A stretch of DNA of 64,000 bases from Hydnum rufescens UP504 (lineage: Eukaryota > Basidiomycota > Agaricomycetes > Cantharellales > Hydnaceae): positions 186,001 through 250,000 of the forward strand of contig MU128937.1 of assembly GCA_014904985.1 (NCBI GenBank), in the 5' to 3' direction. The position numbers were made by a program, and so were the translations under genes. This document shows positions 1 to 64,000 of this stretch, in pieces (the stretch's first letter is position 1; every line of letters begins with the position of its first letter). The notes beneath the pieces are model-generated. The model was not told the DNA's origin. It saw nothing but the letters and a program-made list of their open reading frames with translations, and did no database searches.

Positions 1-278
1 ATGAATGACCTCCAGTTTTTTCAATCCAATAAGAGATACAGACGGAGATTGGACATGCAGGCTGAAGAGGAAATCCAGATACCAGTGCGAGTTGAAATAA
101 GACGCCGCTGGACTATTACCTTGGGCTACTTACGGTGCCGTCCGGTTTCCGAGGCTCTCGGCAATCCCCGAACTCCATTTCCACATTTTCAAGTTTTCTC
201 GACCAAGGATCCATCAGTCGTGAGGTCACCGTGTACCTTTTCTCTCTCGGAAATATGCCTTTTGCTCTATCTTGAAAT
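1..278. other. window edge, no gene recognised
   Basis: This stretch lies upstream of the Snu13 start codon. It has open frames on both strands but none resembles a protein I recognise. It probably holds the promoter and 5' leader of the Snu13-like gene. Confidence 0.4.
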
Positions 279-720
279 ATGGCCGATCCACGCGCATATC
301 CCATTGCAGATGAGGCGCTCACTAACCAGGTCAGGTCATGGATTTGGGCAAGGCTGAAACATTGCATTTTAACCTCCCGTACGGTCCATATTCTGGACCT
401 CGTCCAGCAGGCAGTATCCTACAAACAGCTGAAGAAGGGTGCTAATGAAGGTCAGATGGACTGTACGTGTTCGATCCTGCCTTATCCTAATATTTAACGT
501 GGGGCTCATAGCGACCAAGACTCTCAACCGAGGGGTCTCTGAGTTTATCATCCTCGCCGCTGACACAGAGCCTTTGGAGATCCTCCTTAAGACAGCACTA
601 GGACGTGCATGTGGAGTCACCCGACTAGTAATTGCAGCAAGTGTGACCACCAACGAAGCCAAAGAACTCTCTAGCCAAATTGAAACAATCAAGGTTGCGA
701 TCGAGAAGTTGACCTACTAA
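279..720 (+). CDS. SNU13: Snu13/NHP2L1-like RNA-binding protein with an internal deletion
   Basis: Snu13 (human 15.5K/NHP2L1) binds kink-turns in U4 snRNA and box C/D snoRNAs, acting in the spliceosome and in rRNA methylation. Exon 1 (ATG at 279) reads [17 protein letters not shown]. Later exons give [18 protein letters not shown], then [20 protein letters not shown], then ALGRACGV and a normal L7Ae-type C-terminus ending at 720. The second intron (GTCAGA...CATAG) is canonical. Two things are wrong. No AG acceptor precedes the exon beginning at the LDLVQQ motif (about 391). About 18 conserved residues between EILL and [10 protein letters not shown] (about 585-595) are missing in frame; these normally form the central strand and helix after EPLEI. 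Family length is about 126 residues; this copy would give about 108. It may be a pseudogene or a locally misassembled copy, since Snu13 is essential in studied fungi. Confidence 0.75.
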
Positions 721-898
721 AGCCAAAATTGGGGATTTTGGACCCTCTTCTGCATCCAGATACCTGTTGGCCTTCATGGTTGTATGCTTCATTTGTCCCC
801 GGAGTGGAATTAAGAGCACATGGTTGTGGTTCAGTGTCTGCGTCTGTGTAATTTCTGATGCACCGCTTACAGTATTGTTCGCGAACTAGAACTCGAAC
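721..898. other. convergent 3' intergenic stretch
   Basis: This short gap separates the Snu13 stop from the PEP carboxykinase stop. The two genes converge here. I see no other feature. Confidence 0.5.
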
Positions 899-2652
899 TT
901 AGATCGTGACGGTCGGACCAGCAGATTTAACAGCACTGTCAACTTGATCCTCAAAGCCCTTGAAAGCCTTCGCGAACATATTAGCAAGTCTAATCCTTTC
1001 CTTCTCAAATGCCTCCGTATCCTCCCACGCCATCTGTGGGTCCAAAACCTCACTGGGTACCCCCCCCCCCCCCCCACGCTCGTAGGACTCTGCAGGCCAA
1101 AGATATCGTACGTCGTGTACGTGGCGCTCACGATCGAACCGGAATGGATTGCATTGATAATCGCTCGGGTGTATTTCAGCGGGCAGCGTGATCCTGTCCC
1201 AAATTTGCCACCAACCCAACCTGTGTTGATCAGCCAACAGGAAGCTTGGGTCACCTCCATCTTGGAAGCTAGCATCGAAGCGTATCGACCAGGCTGCACA
1301 ACCGAAAGTAAGCCTCCCGTCCCCGTACTGCAAGCAGAGCAAATGACATACGTGAAGGACAATAAATGGAGCGCTGTAGCACATCGAGAACGTCGGGATT
1401 GGTTCCAACACACCATCTTCAGTGCCTGATGTTTTCCTTCGGGCAAGAATAGAAACAAGACCGGAATAATAGCACAATATACTTACAAGGTATAACCGGC
1501 AAGGAAGTGGTATTGTGCCTGGGCGCCGGTTAGCTTACTTACTGGTGGGAGGACAGGCATCGCACGTAAGCATGATGATGTTGCTCGGGCTGGTCAGCAA
1601 TGCAAGGAATCCTCGCATTCGGGATGTACTCGATTGGGTAGGCGCAACGAGTGTTTTCGGTAGTGGATACGTCGTTGTAATCCGGTAGCCGGTTCGAAGG
1701 ATTGAAGACCACATTCTCGAGAATGGACCCGAACCGGATTGCCCTGTAGATTTCGGGCTCCTATGGGGCGTACGTGATAAAAACGGAGGACGTCCCCTGA
1801 AAAGGGCGAAACCACAAACCTTCTCAGCGGAGAGGTTTATGCATTTGGCATAGCATCCACCTTCGATGTTGAACACACCGGTATCTGACCAAACGTGCTC
1901 ATCATCGCCAGTGAGTTCGCGGTTAGGGTCCGCAGCATGTGCTACATTAAATAGTCAATGGATCGCCCAAACCGACAAGTATGGTGGAGCAGCACGTACG
2001 TCTTCCCGGTCCCAGAAAGGCCAAAGAAAAGGGTGACATCGCCCTTCTCCATACCAATATTTGCCGATGAATGAAGAGATAGCTGCCCGAACTTCACCGG
2101 CTGGAGATAATGCTGTCGAAAAACCCCTAGATAAATAATAGATAATACAACTGGAAATGGATCGGTGTACTATGACAATGAAAATGCCCTTTTTCATCTC
2201 CCCCGCATATTCGGTGCTACATGAAAGGAATTCGGGACAAGCAATTCAGATGGCATCCAAGGGCCGAACAATGAAGGGAATTTACCCAAGAATAACCATT
2301 TCCATCCTCTTGAAATTGATCTCGACGGAAGTTGTGCTGGTCATACCAGTTGTGAAGCGATTGGCAGGGAATTGACCAGCATTGTAAATAACAAAATCAG
2401 GCTCGCCAAATTGGGCGAGTTCCTCTTCCGTGGGGCGGATGAGCATGTTGTTCATGAAGAGGGCATGATATGCACGGGCGCAGACCACCCGGACTTTGAT
2501 CCGGTACTTTGGATCCCACTGAACGGAAACGTGAACACAGAGTCAACGGGGTCAATTCAAGACACTCACTCCAGCAAAGCCATCGAAGACATAGACATTG
2601 TCACGGGTGTTGAGGTAATCGATCGCTCTTTCTCTGTTGATCTCCAATGTGT
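899..2652 (-). pseudogene. PCK1: PEP carboxykinase (ATP), 5'-truncated and frameshifted
   Basis: PEP carboxykinase converts oxaloacetate and ATP to PEP in gluconeogenesis. Exons read from right to left. The first recognisable exon is TLEINRERAIDYLNTRDN (to 2652), then the exon with [15 protein letters not shown] and [16 protein letters not shown]. The kinase P-loop GLSGTGKT follows near 2010, then [18 protein letters not shown] and LINTGWVGGKFGTG, and the C-terminus ends at 899. Most introns are canonical. Three defects are visible. The first roughly 100 residues of the family, up to the exon junction before DTLEINRERA, are absent; 2653-3048 holds no match. The exon after the P-loop is two bases short, so TLSADP cannot be read in frame. 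A run of C on the + strand at about 1060-1076 shifts frame between FGLQSPTS and GVPSEVLDP. This is a decayed or duplicated fragment, or a poorly assembled locus. Confidence 0.85.
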
Positions 2653-3048
2653 CTGAAAAAGGAATGTGATTAGACTCTGAGAAGCACTCGTAATTCCTAT
2701 TTGATGAAAGTATGGAAGTTGGGCATAGCATCCCCCTGCGGACTCGGCTTGCAATTTGACAGGCATCATAGCACTCACAAGGCAGCACTGTATTAAAACT
2801 TTCCGCATAGTGCTGATATATGAACAAGTATCGGTAGTGTTTGCTCTTATTTTCCCCGAAGCCAAGTCAATGATTTGTAATCAATCAACTTGGGCTTGAC
2901 TCGTGACTCAAGTCGACTCGACATCATAAGTCGAGCCTATCTTGCGACGCTAGCAAAAACTAGGTGAAGTGAGGTACCCTTGACTATTCCCATGCAATAG
3001 TGATGGAGTTTACCCATTGCAGTGATTACCGCGACGCAAGCTAGCATC
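2653..3048. other. intergenic; promoter of OsmC gene, no PEPCK N-terminus
   Basis: I searched this stretch on the minus strand for the missing PEPCK N-terminal exons and saw none. The part at about 2885-2940 is rich in short repeats of the type GACTCAAGTCGACTCG. The right part presumably holds the promoter of the OsmC gene. Confidence 0.4.
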
Positions 3049-3791
3049 ATGTCTGCACTGCTGCGCCACACACCCCGACTGCCCGTATTTGCGAGACTAG
3101 CTCCTAGGACCCTCCAGAAACGGGGACTCCTGACACTCAAAGACTACAAAGTACTGTGGATATCTACCCATGGAAATATCACGTCACTGATGTAGCTTGA
3201 ACAGTACACGGCTCACGCGACAGCCAGTGGAGCTGGACGAAATGGAAATGTTGTATCCAATGATGGGAGCGCCTCTCCTCTCGACCTTAAACTGTCTATG
3301 CCTTCTGCCCTCGGAGGCGATGGTAAGGGTGTGAATCCAGAGCAATTGTTCGCCTCCGGATACGCCAGTCCGTATCAGCCGTATGTTTGGACCCAAAACC
3401 ACATCTAATGGGATCATCGCACTAGGTTGCTTCCTCGGGGCCTTACAAGCCGTGGCTGCCCAGCGTGGGGTGCACGATGCTGCCAAAGATGCCCAGATCA
3501 ACGTTTCCGTTCACCTGGGAACCCAAGTGACAAAGTCAGTGGGGACCGAACTCTTCAGTTTGCTAGGCTTATTCTGAATTATGTTACAAGGCCGGATTCG
3601 GTATTGCTGTCGATATCAATGTGACTGGAGTAGCGGATCATGAGCTGGTCCAAAGGGCACATGAGGCAAGTCACCGCACTAGTGGTGTCGAATGCGCCCG
3701 GTTTACCAATATCACCTAATCCGCCACTCTCCAGTTCTGTCCTTATAGTCGTGCACTCAAGTATGGTGCAGTCGTGAAGGTCTCACCTTAA
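3049..3791 (+). CDS. OsmC/Ohr-family organic hydroperoxide reductase, probably mitochondrial
   Basis: OsmC/Ohr proteins reduce organic hydroperoxides with two redox cysteines. Exons: 3049-3150, 3205-3367, 3426-3526, 3591-3665, 3735-3791. The N-terminus MSALLRHTPRLPVFARLAP is basic and free of acidic residues, like a mitochondrial presequence. The core has LKLSMPSALGGDGKGVNPEQ and LFASGYASCFLGALQ, where the first catalytic Cys sits in the SCFLGAL motif. The second Cys is in the last exon, in FCPYSRALKYG. The reading frame is open across all joins and reaches a stop at 3789-3791, so the gene looks intact. Introns 1-3 start GT. The last (3666-3734) starts GCAAGT and ends CCAG, a GC-AG intron. 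Length of about 165 residues is normal for a eukaryotic Ohr with a presequence. Confidence 0.92.
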
Positions 3792-4056
3792 GATCTAAAT
3801 CCTCGTGGTGAATATAGTGATGTGATGCGAATTCAGTCTGTAGACCGCCTTGTCCAAAAAATACAAAAAATACAGGATATTCGTCCTTTAGCAGAACGGT
3901 CGAGAGCTTGGCGTTTTCAGCTGATGATGAATTCTTCTGTGGCCCCGGACTGGAGATCCGGGGTAAGCACAACCATCGGCCAACCCCGAAACCTCAACCC
4001 TTGAAGTCATCGTCAATACTCTTGGTCACTTCGTGTTGCACTTTCTTCATTTCATC
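3792..4056. other. intergenic, promoter of the E2 gene
   Basis: I see no gene here. The region separates two genes in the same direction and should hold the OsmC terminator and the E2 promoter. Confidence 0.4.
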
Positions 4057-5275
4057 ATGGCTTCCACGACACCCTCTAAGACACCCTCTTCTAATGGGAG
4101 GGACAACCTTATTCTCAGGCGGCAGCTCATGGGTCAGTTCTATGAAGAGGATCCCGATCTCAAACTACGATCTTCCTCCCGCCGCGTGTCCTCATCTCGA
4201 TTCCATTCTTTCTGTGTCTAATAGATCTCAAGAAACATCCTGTCGAAGGATTCTCTGCAGGTGTGGCCCCTTTCTCCCGTGATACGTGGCGTCACCCTCG
4301 CAAACCAATGAAATCCCAACTTGTTCCGGTCTTCTTATCTTTCTCATTGGTCGATTTTCTATATTTTGCGCCGAACAGGTCTCGTGGACGACATCAATCT
4401 CCTGGAGTGGCAGGTCATGATCATTGGGTAATGTTTCTGCTCACTCATATAGAAGACCATCGTGCTTACACTCATTCCAGCCCCCCAGACACGCTGTAGT
4501 ACGTATCCAGCATCCCTACATGGAAAGAAATACTTCGTCTCTTTCACTGACCCTATCACGATCTTCTTCAGTGAAGGTGGTTTCTTCAAAGCACGGCTTT
4601 CATTCCCTCCGGCACGTGTACCTTCGTTATTTTATCCTACTGCTGCCTATTGACTGAATTGATCCCCTACTGCCGTAGGAGTTTCCTTTACTGCCACCAA
4701 AGATGCGCTTCATCACCGAGATGTGGCATCCAAACAGTACGTAACATGGTTGCGGAATCCCAAGTAATGATAAATAATAAAGCTCGCCTTTCTTCCTTGT
4801 CTCCCGGTAGTCTATGAGAGCGGTGAAGTCTGCATCTCGATTCTTGTGCGCCCCATACAAGATTTAAATCTTGCATTGGACAAGTCTGACTATTTGCCCA
4901 ACAGCACGCTCCTGGTGAGGATCAATGGGGCTATGAGGATGCTGGAGAGAGATGGCTACCCATACACACTGTCGAAACTATCGTATGTTTGGATGTGGCA
5001 TCACCAATTTTCTATTCAACTCACACCTTGGTTTGCGCAACTCTAGTTGGTTTCTGTGATCTCATTGCTCAGTCAGGATCCACCCAGTCTCGACAGTCCC
5101 GCGAATGTCGACGCAGCCGTTAGTCCCCTTTTTCCTGACGATGTGCTTGTGATAACTTATCGCCCCTATCCAATGCTGATCGATATAATAGAAACAAGTC
5201 CGCACGGATCTTGCTAGCTATCAGAAGAAAGTTCGACGCCTCGTCAGACGGAGTGCTGAGGATGCTTTCGAATAA
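4057..5275 (+). CDS. ubiquitin-conjugating enzyme E2, UBE2G1/Ubc7-type
   Basis: E2 enzymes carry ubiquitin as a thioester and pass it to substrates with E3 ligases; this subfamily is linked to K48 chains and protein quality control. Exon 1 starts at ATG 4057 (MASTTPSKTPSSNGRDNLIL). Following exons give KKHPVEGFSAG, LVDDINLLEWQVMIIG, PPDTLY, EGGFFKARLSFPP, then PLLPPKMRFITEMWHPN. The catalytic Cys is in SGEVCISIL, followed by the acidic-loop insertion HAPGEDQWGYEDAGERW that is diagnostic of the Ubc7/UBE2G/Cdc34 group. The exons LPIHTVETI, SPANVDAA and VRRLVRRSAEDAFE finish at the stop 5273-5275. All joins keep frame. The intron at 4612-4678 uses a GC donor (GCACGT). The protein is close to 170 residues, the family size. 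UBE2G1/Ubc15-like fits better than Cdc34 because of the HTVETI and C-terminal RRLVRRS segments. Confidence 0.93.
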
Positions 5276-6516
5276 GATCGTGTGGTCTCCTTCCTATGTG
5301 CGAGGCTATCTCTCCCCTTCATCACCCCTCCGGTTACCCTCATCCTATCGTCTTCAACCCACAATTTCATTCTCACTAGGTAGCATGTATATATAGGTTG
5401 TACCTGGCAGGCGGCCTACCCATCCAAGACATACTCTCTAATTCATCGCTCTTTCGATGATTAATTCGAAAAGTCACAGTCCCGTTGCTGCACTGTTTCT
5501 AGGTTGGTCTGCCGTTTATTTAAATCCAACCTAGAAAAATGAGGCGCAATGGATGATTGTGATGGGGGTATGGGACGAGGGCCCCTTGGGCAATGCGAGA
5601 AATGTTTCTATTCGAAGTGTTTTTAAAGTATAAAAAATCAGAAGGGGCGCAGAATTGAAATTTTTGGATCACTTTTTTAGAAATATTTCTCGCATTGCCC
5701 AAGGGGTTCTAATTGGGCTCAACTGTAAGCCTACAGCCAAGCTAGGATTCGGTCAGACCATCAACTTGCTATTTCCATGTACCTTGAAGATTTCATTACG
5801 TACTGCCATCCAAAATGTAGAGACACAAATAAGGTGACAAGATCGAGAATATGCATGATAGTAGCAATATCCATGCAATCAGAACAGGCAGGCAAGCCAC
5901 CCTCTATATCTCTCCCTCTCCAGCAATTCAATTTGTGACCCCTGGGTCGCCCGACTGTTTCGGCCTGGAACCATGACCTAAGGTTGACGGTAAAGGTATG
6001 CCCAGTGTGGGCACGGATCTTATGGGACTAGGGCCCACTCCTGTACATCCAGCGGGTCTGCGAATGCCGTGTCGATGCGGCGATCTCCGAGAACAGAGGA
6101 CGGTTGGTGATGGTTGATAAATCTTGGATATAGGTTGTAATCAAGATAAGCTAGGTGTAGTCATACATGGATAAACTCCTTTAGAAGTAGTTTCTACGGT
6201 ATCTTTCGCGGCGCCCGTACGCTCATTGTTCGTGTTGATTCTCGAGGCGTGTGTCGCGGGCGCTTAGCGAGATCTGCAATTGAGGTCCGCTTGCGACGTT
6301 TCTATCTGGACTGAGGGAGACAGTGATTCTAAGGAATATTCAGGCGTGTAGTAATCATGATGTAGAAAAGCAGTGCTTTCGTGCCCTCCACATTGTTACT
6401 GCAACTCACCACTAGATTACCATCCAGACACGGCAATCCCTCACGGAGATATATCCAATCGCATAGGGTCTCTTCCTTGCCTCGCCCAGTGTCTATCTCC
6501 TTTGAGAACCACAACG
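5276..6516. other. intergenic region containing a foldback repeat
   Basis: No convincing gene lies in this 1.2 kb. It holds the inverted repeat described separately at 5582-5706. The right end should hold the MAPKK promoter, with short pyrimidine-rich tracts before the start codon at 6517. Confidence 0.4.
5582..5706. repeat. 125-bp foldback/MITE-like inverted repeat
   Basis: The arms at 5582-5609 and 5679-5706 are reverse complements over 28 bases with one mismatch. Each arm starts CCCCTTGGGCAATGCGAGAA. They flank about 70 bases of AT-rich spacer. The size and structure fit a short MITE or a foldback relic. I could not identify a target-site duplication with confidence, so the superfamily is unknown. 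Confidence 0.7.
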
Positions 6517-8535
6517 ATGGCTTACCCGGCGACAAGATCACGTCCTGGTGGCGCACGTCCCCTCCCCCGAATCCCAATTCCAATCCCAACACAAGGCCCT
6601 TCACCGCCCCGGGATCTTTCATTCGATCAAGATCCTAATCCTCTCGTTCCTCCCTCCATACGTCCACCAACGCCTCCTGCTGATCCACCTGTCCCAGGAG
6701 CGGTACCAACCCGCCCCGTCCTGTCCCTAGCCCTTGGTCCCTCTCCTTCTCCTGCTCCGTCATCTAGTTATAGACTCGGCGTGAATCCGACGCCTCGCAA
6801 CCTCTCTCGTCCTAGCACCCCTTCCATATCACTCCAGATCCCGAAAGCACCTCGTCCGCGACCATCTATGCAATCCTTATCCTTGAACATATCTGGTGGC
6901 AGGCGTGGTAGTGATGCCGGATCTACTGCCTCTTCAGGTTCCGATTACGACGACGACGATATCGGTGGTGGCTATTACGGAACCCCTTTACCACAACGTC
7001 CTATTCGAGAGGTGGATCCCGAATCAGTCGTCACGCTTCGACCACCTCTGCGTACTATTACACCTCACGATCCTCAATCGACTGAGCCTGTTGATCCTAA
7101 TTCCTCGGCGGTTTCGTCCGCAAACACCATCTCTACTTTAGCTGATGTTCGGCGTGCTATAGAGTCTGAAAAACAAGACAACGAGAGTTGGACAGACGAT
7201 CAGCTGGAAGAGATTGACCGATTAGGCGAAGGCGCTGGAGGCGCCGTTTTCAAGGTTCGAGTCAAACACACAGGTTCGGTCATAGCCAAGAAAACGATTC
7301 CCGCTACGCACTCTACTCCGGCACGTCAACTGGTTCGAGAATTCTCTTTCCTTGCCCATTGTGTCCACGAGAATATCACGGCCTTCTATGGGGCTTTCAT
7401 GTCGTCATCAACTACCGAACATGGCATCGAAGTCTGTTTGCTCATGGAATATTGTGATGGTAGCGTGTCATGCTGAAGATGCAATCGAAGGAAACTAATC
7501 TTGTTTCGCCGTACTATCAGGAGGTTCCCTGGATTCGGTATCGCGACAGATTCGGAAACTTCAATTTGGCAGGGTGGGGGAGAAGGTCGTAGGCAAGATC
7601 GCTCCAGGTGTTCTACGCGGATTAGACTACCTACATTCAAAAAGAATCATCCACCGAGGCTTGTCTTTCTATTTCTCCACCTCACTGTCCACTTCTGAAT
7701 CATATTTTTGCTAAGTATAGACATCAAGCCCTCGAACATTCTCCTCACGCGTGCTGGAATTGTCAAATTATGTGACTTTGGAGTCTCTGGCGATTTGGTC
7801 TACTCATTCGCCAGCACTTTCACCGGGACCGGTTATTACATGGCTGTACGTGTTAATCAGCATTCTCAGGAACTTGCTTTCAAAGTTCTGAAAATTATTT
7901 GCTCACTATATCGATGTCTACAGCCTGAGCGAATCGAAGGGAGATCGTACTCCATCTCGTCCGATGTATGGTCGACTGGGATTTCCTTGCTGGAATTCGC
8001 TCAGAATCGCTTCCCTTACCCTCCTGATCTTGGGCCAATCGATTTGTTGCAAGTTATTGTCAAGGGCCCAGTGAGTTAAATGTTCATCGCAATGGATCTT
8101 CATCGATATCTCGATAAATAAGAATATTATGTTGATTTTCTTCTCTGATCTAAATTAGGTGCCTTCCCTTGACGATGATAAAGAGGAAGGTGGTGGGGGC
8201 CATTGGTCTCAATCCATGAAAGATTTTATTTGCGTCTGGTACGTTCTCATATTCCCATTTTGGGTTCCGTACTCATCAATTGTTGTTCGTCTCGAAGTCT
8301 CACGGTTGAAGCCGAGAGCCGACCAACCCCACATCAAATGCTGAAACATCCATGGATTAGCGAAATGGAAGGTCAAAAGATAAATATGGAAAAATGGATG
8401 CGGGACGTTTGGGGATGGGAGAAGCCAAAGAAGAAGAACAAGCGACGTACTTCTTCTAGCGCTGATGATTCCATCGTTGATTTTACGCCCTTGGATGATA
8501 GTCCATTTTCTTCGTCGCACCTACCTCCCTTCTAG
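6517..8535 (+). CDS. MAP kinase kinase, Mkk1/Pek1-like (cell-wall-integrity type)
   Basis: A dual-specificity kinase that would phosphorylate a MAP kinase on Thr and Tyr. ATG 6517 opens a Pro/Ser-rich N-terminal region of about 220 residues with RPIPIP-like repeats. The kinase domain follows: glycine loop [16 protein letters not shown]-equivalent IAKK, catalytic loop HRDIKPSN (split by an intron at 7659-7720), DFGVSGDL, then [18 protein letters not shown]. The SxAxT pattern in that activation loop is the MAPKK phosphosite pair. [13 protein letters not shown] and [13 protein letters not shown] complete the domain before a short basic tail ending at 8535. Frame is kept through five introns. One (7659-7720) has a GC donor (GCTTGT). 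Mkk1/2-type is inferred from the activation loop and could be confirmed by phylogeny against Pbs2 and Ste7. Confidence 0.92.
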
Positions 8536-8765
8536 GGATTTAAGTTTCGGTACTGTCTGTCCCTCAGGTGGAGGGACCCTATGTCTTGTTTGCTTGTTTT
8601 GAGGTACTCTGTTGCAAGCCACTAATAAATTGTCACCCACCGCAAGTCACTGATCCAAATTTATATATTCCTACGTAAGTTAGCAAGCAAGACACTGAAA
8701 CCAAGCGCGTGACTTATCGGCAGCCACGGAGAGAAAGATGCGATTTCGGACTCTTATCGATGGAT
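8536..8765. other. 3' flank of the MAPKK and 5' flank of the tRNA
   Basis: No gene is visible. The tRNA gene starts at 8766 and needs no upstream promoter beyond its own boxes. Confidence 0.4.
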
Positions 8766-8837
8766 GCCCCTTTGGCCCAATGGTTAAGGCGTCTCCTTCC
8801 TAAGGAGAAGATTCCTGGTTCAAACCCAGGGAGGGGC
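8766..8837 (+). tRNA. tRNA-Arg (anticodon CCT)
   Basis: The 72 bases fold into a full cloverleaf. The acceptor stem pairs GCCCCTT with GAGGGGC (one G-T pair). The D arm pairs GCC with GGC. The anticodon stem pairs TCTCC with GGAGA around the loop TTCCTAA, giving anticodon CCT (codon AGG). The T arm pairs CCTGG with CCAGG around TTCAAAC. The B box is GGTTCAAACCC. There is no intron. A TTTT tract follows directly at about 8838, as expected for RNA polymerase III termination. Confidence 0.93.
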
Positions 8838-9337
8838 TTTTGGCAGTTTAATTTGTCTCACCTGCATTTGCTTTGGGGCTCATGGGTTTTTGTGGCCCAA
8901 GCTCAGCAGAGAAAGAGGATCTTGTGGCAATGACCATGGGGTCCAGATGAGGCAGCAAACAAACAGTCTAATTTTGGGCAAAGGTGGTATACATCAGTAA
9001 CAGAGTATCTGTGATAGGGAAGCCCACTGTTGAGGGATGTGGAGTTCAATGCAAGGCAGGAACATAGCAATGCACCAATATCATTCATTCAGAACCCTGG
9101 TATTGCATGTGATGTCCTGAAATCCCTCAAGTGATAGGATTCTTTTCACTCATCTACTATCCTCATCAGGCCATCAGGAAAATCATTTACTCTCTGAAGA
9201 GATGTGTGGCTGAAGGAGGTGAAGACTCTGAAGCTCTAGAAGAGGATGTAGTTAGAATAGGCTGAAGAGAACAATCAGGGCTAAACTTAAAATAAATAGA
9301 GGCACAAGATTATTTAAATTCATTATATAGGAGCAGT

Positions 9338-9480
9338 ATTACATAAGCACCTGGTGCTACACAAACACCCATATTGGCAAGAACTCAAACATCCCACAAC
9401 TCAGATTCAAATTTGCACACAGACCTAGAGGCACATATATACCTCAAGAAATTCCTCCCCCCCACAGGTGCTTATGTAAT
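9338..9480. repeat. 143-bp element with 16-bp perfect terminal inverted repeats
   Basis: The sequence ATTACATAAGCACCTG at 9338-9353 recurs as its exact reverse complement at 9465-9480. The inner part is AT-rich with no coding sequence. It looks like a MITE or the end of a larger element, since the same TTATGTAAT motif is repeated many times just to the right (9480-9720). Confidence 0.65.
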
Positions 9481-9720
9481 GTTCATCTTATGATGGGTTA
9501 TGTAATATTACCATATTGACTGCTTATGTAACATTTATATAGGGAGATTATGTAATATATAAATTGTAATAATCTTTGTGAATGATTAGGTAATGTATAT
9601 ATGATTGTGTAATATTTCTATATATATGGTTGATTATGTGATATTTCCATGTATGCTGCTTATGTAATAGTAATATATGATTATGTAATATTGCCACATA
9701 TAGCTGCTTATGTACTTAAT
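9465..9720. repeat. array of degenerate TTATGTAAT subrepeats
   Basis: TTATGTAAT or a close variant (GGTTATGTAATATT, CTTATGTAACATT, GATTATGTAATAT) occurs about ten times in 250 bases in one orientation. Such subterminal arrays are typical transposase-binding regions in DNA transposons. The spacing is irregular, so this is not a simple tandem satellite. Confidence 0.6.
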
Positions 9721-9832
9721 CTTCCAGTACTTTGGAAGGCTGGAAGCAGGCTCTTCACAGACACTGAACTACAGACTGGAATTCCTTCCATGGTATGACA
9801 GATTTCATTCCTGTCAAAATGTGGGACACTAT

Positions 9833-10099
9833 TGGGCAGGTTCCTACCAGCCTCTATATAGAGGCTGGGACCTGCTTGATAGAGTTCTATTGGGTCCCAA
9901 ATGTGCTTCCAGTTAAAGGTTCTACTGATGTAATAAACCAAATCTAGCCTATTTTAGTAATGTGTTTTCCCTAATGAGGCTAGGAGGGAAACCACATTAC
10001 TAAAATAGGCTAGATTTGGTTTATTACATAAGTAGACCCTTTAACTGGAAATACATTTGGGACCCACTAGAGCTCTATTCAAGAGGGTCCTTACCTAGG
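9833..10099. mobile_element. hairpin-bearing MITE-like element, copy 1
   Basis: The two halves are imperfect reverse complements around a centre near 9975. Shared arm blocks include GGGTCCCAAATG, TTCCAGTTAAAGG and ATGTAATAAACCAAATCTAG. The left arm alone holds a 22-bp perfect palindrome at 9847-9868 (core CCTCTATATAGAGG). The element at 60298-60549 has the same layout, so both belong to one family. No coding capacity is present. Confidence 0.7.
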
Positions 10100-10304
10100 A
10101 CACCATGGATGAGCTGTTAATCATAGCACTCTCCAGGGATCCTGTTTGGGATCCTTCCACCACTCAAGAATTTCACCCCCTTTGCATCAGGAAAACCAAA
10201 GCTGCTTCAAAGGCTCTGAAGGCAGGAAGTGCCTAATGGTAAGTCCCTTCTAGTCTCACAAACTCATTTAAACCAGCCTGTGGTCAGGTTCAGGTTTTGC
10301 CCTC

Positions 10305-11117
10305 ATGGGTGATTTCAGGTTTTGGGCCAATTCTTTGGGGTATACAATTTCTAATCTGATCAGGAAGTCTCTGAGAAAGAGCAGTAGGATAAGGAAGAAC
10401 ATCCAGGATGTGCTATATAATACCATGAAGACAGGACAGCTACAAATAAACAACATAGTAAGAAAGAAAATGGTAATACAAGTAAGTAAAAGATCAGAAG
10501 TAGACATAATCTCTAGCATAAGAAAGATAACCATACCTACAGATGAGAACAATACCAACCATGATATGAGACAAGTTCATACCTCTCAGAGGGGATTTGT
10601 ATGTCTTAGTGAGACCCCTGAAGGTAGACAGGTAGGATTGACTAAAACACTAGCTTGTACATGTGTAATAAGTCCTGTCATGGATAGTCTGTATGATTCA
10701 GTAAAAGTAATAGTTGGAAATAATTCTGTGTCTCACTCAGTAACTCTTGATGGAATGATAGTAGGATTTTCCAATAGTCACACTTTCAATATGGTAAGAG
10801 AATTGAAAAAAGGATATCCATATCTCTCTGTTAGTATAGACAAAAATTTGGATATCCATATCAGAACCTGGTCTGGTAGGTTAATAAGACCATTGATCAG
10901 AACAGAAAGAAATATCTTTGATTGGAGTAGAGTAGAGCACAAGAAATGGGAGGAATTACTGAATCAAGGCATAATAGAATATCCAGATCCCCTAGAAGTA
11001 CCTTTCTATAGCTTACTCCCTGGGACAGAGTATGAAAAGGACTATGAGGAGTACACTCATATGGAAATTCATCCCTGTACTATGTTTGGGATATCTGCAT
11101 CTCCTGTTATTCCCTGA
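10305..11117 (+). CDS. fragment of a multisubunit RNA polymerase second-largest subunit (RPB2/beta-like), non-host type
   Basis: A 270-codon intronless ORF. Its middle reads RQVHTSQRGFVCLSETPEG then QVGLTKTLA, the hallmark (H-S-Q-x-G-x-x-C-x-x-E-T-P-E-G-x-x-x-G-L) of the RPB2/RpoB fork and external regions. Upstream, the helical segment IQDVLYNTMKTGQLQ and the I-R-K-I block match the place where RPB2 proteins have the fork domain. Downstream, DGMIVGFSNSHTF, the RELKKGYPYLSVSID segment, GRLIRPL and the acidic EEYTHMEIHP block follow in the correct RPB2 order. Only the central quarter of a roughly 1,100-residue subunit is present; the N-terminal lobe and the C-terminal hybrid-binding and clamp parts are missing. 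Host Pol I, II and III genes would be intron-rich and more conserved. The AT-rich codons and divergence suggest a large DNA virus or cytoplasmic virus-like element source, which is inference. Confidence 0.75.
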   Translation: MGDFRFWANSLGYTISNLIRKSLRKSSRIRKNIQDVLYNTMKTGQLQINNIVRKKMVIQVSKRSEVDIISSIRKITIPTDENNTNHDMRQVHTSQRGFVCLSETPEGRQVGLTKTLACTCVISPVMDSLYDSVKVIVGNNSVSHSVTLDGMIVGFSNSHTFNMVRELKKGYPYLSVSIDKNLDIHIRTWSGRLIRPLIRTERNIFDWSRVEHKKWEELLNQGIIEYPDPLEVPFYSLLPGTEYEKDYEEYTHMEIHPCTMFGISASPVIP

Positions 11118-11241
11118 CTTTATCATTGCCAAGGGTCAGAGCACTAGGCACAAGGATAAAATCATTGCATTGGTCAAGGTCAAGCATGATGGGGGTACAG
11201 TACTAGCTGCTTACCAACAAATCCTCAAATATATGCAATGA
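11113..11241 (+). pseudogene. short PD-(D/E)xK-like nuclease-domain fragment
   Basis: Directly after the RNA-polymerase-like ORF, in another frame, the sequence reads PDFIIAKGQSTRHKDKIIAL then VKVKHDGGTVLAAYQQILKY and a stop. A PDF motif followed about 15 residues later by a beta-strand with V-K-V-K resembles the PD-(D/E)xK core common in agaricomycete repeat-associated proteins, where V-E-V-K is usual. The acidic residue is replaced, so activity is unlikely. The match is short and the call tentative. Confidence 0.35.
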
Positions 11242-13240
11242 GTCATCCAAAAGCCCAATTGTTCACCCCACCTAGAAGCATCCCTGCTCCTAGGATGGGA
11301 GACCTGGCATTTCAGGATAAATTGGGAGCTAGGTGTCCAGCTGAGGCTGTTGTGATTCAGAAAGTGCCTGATCTCATACCTGCATTGCAAAGGTTGGCTA
11401 AAATCACATAGGATGTAGGTGTGCTGTGGTGGAAGTCTCCTCTATCTATTTTATATGCCATGGAAAGCTGAATGTAACAGGGATCCTACTGAAGATTTAG
11501 TGCATGTCCCCCAGCAGATGATGAAGTTAATTTACCAGAGGTCACCTCCTGGGTCCAAAGTCACAGCCATCACCACAGTCAGGGACATCTGGAACAAAGC
11601 ATCATGTACTGTACACTATAGATGTGAATCACACTTGGGATTCTAATTTCTGGGGCCACATTGCTACTGGTAAGTTCCCTTCACCTGAAATTTGCTTTCA
11701 TTTATTAACCAAATGCAGGATCCCTAGAGGGACATTGCATTGCAGAAGATCAAGCTCATGCAGCAGAGACTTGCATTGCTGAGCTTGAGGTGCAACTACA
11801 ACTGCAAATTCTCAACTGATAAAGATGCCTGTGTGGATGATATGCTTCTACTTGCAATGATGGATTTCTCTGATTAACCCTCCTCTGTTTTGGCTCAGGT
11901 GCTCTAGGCTGCAAGTGACAGTTCTCATGAGGCTCAAGAGTGGGATTGCACCCACATTTCTCACGTTGTTGCCATTGCTTGCCCATCCTATAATATTTGA
12001 CAACCTATAGATGCACCTTATGAACAAGGAGGTGGCAAAATAGTCAGTACAGTGAATCCCATAGGCAAGACTCTCAAGGTCACCAGAAAGCAGGTCCAAC
12101 ATCCATCTACACTCTTAGATATGATGTATGACCCCACTGAGTATTTAAACTATCCATGTTAATGAGTATGGTCTAACCTAGTCTCACACTGATAGGTGCA
12201 CAGTCTAGTTCAAATATAAAGCTTAACCATAGCATCTAGAGGAGGATAGGAATCAACCTGTCTATCCATGCCTAAAGACCTGTAGGGTTACCTTCAAGTG
12301 GGTGAAAGGTGCCATTGTATGGCTTCTCTTTACCACTGCTGATCAGCAGTGGGGGAATGAACACTCTACACAAGGCAGTAGTGTTACAAATTTTTTTAGT
12401 CAAAAAATTTCCTCTGATGTGCACCAGAAAAATGATCACAACTAGTGGGTTATTCAAAAAAAATACTCAATCTACCCACGATAGATAGTGAGTGACAAGG
12501 AACATAGAGTGCTGAGGTTGTGGACATACAGTTGCCATGGTCAGGTTTTTCCCAATTTGGGGGGGGTGCTATCATGTGTATAGTCAACAATGGTAGTCCC
12601 TATTATAAAAATGGGAAGAATAATTAGTAAAAAATAACAGTAGTGCAAAAAGGGCCTCTTCAGCTTAGGTACTGAAAAAAGCACAAGAACCTGTGGTTTT
12701 AGAGCTTGGGTCCTCCAAAGTGCAATAGAATCCAATATATTGATGAACTGCACAAGTGGAAAGAAGTGCACAAGTCCCTCCAGTTACCAATACAAACCCT
12801 CCTCCCACTCCCACTTTGGTGCCTCAGCCAATGCTATCCATTCCCATCCCCATTCCTTCATTCTCTTTGCCTGGGTATCTGAACAGACCCTTAGGGGCTG
12901 TGGTGGCTGTGCACAGGAGAGTAATATTTATAGCCCTTCACAGTTAGAGGATCCTCGTTTTTGATCCCTCAGGATTTCCACAGTGGTAGGTATCAGATTT
13001 GTGCATACTTGGTTGTGTGTTGCTGTATGCTCCGGATTTCCACTGTGTTAGGCATGTGGTTATCAATCTCTTTTCTATTTCTGTTTGTGGCCTTAACAGC
13101 AGTTTGCCCTGACAGATACCCTAATAAGGATCTCAATGTCAATAATTAAGCTCTAGACATCATTAATTACACACAACTGATTTAGGCATGCCTAAATAAA
13201 CCCCAGAATACCCATTATATCAAAGGTACTGGAATAGACT

Positions 13241-13369
13241 CAGTCTCGTGTAAGAGCACTGATATTATAAGTATCTACCTGGAATAGACTATATACAGAT
13301 AAGTAAGGGATATGGCCCGGAATGGCGTCTAAACACTAGGCTTACCTCAGTCTCGTGTAAGAGCACTGA
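13241..13369. repeat. 22-bp direct repeat pair
   Basis: The motif beginning CAGTCTCGTGTAAGAGCACT occurs at 13241-13262 and again at 13348-13369. A shorter motif GGAATAGACT also occurs twice nearby (about 13231 and 13281). These may be remnants of an LTR or other repeat. No coding sequence is associated. Confidence 0.55.
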
Positions 13370-13943
13370 GGGAAGCCATTCGGGAACGCCCGAGGATCTA
13401 TACAGCAGGAGCGGTCTGTACTAGAAAGGAAATACCATATATGGTAACCTCTATTCTTGATTACTAACACATTAAGTAGTTCTAAAAGCCCTGGAGTGGG
13501 CACAGATAGGCACAACTATATAGGGGACTGGGAAATTTTTCACCTTCTACACACCTCGGGTCATTTGCCAATGCAAACTGACACCACCTAAGAGGTACCT
13601 TCTGACAGTGGATTAAGTGCCAGGAGGGACATCTAAGCAAAATCAACCAGGATCAATGAAAAATCTCTGAAGAGACTTCTGACAGATGAATGCCTTCTGG
13701 CAATCAGCCCAGAACCTTGTAACAACCACCATCTCTGCCAATCATGAAATGGTTGCTTGCCTCATCCCTTCTTGTATTGCCAGATTGGGTCATGGGAAGT
13801 TGTATATACCACATGGAAACACATGCCCTTGGAAGCTCAGACTCAGACCAAAACACAATTATGAGGTCACAGAGCATGTAACTAGGTTCAAGTACTGTGT
13901 ACAGTGGAGCACAAATGTGAAGATGAAATGAATGCAGAAAAAA

Positions 13944-16900
13944 TTATGCATCACTGTCCGATGCATTGCTGTCACTTTCATCCAGGCCCCACGCTGCGAA
14001 CGCACGTCGTGGGCCGCCGATACTGTCAACACTCGCGTGGCGGCGGTGATTCCGGATGTGTGGATGGGGATGGGCCGGACCAGGAACAGTAGGGGTGGAG
14101 GTCGATGCAACATGATGACGGGGAATCGTGATCAAGCCTCCTTGGCCATGGCGATGTCCATATCCATTTACAGGTGCAAGGGTGGGGTGCACGGGTGCTG
14201 CAGATGTCGCCGTCGCCGGTCGCAACGGATGTGAATGCAGCGTATGTGGGTGGATGCGCCCATGCGGGGCATTTGCATGGGAGGACGAGGTCAGTGTGCT
14301 GTCGGCGTGAGTTTGGTGGGTGGCATTCGGCAAGAATGGGAAACCATCCTGGTCCAGGGGTTGGATGGGTTCGGTACGAGGTGTACGCATGCTCTCGGCC
14401 TCGATGTCGCGGTCTCGTGGGATCTTAGATTTACTGGACTGAAAGAGGGATTCAGGAGCACGGATGTTGTCACGGTCCCCATCCCGCTCGTCGCTACGAT
14501 GCCAGGGAGTTATTGTTGGGACAGGTGGTTCTGCCGAGGATGGCGATGCGATTGTGGAGTCAACACGAGACAGACCCCTGCGCGGATGGTCCTGCAAGTT
14601 CTGGATCTTCTCTGCCGCAGTACTGATCAAATGTCGTGGGTGGATGCGAGGGGGATGAGGATGTGCAACGTGGAAACGGTCGGGCGTGGCTGTCCCACTC
14701 CCAGTGATCTCAGAAAGCGGCGGATGGGGAACGCCTGGCAACACATCGAGACTTGGATTCCTGGTGTCTTGCGAGGGGGATGGCTGGTCCGACGAATCTA
14801 ATTCTTTCGCAGCTGAGGCCACGGGACTCGAAACATCGATATCGAACTTATCCTCTTCTTCTTGATCCTTATCTTCCTCTTCTTCCCCTGGTTCTTCCAC
14901 AGCCAGTTCGTTCTCGTTCAGATCCGCAGGATTTACATCAACAGGCACCCCTCCTATAGAGTGCTGCTCTGGAGACGACACGGCAGACACCTTCCGTTGC
15001 TTAGCAGGACCCTCTTCGACGACAACAAAACTCTTCTGTCGCTCGCGCTCGTTCCATTTAAGCGTCCGGGAAATGGCATGGAACCAGTCTGTACTCTGCT
15101 TGTCGGCACAGACAGTCGGGAATGGATATTTTGATGCAGTGACCTTTATATGGTCTCCCTCTGCATAGAAAGGAACAAGTAAGAGATCAGATATTTCAAT
15201 CTGGGAATCCGGGAAAAACGATGAACGGGAAACGGTTGGAGGGGGGAATACTCACGCTTAAGTTCGACGCGACCCCGACCGTCAAAACTCGCCCACGCGG
15301 TGCTACGCGAATTGTACGGAACGCAGATACGTAGCTCCATAGTATCCGGGAGGAGCATGGGCCGGAAGGACAGGGTGTGGGGGCATATCGGCGTGATAAG
15401 TAATGCAGGGATCTCCGGATGCACGAGCGACCCTCCCGCAGATAGCTAAAAGGATCATCCAAGAAGCATAAGATACAGATTGAGCGCATGAGGGAAAGGG
15501 GGTTGGTGGGTTCCCCTGATGAAAAAAAAACACCCACTGAATAAGCAGTTGAACCAGTTGGCGTCGAAACTGTAAGACCATCTGCTTGCACGGTAGTCAT
15601 ATGATGCTCGTCACCTGAAGCAGGGAAATTTAGTCAAGGAACTCATTGATATCCGAAAGGGGGGAAAAGCAACCGACCAAACAGTTCTAACAACGACACA
15701 TACGGGCTCGGCCCACGATCCACCACAAGATCGTTCAGCACTTCGAAACTCTCAACAGGACGAGTAGTGAAGCACATAATCTCCTTGTCCTTGCTCTTGG
15801 CGTTCGCCAGAGTGTGAGGATTGGTTGTAGCGGCGACAGAACCACCTTCCAACGCCTCCCAGCCGCCCTTCTCTAGATTCTTCATCAGAATCTCTCCGGT
15901 GTCCACTTTTTTGACGGCCTTGCTGCCTCTCCCAGGCTCGGGTGCCACGGCGCGATACACAGTACATGTGAAACGCATACGAAGGTTTACGCGTATGCCA
16001 TTCTCGATCGCAGAGTCCATCACACCGGCATAGTCCGCAAAATCAAAGTTGGTGAGGAAGCCCAGGGAACCGAGGGCAAAAGGGAGTACGGGGGGTACGA
16101 TGCGCTGGAAAAGCCATGAGGTGAAGAGGACAGTCCCGTCCCCGCCAAGCTAAAGATTGAATTGAACGGGAAAAGCAAAAATGTATCGATTCCGGATTAA
16201 TTTATCGCCGGTTTCGGGAGAGATGCGGAAGAAGCACCCACTGTTACGACGAAATCAAACAGATGGGGATTACGGCTACACATTTCACTTGTCCAATATC
16301 TCAATTGACCCTCTTCAGATATTCCAGTTTTGACATAAGGGGACGACGCAGTGATGTCGGGTTGGAAGGGGGAGAAGAGAGAGACGAGAGAGACGAGAGA
16401 GAAGGGAGAGAGTTGGAGCTTGAACTCCGGCGGCGAGGAGAAGGAAGAAAGAATTCGGGGAAATCTCGCTCAATGCCCTCTGCGTCGAACCGCTTAGACG
16501 TGCGTAACTGTTGGTCAACATACCTAGTAAGGCGTAAAGTATAAAGCCCTAAGCACTTGAATGATATGTATATGGGCTTACACCGTTAGCCCACGATCAC
16601 CGCCCGGCTTCTTTTGCATCAAATAGATTGCCAATTCTCGAGTGAGTTTAATAAGTCTATTGTCGCGGGCCTTGGTGATGATGAGGACGCTTTGAATATT
16701 CGTCTGGACTCGTGCACGACCTTAATTTATTGAGTCGTCCAGGGAAGCTGTGAGAGACAGCCAAATGGAAACAAACGTTGAATATAATTGGCACGTACCC
16801 AGTTGCTTACTCAATTCGCGAACACCAACGGCGGTCTCGGCTAATTGTTTGGTGATACTGTGGCCGTCGTCCTCGTCGCTGCTATCGAATTCCAACTGGG

Positions 16901-17680
16901 CGGCTCGAATGCGTGTGCGAGTTGCGTCATCCTGTATGTCGAGCGCCTTGGCTAATCCGAGATCATTCGCATTGGTATCTGGAGGATATTGCAGGCGTTT
17001 CCCCTGCATTCCCTGGGGGTGAGGAGTTCGCTGCGGAACGCCGCCGTTGCCTACGTTGTCGCCGTTGATGCTGCTACCCTGCCCTGAGTCAGGCGATCTC
17101 GGCGAGGACTCTGCTCGAGCCAGCTAGAGTAGGACGCGCCGTGATCGAGGAGGGAATGCACGAAACACGGGGAAGCCTGCCCATGGTTATTTGTACCCCC
17201 AGGAAATGGCATCGGGTATGGCGGATCGGAATCGTGTCGAGTCACGAGACCGGCTACTCGCGAACTCAATGAACGCAATGACGGCGACGGCGACGGCGAT
17301 AACGACGACGGTGACGAGATCGCCGTCGGTCTCGTGGAGATACTCTGTGGCGGCGTGGGGCCCCTCAGCACAGATGATTCTCGGTGCTGGAAATAAGTGT
17401 CTCGTCGACGGCCTGAAGACTCATCAGGAATCGGAGTGCCGCCCTGAATATGGTCCATAGTGTATGCGGCTCCCAGCGAATACCCTGGGACAATGTCGAT
17501 GGGGTGCAGTTCGCTCGTTCGTCCTCGTAATGTAGAGCCTTCACTCGGCGCTGCTGGTGCTTCAAGAGGCCGGGTGGCAGACATCGCCCCCGCAGTTAAG
17601 GCGGCCAACGAGGGTGTCGAGGATATTTTGTCCATGGGTGAGGCGGCATCACTCGCTGCCATTGCGCGATTATTTTCCAT
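13944..17680 (-). CDS. NAD(H) kinase with long disordered ends
   Basis: NAD kinase phosphorylates NAD to NADP and so supplies NADPH metabolism. ATG at 17680 begins a Ser/Pro-rich N-terminal region of over 200 residues. Further exons include [20 protein letters not shown], the helix [20 protein letters not shown] and [11 protein letters not shown]. The catalytic [15 protein letters not shown] lies at about 16110-16150. Next come [11 protein letters not shown], an exon ending [11 protein letters not shown], and [16 protein letters not shown] (about 15540-15590), the second family signature, then [10 protein letters not shown] and YPFPTV. The last exon is about 350 codons, rich in His/Pro/Ser with an [15 protein letters not shown] stretch, and ends SNASDSDA at 13944. 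Frame is kept through all joins. The layout resembles cytosolic Utr1-type fungal kinases with extra tails, which may be regulatory. Confidence 0.92.
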
Positions 17681-17955
17681 AGTTTCGCGAATTACGGAGG
17701 AATGCTAGATACTATCCCCTGTTAATTGGTGGATTCCGTGGTGCTCTCGCCCACAATGGCGTCGAAATATGCGTAGTGAGAGAAGCAAAAATCGAGCACC
17801 CCGCGCGGGTGATTTCAAAGTCCATATACCAACCGCCGGTCACCGTTTGTGGTATATTACCCAATCAGGCAACTAAGGAAAGATGACAAACGTGGTCGTT
17901 TGTGATATTTCTAACTACCATACCAGGTGCTAGACCCCTTGGTGAGAATGATCAC
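17681..17955. other. intergenic, NAD kinase promoter
   Basis: This region lies upstream of NAD kinase and downstream of the queuosine-salvage gene, both on the minus strand. No gene is seen. Confidence 0.4.
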
Positions 17956-19349
17956 CTAAAATATTGCTTCCTCCGCCACGTAGCGCAGCAACTGTCGATA
18001 ATCACCTCGCTCTTGTGCCAGTCCTGAGAAAAATGCGGACAAGCCACAGGAAGTAACCTTAATTTTCCAGTTAACGCTTCCATCAATCTCGCCTTCATCA
18101 CGGCTGGGATGCTTCGCTCTAGAGACGATGGCATCAAGCACACAGACCGATGCTGCGCGCAATACGATGACCTCGTCATCGGGGAGGACCAATTGATTAA
18201 TTATTGCCAGGGCCTTGCCCCATCTGATACAACGGGTTTTGACCCAATAGAGAGGAAGGGTCTCCTGGGGGAGATTGGTTTCCCAGAGTTGGCATCGTAC
18301 ACTCGGATAAATCCAATATGCCGAGATAGATAAGGATCGAAGGAAGGATATCGTCAGCGGGGGCTGGGATCTCGTCGAGAGATGACGGTACGCCCTGTGC
18401 CGCATCATCGGTGAATTTGAACCGCCCAGCCATCATCAGGACGAAAAGAATAGCCTTCCTAAACAAATAGACAGCTAAATGGGAGAGGACGAGCTTAGAT
18501 CACTTGGATCAAGATGTCCCAACAAGTAGAACTACTTGCACTGGTTCCCCACAAGGTGCACATCCTGGAACCCCGGAAATGCGCGCACGAGATGCTGGAC
18601 TACAACATCGGGGTCAGGACCTGCAGCCCCGCAGAACGGCCGACCCGCTCCGCCCCCACGAGCACCTGGGCGATAAACGTCCCCAGATTCGGATAGCTAT
18701 TCGTGCAAAGCACGTTCCCCGTCTCTCGCAGTACACGAGTCACGAGCTCTACGAAATCGAGATGAGGGCCGCCAATCCCACCAACAGTAATAGCCGGGAT
18801 CGTAGGATGGGGTTTCTCCTCATGGATAGAGAGCTGCATGTGTTCCGCTACGCGCTCGCGCGTGATGTTCTGCATACCACGGGCGGAGAGCAAGTCGTCA
18901 TCACCTAATGAGGAAGATGACGAGAGATAGAGGGAGAAGACAAATGCCCGGATGGTATCAATCACCCCTCTATTGGTGTGCCGATATAGAGCTTCGTCCA
19001 ATGAGCCCGATAAACTGAGCTGGCACACAACGATTGAGCATAAGCATTCTGCATTTCGTGCTAGGAGAACACACCAGAGCAAGGACGCCAATTAGATTGA
19101 GTTCATCCACATCGTTATCGAACTTCAAGGGGAATGCAAAAGAATACGAGGACGAGAGAGAAACATAACTTGCTTCATTGAACACAGCAGAATCGAGGAA
19201 GCGGTCGATAGCTGCAGTGTTAATCTAAGACAGAGCTGAAGACTCTGTCAAAACAGAGAGACGACTCCACACACTTTGATGTTCACCCTTTCCACGATAG
19301 CATTCGAAGAGATGCGAACGCTGTCAATAAAAGACCCTGATGGGAACAT
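17956..19349 (-). CDS. queuosine salvage protein (DUF2419, Qng1 family)
   Basis: The family cleaves queuosine 5'-phosphate to free queuine for tRNA modification. ATG at 19349 opens DSVRISSNAIVERVNIK, then after an intron INTAAIDRFLDSAVFNEASY, SFAFPLKFDNDVDELNLIGV, the helix TIRAFVFSLYLSS and AEHMQLSIHEEKPHPTIP. LRETGNVLCTNSYPNLGTF and RKAILFVLMMAGRFKFTDDA follow, then ILPSILIYLGILDLSE and the C-terminal LRAASVCVLDAIV helix, stop at 17956. The order (N-terminal FPLKF-DELN segment, GxLL/IxxG loop, FKKA-helix, D-x-x-LPxxLxxLGxL) matches fungal Qng1 proteins. I assign by memory of family pattern, so the exact subtype is moderate. The start is only 59 bp from the divergent Aim41 start, which is unusually tight; an upstream exon is possible. 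Confidence 0.75.
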
Positions 19350-19408
19350 GTCGAATGGATGCGTGACAACTCACGATCTGTGACATGTAGAACCCGTCAC
19401 GCCGCATT
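19350..19408. promoter_or_regulatory. short bidirectional promoter region
   Basis: These 59 bases separate the ATG of the queuosine-salvage gene (minus) from the ATG of Aim41 (plus). If both starts are right, the two genes share this region and their 5' leaders must overlap. I see no TATA box. Confidence 0.4.
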
Positions 19409-20227
19409 ATGTGGAGAAGTTTTGGCCCTGCCAGAATATTACCACCGTTTGTTGGTCTGCGAGCATCCTTGCATTCCAGCCACATTGCGCGTACGCACTC
19501 TGCGTCTCTTTTCCTCCAGCCCCCATAGCTCAAATATATTCATTTCCCAGGAAATGTCTCCGACATACGAACGCGACTGAAAACTGATCTGAAAACCGCA
19601 ATGAAGGCAAAAGACCAAGTGGCATCTACTGCGATCCGCGTGCGTTCTAGAGCCCACGGTTATCTACCCCCTGTTTTCCGCTCATAGTTCTGCTCAGTCT
19701 GTTCTAGCAGAGATCGTCAACGCGGATAAAGCGAGTCCCAGTCCTGTCAAAGATGCAACTATATATGGTCTACTGCACAAATCAGTTGCTCGCCGCGTGA
19801 GTTATACCATTGCCTCTTCCCCCACCCACGACTTCCCTGGGACCTCTCATGAATTTAATCCATGACATTGTTACCATCCTCGACATGGCCTGGATCTATT
19901 TCGGTCTCCATTCAGAACGACGCAGCAGCCCAATTCAGAGCAGCTTCGCGGGAAGATCTTGCCGAAAAGGAAGAAACCGAAGCAACCCTTCTCCAACAAT
20001 TCCTCCCACCCGCGCTCTCAGAAACGGATATAGACCGTCTCCTCACCGAAGCCATCGCGGAAATTCGCAGCAATGCACCCAACCCAGACTCGATACCTGC
20101 GGCACTTCCGTCGCCGCAACAGCTTTTAGGCAAGGTTCTGAAATCCTTCTGGAGCAAGGCTCCCCAGGGCACCGGTAGTATCCCAGGGGCCGTCGTCACT
20201 CGAAAAGCTAAGGAGCTTCTTGCTTGA
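19409..20227 (+). CDS. AIM41: Aim41-like mitochondrial GatB/YqeY-domain protein
   Basis: Aim41 is a mitochondrial member of the GatB/YqeY family, related to the tail domain of amidotransferase subunit B; its exact role is unclear. ATG 19409 gives MWRSFGPARILPPFVGLRAS, a basic, Ser-rich presequence. An intron (GTACGC...CCCAG) joins it to NVSDIRTRLKTDLKTAMKAK, then QVASTAIR. Another intron leads to SVLAEIVNADKASPSP and IYGLLHKSVARR, and the next exon starts at NDAAAQFRAASREDLAEKE. The tail FLPPALSETDIDRLLTEAI ... GSIPGAVVTRKAKELLA ends at 20227. K-A-K-D-x-x-x-x-x-x-I-R and the E-x-x-x-L-x-x-F-L-P-P block are the YqeY signatures. All exons join in frame, at about 180 residues, the family size. 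Confidence 0.88.
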
Positions 20228-22746
20228 TCCTCTTGAATCGCAAAAAAATCCCCGTTAATCAGGTTGTAGTGTACTTGAATAGACAACAAGATCATAAAGG
20301 GCGTGTATGTCTTAATAATAACCCCCGTTTTCTTCTCAGAATGGCCCTATTATGTTCTATATTCCGTGTGGACCATAGACTATGTCTGTAGCCCACTCAT
20401 GGAAATAATACTACCACGGGTATTGAGGGTATTTGAGACAAGCACCCTCTTCTCTACGTCACGTTTCTCGGGGACAGGTGAGTAAGAAATACATAATCAC
20501 TGAGAGCGGCAGGGCGGTCCACGCGTGGCCCCTGTTAATTTGGCGCAACGACGACCGACAGAGGGCGCCATAGTACAAACCAGTGTCACCCACCACCTAG
20601 CTTCTGTCTTCGGCTGATCCAATGTTTACTCCAAGTTTGACCCTCTAAATCTCGGGTATTGTGTGTGCAAAAGTCAGAATACTTCATGTGCACCTGAAGG
20701 GGTGGACTTGTGATTACGTAACATAGCAGATCCCGCGAGCGTCAATCCACCAAAAATCATCTGTACTTGGTATAGGACCGTTACCAATGCCTATCGCCAG
20801 TCTAATGTGGTATAGAGTACAGATATCCCTCCCCCGGTAGATACCTGGATGATATTAGTCATCGGAGGCACCTTCCAGAGCCTTCTACAACTCCACGAGT
20901 GAGAAGAGCTGCGTTGCAACTAATCCTGCTGACTCGTAGAGTTGAAGGCGTGTTTGGTGATGGGAGGAAGGTCCTGGCCGTCACCTCGAGGCCAGGGTCT
21001 CGTATCTCCCTCATGTGGGAGGGGATGCAGACAGGGATGACAGTCATACCTTCCAACCCTGGTGTTACTCAACCTCCTACCACGAGAAATCGACTTGGAA
21101 CAAGATTGATCGCATCAATCCCTGTCCGTCTATTCCCTTGGCGGCTTTGGTATTGGCTCCTGCCCGCTGCAGGTCACACATGGACTTGAAGCCACCAACG
21201 TCTACGCTTTCAAGCGGCCCCTACATGATACTCTGCGTGGCTGGTTACCTGGACCCACCGAGATTCTGACTCACATGTGCTCCGATATTATCAAATCACC
21301 TGATTCCCTTGGCAAGTTCTTTGGTGATTACTGAGGATCGATATGAGTGGCGCATAAACAGATCTAAAGCAAGAGACGTAATCACCAATCGGCCACATGT
21401 CAGCCATGCACCTGGATATATTATCCTTGACCTACCATCAGTACGGAACGAGGGCCAACATGACGGATCGGATGTTCCGGTGGCTGGCTTCTGCGAGTTG
21501 GGTTCAATAATGAGATTCTGGATGCAGGAGCCGTTGATCGATACGGGCTCTTCCCAGTACGCCGGCACTCCATAGCTTGGACGTGCAGAGGAGAGACAGC
21601 ACCAAGTACGACTCCACGCCCCAGATATCTCTCCAACCTCTGGAAAGAGGTACGATAATGTCTGTCCCCGGTTCTGCCGTTTCCTCACGATCAGGGAGAA
21701 TTGTGTCTCCATATACATCTTATCGCAGCAAGGATACCGATTTATATTCTTGAGATGAAGAGCAAGCAGAGAGATATGTCCGGACGAAGCGTGCGGAACC
21801 GCTGATGGGGACCCTATACTGTAAGAACCAGCTCTTCGCTCCGGAACTCAGTGGATCCCAGTAAGGAATCCCCATGACATAGATGCAGCCCAACTCGTGG
21901 GAGCCACTTAGTTCAGGCCGTGCATGACCGGGCGGCAGCTGAAGATGGCAGACACTCGACCAGACCCATATAATATCGCAGTGTCTCATGTACCCCAAGA
22001 ATTAACGCAGAGCGATGGTTCATCGTCGCATTTGTGCAACTCGTCCAACTGTGACCACATACGAGTGGCAGCGATGTGGCGGAGCGAAAGTAGCTATCAG
22101 TTATGAAGAGCGCTTCGAGAGTGGATTATCACGTGGACACAGCTGTTCCTTAGTGGAGCTTCATCTCCGCGATGCCCCGTTTACTCACTAGTTTTCTTAT
22201 GCCGATTTCCATTGGGTTCACCCAGGATTGAACTGCGGATTTCTCAAGCAAGCGGGCGAATGAATCCACTTACCTCGATACCTTCTTTTTACATTATGTT
22301 GTAGGAGCAAAGCAAGGACCTATTTTCGGAGGTGTACTTCCTCACATGGAAATATTAGGCTGATCTGTAAGTAGCGTTAAACGCATATCCGAGGGGAAGC
22401 GCCCATGTTCTATTCTTTGCGCTTGAAATAGTAGTGCCCTGTGGAGACAAGCATTTCTTTTCCAATACCCCTTTCCGATCGTACCATATCGTATCCATTC
22501 AGCCCCTGCGCCTCCCGCCCTGCATGTTCGTCAAAAACCATGAAATTGTATTCTATAAAATGGATGGTATGCGCGTGGTGGTATCAAGCAACTGATATAC
22601 ATGAGGTGTCAATGCATAAGAGGAAGCGGGGAAGTAAAAGAAGTGTAAAGAATAACACGGAGGTTGGGATTGGGGTAGGGGTAGTGCCCGTCCATATGCA
22701 TACACGCATGCAATCATGCTGCAGAAAAAAGAAAAATCGCATCGTA
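20228..22746. other. 2.5 kb with no confident gene; weak coding trace at about 20.9-21.3 kb
   Basis: No ORF here matches a family I know. On the plus strand, 20960-21310 can be read as one protein-like track only by switching frame: YLPHVGGDADRDDSHTFQPW, then STWNKIDRINPC, then GFGIGSCPLQVTHGLEATNV. Such frame switches suggest a decayed or indel-damaged gene. Several minus-strand ORFs at 21.3-22.0 kb are short and unrecognised. The right part (22.1-22.7 kb) lies downstream of the membrane-protein gene. Confidence 0.4.
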
Positions 22747-24735
22747 TCACACTATATCAACAAGATCATCAATCTTGGGCTTCCCCGCGTCCAAGGTGGG
22801 TTCGGTGAACTCGGGATAGTCCTCCAGACCTCTCTTCGGCGCCTTCAGGCGGTCAAGGCTTCTCCTCCATAATAGCTTCTTCGCGCCATTCGCGCCGCAG
22901 AACAACGCGAAGACAAGCACTGCGATGAAGAGACCTGTGCCCAATGTCTACGAGAGATTTCTTGTCAACATTCGGATAGATCATCAGGTTGAATATGAAA
23001 TGGAAAGTGATTCACCGAGAAAGCAAAGTACGCCGGCGGCCTCGGATCAGTCGTGACCACTACAGGAGCTGCATAATTCAACTGTTGCACCGACAACATA
23101 AGAAGGCAGATTGCAGCAATAACAACGCCCACAGCGCCGTATACCCCAATGCCAATAACGAGCTCCCACAGGGATGGGGTAGAAAATGGATATTCCTCCA
23201 GTCGTGAACACCAGGTGAGGAGTGCTTGAGTCGTGGTGGTTAGAACGAGCCCAATGATGAAGAGGCTGAAGGCCCAGCACATATAGCCAACATTGCCTCT
23301 ATTCGCACTAGACACAAAGGACAACTTAACTAAGGAGCGGCAACGAAGATTGCAACATACGCACGAGAATATGGAAGTGTATGCTAAACCGGCGCCGAGA
23401 CCACAGAGAACAGTCATAGCATTGACGAGGTTCTCGTACGCTTTCCAGGCATCCTGGAACCCACGTTCAGGTCAGTGCTTCATCTGGAAGACCGCGTAAC
23501 GAGACCATCGACGTACGTTGGCCCAGTCAGCGATTCCTGGAAACGAGGTAATGGTCTCTGTTCATTTCCTTAACAACTGGATGATCTTGGAATGCATGTA
23601 CCTTTATATCCAGTTTGCTCCATGCATCCTTCGGTTGCGGCAATGTCCTCGATCTCCCTCAGTTCCGCTTTCACATCCATAAGCTGCGGTTGAGAATAGC
23701 AGCGGAGGTCAGACACACATGTCTTGCACCAACAGAGCACATGGCGTACAAATGATTTGATCGCCCTCGTGTTTTTCGCCCTGGCCATGAACACCTCGAG
23801 GTTGGCTTTAACGTCCTGCGGCCGGACACCTCAGGTCAAGGGAGAGCAAGTAGAGATACGCCCACTTACATTAGGGGTGGCGAGATGACCGGGATTCGCA
23901 GCCTCGTGAAGAGCCCTGTATTCTTCATTGAGCGATGTATTATACTTCCCGGGTGGTGGGATGTCAGTGAGGGAGACCACGAAGAAGGGCCCACGAGTAT
24001 ACTTGCCAGTTTCTCAAGATTCGTCTTCGCCCTCAGTCGAGACTCCCTCCGCTTGCGACCAGTCATCACTGCATCTTTGTAGGTGTGCTTGAACCTGGGT
24101 CTAAGACTGGGAAGGACTATCGCAGTTAGCCCACCGATCCCTGAGTAGTAAACATGCGAGATTAGTTTCGTGAAGGAAACGAACAGCAATGGATTGCAAT
24201 GACCTGCTAATTTCGTGAGAGGAACGTATACGATCCATATGGCCATACGACGTGACCACCGGTAGGGACGGAATCCTGTGTCGGAACCGTCCTGGCGCTT
24301 GGTCGGGAGGTGGAATGTATCCTGGGAGGAAAATAGAAGGTATCGGCCACGGTTGGGAGTAGAGAGGAAGAGAGAACCCACCTTAAATAGTCCAGACACG
24401 GTGTAAACTAGTCCAACCACCGGTAACACCGGTATCATGAGAAGAAAGACGACGAGTGCCAGTATGTTCGTTGCCCAAGTTGACCATTTCCCCTTGCTCT
24501 CCGGGTCCTCGTCGAAGGCTTGAGCATGGCTAAAAATATCTACGTCATGGAGGTTGATACATATGTGCGGGTCTTCGGGCGTTTTCTTTGGATCGAAGTA
24601 CGGACGGGGTGGAATGTAACATTGGTACTTTGGATTCCTGCGACGTAGGCGGTCTAGGAGATAGCGAACGAATGCCGACGAAGGCTGCTGACGGGGTGGG
24701 TCAGTCGCAACTTTCGTCGAGGTGCGCGAGGACAT
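22747..24735 (-). CDS. multi-pass membrane protein of unknown function
   Basis: ATG at 24735 (MSSRTSTKVATDPPRQQPSS) opens a basic cytosolic-type N-terminus. A strong transmembrane segment, LALVVFLLMIPVLPVVGLVY, follows near residues 92-111, then further hydrophobic stretches: MAIWIVYVPLTKLA, LVNAMTVLCGLGAGLAYTSI, AFSLFIIGLVLTTTTQALL, IGIGVYGAVGVVIAAICLLM and FIAVLVFALFCGANGA. Between the N- and C-terminal hydrophobic groups lies a soluble part with a Cys-rich patch (VLCWCKTCVSDLRC). The protein ends with a short acidic tail (DYPEFTEPTLD) at 22747. At least six introns are needed. One join, near 23980 between EKLAS and YNTSLNEEYRALHEAANPG, requires either an unseen splice or an indel. I do not recognise the family. 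The topology could suit a channel-like or scaffold protein; no catalytic motif is visible. Confidence 0.65.
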
Positions 24736-25527
24736 CTCTCTGCAAGACTAGAAAGGATGGGATGGGAAATTACAGGCGATCATAAGACAGAGGCAGCCTG
24801 CTTCCTGAAAATCAATCACGAAATGAACTGCCTAGTTAGCGAAACAGAAAAAATATACACCATTTGCATTTGCAAATCATTTGCCGCGTCCGGTGCGAAT
24901 CAGATTTCATAGAGACCCATCTGGCCGCCACCGAGAACATCGTCTCCTACTCGACGAGGTACGCGTCCTGGCCGGCCATCCTTATTCGGGTCCTGATTGT
25001 GGATCACGCCTAGACGGCAATTTCCGGACAGGTCTGCCTTCTTCGGGCGTATCCATTTGTCCCAATAATGCTCCATCATGCGAGCTTTTCGCAGGCCTAA
25101 CATTTCTGTCTTCTGTTCGCCCCTATTTGAATGTCATTACTATTTATCTTCACCGTAGTTGGCTTTCAAGCCATCACCAATTATCAAGCATCCATTCACA
25201 GTTGGATTCTGTATTACTGTAGTGCCAAAAATGGAGAAGGTACATTCCTCGGCGGAACCATTCCCGATTCTCTGACATCAAGCGGCCAGAACACCAGCGT
25301 TGGTGTGGCAACGCAAACCATGACTTGCAGGTTTAGTAATGAGCTCAGTCAGTGGCCACAGCATTTGCATCACAATAATAACATGCCACCGTGGAAAATT
25401 ATGCAAGCGCGCCGCAAGTCCAACCAGGCATAAACATGGGGCAGAATCTACTGACTGCAATATTTGGAAAGATTCGCAAGGGAACACTCTCCGGTTGCCG
25501 GGATCTCCACCCTTTCAGGATGCGAGC
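24736..25527. other. intergenic; no gene seen
   Basis: The stretch holds the promoter of the membrane-protein gene and the 3' flank of the beta-glucosidase gene. A 67-codon minus-strand ORF (24900-25103) is open but matches nothing I know. Confidence 0.35.
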
Positions 25528-28500
25528 TCAAGCGATGGCACCCGAGAGTCTGAAGTCACGACTGCTGGCACCGATATGCACACCAATAGAGCCCGGCGGC
25601 CTGCTCCAACCCTGCTGCACCGAGTTCCACACGGACAGATCGTACCGCGAAAGCATCATAGTGACTTTCGATGTCTGACCAATACGTAGAAATGTCCGCT
25701 CGAAACCGCGCAACACTGATGGGGGATTTTCTGCCGACCGAGGGAACTCGAGGTACAGTTGCGAGACCTGGCAGTTTCTGTCGTCAGGGCTTCTCATCGC
25801 TGGAGCAAGATCGCAACAACTTACCTCCGCACCGGCCATCGAGCCAGTATTCGTGACATCGAATGTGACATTCCACACCGGTCGATGTAGCCTGGTGCCG
25901 AAAATTACTGAGTGAGCGACGTGGCTGCATCATCCAAATTTTATGAACATCGTACCAAGTATCCAGGGACGATCCGATGCTGTGTTTTGCAACATTCCCC
26001 TTGACCCATGCAGCCTCCAAGTACCCCTCATCGCCGTACGTTGTCCTATTAATGATGAGGTTCGAATACTTGAAGTTCGTGTAGCTCAACCCAAAACCTA
26101 ACACGTAAATTGAGTGCGAGGATAATTACCACAAGAAACAAGAATCACCGAATTCATATCGTGGCTTAATACCGTAGGTGTCGAAGTGACGATAGTCGAT
26201 CAGCAGCCTGATTTAAAGAAACAAAAAATCCTCATTCAGACAAAATTCATGAAATTTCACATCTACGCTGCTTACCGTTCGGTGTACGGGACTTGTTTGA
26301 TAGCTGTACATATGTTACTAGTTGAGAATAGCCTCGACGAGTTACGCAGAATTTCACTTACAGAGCGGGTCAGAGTCTGTAATGATGCCTCCACTATAGT
26401 CACTAGCATTCTTGGCGATCGTATACGGAAGTCTGCCACTAGGATTCGCATCACCGTACAGGATATCGCGCAGGGCACTTCCGCTCTCTTGACCAGGGAG
26501 GCCAGCCCAAACGACGGCAGTAATATTGGGATGCTCGATCCAGGGTTCGAGGATCAAAGGTCCGACGGAATGAATCACAACTACCGTGTTTGAGTTGTTT
26601 CCAGCGACAGTCTGAATCAGTGCATCGCCATTGTTCCACGCCGTCAGGTTGTTGCGATCCCCCTCGATACCGTCGACGATTATGTAACCTGGGGCATGAG
26701 ACTCAAATATGCAGCAATATTAATATCGTGTGACTTTTCACGCTCACCTTCCCCAGAATCCGAGTTCACGAACACAATCGCGACATCGTTGTATGCCGCT
26801 GCATAACCAGCACTGTCCAGATCCCAGTCATCCGTAAACCAGGATACACTAGTAAGATCCTTGCGCCCGCGCCCTTGGATAGCCTCCAATGGCGAGATCA
26901 AATATGGAAAATCGCACGTGCCAGAACCCCTGGTATCAAGAGTCAGTCGACGCGAACAAAGAACCAGGTGGAGATAGACTGCACCATCCCATGGCAAGGG
27001 TACCAGAGTCACCTCCACGATCCGAATAAAAATTCGGGCCATAAGGGGACGGTTCACAATCAGAGCCAATCATTGCAAGAGTCTTGGGCTTTTTTAAGGG
27101 AAGCGCATTGTCCACATTCTTGAGCAGGATGGTCGAAGCCACAGCAATGTCGTACGCGATCCTGAACGAATTCCAGGTCAGGCTCCTGAATGGGCACAAT
27201 CAAGTTCGAGACCCTTCGCACTGTTGATGATCACTATCGGTCACGACGACATGTTGATTGAAAGAGGAGTTCCGCAAGAAGGCATCGAAGTTGGTCGCAG
27301 GGAACTCGTCATCTTGTTTCGTCAAATAATACGCAGCTAGAATACGCGTAGCCATATCCTAATATCAATCTCCGTGTGAGTATGCTTCTCGTCAATGTAA
27401 AAAGTCTGAACATACGTTGAGGCGAATGTCAGATATCGTGCCATTGTTGCTGAAAGAGAGCATTTAAGTGAGGATTGGATCTCTACACTTCTAAATGCCG
27501 CTCACACGTAATCGGTAAGATTTGGACCGAAGTAGCTGTATGTACGAAGAACCTAAGCATGCGAGAATGCCCCAGTCCGGAAAGGGTTGTCAGGCTTACG
27601 AATTCCCATAGCCGAAACTTGAATTCGAACAAGTTAGGTCAATATCATCAAACGTCGAGAGAAATCCCCGGAGGACATACACGATATCTCCAGGCATGGT
27701 CATCTGCCAAAGATGCAATAAGTTTTCAAAAAGAGCTGCAAATTCTCGATTTACTCACATCCAAACCCGCTTCGGCGTCCAAGGTAGAGTGGGTGGCGCC
27801 CCAATCACTCATGACAAATCTACGAGGATGAGAAAAATCACCGTCAAAAAAAAAAAAATACTACCAACACTGACCCCTGGAAGCCGAGCTCTCCCTTGAG
27901 AATGTCGCTCAAGGAGTTCAGATTCTCACATGACCATGTGCCATTGACTGCACCAAAAGACAGAAAGTTATTGGTAGTTTACGATAAGCCACGCATGCAA
28001 CGCACGTACTGAGGTCTATCACGAACTTCATCAGAACAACCGGGTCCTGTACCAAAGTGGAAAAGAAAAAACGTACTGTAAGAGCACATGATGCTGGCGA
28101 TATCGGCGGCTACGGCTCGCAAGAACGGATGAAGATAGACCTCGTGGAGTGTCTTGTCATCGATGTTGGAACTAGAAGTGGTGCGATTATGCTCCTGCTC
28201 GTTCCCGATATAGTGCTTGGCACAGGCTTGAACCCCCTGGCTCTGGATACCTACGACGGTCTCATATGCGGCTTCCCCAGCGAGATATGGATCGGCACCT
28301 GATGCCAAGTTATAAGTTGCCCCGAAAATGGAAAGGCCGACGAGCAATACCACTAATAAATAAGCCTCAGTGATATAAATTCCAAATTATAGCCTAGTCA
28401 GAGTGACTCACAATCCTTCCCAGTTACGACCACCCGCTGCATTACGCCCCATGTTCCTGTATCAGGGAAGAATCAATCATCTGATGTCTGCGGGGTTCTC

Positions 28501-29610
28501 ACCCCCAACTGACATCATTGGCCCCTATAAAACAGTGATCAATCCAGAGTGAAACGGATCTACGAACTAGGCATACATACAAGCTGAATATTGACACCCT
28601 TTCCACGGAATTCAGCACCTATTTAAGGGGTTTCGTCAGTCCACGAATACTAGCCCCTTTGACTGGGAATAATTGCAGAATCGCATACCCATGGCATGAC
28701 CACGATGACCTTTGGGCACCATAAATAATCAGGGAAAAGACATTTATGTTTGAACGACGTACGCAAGTAACCACGATCCCAAGTGGCGGCCGCATTGATA
28801 CCAGCGGGGAAGGCTGTAACATGATCGGCGGCACGGACTCCCAACGGACTGTCCTATGTTTGGCAGCATTATTTGAGCGGACGCGCCCTGAAGCCGAGTG
28901 CGTGACTTACCTCCAAACAGAGACCAGGGAAGCCGATGCGATCGATCGGCTGCATTGCCGATATTGTCAAGTACACGCGTGTCTGTCAACGAGGGACTCA
29001 CTCCAATGTTCCCAACACAGTGGCCAAGGCTCCAGCCTAATTCGGAATGTGAGCCTTCGATATCTTTCTGTACACACTAGGTTAAGAAGACAACGCACCG
29101 GTACCAGTTGTAAGATTTACACGTTCCTCGAGGGTGAGGCCCGCCACCACCGCGCGGGCGCGTTGGACAGGGCGTTCCCATGATCCAACGCCTCGCACGG
29201 TCGGGGTGCGGGTAAAGTTTCGACTACCGGGCAACGGGGGCATATAAGGAGCCGACGGCATAGGACCATCAGTAGGGATAGGGTATAGAGAAGTCACCAG
29301 AACCTGCGAGATATGTCAATAACTCGTCAAGGAAATGGATTTTCCACCGAAAGATACGCACAGTGGTGATCGTAACAATCGTTCCGGTCTCTGGATTCCC
29401 CGTGCTGCTGCTGCCGGGTGCGTGTGTTGGGGAAGAGACAGAGTGATTGGAAGTCGAGCCCAGTGAACTGTGGACGGTCATAGTCTTCTGAACATGAGGT
29501 GTAGTGCTCGACGACACATTGAAAGTAGAATTGGGGTTGGAAGCCAAGACCCTCACATTGGTGGCCAGGAAAGTAGCTGCGGTGATGAAGACCAGACCAG
29601 GCGCTAACAT
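25528..29610 (-). CDS. secreted beta-glucosidase, glycoside hydrolase family 3
   Basis: GH3 beta-glucosidases release glucose from cellobiose and aryl-glucosides in plant-cell-wall breakdown. ATG at 29610 starts a signal peptide ([19 protein letters not shown]). It is followed by a Ser/Thr-rich linker of about 60 residues with many N-x-S/T sites. The GH3 TIM barrel shows [18 protein letters not shown] (about 28.85-28.95 kb), [19 protein letters not shown] and the nucleophile motif [19 protein letters not shown] near 27.8 kb, where the Asp of SDW is the catalytic nucleophile. The second domain has [34 protein letters not shown] and [14 protein letters not shown]. The fibronectin-III-like end carries [13 protein letters not shown] and stops at 25528. 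The gene is broken by more than 15 short introns, a high density. Length after splicing is compatible with the usual 830-870 residues. Confidence 0.88.
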
Positions 29611-30840
29611 AGTGACCGTAAAGAAATCCGAAAAGAAGTCCGTTGCTATTTACCCTGGACAAGCCGCCCGACTATGAACGTTTTTTTTCTTCGCAAAAAC
29701 ATTCTAGCCCGCATCCATAAAGTACAGAGGGGTAGCGAGTCCGCAGCTAATCCATCTGGTACCCCAGATCGACAGAGCGATTGAAACGTCATTGGGTAGT
29801 GGGGGAAAATGTAGAGAATTGCATTGATGGAACGCCGCCCATGTGAGTTTGTAGCCCTTACTTTGCATATGCACATAAACCTAACAAAACTTTGGGAATC
29901 TGGGCCGGAAGTGGGCATCCTTGTCCACCGGGAAACAGCAGGAAACGAACGGTTTTCTGCTGATTGGCTTGCAAAAAAGGTAAACGGGTCAGGATATACC
30001 CGTAAATTTCCAATGCAAAACTGTTCACCCATCAGCAAATCCTCGCTTGCCTCAGCTAACGCGACTTCCACGTACTGAGAAAAGATGAGAGGCCACGGAA
30101 CGATAAAGGGCTTCTCACGAATGAGGTCAAAGGACGGCGTCGGGTCGGGAAGTATACTAGGTGCTCCAGATGCGATGAAAAATCTCTTCATAGAGGATCA
30201 CAGCAAGTTGAACACAATCAAGAAATGCGTTTGCAAATCTCGCCGATGCCCCACTCGGCACAGAACCAATGGCCGATGCGAATAACCCGGAACAAATATA
30301 ATGACGAACGGTGCATTGGAGGTGCTGAATTTACAGGTGTTCACAGGGATGCTGCCAGATATGGAAAATAGCCCTATAATGTTTTGAGGAACAACATCGA
30401 TTCGTACCTACCTGCAACCCCGGTGGTGAATTCCACTTTTAGGGCTTCCCTCTATTTCTGCCTCCCATGATTGGTGACCTGCATGCAGAGACGTCCAGTG
30501 CGATACAACCGCGGGGCTCAAATATGCAAGAATGAAACCTTTCGCGAAATCACAGTAGACGCAGGACGGATTCAATTCAAACTATCTTACGCCGGTACCG
30601 GCAACGTCCAGTACAGTAATTGAGGCGTAAGGGCAAATGGAAGAAACTTGGAACTACTAGGGACTGAAGCATAGCTACTCTCCGGCTCTCTGCACGAACC
30701 ACACTTGCGACTCTGTTTTCGGGCGGGACGACTGAAGGAGTATCTATATGTATGCGTTATCATCTGGGGCGCGGTGATATCCAATCTGAATACTATGTGA
30801 GACGACATGAAGCATTGGAAAAACCATCATCATTCACGTA
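29611..30840. other. upstream region of the beta-glucosidase, no confident gene
   Basis: This 1.2 kb separates the beta-glucosidase start from the dynamin stop. A 181-codon minus-strand ORF with a real ATG spans 29646-30191, but it lies in the expected beta-glucosidase promoter, has no recognisable motif and may be chance. I see no repeat or RNA gene. Confidence 0.35.
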
Positions 30841-33800
30841 CTAGAGGCTTCTGAAGAGTTTGGCGCTTATATCCGTCAAACGTGCACTCTTCGCTTCCAA
30901 ATCTTCTCGTCGCAAAGCCACGCTTGGATCTTCTGCCATTAGGTTTGCAGCTAGCTCCAAACCCTCCTCTGTGCCGATTTGCAGTTGCGAATAGAGAACC
31001 GTCTGTATTCGATCAACCAATTTTCCGATGAAATTCCGATCGATAGCCCTCGGGATGTTATCAATGATGCGCTGGATCCCCACAGCACACGAGGGTGGTA
31101 CCTTGTTACTCTTTCGCATGCTTCGAAAGTGAAATGTTGGAAATCTTACTTTGTAGGCGACCCGAAAATAGGCGCGGACTTCAGCGGCTACGATCATCTC
31201 TCGTTCATACGGATCCGGCTTGTCGAGTTTGGCGAGTTCTGCGACAGCTTCGACGTTGTACCCCGCGGATTTAAGATAGATGAGTGCTTGGGCAGCAGCA
31301 CCTTTATCAATCCAATGTTTCTAATATGCAAACATGACGGAATCAGTTATTGGTTAGAACCATCGCTCGTACTTACAGAACGTTGCTGCTTGTACTCAGT
31401 TAGATACCGATCTCGACACGATGAAAAGTAATGCTCATTTTGAGTATAGGGTGGATTCTCAACTGTTCGCAAAGGTTAATCGTTCCCAGGTGGTGAATAG
31501 TGTCGTATCCATGAACTTACGATCCACCATCCATATTAGTACATCAGAAACATCCTTCTTGCAATGTTTCAATTCTTCAAGGACAATGGTTCTGCAAATT
31601 AAAATCCATCGGAATTGGTCAGAATGAGGCATCACATAGCCGTTCACTCACTTACTTCACCTTCTCATCCAAGGATGAATAGGAAAAGCGCAAGAAATGC
31701 TTTTCGATTAGTCCCAATGCTATGTCCTGGGTAACGGCATATACAGAATCGAGGGCTTCCAAAGACAGTGCCTCCCAGCGGACGAAGCACCCAAGAATGG
31801 CTGTCACCTTCGCAGAGAATGGTACATTATGTGGAAGCTCTCTTGTGATCGATCTACGGACGGAGGTTCTGATTATCATAACTGAGACTGGCATAATGCA
31901 TAATGCGTACTGGTTGATCCGGGATCGAAGTTCGTCAAGATACATGGGCTCCTGCTCGCCTGACGTCGTTTCAGAGTCCGTGTCACCATTGAGGACTGGG
32001 CTGAGTGGGCTCCTCTCGTATTCCAATTCCTCGGACTCTTGAATGAGTGTTGAGGGCTGGTGTCGTTCACGTTCTCTCGCCACAATATTAGGGGCTGTCC
32101 TAAGTATGCTCCCGGCAAAGCTCCTGTATGCAGGTGTACAGTCCCGAATGAGATCCTCGAAACGGGAACACCCTGGACATATCGAGAGAACTCTCCCAAG
32201 TAATTGGAGAGTAAAGTAATGATTTCCATCGATGGCGAATGCACTAGGCGAGCGGGGAGCGAGGCGAGCTCATTTTCAGTTGCCTTCCGCTGCTTGGCAA
32301 CTTGAGCTCGCAGTTCCGGAAGCCTATATATGCATGTGTATTTAGTAAGTTGGCTTTGATTGTTAGGGTAAGAAGGGCACGAACGAGGTATCAATCCGTT
32401 CGGACAGTAGCTTACTGAGGCTTTGCCCAAGTTTGGCCGTTCCCATCCGTGATTTCGTGGAGGAATCACACCTGGACCAAGTCTCGTGGTGTTTGAAAAA
32501 GTCACTCTCAATACGGCGCGCCTCTTTATGCTGAACATTTGCCTGTAATTCCATCGGGGATGGTTGTTTGGTAATATAGTAACCATGTGCTAGGCGATGC
32601 CGTCGCCCTTCTAGAATCTCTTTCCAAATTTTCTCTTCTCCGGCTTGAAGAGTATCGGGCTTGGTGAGGACACCTAATCCACAAAATTTCCAGTGAGAAT
32701 TCAACCATCGATACTAGAAACGCCGCTGATATTTCACCAATGGTCCGCTCTCCATTGGGATCGACCGTCTTCGCAAGAAATGCAGCACTCTGATTATCAA
32801 TGTCGTCTACAATCAGACCGATAGTCAACACACTAGCATTGTCTTCTCTACGATGTACGCAAGGCTCAATACCTCGCATTGTCTGTTTCAGGATATAGAC
32901 GATATTAGGGAGAAGTCAGAGGAGGAACAAGGATGTCCTTACGATGGTCAGAAGAATTAGGCAGCCCCTGCCTTGTATGTGGGTCATAACCATGTTTTTA
33001 ACGGCCTCGATATCGCTAGGGTCTCCATTGGATATAATGCCTAACACGGACACCATTAAATAGTGGAAACCAGACGTGGGAGATACTTGCCAGGAAGGTC
33101 AATGAACGACAGGTCAGGGACGTCCGGTCCAGACACGTCGAGACACACCGTGTTAGATGAGAACCCCAACTGCTCGTGGGAACCGAGAGGCAGGACATCT
33201 TCTTCCAATGAAGTGAGGTCAAAATCGACAAAAGCATTAGATGGAACACTTGGATTAAGGATCGCAAGCTGCGCCCGTCTCAGCATCTTCTCCAGTTCAT
33301 CCGTGTCGTACACGATGGGCCCAAAAATCTTTTCCGTTTTTTGGCGCCGTACACCAGGAGCGTCGACTTCGGTACGAAGCAATACTTGGCATTGCCATCG
33401 AGAATCGGACTGCTTCAGACGACATTCCATCGGACATCTGTACCTCGTTATCAGAGGCGGACAAATAGCCAAGTTGACTTTCCTAACCTTGTGCATGTCC
33501 CACTAGCCCTGGGAACAGTAATCTAGTCCAACCAGTCAGTATTTCGGTATTCATAGCTGTGCAGGAGGTATCTAACGCCGGAAATTGCTTCAATGAGACT
33601 CGATTTCCCGGCAGATTGGTTTCCTATTACGGCGATCCGAGGGAGTTCGAGGTCTCCCTAGTCGCATCCATAATTGAGTCCAGATGAAAGAGAATAATTC
33701 AACAAAGAGGGACCAACCTCGCCGCTGCGAATGCTAGTGAGATTTAGCAATACGGCAAGTAAGGCTCGGACTCACCCAAGGGCTCTTATCTCCCAATCAA

Positions 33801-33869
33801 GTTGATAAGCGCCTTAGTTCTGCGGGCATATTCGGTGTTTCCTAGGCCAACGGGTCCCTCGGTCACCAT
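30841..33869 (-). CDS. dynamin/Mx-family large GTPase, copy 1
   Basis: Dynamin-family GTPases self-assemble on membranes and remodel them. ATG at 33869 reads MVTEGPVGLGNTEYARRTKA. The GTPase exons carry the P-loop in RIAVIGNQSAGKSSLIEAIS (about 33600-33650), ITVPRASGTCTR, CPMECRLKQ and the G3 motif LSFIDLPGKY (about 33090-33120). The G4 equivalent VLTKPDTLQAGEE is at about 32650-32670. The stalk or middle region follows, and the C-terminal GTPase-effector segment IIDNIPRAIDRNFIGKLVD ends with the stop at 30841. The first exon as read hits a stop after NLIGR; one extra base would restore the family sequence GRLRALG, so a one-base deletion or error sits near 33790. Otherwise the exons join well. 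Its neighbour at 35-37.7 kb is a decayed duplicate. Agaricomycetes often have several such Mx-like dynamins of unknown role. Confidence 0.85.
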
Positions 33870-34996
33870 TGGTATACGATATAAGCGTCGTGTAAATTGG
33901 TAGCTGAGAACAAGCAAGCCAGTCGATGTTGGAGAGAGAGGCGTGCGTGTAAAGTGTGAGGGAAATGCGAGGCACAAAGGCCTTTAAATCTAGTTTATCA
34001 CCAGGAGTCGGAATCAGCCCCAAAAACACATTGGATTTGCAAGTAGCGTGCACAATACGCCTGCGGCGTGGTTGCATCCAGAACGCCTCCAGAACAGCAA
34101 TAGGCGTACGAAATCAGATCACTTCGCTGAGGTCGTCTGGCAACCAGACCCCACCTATGGCAGGGATTCGAGATGTCTACTGGTCAGAGAGTAGCGAACC
34201 TCCGTGATATGAAGCCAAGAACGGAATCGGATGCCTCCAGGCCTCAGGGTGTTCCCTCATGTGTGGTCCTATTGTCTTGTTCCACCTAATTCATTAAGAA
34301 AATCGAGATTTGTCAGGAGTGCGTGTGATTTACAGGACGGCGTCATATATGGAATTATGTGGAATTAGAATGCCTAGCCATGCTTGAAAGTGTCTCTCCA
34401 CGAGTCCGGTCTGGAACCATGATTGATATGAGCAATACTGACTAGGATTCACCTCCGTATGGTCCCCAAAAACCGGATTCCCCAAGGACAGGATTCGGTC
34501 CTGCTCGCGATGTCGATCGGCATTTCTTGTTCGTCCCGCCAGCTCGGGGTTTCTTTGGTCCAGCGGACGCTAATGCCCTTGCGTCTGACACTCCCACTTT
34601 CCTCTAAGACCCCCAGGACAGTTGTGCTATTTCAAGAAGGCCTATATGTATGTAAACCTGTATCGAGACGTCCTCCCTGCCTTCACGGTTTTTCGATTCT
34701 CCCACCTGCTCCCTTGCTCCCTTTTTGTGCTTTTGTCGCTTTCTGTCTGCACATATGAGTTTGAGTGCCGTAATATCTGAATACTTCCCTTGGTGGCACA
34801 TTGTGACCCTTTGAGGTCGCCTGTTGGACCCCAGTAGTCATCTTTCATGCATGACCACCCGAGGCGAAACTGTGTTTTGGGTCTCCCGCGAAGGATTATC
34901 AGGCTTTGGGCTTCCAGGGTATTCCATTCTTTTCCCCACGGTAGTGAGAAAGCGTATGCTCTACTATATTACTGGATCACTGTCAGTCGCGCTACA
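33870..34996. other. upstream region of dynamin copy 1, shared with copy 2
   Basis: No gene seen. Part of it (about 34390-34620) is similar to 39990-40240, the region to the right of the second dynamin copy. Shared blocks include CTCCACGAGTC, CATATGAGCAATA and a later GCATTTC-TGTTCGT block. This shows that the duplicated unit included the upstream region. Confidence 0.55.
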
Positions 34997-37686
34997 TTAA
35001 AGGCTTCTGAAGAGCCTGGCACCTATATCGGTCAAACGTGCGCTCATCCTCTCATCGCAAAGCCACGCTTGGGTCGTCTGTCATTAGCCGCGCAGCAAGC
35101 TCCAAGCCCTCCTCTGTGCCAGTCTGGAGTGGCGAATACAGCACCTTCTGGGGTGGATCCACCAATTTCCCAGTGAGGTTTCGATCGATGATCCTTAGGA
35201 TGTTTTCAATGATACGCTGTATTCCCCCAACAGCTCAAGAGTGTGTTGTTACTCGTTTGCATGTTTCAACGTTGGGAATCTTACCTTGTATACCACCCGA
35301 AAATAAGCACGGACCCCAGCAGTTACAATCATTTCCCATTCATACAGATCTGGCCTATCAAACTTGGCGAGTTCCACAACGGACTCGATGTTGTACCCTG
35401 CGAGTTTGAGGTATGTAGGGGCCTGTGCAGCAGCAGCCTCGTTCGTCCTTTGTTTCTAAGAATCACGGGATTAGCCAAATGAGCGAAATCGTGGCTCGTA
35501 CTTACAGAACGTTCTTTCCTGTATTCCGCAAGATACTGGTCTCGATAGGACGAGAAGTAATGCTCGTTTTGAGTGTAGGGGGGATCTTCGACTATTCACA
35601 GGGGTTGGTCTTCCACAGGGTGGTGTATCCACGAACTCAACCAGATTAGTACGTCGGAAACTTCCCTCTTGCAATATTTCAGTTCTTCGAGTACAATGGC
35701 TCTATCAATAAAAGATTCAAAGGGGTCCCAATGAGGCATCAAGTATCTAATCACTTACTCACTTCACTTTCTCATTCAGGGACGAATAGGAAAAACGCGC
35801 ATTTTACTTGTCAAGTAAAGACAATGCCATGTTCTGGGCAGCAACATATACTGTGTCCAGAACTTGCAAAGATAACGCTTCCCAGGTGACAAAGCAACCA
35901 AGAATGGTTGTTACCTTGGCGGGGAACGGAACCTTGTAATGTAGTCCTCTTGTAAGGGATCTATATGCGAAGATGGTGATTATCACGACGGAAACTAATC
36001 TAATGCGTAATGCCTACCAGTTGATACGAAGATAATCAAGATGCGTAGCTTCTGGCACCCCGATGTCGTTTCAGAGTCGGGGCCCTCGTTCACATCTCAC
36101 ATCTCGTGGGATATCTCCGAATTCTAAGACTTCTGTGGCTGGCTGGTTTTGTCCGCATGCCTGCGTTATAACATTGGGGCATGTTCGAACAACGCTTGGG
36201 CGAAGCGCTTGTACGCTAGGGCACTATTCTGGACGAGAAGTTCAGAACTTGGAACACCCTGGACATATCAGTTGAGTTCGCCCAGAGCAAGGTGATGATT
36301 CCCATTGATAGGGAACGCACTAGGCGAGTTCGTTTTCAGCCGTCTTGAGGTGCTTGGCAACTTGAGCCCGCAATCCCGGAAGCCTATACATGCAGATATT
36401 AATTGAGGCCATGAAGTTGGACCGTTGGAGAAAGAAGCCCACGAACGATGTATCGGTCTGTTCGGACAGGAGCCTACAAGACTTTGCCTAAGGTTGGCAG
36501 TCCCCATCCGAGATTTCGTAGAGGAATCACAGGTTCCAGGTCTCGTGGGATGTGAAAACATTGCCCTCGCGGTGGCGGGCTTCTTCGTGCGTAATATTGT
36601 CTTGTAATTCCATGGGGGACCGCTATTTGGTGATATAGTAGTCATGTGCAAGCCGATGTCGGAGTCCCTCCAAGATGTCTTTCCGGGATTTCAGTTCTCT
36701 GGCTTGAAGAGTCGGGCTTGGTAGGGACACCTAAGAACCAATCCACAAAAACCCTCGATGAGCATTCCACCATCAATGCTAGAAAGGCTGGTGATATATT
36801 CACAGATCGTTCGCTCCTCATTAGGACCAACCGTCTTTGCAAAAAATGCAGCACTCTAATTATCAATGTCACCTACAATTAAAGCGGTAGTCAGTATGAC
36901 AGCATTGCCTTCGCCGCGATATATGCGAGGCTTGGTACCTCGCATTTTCTGTTTCAAGAGATGGACGATAATAGGGAGAAGCCAGAGGAGCGAGTAGGAT
37001 CCGCTTACGTAGAATTAAACAGGCCTTGGACGTGGGCCATGATCATGTTTTTGACCGGCTCGATGTGACTATAATCTTCAGGGTCCGCTACATTGGATAT
37101 AATAACTAATAGTTAACTCCCATTAAATACGAAATTATTGGAAAACAGGCGGTGAGATGAGATACCTGCCGGGAAGGTCGATGAACGACAGCTCGGGCAC
37201 ATCAGACCCAGAGACGTCGAGACAAACCACGTTAGACGAGACTCCCAGGCGCTCGGTGGAGCCGAGGGGCAGGACACCATCTTCCAATGAGTCGAGGTTA
37301 AAGTCGACAAAAACAGGTGGAGGAACGCTCGGGTTTAGTATGGCAAGCTATGCCAATTATAACATGTTCTCTAATTCCTGCGTGTCATACACAACGGATC
37401 CGAAATTGTTCCTCTATTTTCTGCTGCCGTACACCGCGAGCATCGACCTCGGTGCAAAGCGAGACTTGGCATTCCCATCGAATCGACATTCCATCCGACA
37501 TCTGGAACTTCGCAATCAGGGCCAGATAAAATCACCAAGGCCAATTTCCTAGCCTCAACACGTTCCACTGACCCTAGGAACAGTGGTCTACTCCAACAGG
37601 CCAGTACCTCTGTCTTCGTAGCTGAGCAGAAGACATCGAACGCCGGAGATTCGGGGAAGGCCGAACTTAGGCTTGAGAACCTAAAG
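34997..37686 (-). pseudogene. dynamin-family GTPase, copy 2 (decayed tandem duplicate)
   Basis: The sequence parallels copy 1 throughout. The C-terminal end (stop at 34997-34999) has the same final codons FRSL. The GTPase part near 37150-37310 still encodes VLPLGSTERLGVSSNVVCLD and a DVPELSFIDLPG-type G3 motif. Decay is clear: several frame shifts, lost segments in the 35.9-36.7 kb part, and no trace of the P-loop exon GNQSAGKSS at the right end. The right end stops where the CACTA-like element begins (37687), and no dynamin coding resumes beyond 39775. I infer that duplication came first, then decay and insertion. The order of loss of the P-loop exon and of insertion cannot be told from this sequence. 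Confidence 0.85.
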
Positions 37687-39775
37687 CACTGGAAATCACG
37701 ACTGAATTTTTGACGCTGAAAAGGCATTGAAAGTGTACATTTTCTCCACTTTTTCAACGATGAAACACCCCAGCACTTTTTCCAGAAAATACACTATCTT
37801 TGCAAGTGGTAAATTGAATACGTACTGAGTCGACCTTATGTGATACGGTACTCCCCATATGAGCATGGCTGGAGCTGCATGGTATATTATTTCTCTCTCC
37901 GACTTAAGGATGCTTATCTTGTTTGTAAAGAGAAGAGATATATGATCACAGATTTGATCCGATACCACGCCACCACAGCATTGTCAGAATTCTCTTGTAA
38001 TCCCACCTTCACGCAAGTGATGATCCGCCAACCATATTTAATTTGTATGGGGGAAACACCGATCCCGGCCAGGCCTGTGATATGTGTTTACTGCGCCTAG
38101 GAGGGTGCACTTCCCACGACACAGGGCTGGTCGGTAAACACGCACAAACAGAATTTGCATCCGATCTCACCACGCCCCACAAGCTAGCCTGGCTGCTTAC
38201 CCCTTCTGATCTGTTTGCTAGCTCTACAATCCTGCATCACGCGTCAATCTTCTCTTGTCTATAACTGGCGGGGTTCCGTAAGGATTGGTAGCATGGCCCA
38301 TGTGGTCTTCCACGCGTACACACGCGAGGTACCTATAATCATGAATATTTCTCTCAACCCCTCTCCGCATATCAGGGCTTTGGATCAACTACATGCAATA
38401 ACAGCATCGTATGGGACAGAGTGTCCCAGAGATTGGCGCTAAGGCTACTTGGCATTGTGAACAAAGGTGAGACTGTAAACAAGACCGAGCATGATCCTAC
38501 AATAAACAACTTGATATTCCAGCTGCTACAGCTGTCTGGCTCAAGCGTGGAGACACAAATTCCCCACCCTCATTGTCATATCAGACTTCAAACATATTTC
38601 AGCATGGGGTGATACGACCTTGGCCGTGTAAAGCGTATGCGAGCATGTTTGGTCCGGCTTGGAGATGCCAGTCTTTGGGTCAAAATCGAGGAAGATCTGA
38701 CGGCGTATAGGAATGAGTGTAAGTTTGAGTGTAAGTTTGGCACTGGGAAGACACTGAGGTAGGCCACGAACCTTGCCGCCGAAGCTATGGACCTCGTTAT
38801 CACAAACGCTCTCATTATCCATCGGTCTGAATATACAAGGCTCGCTTCTTCTCGACCCCTTTATTATTGTTTCTCTCTCTCTCTCATCCTTCTCTTGGTG
38901 AAATTGCGGGCAGATATAGGGATCTCCAAAGGAACGATAGTCGGCATCGGAAAAGCCAGCGACCGGGACGTGATGGCAATGTCTCCCGGCGGCCCCCCAA
39001 AATGATCATGGGATCCTCGACGGAAATGATTGCAGGTAACAAGCTCATCGTAACTGCAGGCAGGCTCATGAGTCACTGGTTGATATTCAGACGAACAACT
39101 TGTCTGATGTACGGCACCTCCAGCTGCTTATGGTGTGCACCATCTTGCTTTCGCTGAGTCTCATATCTTTGTAAAACTGTTGCAGGAGAAGACACATGCG
39201 CGACACTGGAGCCTTGTCTATGATCGGCTCTACTGGCTCTGATATGCTGACTCCGAGCCAGACTGTCTCGACTTCCTGTGCCACCAATTTCGACAGTTAT
39301 GTCGTATTTTGAGCAGTCCGGGTGATGCCTAGCGTGCAGCTGGTGTGGCTTTCGTTTCTCTCGCTGTCATTGTATGTCAGCTCTGTTTCGCATGGAAGTT
39401 GTGGCACTCGACAAATCAATTGACGACCGGACGCCAACCCGCTCTACTTTTGACTTGCCTAACCCCCCCAGGATGCTTTGGATCGATCTCCCTGGCCACC
39501 TTTGTTGCGCTGCCGTATTTAGCCAATTTATTCATGTATTTTAGTCGCCCAATGCAATATCTCAATCATTAAGCAGCGCAGGCCCGCTGTAGTACCTTTT
39601 CATTTCATTCATCATTGAAAAAGCTGCGACAATCTGGTGCAAATGTGCTGTAAAGTGGGACTTTACAACACCTTCTCAATTTTTGCAAAGGTGATAGAAA
39701 GGTAATGAAAATGCGGTGAAAATGCGCCTTTTCAACGTCTTTTCGGCGTCAAAAATTCAGTCGTGATTTCCAGTG
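37687..39775. mobile_element. 2,089-bp non-autonomous CACTA-like (CMC-type) DNA transposon
   Basis: The left end begins CACTGGAAATCACGACTGAA. The right end is its reverse complement, with one mismatch in the first 37 bases and patchier similarity for about 70 more. Both ends are flanked by AAG (37684-37686 and 39776-39778), a 3-bp target-site duplication. CACTG/A termini with a 3-bp duplication are the signature of the CACTA/CMC superfamily, which in agaricomycetes includes Plavaka-type elements. No transposase ORF is visible, so it would need a helper. The inner part holds a captured urease fragment. The perfect target duplication and near-identical termini suggest fairly recent movement. 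Confidence 0.85.
38645..39063 (+). pseudogene. urease alpha-domain gene fragment captured in the transposon
   Basis: The fragment starts with ATG TTT GGT CCG, the conserved MFGP of the UreC domain. It then gives LGDASLWVKIEEDLTAYRNE, a CKFGTGKTLR segment, MDLVITNALIIHRSEY, and after an intron-like gap ADIGISKGTIVGIGKASDRD and SSTEMIAGNKLIVTAG. These follow urease order exactly. Six or so residues after MFGP are deleted, KTLR is followed by a stop, and codons are shifted in the GSSTE segment. The metal-binding His residues that come next in urease are not present. The intron between LIIHRSEY and ADIGI is still there, so genomic DNA, not a cDNA copy, was captured. It cannot encode an active enzyme. 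Confidence 0.85.
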
Positions 39776-40260
39776 AAGAATAGTCTCTGATCCCCCAAGG
39801 AGCTCGCTCATGCGCTTTAGGTTGTGATCATGTTCGCTCATTCCAGCTCCTTCCCTCAGGAAACAATTCTTTCTGCTGGACTCCAGCTCTTTCATAGTGT
39901 TGATTGTGATTCAGTAGCGCGTACAAGATGACATTCATGCTTCTGTTTCCAAATATGAAGGTAGAACTAGACTCGTTTTTCCTAGCTATGACTTGAAATG
40001 GCCCCTTCTCCACGAGTCGTGTAGAATCCGCGAATGCGATTCATATGAGCAATAGTGACCAGGAGTAATCCCTGTGAGACCCCACCGAAATTGGATTCCA
40101 CAATGATGAGACTCGATCATGCTAACACGTCAATCTGCATTTCCTGTTCGTGCCCGATAGCCCAGCATTGTCCTGTTTCTCAAGTCTTCAAATGCGCTAT
40201 TTGTTTTGTGCTATTTAGTCCGAGGCAGTGACGCCTCTAGTGGAGTGAATACTTTGAACC
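39776..40260. other. flank of the transposon and promoter of the next gene
   Basis: After the AAG duplication the sequence resembles the upstream region of dynamin copy 1 (about 34.39-34.62 kb). It should also contain the promoter of the gene starting at 40261. No ORF of interest. Confidence 0.45.
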
Positions 40261-42930
40261 ATGGAGACTGTTTCCCTCCCCCAGCAGAATCTTGATGGTC
40301 TTGATTGGCGTGCACGAAATCAACTCAAATTTCGGAACAAAGTTGGCTCGTTAGTATCCTTTCAATGCATTCCCCGTCAACCACAATTAATGAGGTGGCC
40401 TCCCATGTGTAGGCGATTTGTTCCTGCGACATCCAACCCCTTACTAGAGCGCCTGATGTCAATGGCTTCTCCAGAACGACGGCGATCTTCCCCAGAGAAA
40501 ACGCGATCCTCCAGACTTCCCGATCATTCATCGTCCTCCAACCCAACGAAAGCATCTGCACCTCGGAAACAGGTGCTAAAAGCTTCATCAAAATCCAAAG
40601 TTGGGGCAACCAGTTCTAGCTCGACTCAACAGAAGCGGAAAAGAGTTATACTTGCGGACTCAGAATCCGATGATCCTCTCGCAGGTCCCCATCCAAAGGT
40701 GCCCAAGCGGACGAACAGAATAGCTGGATTGTCGTCCAAGGGCTCGAACCGCGCATCTGCCCCAGTGGGTGAGAAGGGGAATGGGGACCCTGATTCGAAA
40801 ACGGCGAATGCTTTGCCCTTACGTGATATTTCGAAGAAGGATGCGACTGGGCTTACTCACACAGTAGCACCGTCGAGAAGACGTCAGAATATCCTTTCTT
40901 GCATTATTGAGCAAGGTGTGCTTGAATTTTTCCCCATCGTTGCCCCACGCTTCATTCTGCTTCGCTACATCCATAATAGATGATGTCCTTGTCAAGAAGA
41001 CAAGCGTGGCAACTGTTCGCACCCTGAAATCGAGAACCCGTGGGACCCAAGCCCTTGTCTCCGGGGACGACAATGAACTGGGGTTCCCTCCCACTAAAGT
41101 TCCAAGGAAAACAACCCTGAAGGCGACATTACAATCCGAGACATTGTCCAAGAAGGGCTACGAGGAAAAGTCCCCCAATTTGACCGTATTATCGACTGGT
41201 AGTGGACCTCGGCCTTATGGAGACTATGACCGTGGGTTGGACGCGGAAAAGCCTGCGCCTCAACTTGGGAACAGAGAAACTATCACTTCCTCCTATGGAT
41301 CATCTGCTACGTCCCGGAAACCTTTTAGTGCATCCGTTCTGGTCAAGTCTGATCCCAAAGTTTGCGTTGTCCGTCCTATGAAGGAACGGAAAAAGGAACC
41401 AACTTCCAAGACATCCAAGAAGCCCCCTGCTGCAGCAAGACACGAATCGGATTTGGATTCCGACAATGCCCATTCAGACTCCACCCTAGCAATCAGGCGA
41501 AAACCCAATCCAGCAAGTAATGTTCAGCCTTCAAACTCTCCTCCAAATCCAAGAATGGAAACCTTCTCTAACCCATCCGTGAAGTCCGGAGGAAGCAAAG
41601 GCCCTGCCACTAGAAAGCCCAAAGTCCCTGTTATTCCTGCGTCTGATAACGATTCTGATGACGAACCGCTGTAAGATCCACTTTCTACCTTTCTACTCAT
41701 CCTCAGTGGTTTCTTCTGTCGGCACAAAGATAACACACAAAATTGGAGATTATGGAGCTCACTCTGCCCTTAATAGGATCATTCCGATGCCCAAGAAACT
41801 TAGAGCGTCAACAATAGTGCAAGGGGTATCCCCTCCTGGTCGATCTCGGGTTGCGCGCCGAGATGACTCGGTGATGCAGATGCAGACCCTGTCCAGAAAA
41901 ACGCCGATGAAACGATCCAAGGTATTGACCAAAGACCATAACTCCGATCCGGAAGCTCAAGCAGGGAAGAAAATCGCTGGAGCACGATTTGTCACAACTA
42001 AACCACATGATTCGTCCCACGGACGATCACCGTCGCCAGAGATACCCAAGATAAGATCTGCCCGTTCGGACAATACCCGGAAACGTAAGGCTGCGAATCT
42101 GGATGATATGGATGTGGGAAGCGATGAAGAGTACGGGATGACTGCAAGGTATCTGATCATGGATCCCGTTGCCGAGTCGTACTGAAATTGGGATTTTGTG
42201 ATCAGCAGCAGCTCGGCAACTTTGGTTCAGCAAAAGACCAGCAGCGATGAGAGGCTGGCACGTGTGCCCACGAAACGAACCCAGATTTCGAAACGCGTGT
42301 CGCTCGTCGCGATCGAGGCCGAGGTCGATGAAGAGGCGGAAACCCTCAATAAACAGGCGGATGAAGTGTCTTTTGCATTACAGACTCCGGCTGATGAGAA
42401 AATCTCTGAGGGTCGGAGGTCCGTTCGAAGTGCAAATGTGAAGACACCTATTGAAGCCAAAGCTCCTATACTACAAAATGGCCAGCGATCGATCACCACC
42501 GAAATGGAAAACAGCATTTCCCTGTAAGCAACTCGCTTATCTTCCTCCGTGACCCTCCGACCTTCTGGTGCTTTATTCCTAGTGGGCCCTCGAAGAAGGT
42601 AGGGATGGAAGCAAGGGCGTCTCGCTTGGTCTCTGTATGCACTATTCTCCGTCTTTCCCCATCCGTTCTCAAGAAGATCTTGCCTATTCTTAGTCAAATA
42701 CCCCTGTCGGAGATGCATTAAGTGAACCTATTATTCCACAGACGAAAACCTCGTCGGAGAAACGATCGTCTCGGATGGCCTCACGACTTGGCCTATCAAG
42801 AATCTCTTCCATCAAGACTACGATTTCCAGGCCCAAAGGGCCATCTTCCAACCCCGCAGGAAGACGGAAGCCGCCACGTCACATAGGTCCACCCAGTGAA
42901 ATAGACGAGATGGATTTATTTGCCCGCTGA
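40261..42930 (+). CDS. disordered Ser/Lys/Arg-rich protein, probably nuclear, unknown function
   Basis: ATG 40261 gives METVSLPQQNLDGLDWRARN. After a first intron the protein becomes highly charged: MASPERRRSSPEKTRSSRLP, QQKRKRVILADSESDDPLAG, TRKPKVPVIPASDNDSDDEP, RARRDD-type clusters, SPSPEIPKIRSARSDNTRKR and KAANLDDMDVGSDEEYG. The end is GPPSEIDEMDLFAR, stop at 42928-42930. At least four introns are needed, near 40.92-40.98, 41.67-41.70, 42.15-42.20 and 42.53-42.75 kb. KRKR and similar basic clusters look like nuclear localisation signals, and SP/TP sites are common. There is no folded domain that I recognise. The short conserved-looking ends, rather than the middle, may carry function. A chromosome or chromatin role is a guess from composition only. 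Confidence 0.65.
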
Positions 42931-43203
42931 GAGTCTCCCCCCCTCAATTTCATTGATCTACTTATGCATCCTTTAAATCTCGTTGCGTCATTTCACCTCT
43001 GAATCCCACGCGGACAAGAATACATTCACACTTACCATATCCCCACACCACAATCATCATATTTTTGGTTCATCTGCATCTGCATAGATTTGCATTAACC
43101 ATGTCACTGTCTACACGTCTACCAGACCAATGCAAAGAATAAGTATATGTCCGCTCCTGCCGCCGCGTCCCTGAATACATAAATATTACGCGCACACATC
43201 AGA
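42931..43203. other. convergent 3' intergenic region
   Basis: This gap lies between two genes that converge. It contains no feature I recognise beyond AT-rich stretches. Confidence 0.4.
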
Positions 43204-46200
43204 TCACGGCGGCGGTGACATGACCATGGAACTCCCTGGACTCTCGCTACGGTTCTGGGGTTCGTCGACATCATCTCCAACTTCATCCGCGATTTCTTCC
43301 TCGTCCCCATCGCCATGACCATTGGCAGTGTCTTCGTCGTCAAGGATGTCAAGGACCATATCATCAACCTCGTTTCCAGTGGGCGTAGACGACAAAGCTT
43401 CTCCATGACCGTGTGAGGTCCCGTTTAGCGCGTCGCCTTTCCCATTCGCCAACAGAGAAGAGCGTTCAGTGCTGGAAGATTTGGCTTTCAGTCGCTTGAG
43501 GACCTCTGTTGCCAGATAAACACTTAGCAAACGCAAATAGATGCCCTAGTCTGAAACTTACTTTTAACGTAGTCGTGGACAAACTTCTTCATCTTTTGGC
43601 GTTTTTCGTCCGAAAGCGAATCAATTTTTCCGGCCTGATAGCTGGAGGACTTCTTCTCCTTCTCGGTAATAAGATGCGTCAACTAAGGGCAGGATACATA
43701 AGTATGGACCAGTTGAATTACAGGAAATTGTCACGCAGCTGTACTGACCTCTTTTGCGTGCTTCTTGAACGTGTCGTGATTCATGTCGTTCCGATATCTC
43801 GACATGTACTTGACCACCACTTCGCCAACGAGTTTGAGAAGTTTTTTATTCAAGTCAACGCTCTTGCCCTTCTCCTTCTTGGGTGTTCCGCCATTCTTGT
43901 CCTTGTCCTTGCCTCGATGCTTTGAGCGAGGCTTCGCACTTGGCGCTGTTGATGCTACCGCCGCCGCTGCCGCTATAGCTGCGTCTGCTGCTGCTGCTTC
44001 TGCTGCTACTGCTGCATTCCTTGCAGCGGCGGCCTCCGTGGCCCGAAGGATGATTGCGTTGAGTTCTTCCTTGGTCGGGCCAGTAGAGCGCTGGGGTTGG
44101 GCTTGTGACTGAGCGAGTGCCGGCGTGGCAGACGTGGCTTTGGAGCTAGGTGATGCCAGGGGTGCGGATAGAGGCTTTGATACAGTATTGAGTTTGAATG
44201 CAGGGACCAAATCCGCGTCATCTTCATCCTCGATATGGGGTCGCTTTGTTGGACGCTCCGCGGCTGGGATCACGCGAATTGGCTGACCCTCGAGGTCCTC
44301 CTGCAGTGGAGGAAGACTCGGCTAAGTCGAGTCAATGGTCAATGTCAATAAGGTCGGCGTACTATTTTCATCGCTCGCCGAGGTATCCGATATGCAGTTT
44401 CGAGCCCCGCCCACAAATCGAGTAACTAGAGAGGGACGAGTCATCGGGCTCGTAAATCTTACGAAGATCGGGTGTAGTCACTGCATACGGAAACGTACTC
44501 GTTGTGCAAGAGTCCGAATTTCCTCATTATTTGTTTTAGCACACTTCTTGACTGGCTCTTCGATGTGGGAATCTTCGACTTTGTTTCTGTTCAACAACGG
44601 CCAAGGGTACATGGCTTCCAAAATCTGATGAACACAATCAGCATACATACGGTGGACAATTAATATAAATACGTGCAAGTTTGACGATGTGAGGATCGTC
44701 CTCATGATCTTCTAATAGAGTGTTCATGAGGCTGAAACCACGGAGACGCATGATCCCTCTCAGAGCATCCAGGTCAAGTGAGATCTAGGCACGCCACAAT
44801 TAGGAGGGATGGAAGGCAATGAATTACATATGATTGAGCACCGTTAACCGAGTGAGGAGATGAGGCAACATCTTCTTGTTAGAGCCAGATGCCGCACGTA
44901 TCGCTTGGCATATCAATGGTACTTCCTCTTCTTGGATGGGCTTGAGTTCAGGCTACAGAGACGACGTTGGGAGTAGACTCATTGTATCCAGGCGAAAAAT
45001 CTAGAGCGCTTACCACAAAGTCCTCGTCAAGCTTCCTCCCCTTCTTCTTCCTCGACCCTTTCAAACTTAACCTCTCGATATCATCGGTGATACCAAGTGC
45101 TTTCAGGGATGGAAGGTCGGCAGGGTGCAATTGGGCGCACCAAATACACTCACCATCAATATAGAGATCATCCATGCCCCCGATGTCTGTTTGAGTCTTA
45201 CCACCGATGTATCCAACGCAATTGGCCTCGCCACAGTAGCACTCCTGGGCGTCATGGCTAGTGGACCTCTGGGTCAGTAAACGTGCCCGACTAATACATG
45301 GTGTTACTTACCCATAACGATCAACATTGTAGTTGAAGGTGAGTTCCTCATCCTTGAGGATTTTCCGCTTTGCGAAAATCCCCATCCGGATGCGCTTGCC
45401 AACGAACCATTTCGAGACATAGCAGTTGGGGTTGCAGCTATGATTTGCGAAGCGTCCGATATCGCCCTTCTTGGTCGCGTCGATAAACTGGGAGCACAGA
45501 GCATTTGACAAGATAGATGCCAGACACTATCTAGATGCGCACTTACCTCATCCTTTTGTAACATCATGAAGTAAAAATGCCGGATGCCCTCCTGAGCGTA
45601 TTTTTGCATGCGCCTGATAAGCTCCCTCTCTTGTACAACCTCTCCTACATACTCATAAATGAATGCGTCACTGGGAGAGATAAAGTTGGATGAGTCCAGT
45701 TTCCGATGCATGGCCCGGGGGACATCTACCTGGGAATGTCGGAGAGAGCCCGTAGACCGAAGCCCTTTTTCTCAGTTTGTACTACGCCTATATCGGCGTA
45801 TTGCCTGCGTTGAAACCTTTCAAAGCGCACCGGATTCACTAGGACGTCGTGGAAGGCAACTATGCTACAAGGTTACCTTTGGTTTTGGCAGTAGGAGCGA
45901 GACGGACAATCCCCTTCGATACACTCTACGAGTGTAAGACGATTTATACAGTCCGAACCCTCCCCACAGGCTTTGTAACCCTCGCTCCTTCCTATAACAG
46001 GGTGAGAAACAGAATGGGTGAGTACGGATCCCCATCATCATACGCGAAGGTGACAAAAAGACCTGGCTCGTAGTGGCAATCGCAGCTGGTACCCTCATCT
46101 TGAGCTTTCCATTTACCAATAGAAGAGTTCTGATATGTGTTCCCAGGGATGCGTACGAACGTGGTCAGAGCCTCCTCGTCGGCCCGGGGCAGGTCGCTGA

Positions 46201-46243
46201 TGAGGATAGGGTTCACAGGCACAGCATGTGTCTTGCGTCGCAT
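43204..46243 (-). CDS. SET2: histone H3-K36 methyltransferase Set2
   Basis: Set2 methylates histone H3 Lys36 on transcribed genes, recruited by phosphorylated Pol II. ATG at 46243 ([20 protein letters not shown]). The AWS zinc region reads CDCHYEPG and [20 protein letters not shown] then YCQNQ. The SET domain has [34 protein letters not shown] and [30 protein letters not shown] follows, with the NHSCNPNC knot motif, then [20 protein letters not shown] and the post-[18 protein letters not shown] middle region with [16 protein letters not shown] is followed by a low-complexity stretch with polyalanine (about 43950-44060). The SRI domain, which binds the Pol II CTD, reads [16 protein letters not shown] and [20 protein letters not shown]. 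The acidic tail ends SPPP at 43204. All key motifs are intact. Confidence 0.95.
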
Positions 46244-46503
46244 TGTGCAATGAATATTAGAGAATACCAGGATCCCAAGAAGATACCAGGACTATAAACG
46301 AGCAGCAATAGTCCCCAGAAGAGCTTCGAGATCGTCCGGATAGACTCCAAGTGTTGTTATACAGGTACACCCAAGACTTGAAATAAACTACAGAATATGT
46401 GACCTCGGAAAGAGCCCGATCGTCCATTGGCCTTCAACCTCACTCATATATTTCAGGTACTACAGGCCGACGGGTGTTCTGCGACCCCCGAGACTATCAT
46501 TAA
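46244..46503. promoter_or_regulatory. divergent promoter region, SET2 and RPA49
   Basis: These 260 bases lie between the two start codons on opposite strands and should hold both promoters. I see no clear TATA box. A pyrimidine-rich stretch near 46430-46450 precedes the RPA49 start. Confidence 0.5.
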
Positions 46504-48274
46504 ATGGATTCTGTACCGTCCAGCCCAAAGAAACGAAAAAGAGACCAGGAACAAGGCGCAAATGGTTCTTTGAAGTTGGTTGTTGTGCCCAATGCCAACT
46601 CTGATCTAGGGCCCGTCCTTGGTACGCTTGTCTGAGCCTCTAGCCTTCACACAACTCTTCTATGACGGCTTTTTAAATCGGTGCCTGTTGGCAGTGAGCT
46701 TTCCAGCGTTGCAGCCTCCGAAGGATACCCCGTTTAAAGCATTCCGTGCAACGGCCTCTACGGCCGAAGGAGGGCAACCACTAATGTTGCTCAAGGGAGA
46801 GACCGAAGCTGTCGAATTTTGCAGCTTGGGGATTGATCAGCCCGAACTGGATTTTTCTTCTCAGTGAGCCCGACTCCTCAACTCTAAAGGTTTTTATGAA
46901 CTTTCCACGGGGATTAGGTACATGGTTGGAGTATACAACAAATCCACCAATACCGTGAGGCTTCATCATGCGCCGATGCATGTGATGGGACGTACTGTCA
47001 AGCGCCTCAAAAGTATAAGCCAAGCAGCAATTACCGCGGCTCCATATGCTGAGGCCCGAACCCAATTGGGGGAAACCTTTGGGAGCAAAAAGGCCATCAA
47101 AGCCATTCGGGCCGCCGAGCGAAATCGCATCGATGTCTCTGCAATGGAGGGTGTCACCGGTTATATTCAGGGCACCATCGACTCCGGCACCTCTGCTTTG
47201 CCAACCAAAGGTCGGTCTCTTCGTGGTTATCCGCGCCTCACCTGCTGGATTCTCAATTTTCATCAGAGGAGGCGAAGGCCAATGCTGATTTGAGTCGACC
47301 CATCCCTCCTGTTAATGCGAATGCTATGTCGCCGGCCGAGGTGGACAGAACATTTTTGTTACCATATTCTTTACTCTCTAACGCATTATTCATTATAGGT
47401 CTATAATGTCCATGACATTGCATTGGAGGCCGAATTGAACGAAATTTCCGTCTCCCCTCTCATCGCTGCCTCCACGGTAGAAGAACGCATCGCCTTGCTC
47501 CCACATTCGAGATCCAATTGGGTGAACAAACATCTCACTCGTCTATTCGGAGCCGAAAAATTGAACAAATCATCTCTGTAAATATGGTTTAAGTGAGCTC
47601 CATAGATGTCGGTGATGATATGTGGACTTTTTTTTTTTGACAGAAAACAGCTCGTATTCGTTTCGTGCATGTTTGCGTTCAAACATTCCCAGCGCACTCT
47701 TCAGTTTGATGGGCGGGAAGTCACCCAGAGACGATTGGAAAAGGTAATGCCGAGTTCTATCGTTGACGGGTTATTTTCGCGTTTCACAGTGACTGCCAGG
47801 GGTGATGCAGCGTACGCTTGTTATTTGTCACTTGGCACAAATGCTATCTAATGATGGTTTGTGATAGACCCAAGGTGACGACTGACATGGAGACGCGTCT
47901 CCTGACACACATGTTTGCCCTATGTCTCCGCTTAGACAACTTCTCTGTGGAGACTGAGCTTCTCGCGGGAGATCTCAGCATGCCTCAAAAAAAGTGAGAC
48001 CAAATTGAATATAGTTCTCCAACTTTCCAACTCCCTTGCTTCATCTTTTCCTAGCGTCTCCAAGCTGTTCCAAGCTCTAGGTGAATAACTCCCTCCCGGA
48101 CATTTGTACGGCACTATTAATTCTCCTTCCCCAGGTTGCCAGATAGTGAAGATGTCGAAGGCTGATAGGGAACAAACTGGTCTGACACTGGGGGAAGTAC
48201 GAGAGCAGAGGAAGGCAGTGCTGAAATTGCCCTTGACGTTCCCAAACGTGAAAGGGGGAAGGCAGAGAAAGTAG
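46504..48274 (+). CDS. RPA49: RNA polymerase I subunit A49 (Rpa49)
   Basis: A49 with A34.5 forms a TFIIE/F-like module of RNA polymerase I that stabilises initiation and elongation at rDNA. ATG 46504 gives MDSVPSSPKKRKRDQEQGA. The dimerisation half has SFPALQPPKDTPFKAF and LLKGETEAVEFCS, then YMVGVYNKSTNTVRLHHAPM and HVMGRTVKRLK. The linker has LGETFGSKKAIKAIRAAERN. The C-terminal tandem winged-helix half has IALEAELNEISVSPLIAAST, LLPHSRSNWVNKHL and FAFKHSQRTLQFDGREVTQR, ending TFPNVKGGRQRK with stop at 48272-48274. Exons join in frame through about seven short introns. Length is about 430 residues, the usual family size. Confidence 0.92.
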
Positions 48275-48421
48275 CCCCATTAAGAGTTTTTGCGAGTCAC
48301 CTCCAATACACGTGACTACCAACTTCTACGGCAAAAAAAGTTTGCTGGCCCGTCGAAAGCTCAAACTTCGTTAAACTTCTTGAATCTCTCGAATTTTGCA
48401 CCTGTTCTCCCTTTTCCCATC
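48275..48421. promoter_or_regulatory. short promoter of the eIF2-gamma gene
   Basis: Only 147 bases separate the RPA49 stop from the eIF2-gamma start, in the same orientation. A C/T-rich stretch (TGTTCTCCCTTTTCCC) ends just before the ATG, a common fungal leader feature. Confidence 0.4.
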
Positions 48422-50411
48422 ATGGATACTGTGAATGGGACTCCAGTCCCCATCCTCGACCTCGATCCGGCAACGCTGCATCCACTCAGCCCAGAAGTAA
48501 TCTCTAAGCAAGTAAGTATAAAAACCGAGACGTAGCCATCCAAAAGCTTGCAGTTAATGATTTCAACGCGGATGTCAGGCGACGATAAATTTGGGTAAGT
48601 GCCCCAGCCCAGACTCTGCGATGTCATGTTGACTAATATAGGAGTCTAATGACAGGCACTATTGGCCATGTCGCCCACGGGAAGTCTACCGTGGTAAAGG
48701 CTATCTCTGGTGTGCTCACCGTCCGTTTCAAGAATGAGCTTGAGCGGAATATCACGATCAAGCTCGGATACGCCAATGCCAAAGTTAGTGCCTTGGGGGT
48801 CTTCCAGCACGTGTCTAATCCTCGCACTACATTAGATCTACAAATGCGACAACGAAGCTTGTCCAAGACCTGGATGTTATAAATCGTACCGCTCTGATAA
48901 GGAGGATCATCCGCCATGTGAGCGGCCGGGGTGTGGGGGAAGGATGCAACTTTTACGGTTAGTGTCCCGCACCTAGCCCGTTTAATCAGCAATCCTGATC
49001 GTTGCAGAACTTCCCTAGGCATGTTTCCTTCGTCGATGTGATTTTTTTTCAGGATTGATCGCGCCTTCTTCAGTCTGGACTTACTCTCCTAACAATAGTG
49101 CCCGGGCCACGACATTCTCATGGCCACAATGTTGAACGGCGCTGCAGTGATGGATGCTGCCCTTTTGCTCATCGCTGCCAATGAATCCTGCCCGCAACCA
49201 CAAACATCCGAACATTTAGCAGCTGTCGAAATCATGAAGTTGCAGCATATAATTATTTTGCAAAACAAAGTCGATCTAATTCGAGAAGAGGCCGCCCTCG
49301 CACAATACAAAGATATCCAGGCATTCGTCAAAGGTTTGTCCTAGTGTTTCTTGGTCGCACAAATTCGTGCCGAGCCAGGTCTGATGCTGATGGCCAGGTA
49401 CCGTCGCCGAGTCCTCGCCAATTGTACCGATATCAGCTCAGCTCAAGTACAACATCGATGCTGTGAACGAATATATCGTAAAGCGGATCCCTATTCCTGT
49501 ACGCGACTTCACCTCCGAGCCACGGCTGATCGTCATTCGATCGTTCGATGTAAACAGGCCCGGTGCCGAAGTCGAAGAATTAAAGGGAGGCGTAGCCGGA
49601 GGAAGTATACTCACGGGCGTGCTCAAACTCGGGATGTCAATCGAAGTGCGACCCGGAATCGTCACCAAGGACAACGAGGGCAAGGTCAAGTGCCAACCGA
49701 TCTTCAGTACCATCATCTCGCTTCTTGCAGAACACAATGAACTCAAATTTGCAGTTCCTGGAGGCCTGATCGGTGTAGGTACTCTCATTGACCCGACGCT
49801 TTGTCGTGCGGATCGCCTAGTGGGTCAGGTGTTGGGCAGCGTTGGCAAGTTACCGAAGATTTACACGGGTTAGTGCCTGCTTGGAAATGCATTTCCTCGT
49901 GTCTGATCGTTGGTTGGGTAGAGCTGGAAATCAGCCTCTTCCTGCTGCGTCGACTTCTTGGCGTCAAGACGGATGACAAGAAACAAACGAAGGCATATAC
50001 TCCTTGTGGCTCCATCTGCGCTGATTGTTCTGACAATAGGGTGATGACAGGTACAAAAACTGGCCAAGAACGAAGTTCTGATGGTGAACATCGGATCAAC
50101 GTCTACTGGCGGGCGAGTCATGAGCGTCAAAGCAGACCTCGCCAAGATTCTGTTGACTTCCCCGGCTTGCACTGAAATCGGAGAGAAGGTGGCTCTCAGC
50201 CGGCGTATTGACAAGCACTGGGTATGTAAATCTTTTGGTTAACTCGGAGGGCACGTCATCGAATTTTTTGCTTTGATGCTTTGTGCATAGCGTTTGGTTG
50301 GTGAGTCTGACTGAGCGCACTCCTAGCTCGTCGCCGATCTGACTTGGTTCGTTTCCTGACTTAAATAGGTTGGGGCAGTGTGCGACGAGGTACGGTTCTC
50401 GAGGTCGAGTA
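48422..50411 (+). CDS. GCD11: translation initiation factor eIF2, gamma subunit
   Basis: eIF2-gamma binds GTP and initiator Met-tRNA and delivers it to the 40S ribosome. ATG 48422 ([20 protein letters not shown]). Microexon ATINLG joins to [19 protein letters not shown], the G1 P-loop. The Cys-rich zinc knuckle is [20 protein letters not shown] then CERPGCGG. G3 is [21 protein letters not shown]4 is LQNKVDL, G5 is [14 protein letters not shown]. The beta-barrel domains have [40 protein letters not shown] and [14 protein letters not shown], ending [14 protein letters not shown] with stop 50409-50411. Ten introns all keep frame. The one at 49993-50050 needs a GC donor (GCATAT). The predicted length of about 460 residues is normal, and every functional motif is intact. 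Confidence 0.96.
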
Positions 50412-50560
50412 GATCGGGCCTGTCCATTTGTGGCTTGGTGTCTTCAAGTCCGGTTGCTGTTCGTTCATGCATTGCTTCTCACTGGTTTCCAGTAGCTTGG
50501 AGCTGGGAGGGACATCACATGTTACACACGCATGCACACGTATATAGCTGGTATCATATA
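50412..50560. other. convergent 3' intergenic stretch
   Basis: About 150 bases separate the convergent eIF2-gamma and RING-CH genes, so their 3' ends may overlap. No other feature is seen. Confidence 0.4.
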
Positions 50561-52410
50561 CTATTCCGCTACCCCTTGATTCCCACTCTCTTCATCTTCC
50601 ACGATGAGATCCAGTCCCGAGTAGTCCACTCCACTGAAATTGCGACTCATGATAGTTCGAGAACGCCGCTCGCGCAGTGCGAGCCAGAGGTGAAGCATCG
50701 TCGTGGCATCTGAGATGAGCACGAAAAGCGACAGGCCTAGTGCATTCCGCCACCTTTATAGGCAGGGTATCGCCCACCGAATTAGTGCGCTTTCTAAGGC
50801 TCTGGGGATGAATAGTTCGCATACCAAACAGGATCCATATCCTCGATGCGACCGTCGTATTGCAGACCCACTGGCATGAGGAAGGCCAATGGCCCACTAA
50901 GTGCCGTCACATTTGACCTTAAACCAATCTTCCCAATGCCCCGAGCAGCATCAATCCCAAGTACAGTGCGAAGGACGGCAGAGTGTTTCGAGAGACGTTT
51001 CAAAAGTTCGCCGCATACTGGGGCGACGAACGGCGCTAACAGCGTCGAGACGATAAGGCGCAAGACGTAACCCTCAGTCAGATGGATCACATTTACGCCT
51101 GCCGGCTCTGGATCATCCGCGGGCACAGCCGCTGCCGGGGGTTCATCATTGTTGGGAACGAAATTGTCGGGTTCTTCTCCGTCATTATCAATGCCTGGGG
51201 CGAGATCGTTCGGCAAGACGTTTTGGTCCGGCTCCTCGGCAACACGATTGATGTGGACTACAAGGTTTCTCCTGGTGTATGAATGCGGACCACCAGGCGT
51301 CTTACGGCTTATCCAAGAAACCACTTTGTTCGATGCTATTTACAGAGACATGGGTTTTAACAGCAGCAAACTTAAGGGTTGATTGACAGGCGTACCGAAG
51401 TGATAGGCCATGCCAATGTATGGCGCCATGAAAAGTGTCAGGGCAGGGGATGGTGGATAGTTGACAGCATCTGTGAGAGGAGGGGGGAATAGCGAGCCAT
51501 GGCCCCCAGGGAACAGCATACTGGCTGGCATGTATAGAACCGGTAAAAACTGGCGTAAGATATAATTCAGCGAGAAGAAAATAAAAGGACAAATCCCCTG
51601 ACAAACCGGTAGTATGGTGTTCAGGACGCTGGTATGTGAGGAAAGAAGGATCAAGGGGACACTTAGGAAGTCGGTCGTATGCCAAGCTATATCAGCAAGT
51701 TCTCGGCCAAAATAGAAATGAAAGGCCTGGGGACCAAGCAACGACCTCAATGCGAAAGCCCGTACGCAGTGAGGGTAACTGTTACGCCTGATATCACGGC
51801 TTTGCCAATGAGTCAGTTGCGGGATCGCGGGTCAAGAGGGCCAACTGATCCAATCAAATGGACTTACCACACACCGTGATTGCGCGATAACCAACTGTGG
51901 CATAATGGTAGGCTCTGTTTAAGATACGTAGAAGCAAAGGCTTCCGACTTCGGATGATGTATTTTGTATTGCATTGAGGGCATCGAGATGCTTTTGAAGG
52001 ACTGGAGTGAGAAGCAGACTCGGCACTTGCAATCCAAGCCAATAGGCACTGCAACCAAGAGGATCGACGTGATTTAGATGCACTAGTTGAAGTATACACG
52101 GTGTGGCATACCGATTCATGGGCAACAAGGCTACAAGAACATGCGTGTATCCACCCCTGCCTTGTCTTAGGTCTAGAGGTTAATGGAGTAGATTCGCCAA
52201 GGCATATCCTACACATATAGAATATCGGCATTCTGTCCCCGCCAAAATACTTGGCGCCTACCAGCAAGTCCTAGTCTACCATATCGTAGGGATTTTAGAT
52301 AGTGAGAGGTTCTCGACGGACAGAACACTCGCCCTCAAATCTTTAATCGTCGGTGGCCGGTCGTATGGCCAGTGTTGTTTTGCTGAGCCGGCGGTGTTAG
52401 CATTACTCAT
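50561..52410 (-). CDS. RING-CH (MARCH-like) membrane E3 ubiquitin ligase
   Basis: RING-CH proteins are membrane-bound ubiquitin ligases. The N-terminus is probably MSNANTAGSAKQHWPYDRPP (ATG at 52410), joined by an uncertain splice to the zinc domain. That domain reads MCRICLGE, then HACSCSLVAHES, an intron, CLLAWIASAESA, and RCPQCNTKYIIR. It therefore has C-x2-C, C-x-C, H-E-S-C and C-x2-C in RING-CH order. Next is an arginine-rich link (SRKPLLLRILNRAYHYATVG) and hydrophobic segments including LILLSSHTSVLNTILPVC, FIFFSLNYILRQFLPVLYMP and LRLIVSTLLAPFVAPVCGEL. A long acidic Asn/Asp/Pro loop lies before the final membrane part DPVWWRNALGLSLFVLISDA. The last exon ends IVEDEESGNQGVAE, stop at 50561-50563. 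The DPVWWRN-type segment is typical of fungal members. Confidence 0.8.
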
Positions 52411-53829
52411 GCTGTACCAACGTGATCCGGATGCAAATGGTGGCATTCTCCGGTTGCCGGCCGTCGGCACTCCTTCCACTGGGGATCTATGCTGTCTCCA
52501 CAGTGCGACAAGAAATCGGCTAGGGAATATGTGCTGATGAATTGCGTGAGCAAATTGAACCCCTACCGTTTCCAAATTTGATTCTCCCTCTACCCCCCTT
52601 GAAGTGTGTGTGTTTTTTTTTCAACTACTGTACATATGCATCTGAGATTGCATAAACCCCGTTTGGTTGCTCAGTATCACTCATATATTGAACTATATTC
52701 CCCCTTTTTTCACGATTTATATGCTGGAGAACGGCCTCACATTCGAATAATTCTATGATAAGAGGAGCGGAACAAGGTCGAATCCTCAAGCACTCACTTT
52801 GCAACAAGTAACAGCGGATTAGTATATTCAATAAAGAATAACTTGATGTCATCACCGTCCAGAATATACGACAGGAGACTGTGTATGTCACCTTGATCCG
52901 GACGACTGATAAGGCATATCTTGCGTGACATCGGGAAGATCGGGGCATTTGAGAATATTTGGTCATGGACACGTGAGTCGATTCACTGGTGCGTTAACCA
53001 GATCGTCATCCAACGTCTTGCATCTACGTGCCCTGGTCCTGGTTGTTCTGATTGTTCTTACCTCTCCAGATCTCCGATTGGATTGCACTACTCTCCTCTG
53101 CCTCTGTGCTCTGGCCCAGTCTAAACCACGGGCCGACCTTTACCATAACAACCCCCATGCCCAGGTTACAAACTACGATAGCGCTGCGGGTGTTTTTGCT
53201 GAGTCGCAAGACAGCTATCCCCAACGGCAATACGTTTTACACCAATAACTCGACGGCTCAATGGTTTCAACGAATTACCTTAATTCACCCATCTGATATC
53301 ATTCTGTTCGAATTTATTTTTCAGGGATTCACTCTATCGTCCTTGCCTAGGCCATAGCAGCTACGTCCTGGATTGAGGTTGCTTTTTTTTACTTGATATG
53401 AGCTGTAGGCTTCTCGTATTGTTCTCATTTCATATCCGCCTTTTACCAGTTTGCTTTTGCTTTCGGCCATGTTGTTCCAATATGGCAGCGGTCGGAGAAC
53501 GCGTGTTTGGAGTATTTCACCTCTCACTGCATCAAGTTTGAACAGAGCGCCAACTTATTATCTGAGGCGGTGTTGATGGTCTCGATGACCACAGATCATC
53601 GTGGTTCTCGCGCACTATGCGCACGGCCATGATTACTTACCCACCCTGGATTCCACGAAGGCTTCGCCTGGCCAGCTTTTACCGTGGTGGCTCTACCCCT
53701 CATTGTCAAGACATTGAATTTATAGACGATAGAAGATAGGGCACAAGTTGAGAGCCTCTGCACAGAGTAGTAAAAAAAAAGAACAAGAATATGTGAGGAC
53801 CAGATAATCAGAATGAATCGGCTCGCGAG
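52411..53829. other. 1.4 kb without a confident gene
   Basis: Short ORFs only. A plus-strand track at 52925-53248 contains a hydrophobic stretch (RALVLVVLIVLTSPDLRLD) but no family match. Homopolymer T runs (52612-52620 and about 53382-53390) and AT-rich stretches are common. I see no RNA gene. Confidence 0.35.
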
Positions 53830-54832
53830 TCAAGCTGGACTTGTTAGAGAGACGTATAGACGCCTGCTGTTTTGTTCAATGATCGTAGGGGGGAGTCTGG
53901 GCTCGGTCTCTGTCTCTGTCTCTTTCCCTATCTTGGGTTCATCGATGGCCGCACGGGATCCTCTAGGAGGAGTCCTGGCAGCTGGGCTTGCACTCCTGCG
54001 CCTTTTGTCATCTCGATCCCGATCCCTATCCCTGCTTGGCTCCGGACTCCTGCTCCTCCTTCTGGAATCACGATCGGCTGGCCAGCCCTCACGGCTCCTG
54101 GAGCGCCTGCGATAGTCGTCCGTCTCTCTTTCACGTCGCGGGGGACTTTCTCCTCGGCGCGAACGAGGAGGAGGAGACCGACGCTGCTTATCGTAACGCC
54201 ATACAGAAGACGGAGGGTTTTTAGCCCACTAGGTGGGGTTAGCATCAAATTACGGTTACGCCGCACGGCAGTGCCAAGACAAGACATACCTGGACACTCA
54301 AACGGTTGCCCTCGAAGTTTCTTCCATGCCTGAGGAGGGAGTTGTTCAGCTGAAGAAAGGCTGATAACTCGAAAAGCCACCGACATGTCGTAGTACGCGT
54401 CTTCGGCGTCGCGGTCGCTCTTGAATTCGATGAAAGCATAGCTGCAGTCGACGGAGAGAAATCGCGAGAGGGATATTGAGCGATCGTTCGTGCGAAGGCG
54501 CATCGAGAGAGCAGAGAGCGAGTAAAGTTGAAAGCATCGCGCGGAGTCGCATCGCGAGGATGGGGTCGAGCGAGTCGGCGGTGGCGACAGCGGAAAAGGA
54601 GGTGAAGGTGCAGGTATGAACGGAAGCACTTACGGAGCACGAGCACTTCCACCACGGGGAGCAGGGACATCACACCTAATCAGACGTCCAAACCTTGAGA
54701 AAAAAAAAAGTGAGGAACTGCGGAAAATGATAAAGGTGGGAAGAGGGGGCTGTACTTTTCAAATTCGTATGCAAGGTCGCGCGCGCGAGTGCTAGGGTGG
54801 AAACCAGAGACATAGAGAATGCGTGGAGGCAT
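53830..54832 (-). CDS. SR-type splicing factor with one RRM and an RS tail
   Basis: SR proteins bind pre-mRNA through an RRM and recruit spliceosome parts through Arg-Ser repeats. ATG at 54832 gives MPPRILYVSGFHPSTRARDL, with RNP2 = ILYVSGF. After introns come RLIRCDVPAPR and YAFIEFKSDRDAEDAYYDM (RNP1 = YAFIEF), then RRFEGNRLSVQ. A linker with WAKNPPSSVWRYDKQRRSPP leads to the RS part. The RS frame reads DYRRRSRSREGWPADRDSRR, SRSPEPSRDRDRDRDDKRRR, SASPAARTPPRGSRAAIDEP and then a Glu/Thr run, ending SRRLYVSLTSPA at 53830. The overlapping frame that stays open with few Ser/Arg is an artefact. Size of roughly 220-250 residues fits a small SRSF-like or Srp1-like protein. The start codon shares a short divergent region with Ste12. 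Confidence 0.85.
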
Positions 54833-55098
54833 GGTGAGGCAAGGGGCGGGGGGGGAGACTTGGTTTTGGAACGATGCAGCCGGGTACAGCCGCGACAGTT
54901 GAATCCGGATCTTTGAATGCTTTATGGCACGCTGCGTGTGGGAGGCCAAGTAGTTTGAGTAGCGAGTAAAACTGCAAGACTGCATCAGAAAGCTGCTACT
55001 CTCTCCTCGTCGCCCCCCTCTATCTCCCACTCCCCTCGCTTCGAGTACCGTCTATCCAGGTCTCCTCAGAAAAGCTGCTCTCGTCCCCGCGCACATGC
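54833..55098. promoter_or_regulatory. divergent promoter region, SR protein and STE12
   Basis: About 270 bases separate the SR-protein start from the Ste12-like reading frame on the other strand. It is C/T-rich with several CCCCTC-type tracts (about 55016-55035). Both promoters should lie here. Confidence 0.45.
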
Positions 55099-58000
55099 TT
55101 GTACTATGAACCCATATCTCCCCCAAGACTCAGATCAACCCTCTCAACCCAACATCACACTTTTGGCCCCGGCGGAGACGCGTGGCGCGATCGCTCCTCA
55201 AATCATCTCTCCCCAGACCTCCTCGGCACGCTCGATCGCCTCAAATTTTTTCTCGCGACTGCACCCTCACAATGGGCCGAAGACGCTGATCCATCAACGT
55301 CCTCCGACCAGCAGACGCCTGCCCTGAATCGCTTCTTGCTTCCAAATGGTGATCATGTATCATGCGTCTTCTGGAATGGCCTATACCACATCACCGGCAC
55401 GGACATCGTCCGTGCACTTGTCTTCCGTTTCGAGGCCTTCGGCCGCCCCGTCCGTAATTATAAAAAGTTCGAGGAGGGCATCTTCAGCGATCTTCGCAAT
55501 CTCAAGCCTGGTATACACTCCACCATGGAGGACGCCAAAGTACGTCAATACGTAAATGCATTCGTACTGTCCTTATTAACGTCATATCCAGTCCCCATTT
55601 CTGGACTTGTTGTTCAAGAATCATTGTATCCGCACCCAGAAGAAGCAGAAAGTGTTCTATTGGTCAGGCTCTTTCTCGCATAAATCCCCTCTCAATCTCA
55701 CCGCTTATTTCACAGGTTTTCAGTCGACCATGATCGCTTGTTCTTAGATGCTCTAGAGCGCGATCTAAAACGTGAAAAACTAGGACAAGTAGGAATGCTT
55801 TTTTGCGATTTTTCTGGATGTTTTTTTAATTCTTTCATGCCCTCCAGGAGCCCACCACCGAGATCGTTGGCGAGCCTGCTCGCAGCTTTTCGTATGATCC
55901 TCGCCAGTCGCTCTACGAGCAATTTCGAAATGCGAGGGGTGCACAGGACGGAGAAGAGGATTTGGAGAGGTTGATACGCGAGGCCGAGGAGAATCTTCCC
56001 CCTTTGCAACAGCCTCCCCAGTACGAGCTGCCACCAAATATCATGTCGAACGCATCGTACCCTTCGTCCACAGGGGATTTTCGGCTCCCGCCTGGGATAC
56101 AGACTCGCCTGGGCAAGAGGTCGGCTAGTGACGATCTGTCTGGGACGTTGCGACGATTCGAGTTAGAAGACCGGTCTGATGATGAATCACCCGATAGAAG
56201 TTCGTCTCTAGGAGCTGCCCTCGGCCGACATCCCTCTCATACCTTCAAGCGTCGCCGTCGACGTACGGTGACAGAGAAGATTTCTCGCAAGGCGTCATCG
56301 CAGTCTGTTCCTACTCGAAATACACAACACCACCCTCCGTCGTACCATACCCCGGCGCTGTTATGTCTCTGACATGGCCGCCTCGGATGTCGCCTCAGAT
56401 GCCGGATACGCTTCTTCCACATTCAGCGAATATGGACAAGGTCATCAAGGCCGGCACCAACGTCCAGGTTCATCACTATATCCCCAATACTCTCAGGGCA
56501 CTCCAGAAACTGGTCTCTCGGCGCAGAACAATATCCAACACGATGATAATTTCACCCGTGGCCATTTCCTTGGCCTGTCCGTCGAGCCGCACCGATCACT
56601 GAGTCCACTTCCCCTTGTTTGCCCCATCAGCACATGCCAACAAGCCTTCAATACCCGAGAGGAGATGCTTCCCCATCTACAAAGGCATACAGCTCAGGTG
56701 TGTAACATCGAGATGTATATTGTTATGGTTTGCTGACGTCCATCAGTCCGAGCGAAACTCGATTCAGTCTCTGGATAATCGACTCCCATATCACCAGAGT
56801 TTCAATATCAAGGATGAGAACCCAGATCAAGAGCCCCCTATCCGCATGATCTCGCATATGGACAACCCGCGAGACTTGGATAAAGCCTATCCTGGTCGGC
56901 ATAACATCTCGAGGTATCAATCTCCCGGACAGATCGAATATTCTTCCCATCCCTATTCATCCAACAACCGTTTTCCCGGCCGCCCGAAGACCGCCGCCGA
57001 GCCTCATCCTGCTCCTGTTTCGTCCTCGGAACGATTTATGGATCACAACATTCAGTCCTCCCCAACGTATAGGAACCGTAGTTACGATAGCATTGCGACA
57101 CCCGATGCTATACCACAGTATTCGCCCATGGCCTCTGACGCATCGCTGTATGGGGGTCGATTGGACTCACCTCTCCACGTCACTCAGAGTACTCCGAGCC
57201 CGACTGCTATTCCTCCAACATCAGATGCAGTCTCGGCCCCGGCGAGCAGTACAAATTTTCCCACTCCAGCGTCTATTTGGAAAACCGGGTTGCGACAACT
57301 GAAGGAAGTGCCTTTGCGCCGATTTCGATCCTCCGCTTCCTTGTTCCCACGGACTGGCGTACTGGGACGGCGGAATCCACTTGGCGACGCCACGGATGGG
57401 TCGCGACCGACGACCGCTCAGCCCTTCCTTCGGGCCTCAGAACACGCTCCTGCGAATAGGGACATATCAGCGCGCTCGATGACTGCCGACTCGTACTCCA
57501 TGCCATCGTCGCAGCGGCCGTACGCTCCTCCCCCTTATGCATCCAGTCGATATTCTCCCTCCCGTGCATCTCCCGGGTACGTGGGCCCCTCTGATACGCC
57601 CCACTCCAATCATCAAGACTCTTCATCGCACATGGGTCTCACGATGCCGAACTTCCCTTCCCTGGGTACTTCCTATGACGAACGGTCTAGTTACTCTTCA
57701 CCGAAGTCCGCGTCTGGTCACGCAGACTATAGCATACCTCGTCAGGTAGACAGCGGTCGATCGTCTTTATCTTCACTACAAGCAGATGACGCGCCTTCAG
57801 CCATCCATCCTAGAACCCCTCAATCGGACATGTATCTCGTGTCAAATCTAGATAATGGTTCTCCGTCGTCAACGAATAACGAGACGCACACTAAGGTCCC
57901 ATATCAGAACTCGGCCTTTGTGGCTCCATACTCGTATCCCGGCTTACAGCACATCCCGGCTTACGAGGGCCACCCAGTGTCACCCAGAATCATCCCAACT

Positions 58001-58300
58001 TGTAGTGCCATTTATCCATCGTCTTGTCTCTTGCTTATTTACCCCTCGCATATGGCTTTATCAGTAAACACAAAGCAGCGCATCGCACAGACATTAGTTC
58101 AGTCACTATACCAAACGCTCCCTAATTCAACGTCCGCCCACTCTAATTCTCTGAGGGCCCGTCCTCTCCGCTCGATGTATCGGTCTATTATCTTCTTGTT
58201 TCTTCCATGCATACGTATTACCGATCCAAGCACACCCGACCTGCTGGATAACCCCACCCCCTCACTCTTCTATCCTAATCGATTCCTCGATTCTTCTTAA
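55099..58300 (+). CDS. STE12: transcription factor Ste12 (homeodomain-like plus C2H2 finger)
   Basis: Ste12 acts downstream of MAP kinases to control mating and filamentous or invasive growth. The STE domain is unmistakable: LLGTLDRLKFFLATAPSQW, LNRFLLPNGDHVSCVFWNGL, TGTDIVRALVFRFEAFGRPV and NYKKFEEGIFSDLRNLKPG. After an intron it continues SPFLDLLFKNHCIRTQKKQK and VFYW, then FSVDHDRLFLDALERDLKRE. Later DRSSSLGAALGRHPSHTFKR is followed by a C2H2 finger, CPISTCQQAFNTREEMLPHL then QRH (C-x4-C-x12-H-x3-H). A long Ser/Pro/Tyr-rich tail runs to 58300. Two problems: the STE reading frame at 55099 has no in-frame ATG before the domain (the nearest ATG, 55106, is in another frame), and one extra T near 56361 shifts frame between SYHTPAL and VSDMAASD. 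Only one finger is seen, where most relatives have two. Confidence 0.88.
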
Positions 58301-60297
58301 TCTGGCCAGCCAACTTTTTTCCTGGGGTTGCGACGCATCTGGTATGGTCCGGTGCCCTACCCTTCTATCGCCTACCCCGTGTTTTGACTCGTTCTGCTTG
58401 AGTTTTCTTCTCTGGTTGTTTTCTTCCTTCGGTCCACCGTCAATTATACGATACCGCTAATGTTTTCGCCAATGAAAATCCTATTTTACTGATGCCGAAC
58501 TTACACATTTTATTTCTTCTCGGGGGTGGTTCCTTTTGATTTCATTCTTAGCTCAGTTTTATACCACCTTCATAGTTCCCTTCAACAGCTGTGGTTGACC
58601 TGTTTTTTTTGGTGGTACTAGCTCATATAATACAGCCAGCCGTGTTGGGTTCAATGTAGCAGGTCTGCCAATTCCCTGTTCCAGGCAGGTACTTCAAGAG
58701 TGTGGCAGCACAAACAAAGGCTGCTCATAAGCAGGCGGTGAGTGAGGATGGATAACCATATGGGGTTCAAATCTAGAGCGGTTCATGAAGCTAAGACGTA
58801 CGAACATTAATCAGGTCGGGGCTTCTTACCCTTGCCGGGCTCCGAAAACTAGCTCCGAGATTGTCGAGCGTCGCTCAAAGTCCATTCAGGTTACCTAAAG
58901 CTTCATCATGGACATACTGGAACGTAGTTTCATTAATCCCGCCTGCACTAATTCCATTCTCTTCAAGCTTTGTATAGGATATAAAGAGATCATATCGCCA
59001 TTCCGATAGGCGCATCAAAAATAAGTTAATTTTGTGGAGAGGCGAAGTCCAACAGCGTAGCCCCACCTATTAGCGGGGTCGCGAGAAAGTGCGAGGCGCT
59101 CGGATGGGGGGTCAGAGGGAAAAGGCTTTAGAAATGGATGACACCTTGCGCATTGTTCGGAAGGGACGATAGGGGAAAAGACATATGTCATCCTCGTCCA
59201 CAATCCAGTCCACAATATGGGCAATTATGTTTGAAAGCTGGCAGCTTCGTGATGTCGGATCGTTTCCATGCAGCGGCACGACGAAAAAGGTATTCGGACT
59301 CTTGAATCTCCACGGCCGTAACATCGCGAGTTCTCTATATAGATATGCATACTGTATATCCCATTAGCCTCATCAATACTTTGTGGTTCCTTCGCTCACC
59401 GTGCGAAGCTCATGTCACGCAGTTTTGAGAGTGATGTTCTTCGCGTGTTCCAAATCTACCAGCAAACCCCTTGCTCATTATCCGAGGGCTCGGACGGGAA
59501 GAGAAGAATGGTATTGTAGCCCACATCTCGGCGAATGTACCGAACGGAGATCATGGTCTTGAGAGCTGAGCATGCGGGTTAGATCTTAGACTACGGATCA
59601 TCCAACACGAAGGCACATACCCAGACCCGTGTCTCAGAGTGCGAGATGGACGCCATAGATAGGGGAGCTGATAGGAGTCCCAATCACCTCGAACATATGA
59701 TTCGATAATGAGCCCGATGGTCCGCGAGCACTAGTGTCTTGGGCCGACGACAGCCCGATATTGGGAACGCTCTCCATGCTGGAGGCTATTTGATGGATCC
59801 ACAACGAGAAGGTGCCGTGTCTGTCGCCCCCCATCAGTCACAACGTGGGTCTCGAGAATCGATTAAATCGAATCTATTGTAAACAGCTTGGCATTTTGGA
59901 TATGACCACCCGTACTGCCCGTTGCTCTTCCTACGCCACGAGTCACTTCGGCAAGGGAATGCTTCAGTGCATGCGCGCATCAACTCTTCTGTGTGGGTCG
60001 TTAGCGAAGACCTCCCAGCGGATCACCCTCACGGGCGTCTTTCCTTCCGGAGCGCTTGTCATGTACTGAACGCACCCTTGTCCCACGGCCGCGGATAACA
60101 TCCATGCCATTGGTCAAAATTACCCTCCCTAGCTTGCTGTGATCACACCTTTTAATATCACAGCAGTACTTGTTGAGATCATACTCAACTCATTATAGTG
60201 TCATACCCCAGTTGGCCCGTTGTGAAGATGATGAGTATCTTGCTATTAGGGTCAAGGCTGGAGTACAGACACTAGACACTTAGGGGTATGTTGGTGT
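58301..60297. other. about 2 kb with no confident gene; weak minus-strand coding trace
   Basis: Between 58.9 and 59.85 kb the minus strand has several ORF pieces that could be exons: MGGDRHGTFSLWIHQIASSM, SVRYIRRDVGYNTILLFPSE and NTFFVVPLHGNDPTSRSCQL. They might belong to one damaged hypothetical gene, but the pieces are interrupted by stops and I do not recognise a family. The rest is AT-rich without ORFs. Confidence 0.3.
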
Positions 60298-60549
60298 TAG
60301 GCAGGTTCTCAACCAGCCTCTATACAGAGGCTGGGACCCTTGGAATAGCGCTCCATGTGTAACTGATTGAATAGTTCGAAATAAATCACATGACTACACT
60401 GTTTTTGGTAACTTCCTATGATGTAATTCTCCGGCAAATTCCAGACATTACGAAATGTTGCTAAAAGTTGTATCTATCCAAACAAGTAGTTTATTTCTAC
60501 CTTGACAATCAGTTACGCATAGAGCGCTATTCAAAGGGGCCCCTGCCTA
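60298..60549. mobile_element. hairpin-bearing MITE-like element, copy 2
   Basis: A 252-bp element. Both ends start TAGGCAGG when read inward. The two arms share a block of about 40 bases (containing GAATAGCGCTC and TAACTGATTG) with a few mismatches. The left arm has an extra near-palindrome at 60313-60334 (CCAGCCTC...GAGGCTGG) which the right arm lacks, just as in copy 1 at 9833-10099. The flanks read TGT on both sides (60295-60297 and 60550-60552); TA at both ends would also fit a Tc1/mariner-type TA duplication. There is no coding capacity. Confidence 0.75.
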
Positions 60550-61666
60550 TGTTCGTGTAGTGGTAACATCACCTGACAGTTTGGGCTGTATGGCAAGTTG
60601 GACTCTTGGACAGGCCACCGTCCCCACGTTTCTTGAAGTCCATTGCACAGACGATATGTGCCTGATGAATTTCATCTGGCCCTAATTTGAGCCCGCGCTA
60701 ATTTGAGGGGGTGATTGTTGAGGATTGCAAATGAAAGTTTCCAGCGTACCTGATGAGCTTTACTATTTGACAACTTCAAGGTTATTGCCATAGGGATATT
60801 TCTGGCTCAGTAGAACCAATAATCGGATTGAAAGTGTCGAGAAGACCTCTATTGCACACATTGTCTTTCTGTTTCAGGGTTCCACATCGAAAGCTTTCCG
60901 AGGATTAGAATGTTGTGTCACCTTAGGTTCTGTCACGCGTCACAGCGGCTTTTTTCTGGCCCCGACAACAGCCTTATCGGGGCTCAGATCGGGATTTTCT
61001 AAAAATAGATTTCCTTCCTACAGTCGAAATGGGACAGTAATTTATGGACAATGGTGTGAGCAAGGGCGAAATCCACTTGCGGAAACATAGCCGCGAGCAT
61101 GTCATCGATCTTGAAGTCGGGGATTCGGTACAAGTCTTCCATCACTGCCTTGCGTGGGCCTCCAGGTCAGCATGAGCGATAGGATCGGAGCGACCCATTA
61201 AAATCGGGGGTTCTAGAGTTTCGGAGATGGAGTCCCTCCCCAAGACTAGTACAGCTCAGGAATTATATTTGAAACTGAACAAGCAGTGCGGGGTCCCGGA
61301 GAGTGGGAGAATCACAGGGAACTTAAGGATCAGGCCACAGTGATAGCTAGAGCCTACGTAGTGTACAGCTGTACAGCAAAAAATCAAACAAAAACACACT
61401 GTGACAATACAGGATTCTGGGGAGATTATCTCCCCCACGATGAAAGGAGTCAGCGCCAAAATTGGCGAAACTAGGAGACTCTGGGGCCGCCTGTGGCACT
61501 TGCCGGAATGTGCGAGGCTGCACTGCCTCCAACACTGCATCGTGACTACCGCGGTCTCCTTACTTCGGTCTTGTTTTGAAGTGGTTCCGACGCAACGTTC
61601 TGCGCGTCTCCACAAATATATCAAGGCTGTACACTGAGTAACGAGGCCACCTCGTCTTTATTTGAC
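60550..61666. other. intergenic, promoter of the lipase gene
   Basis: No gene recognised. Several short ORFs on both strands at 61.25-61.64 kb overlap one another and lack motifs. The right end should hold the promoter of the gene starting at 61667. Confidence 0.35.
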
Positions 61667-63477
61667 ATGTATGGGGACGCTGCCACGCCGTATCCGGTGG
61701 AGATGAGGGGTATAAAGCCCCTACCGGGAACCGGTCCCTCTTCCCCCACTAGTCCGATACAAATGTCCAGGAAGTCGAGCGTTGAAATCACCGAGGGTGA
61801 CCTCCAGGTATACCCTTCGCCCTTGCACGTCCACGCCGTCTTCCTGTGTCATGGTCTCTGGGGCGAACCTTCGCACATGTATGCATTACGGGATGCCCTC
61901 AAAAGCCGTGCAGATCGCGAGGATGTCGCGGTTTCCATTCATTGTTGCTCTAGCTACCGAGGCAAGTTGAGCTACGATGGGGTGGACGTATGTGCCGATA
62001 GAGTGGTCGATGAGGTTCAGCACGAAGTTGACCAGCTCAAAATTGTTGGCAAGAGAGTCGTTCGCTTCAGCATTTTGGGGTGTGCCTCACAACAAGGATT
62101 CCCACGTTCATGTGCTGATATACTTCTTTTAGATACTCTCTGGGTGGCCTTATAGCGCGCCTAGCAGTGTTCCTGCTGAATTCACATTCATTTTTCGAAC
62201 GGATTCAGCCCTGCAATTTCACCACCATTGCGTCCCCTGCCATTGGCCTTCCACTGTACGTCAAATTGGAATATATGATATTGCTCTTCCAAACTTCTTC
62301 TTTCAGCGCTCCCGGCTTTATTCCAAAGAAAATACGCGCGATAAGCGCATTCTTCCTTTCTAGGACCGGCACCCATCTTTTTCTCACAGACAAGGGGCAG
62401 GGTTCCAAGATACCTTTGATTCAGGAACTCTCAACTCCCAGATATACGAGAGTTTTGGCTAACTTCGAGCGAGTCGATATATACGCCAATGCTGTCAGTC
62501 ATATTTCGTATGATTATTTCTACGCCCATGCCTTTGTTGATATCTCACTTTACAGATTTTGGATCGTATGGTGCCCTACGTTGCCGGAGGGATCACCACT
62601 GATGATCCTTTCATGGAAGCTCTGGCTACAGCCGGAGATGAAATCCACCGTGTCCCAACCGAGACAAGTCTTACCCTTGATCGTTTACAATTGTGCGTCG
62701 TTTCCCCATTTCAGCTACTTTTCGACGCCTTTTCACTGGAATTGAATTCAGGGTTTTCGATGAAAGATATCCAGACCTGATATCCACTGTCGAGACCATA
62801 CCCAAAGATGAAATGAAATCTGTCCCAAAATCGAACCTCCTGAGTGCAGACCGTCCGAAGTCGACGCTTATCCCGTGTATCGCACCCCTTCGACCGTGGT
62901 TTACCCCTTCGACCTACCCATTTCTCCCGCGTCCTTTGAGACCTGTCTTGGTCGGGACCATACCCCTGGTGATCCCAGCAGTACTTCTGGTAGTTGTGAC
63001 GTTCACGATCCAGGGTGTCAAGAGTCGAATCAGGATTAAGCGCCACTTTCGCCACCGCGCGGGAAGAACCTGGAAATCCAGGGTTTGGGATGATCTGGAA
63101 GACCATATCCAGCCCCCATCACGGTCATGGACGGCAGCCACGTCAGTGGCATCCTCTTTGTTCAAGTGCGGAGACCTTCACGTCCCTTATCTTTCTTTAG
63201 TACTAACTCGACGTCCACGGGTTCTACCGTTGTACACGTTAATACCAACGATCTATACCCCACTCGCAAAGCCGGCTTGGGCTCCAATTTATCAACTGCA
63301 CAACACGACATGATCGATGCTTTGAACAAGTCAATCCCCAATATGAAGAAGCATGTGGCATTTTTCCCAGGTGTTTTTACCAGTCACACTGTTATCGTGT
63401 GTCAGGACCAACACAATATTGTTCATCGGCGGGGCCTAGCTATCGTCCAGCATTGGGCTGATATATTTCAACTCTGA
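61667..63477 (+). CDS. Rog1-like DUF676 putative lipase / serine hydrolase
   Basis: DUF676 proteins such as yeast Rog1 are alpha/beta-hydrolases that act on mono- or diacylglycerols. ATG 61667 gives MYGDAATPYPVEMRGIKPLP. The first conserved part is HVHAVFLCHGLWGEPSHMYA, with the oxyanion-loop H-G-L-W-G. An intron splits the nucleophile elbow: exon 2 brings YSLGGLIARLAV, so the active-site motif is G-Y-S-L-G-G with Ser as nucleophile. Following parts are FTTIASPAIGLPLY, SRTGTHLFLTDKGQGSKIPL, RVLANFERVDIYANA and ILDRMVPYVAGG, where an Asp/His of the triad would lie. A membrane-like stretch is FLPRPLRPVLVGTIPLVIPA then VLLVVVTFTI. The C-terminal IDALNKSIPNMKKHVAFFPG and SHTVIVCQDQHNIVHRRGLA contain the likely catalytic His. 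Stop at 63475-63477. Confidence 0.82.
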
Positions 63478-64000
63478 GCTGGCTCGATTCCCTGTATACC
63501 CCCCCCCCCCCAATGACTCAGCGAATTTCACTGACCTGTCGACTGCGCTCCTGATTTGACAATTGTATTTGTAGCAAGCTGTGCCCCCGTTTGGCTATAC
63601 TGTAGCTATCATTATGGCGACCTCGTATGTACCATTCCTTCTGCGGCTGCGTTCTCCTACTAACGCTGGCGAGGTGAACGATTCCGAACCTCCTTTGATG
63701 TGGATCTGTAATTCTCCTGTAGTCTTTGCTTATCCTAGTGGTGTCTTTCGGCGCTACGTGGCAATAGTAGTGAGAGTATGCCTTGACCAGGCACCTGTCA
63801 AAGGAAACAGCCGGAGGCTGTTTGTTGGTGTAAACAAAGCAACACGTCGATTTGCTTACTATTGTTGTGATGGATGTTTGAAGTGTTTGGATCTCAATTT
63901 GTTCCCGCGCTGTTTGTTTTGGAGTAGGGCGCCTGCTATCCCTCTACGAGGACTCTGGAGCTGGTGAGGACGTTTTCTAGCGATACGGCGGGGCCACCAT
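63478..64000. other. window edge; no gene recognised
   Basis: A run of about 13 C bases lies near 63498-63510. A plus-strand ORF (63581-63967) reads through with no family match; it may be chance or part of a gene continuing past the window. Confidence 0.35.

Follow-up and report, generated by a model that had tools for sequence, protein, structure and literature searches.

The window that we analysed, 64,000 nucleotides of the Hydnum rufescens UP504 genome, contains a genuine core of an RPB2-type RNA polymerase subunit (positions 10329-11102) that, by its sequence, is a member of a separate clade of compact RPB2 proteins. With a probability of roughly two in three, we interpret this core as a fossil left in the nucleus by an extrachromosomal DNA element, either a virus or a plasmid, that would have encoded a multisubunit RNA polymerase of its own, compact RPB2 included. 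The "element" part of this interpretation draws on the contig sizes of the relatives, on kinship, and on the absence of a host-gene explanation, the putative element being known from its RPB2 genes alone. Such an element would multiply within the fungal cell, and its own polymerase would read its genes, as suggested by the presence of a core-subunit gene and by what large DNA viruses and the virus-like elements (VLEs) of yeasts do. A 0.77-kb piece of RPB2 would then have been joined into a chromosomal break in repeat-rich DNA, much as yeast linear-plasmid genes have been captured in nuclei as NUPAVs (PMC4431711).

The original prediction had described a 270-codon RPB2-like open reading frame, and translation of the window confirmed that the plus-strand frame is open across all 270 codons and contains both SETPEG and QVGL. 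Its product, P0001, matched Pfam RNA_pol_Rpb2_3 (PF04565) with 51 bits (cut-off, 21; E value, 1.6e-13), and the best sequence matches in the PDB were Pol II RPB2 chains (4.7e-14) and an archaeal chain (7.3e-13). Rpb2 domains 4 and 5 scored below their Pfam cut-offs (16.2 against 28.7 bits and 19.9 against 21.1 bits, respectively), in the correct order, and both are clear when P0001 is aligned to its compact relatives. The catalytic domain 6 (PF00562) had no Pfam match in P0001, which bears out the earlier view that only the central part of the subunit is left. When 20,000 first-order random sequences of matching composition were drawn, none was open over the 258 codons of the core. The AT-rich island proposed for this region is also real, with a G+C content of 0.362 in the core, compared with 0.498 in the window outside 9-14 kb and 0.502 in the exons of host Pol II.

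What had to be corrected was the extent of the gene, as RPB2 homology runs only from 10329 to about 11102 and the frame ends in repeats (Table 1). Homology begins immediately downstream of a 52-bp piece of a dispersed repeat, and thus the ATG of the reported frame, with its first 8 codons, belongs to the host repeat. With 40 of 258 candidates scored, this 52-bp piece was found in at least 34 other places; the repeat continues past it in the 18 copies shown, and at this locus it is cut. At the other end, the HMMER match to RPB2 extends to 11126, across one stop, and so passes the start of the right-hand repeat, leaving the right edge uncertain by about 25 bases.

Table 1. Features at and around the RPB2 core, in window coordinates
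Feature	Position	Strand	Details
RPB2-like core	10329..11102	+	258 codons that cover the fork region plus external domains (Pfam Rpb2 domains 3-5); found once
Open frame as first noted	10305..11117	+	First 8 codons are host repeat; last few are second repeat
Inner piece (52 bp) of longer dispersed host repeat; left junction	10277..10328	+	Repeat comparison
Repeat common with contig C19 (201832-202192), 72%; right junction	11105..11463	+	Repeat comparison
Chain of repeat pieces left of core	8954..10251		8954-9168, 9172-9329, 9383-9768, 9835-10098, 10101-10182, 10183-10251; 40 of 65 candidates scored
Palindromic element	9879..10078		94-nt arms, 93% complementary
Repeat pieces right of core	11727..13477		11727-12032, 12895-13116, 13133-13215, 13218-13477; 40 of 568 candidates scored
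Host tRNA-Arg (cct)	8766..8838	+	Upstream of island

In the assembly, the partial gene is joined to host chromosomal DNA, with repeats abutting both ends, and the flanking repeats of the original prediction were recovered by our repeat comparisons. The contig is 386 kb long and carries host genes, those near the locus including a protein kinase gene, the tRNA-Arg gene, and a frame that weakly matches NAD kinase. This setting speaks against a contaminant or an assembly error, either of which we regard as highly improbable.

The same surroundings bear on a different proposal, also raised in the original prediction, in which a transposable element of this genome took up a piece of RPB2, from an element or from another organism, and brought it to this site. 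Repeat pieces touch both ends of the core, and further repeats are nested around it: the left-hand chain occupies most of its span, and on the right the segments without a repeat match among the matches listed are 11464-11726 and 12033-12894 (40 of 568 candidates scored). However, the RPB2 part was found only once in searches of the assembly, the left repeat is an inner piece and not the end of an element, and a Pfam test of 10 open reading frames from the island gave no match, no transposase or other element gene being recognised among them. We therefore consider transposon capture unlikely.

The interpretation as the fossil of an extrachromosomal element depends largely on what the relatives of the fragment look like. 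A search for full-length kin returned 11 proteins among 947 candidates, namely P0002 to P0010 and two archaeal-type RpoB proteins. The closest, P0002 (887 amino acids [aa]), is 57% identical to the fragment over 97% of the query, followed by P0003 (56%), P0004 to P0007 (49%), P0008 (45%), P0009 (37%), and P0010 (33%). Among 5,726 candidates, a profile search yielded 92 proteins with E values no higher than 1e-30; 30 compact proteins scored at least 815 bits and the next protein 531 bits. Because P0002, P0003, P0009, and P0010 are absent from this list, it is a lower bound. Taken together, there are at least 34 compact relatives, of 837 to 1025 aa, apart from P0008, which is truncated at 690 aa. 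Domain 6 (PF00562) is present in each of those tested (P0002, P0005, and P0008 to P0010). The stretches that are shortened in common among the relatives, before GYF, from DRD to TPEG, and from NQED to GDK, lie outside the span of the fragment.

Two of the 34 relatives are filed under organism names, Linnemannia elongata (P0036) and Podila clonocystis (P0037), which are soil fungi. Both are labelled "DNA-directed RNA polymerase subunit B'", and four others have a function name only. Linnemannia belongs to the Mortierellomycota. The identity of P0036 and P0037 to P0005, which served as query in the profile search that listed them, is only about 37%. They have the short build of the compact proteins and share with P0001 the same clade (support, 100/99) and the invariant residues described below, and they differ from it in being full-length genes, whereas P0001 is a 258-codon core. 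The longest contigs of the relatives measure 36.6 to 37.5 kb in 5 of the 34, with the L. elongata relative on a contig of 36.7 kb, 30.7 to 35.0 kb in 3, 54 and 68 kb in 2, and less than 28 kb in 24, with the P. clonocystis relative on one of 5.7 kb. The contigs of 36.6 to 37.5 kb are a hint at genome size, not proof of it, and some compact relatives could themselves be chromosomal. P0008, whose frame stops early and has an unusual tail behind the PSRMTMG block, lies on a 54-kb contig and appears to be a frameshift or a degraded copy.

In a tree built on shared columns, all 35 compact rows fell on one side of a branch with a support of 100/99, and P0001 grouped with P0002 and P0003 (99/95). The same compact clade was recovered in a 26-row full-length tree (100/100). 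One long row, P0081, adjoined the compact clade in the shared-column tree; when it was removed together with four more long rows, the split was unchanged. Cellular RPB2 proteins (Pol II, Pol III, and archaea) show 29% identity in the alignment and, unlike the compact proteins, are longer at several shared places.

P0001 is 32 to 33% identical to host Pol II RPB2, and kinship with Pol II was rejected, as forcing the fragment together with the host and Dictyostelium Pol II sequences costs 226 log units (p-AU, 2.2e-52). Kinship with Pol III was rejected as well (158 log units; p-AU, 1.1e-41). Pol I stands apart from the fragment in the free tree, and forcing the two together costs 19 log units (p-AU, 0.068), for a Pol I row that is fragmentary and has an end branch of 4.37. 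The earlier claim that the RPB2 is of non-host type is thus upheld for Pol II and Pol III; for Pol I the case is weaker, with the fragment apart in the free tree and no firm rejection in the forced one. That value, and the fact that only about 250 residues are available, are what could be said for a divergent copy or pseudogene of a host RPB2; set against the rejection of Pol II and Pol III and the far higher identity to P0002 than to host Pol II, they leave this explanation very improbable.

The 63.2-Mb assembly has three other RPB2 loci, on contigs C59, C156, and C2, which we named Pol II, III, and I, respectively, from motifs and trees, and a whole-genome scan placed the RPB1 domain on three contigs only. 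There is no fourth copy of domain 6 (PF00562) in the genome, and a search of the whole genome for other parts of the P0002 gene found none, nor any second fragment of the element. DNA_pol_B_2 had no match in the genome, in a search whose control detected 1 of 14, below cut-off, and searches for capsid and VLTF3 genes were likewise without a match, with controls that were silent. The lack of further element parts counts against our interpretation, although the capsid and VLTF3 blanks, given those controls, do not prove absence.

Among the sources named in the original prediction were nucleocytoplasmic large DNA viruses, here taken strictly as giant viruses (Nucleocytoviricota). Another fungus is known to carry endogenous giant viruses, in the asfarvirus-like region of Rhizophagus irregularis, which spans 1.5 Mb and has many genes (PMC10640383). 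That region resembles the present locus in that genes of a large DNA virus lie inside a fungal chromosome, and it differs in scale and in kind, since here there is a 0.77-kb piece from another RPB2 lineage. The predicted structure of P0002 (pLDDT, 81; pTM, 0.80) also points toward giant viruses, its best matches in the viral library being giant-virus RPB2s (pithovirus and mimivirus); the input alignment for this model included cellular and viral RPB2s, which aids the fold, and an earlier model with a pLDDT of 51 was set aside. Giant-virus RPB2s thus share with the compact proteins a predicted RPB2 fold and a non-host character, but they are mostly far longer, are only about 22% identical in these best structure matches, and fall apart from them in the trees.

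The tree tests also speak against the giant-virus source. The viral-type rows, which are IMG/VR contigs and unnamed proteins, in a tree that does not include pox-, irido-, and asfarviruses, form a 12-row clade of their own (98.8), and placing P0001 with this group was rejected (p-AU, 5.6e-24). Placing it with the group plus the IMG/VR rows L067 and L068 was rejected too (p-AU, 3.4e-8). We used the 12-row test in place of an eight-row one (p, 1.6e-5), which also split the clade of those rows themselves. No compact member was found in IMG/VR over five scans: the single-sequence scan gave no relative, the alignment scans gave only viral-type RPB2s, with best segments at 24 to 30% (17 loci) and 23 to 42% (28 loci), a scan using an alignment of Linnemannia type was empty, and a motif scan gave 0 matches, for a motif that would miss Linnemannia-type members. 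The giant-virus type, as sampled in IMG/VR, is thus a rejected candidate, and we view a giant-virus remnant as an unlikely source.

Another source named in the original prediction was a cytoplasmic killer plasmid, that is, a linear plasmid of the yeast VLE type with a fused polymerase. In its way of working the likeness is close: a yeast VLE is a fungal, extrachromosomal element with its own reduced RNA polymerase, and fragments of it occur as fossils in chromosomes (PMC6211774, PMC4431711). The compact size of the relatives is also reminiscent of the shortened beta part of the VLE enzyme (residues 1-693 of K2ORF6p). However, the RNA polymerase of the yeast killer plasmid (pGKL2 ORF6/ORF7) is a beta-beta' fusion (PMC6211774), whereas the compact relatives stop after the RPB2 C terminus. 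In 33 of the 34, the protein ends 80 to 96 residues past the GGLR mark, and therefore no beta' part follows; the remaining one is the truncated P0008. A fusion of this type is accordingly absent in the relatives by their C-terminal ends; the fragment itself stops short of that region. In addition, the A+T content of the core is 64%, compared with over 75% in yeast VLEs (PMC4431711). A killer-plasmid-type source fits these data poorly, and we think that it has very little chance of being correct.

Returning to the fossil of an extrachromosomal element with a compact RPB2, the fragment gives some indication of when it arrived. Judging from its sequence, it cannot be a working polymerase subunit, because it is without domain 6, which holds the catalytic lysines, and without a start of its own. 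Nonetheless, all 41 residues that are invariant among the compact relatives are kept in the fragment. This lack of decay suggests that the capture was recent and that the donor element was recently, or is still, present in this fungal lineage. Alternatively, the short frame might be expressed and under selection.

More broadly, these findings may reflect a lineage of DNA viruses or virus-like plasmids of fungi that has yet to be described, a proposal to which we would give even odds. Its members would have genomes of about 37 kb (perhaps larger in some) and would have their genes transcribed by a compact multisubunit RNA polymerase of their own, on a branch separate from the cellular, giant-virus, and yeast VLE enzymes; they would be spread from Mortierellomycota as far as this host's own lineage, and the locus described here would be their chromosomal fossil. 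If true, this would bring a novel type of mobile element to the fungi, along with a further example of the extent to which a multisubunit polymerase can shrink. According to one report, no virus with double-stranded DNA was known to date to infect fungi (PMC10640383). Element-borne RPB2 is already known; this branch and its chromosomal fossil, as far as we have seen, apparently are not. Among the literature matches listed, a scope that leaves out most subscription papers and preprints, there was no description of the compact RPB2 clade. A sequence from Mortierella verticillata appears in a tree of protein-primed DNA polymerases (PMC4642659), which we mention as a lead only.

Several minor observations concern other sequences recovered in the course of these comparisons. 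The genome-contig search returned two contigs from metagenome-assembled genomes (MAGs) among 57 stretches. Two bacterial MAGs hold foreign RPB2 genes. One (L079, JAFXUP010000032.1), from a MAG labelled "Acholeplasmatales," has an RPB2 that groups with host Pol II (100/99); the other (L078, NYTN01000019.1), from a MAG labelled "Rhodobiaceae," has one that falls with the viral-type rows, its neighbour there being P0053, a protein labelled "viral metagenome."

The repeats of the locus are also of some interest in themselves. A reading of the repeat at the right junction, PDFIIAKG...IALVKVKHD, had no Pfam match and recalls what we take to be a PD-(D/E)XK nuclease motif. The copy of this repeat on contig C19 (L028) lies between two 172-bp direct repeats that are 96% alike and 6.9 kb apart. 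Copies similar to the palindromic element occur on C232, C156, and C91, among others. Finally, the short repeat at 13218-13477 has copies on C45 (99%), on C74 and C5 (100% over 252 bases), and on C10 (97%), and is probably a recently mobile short element.
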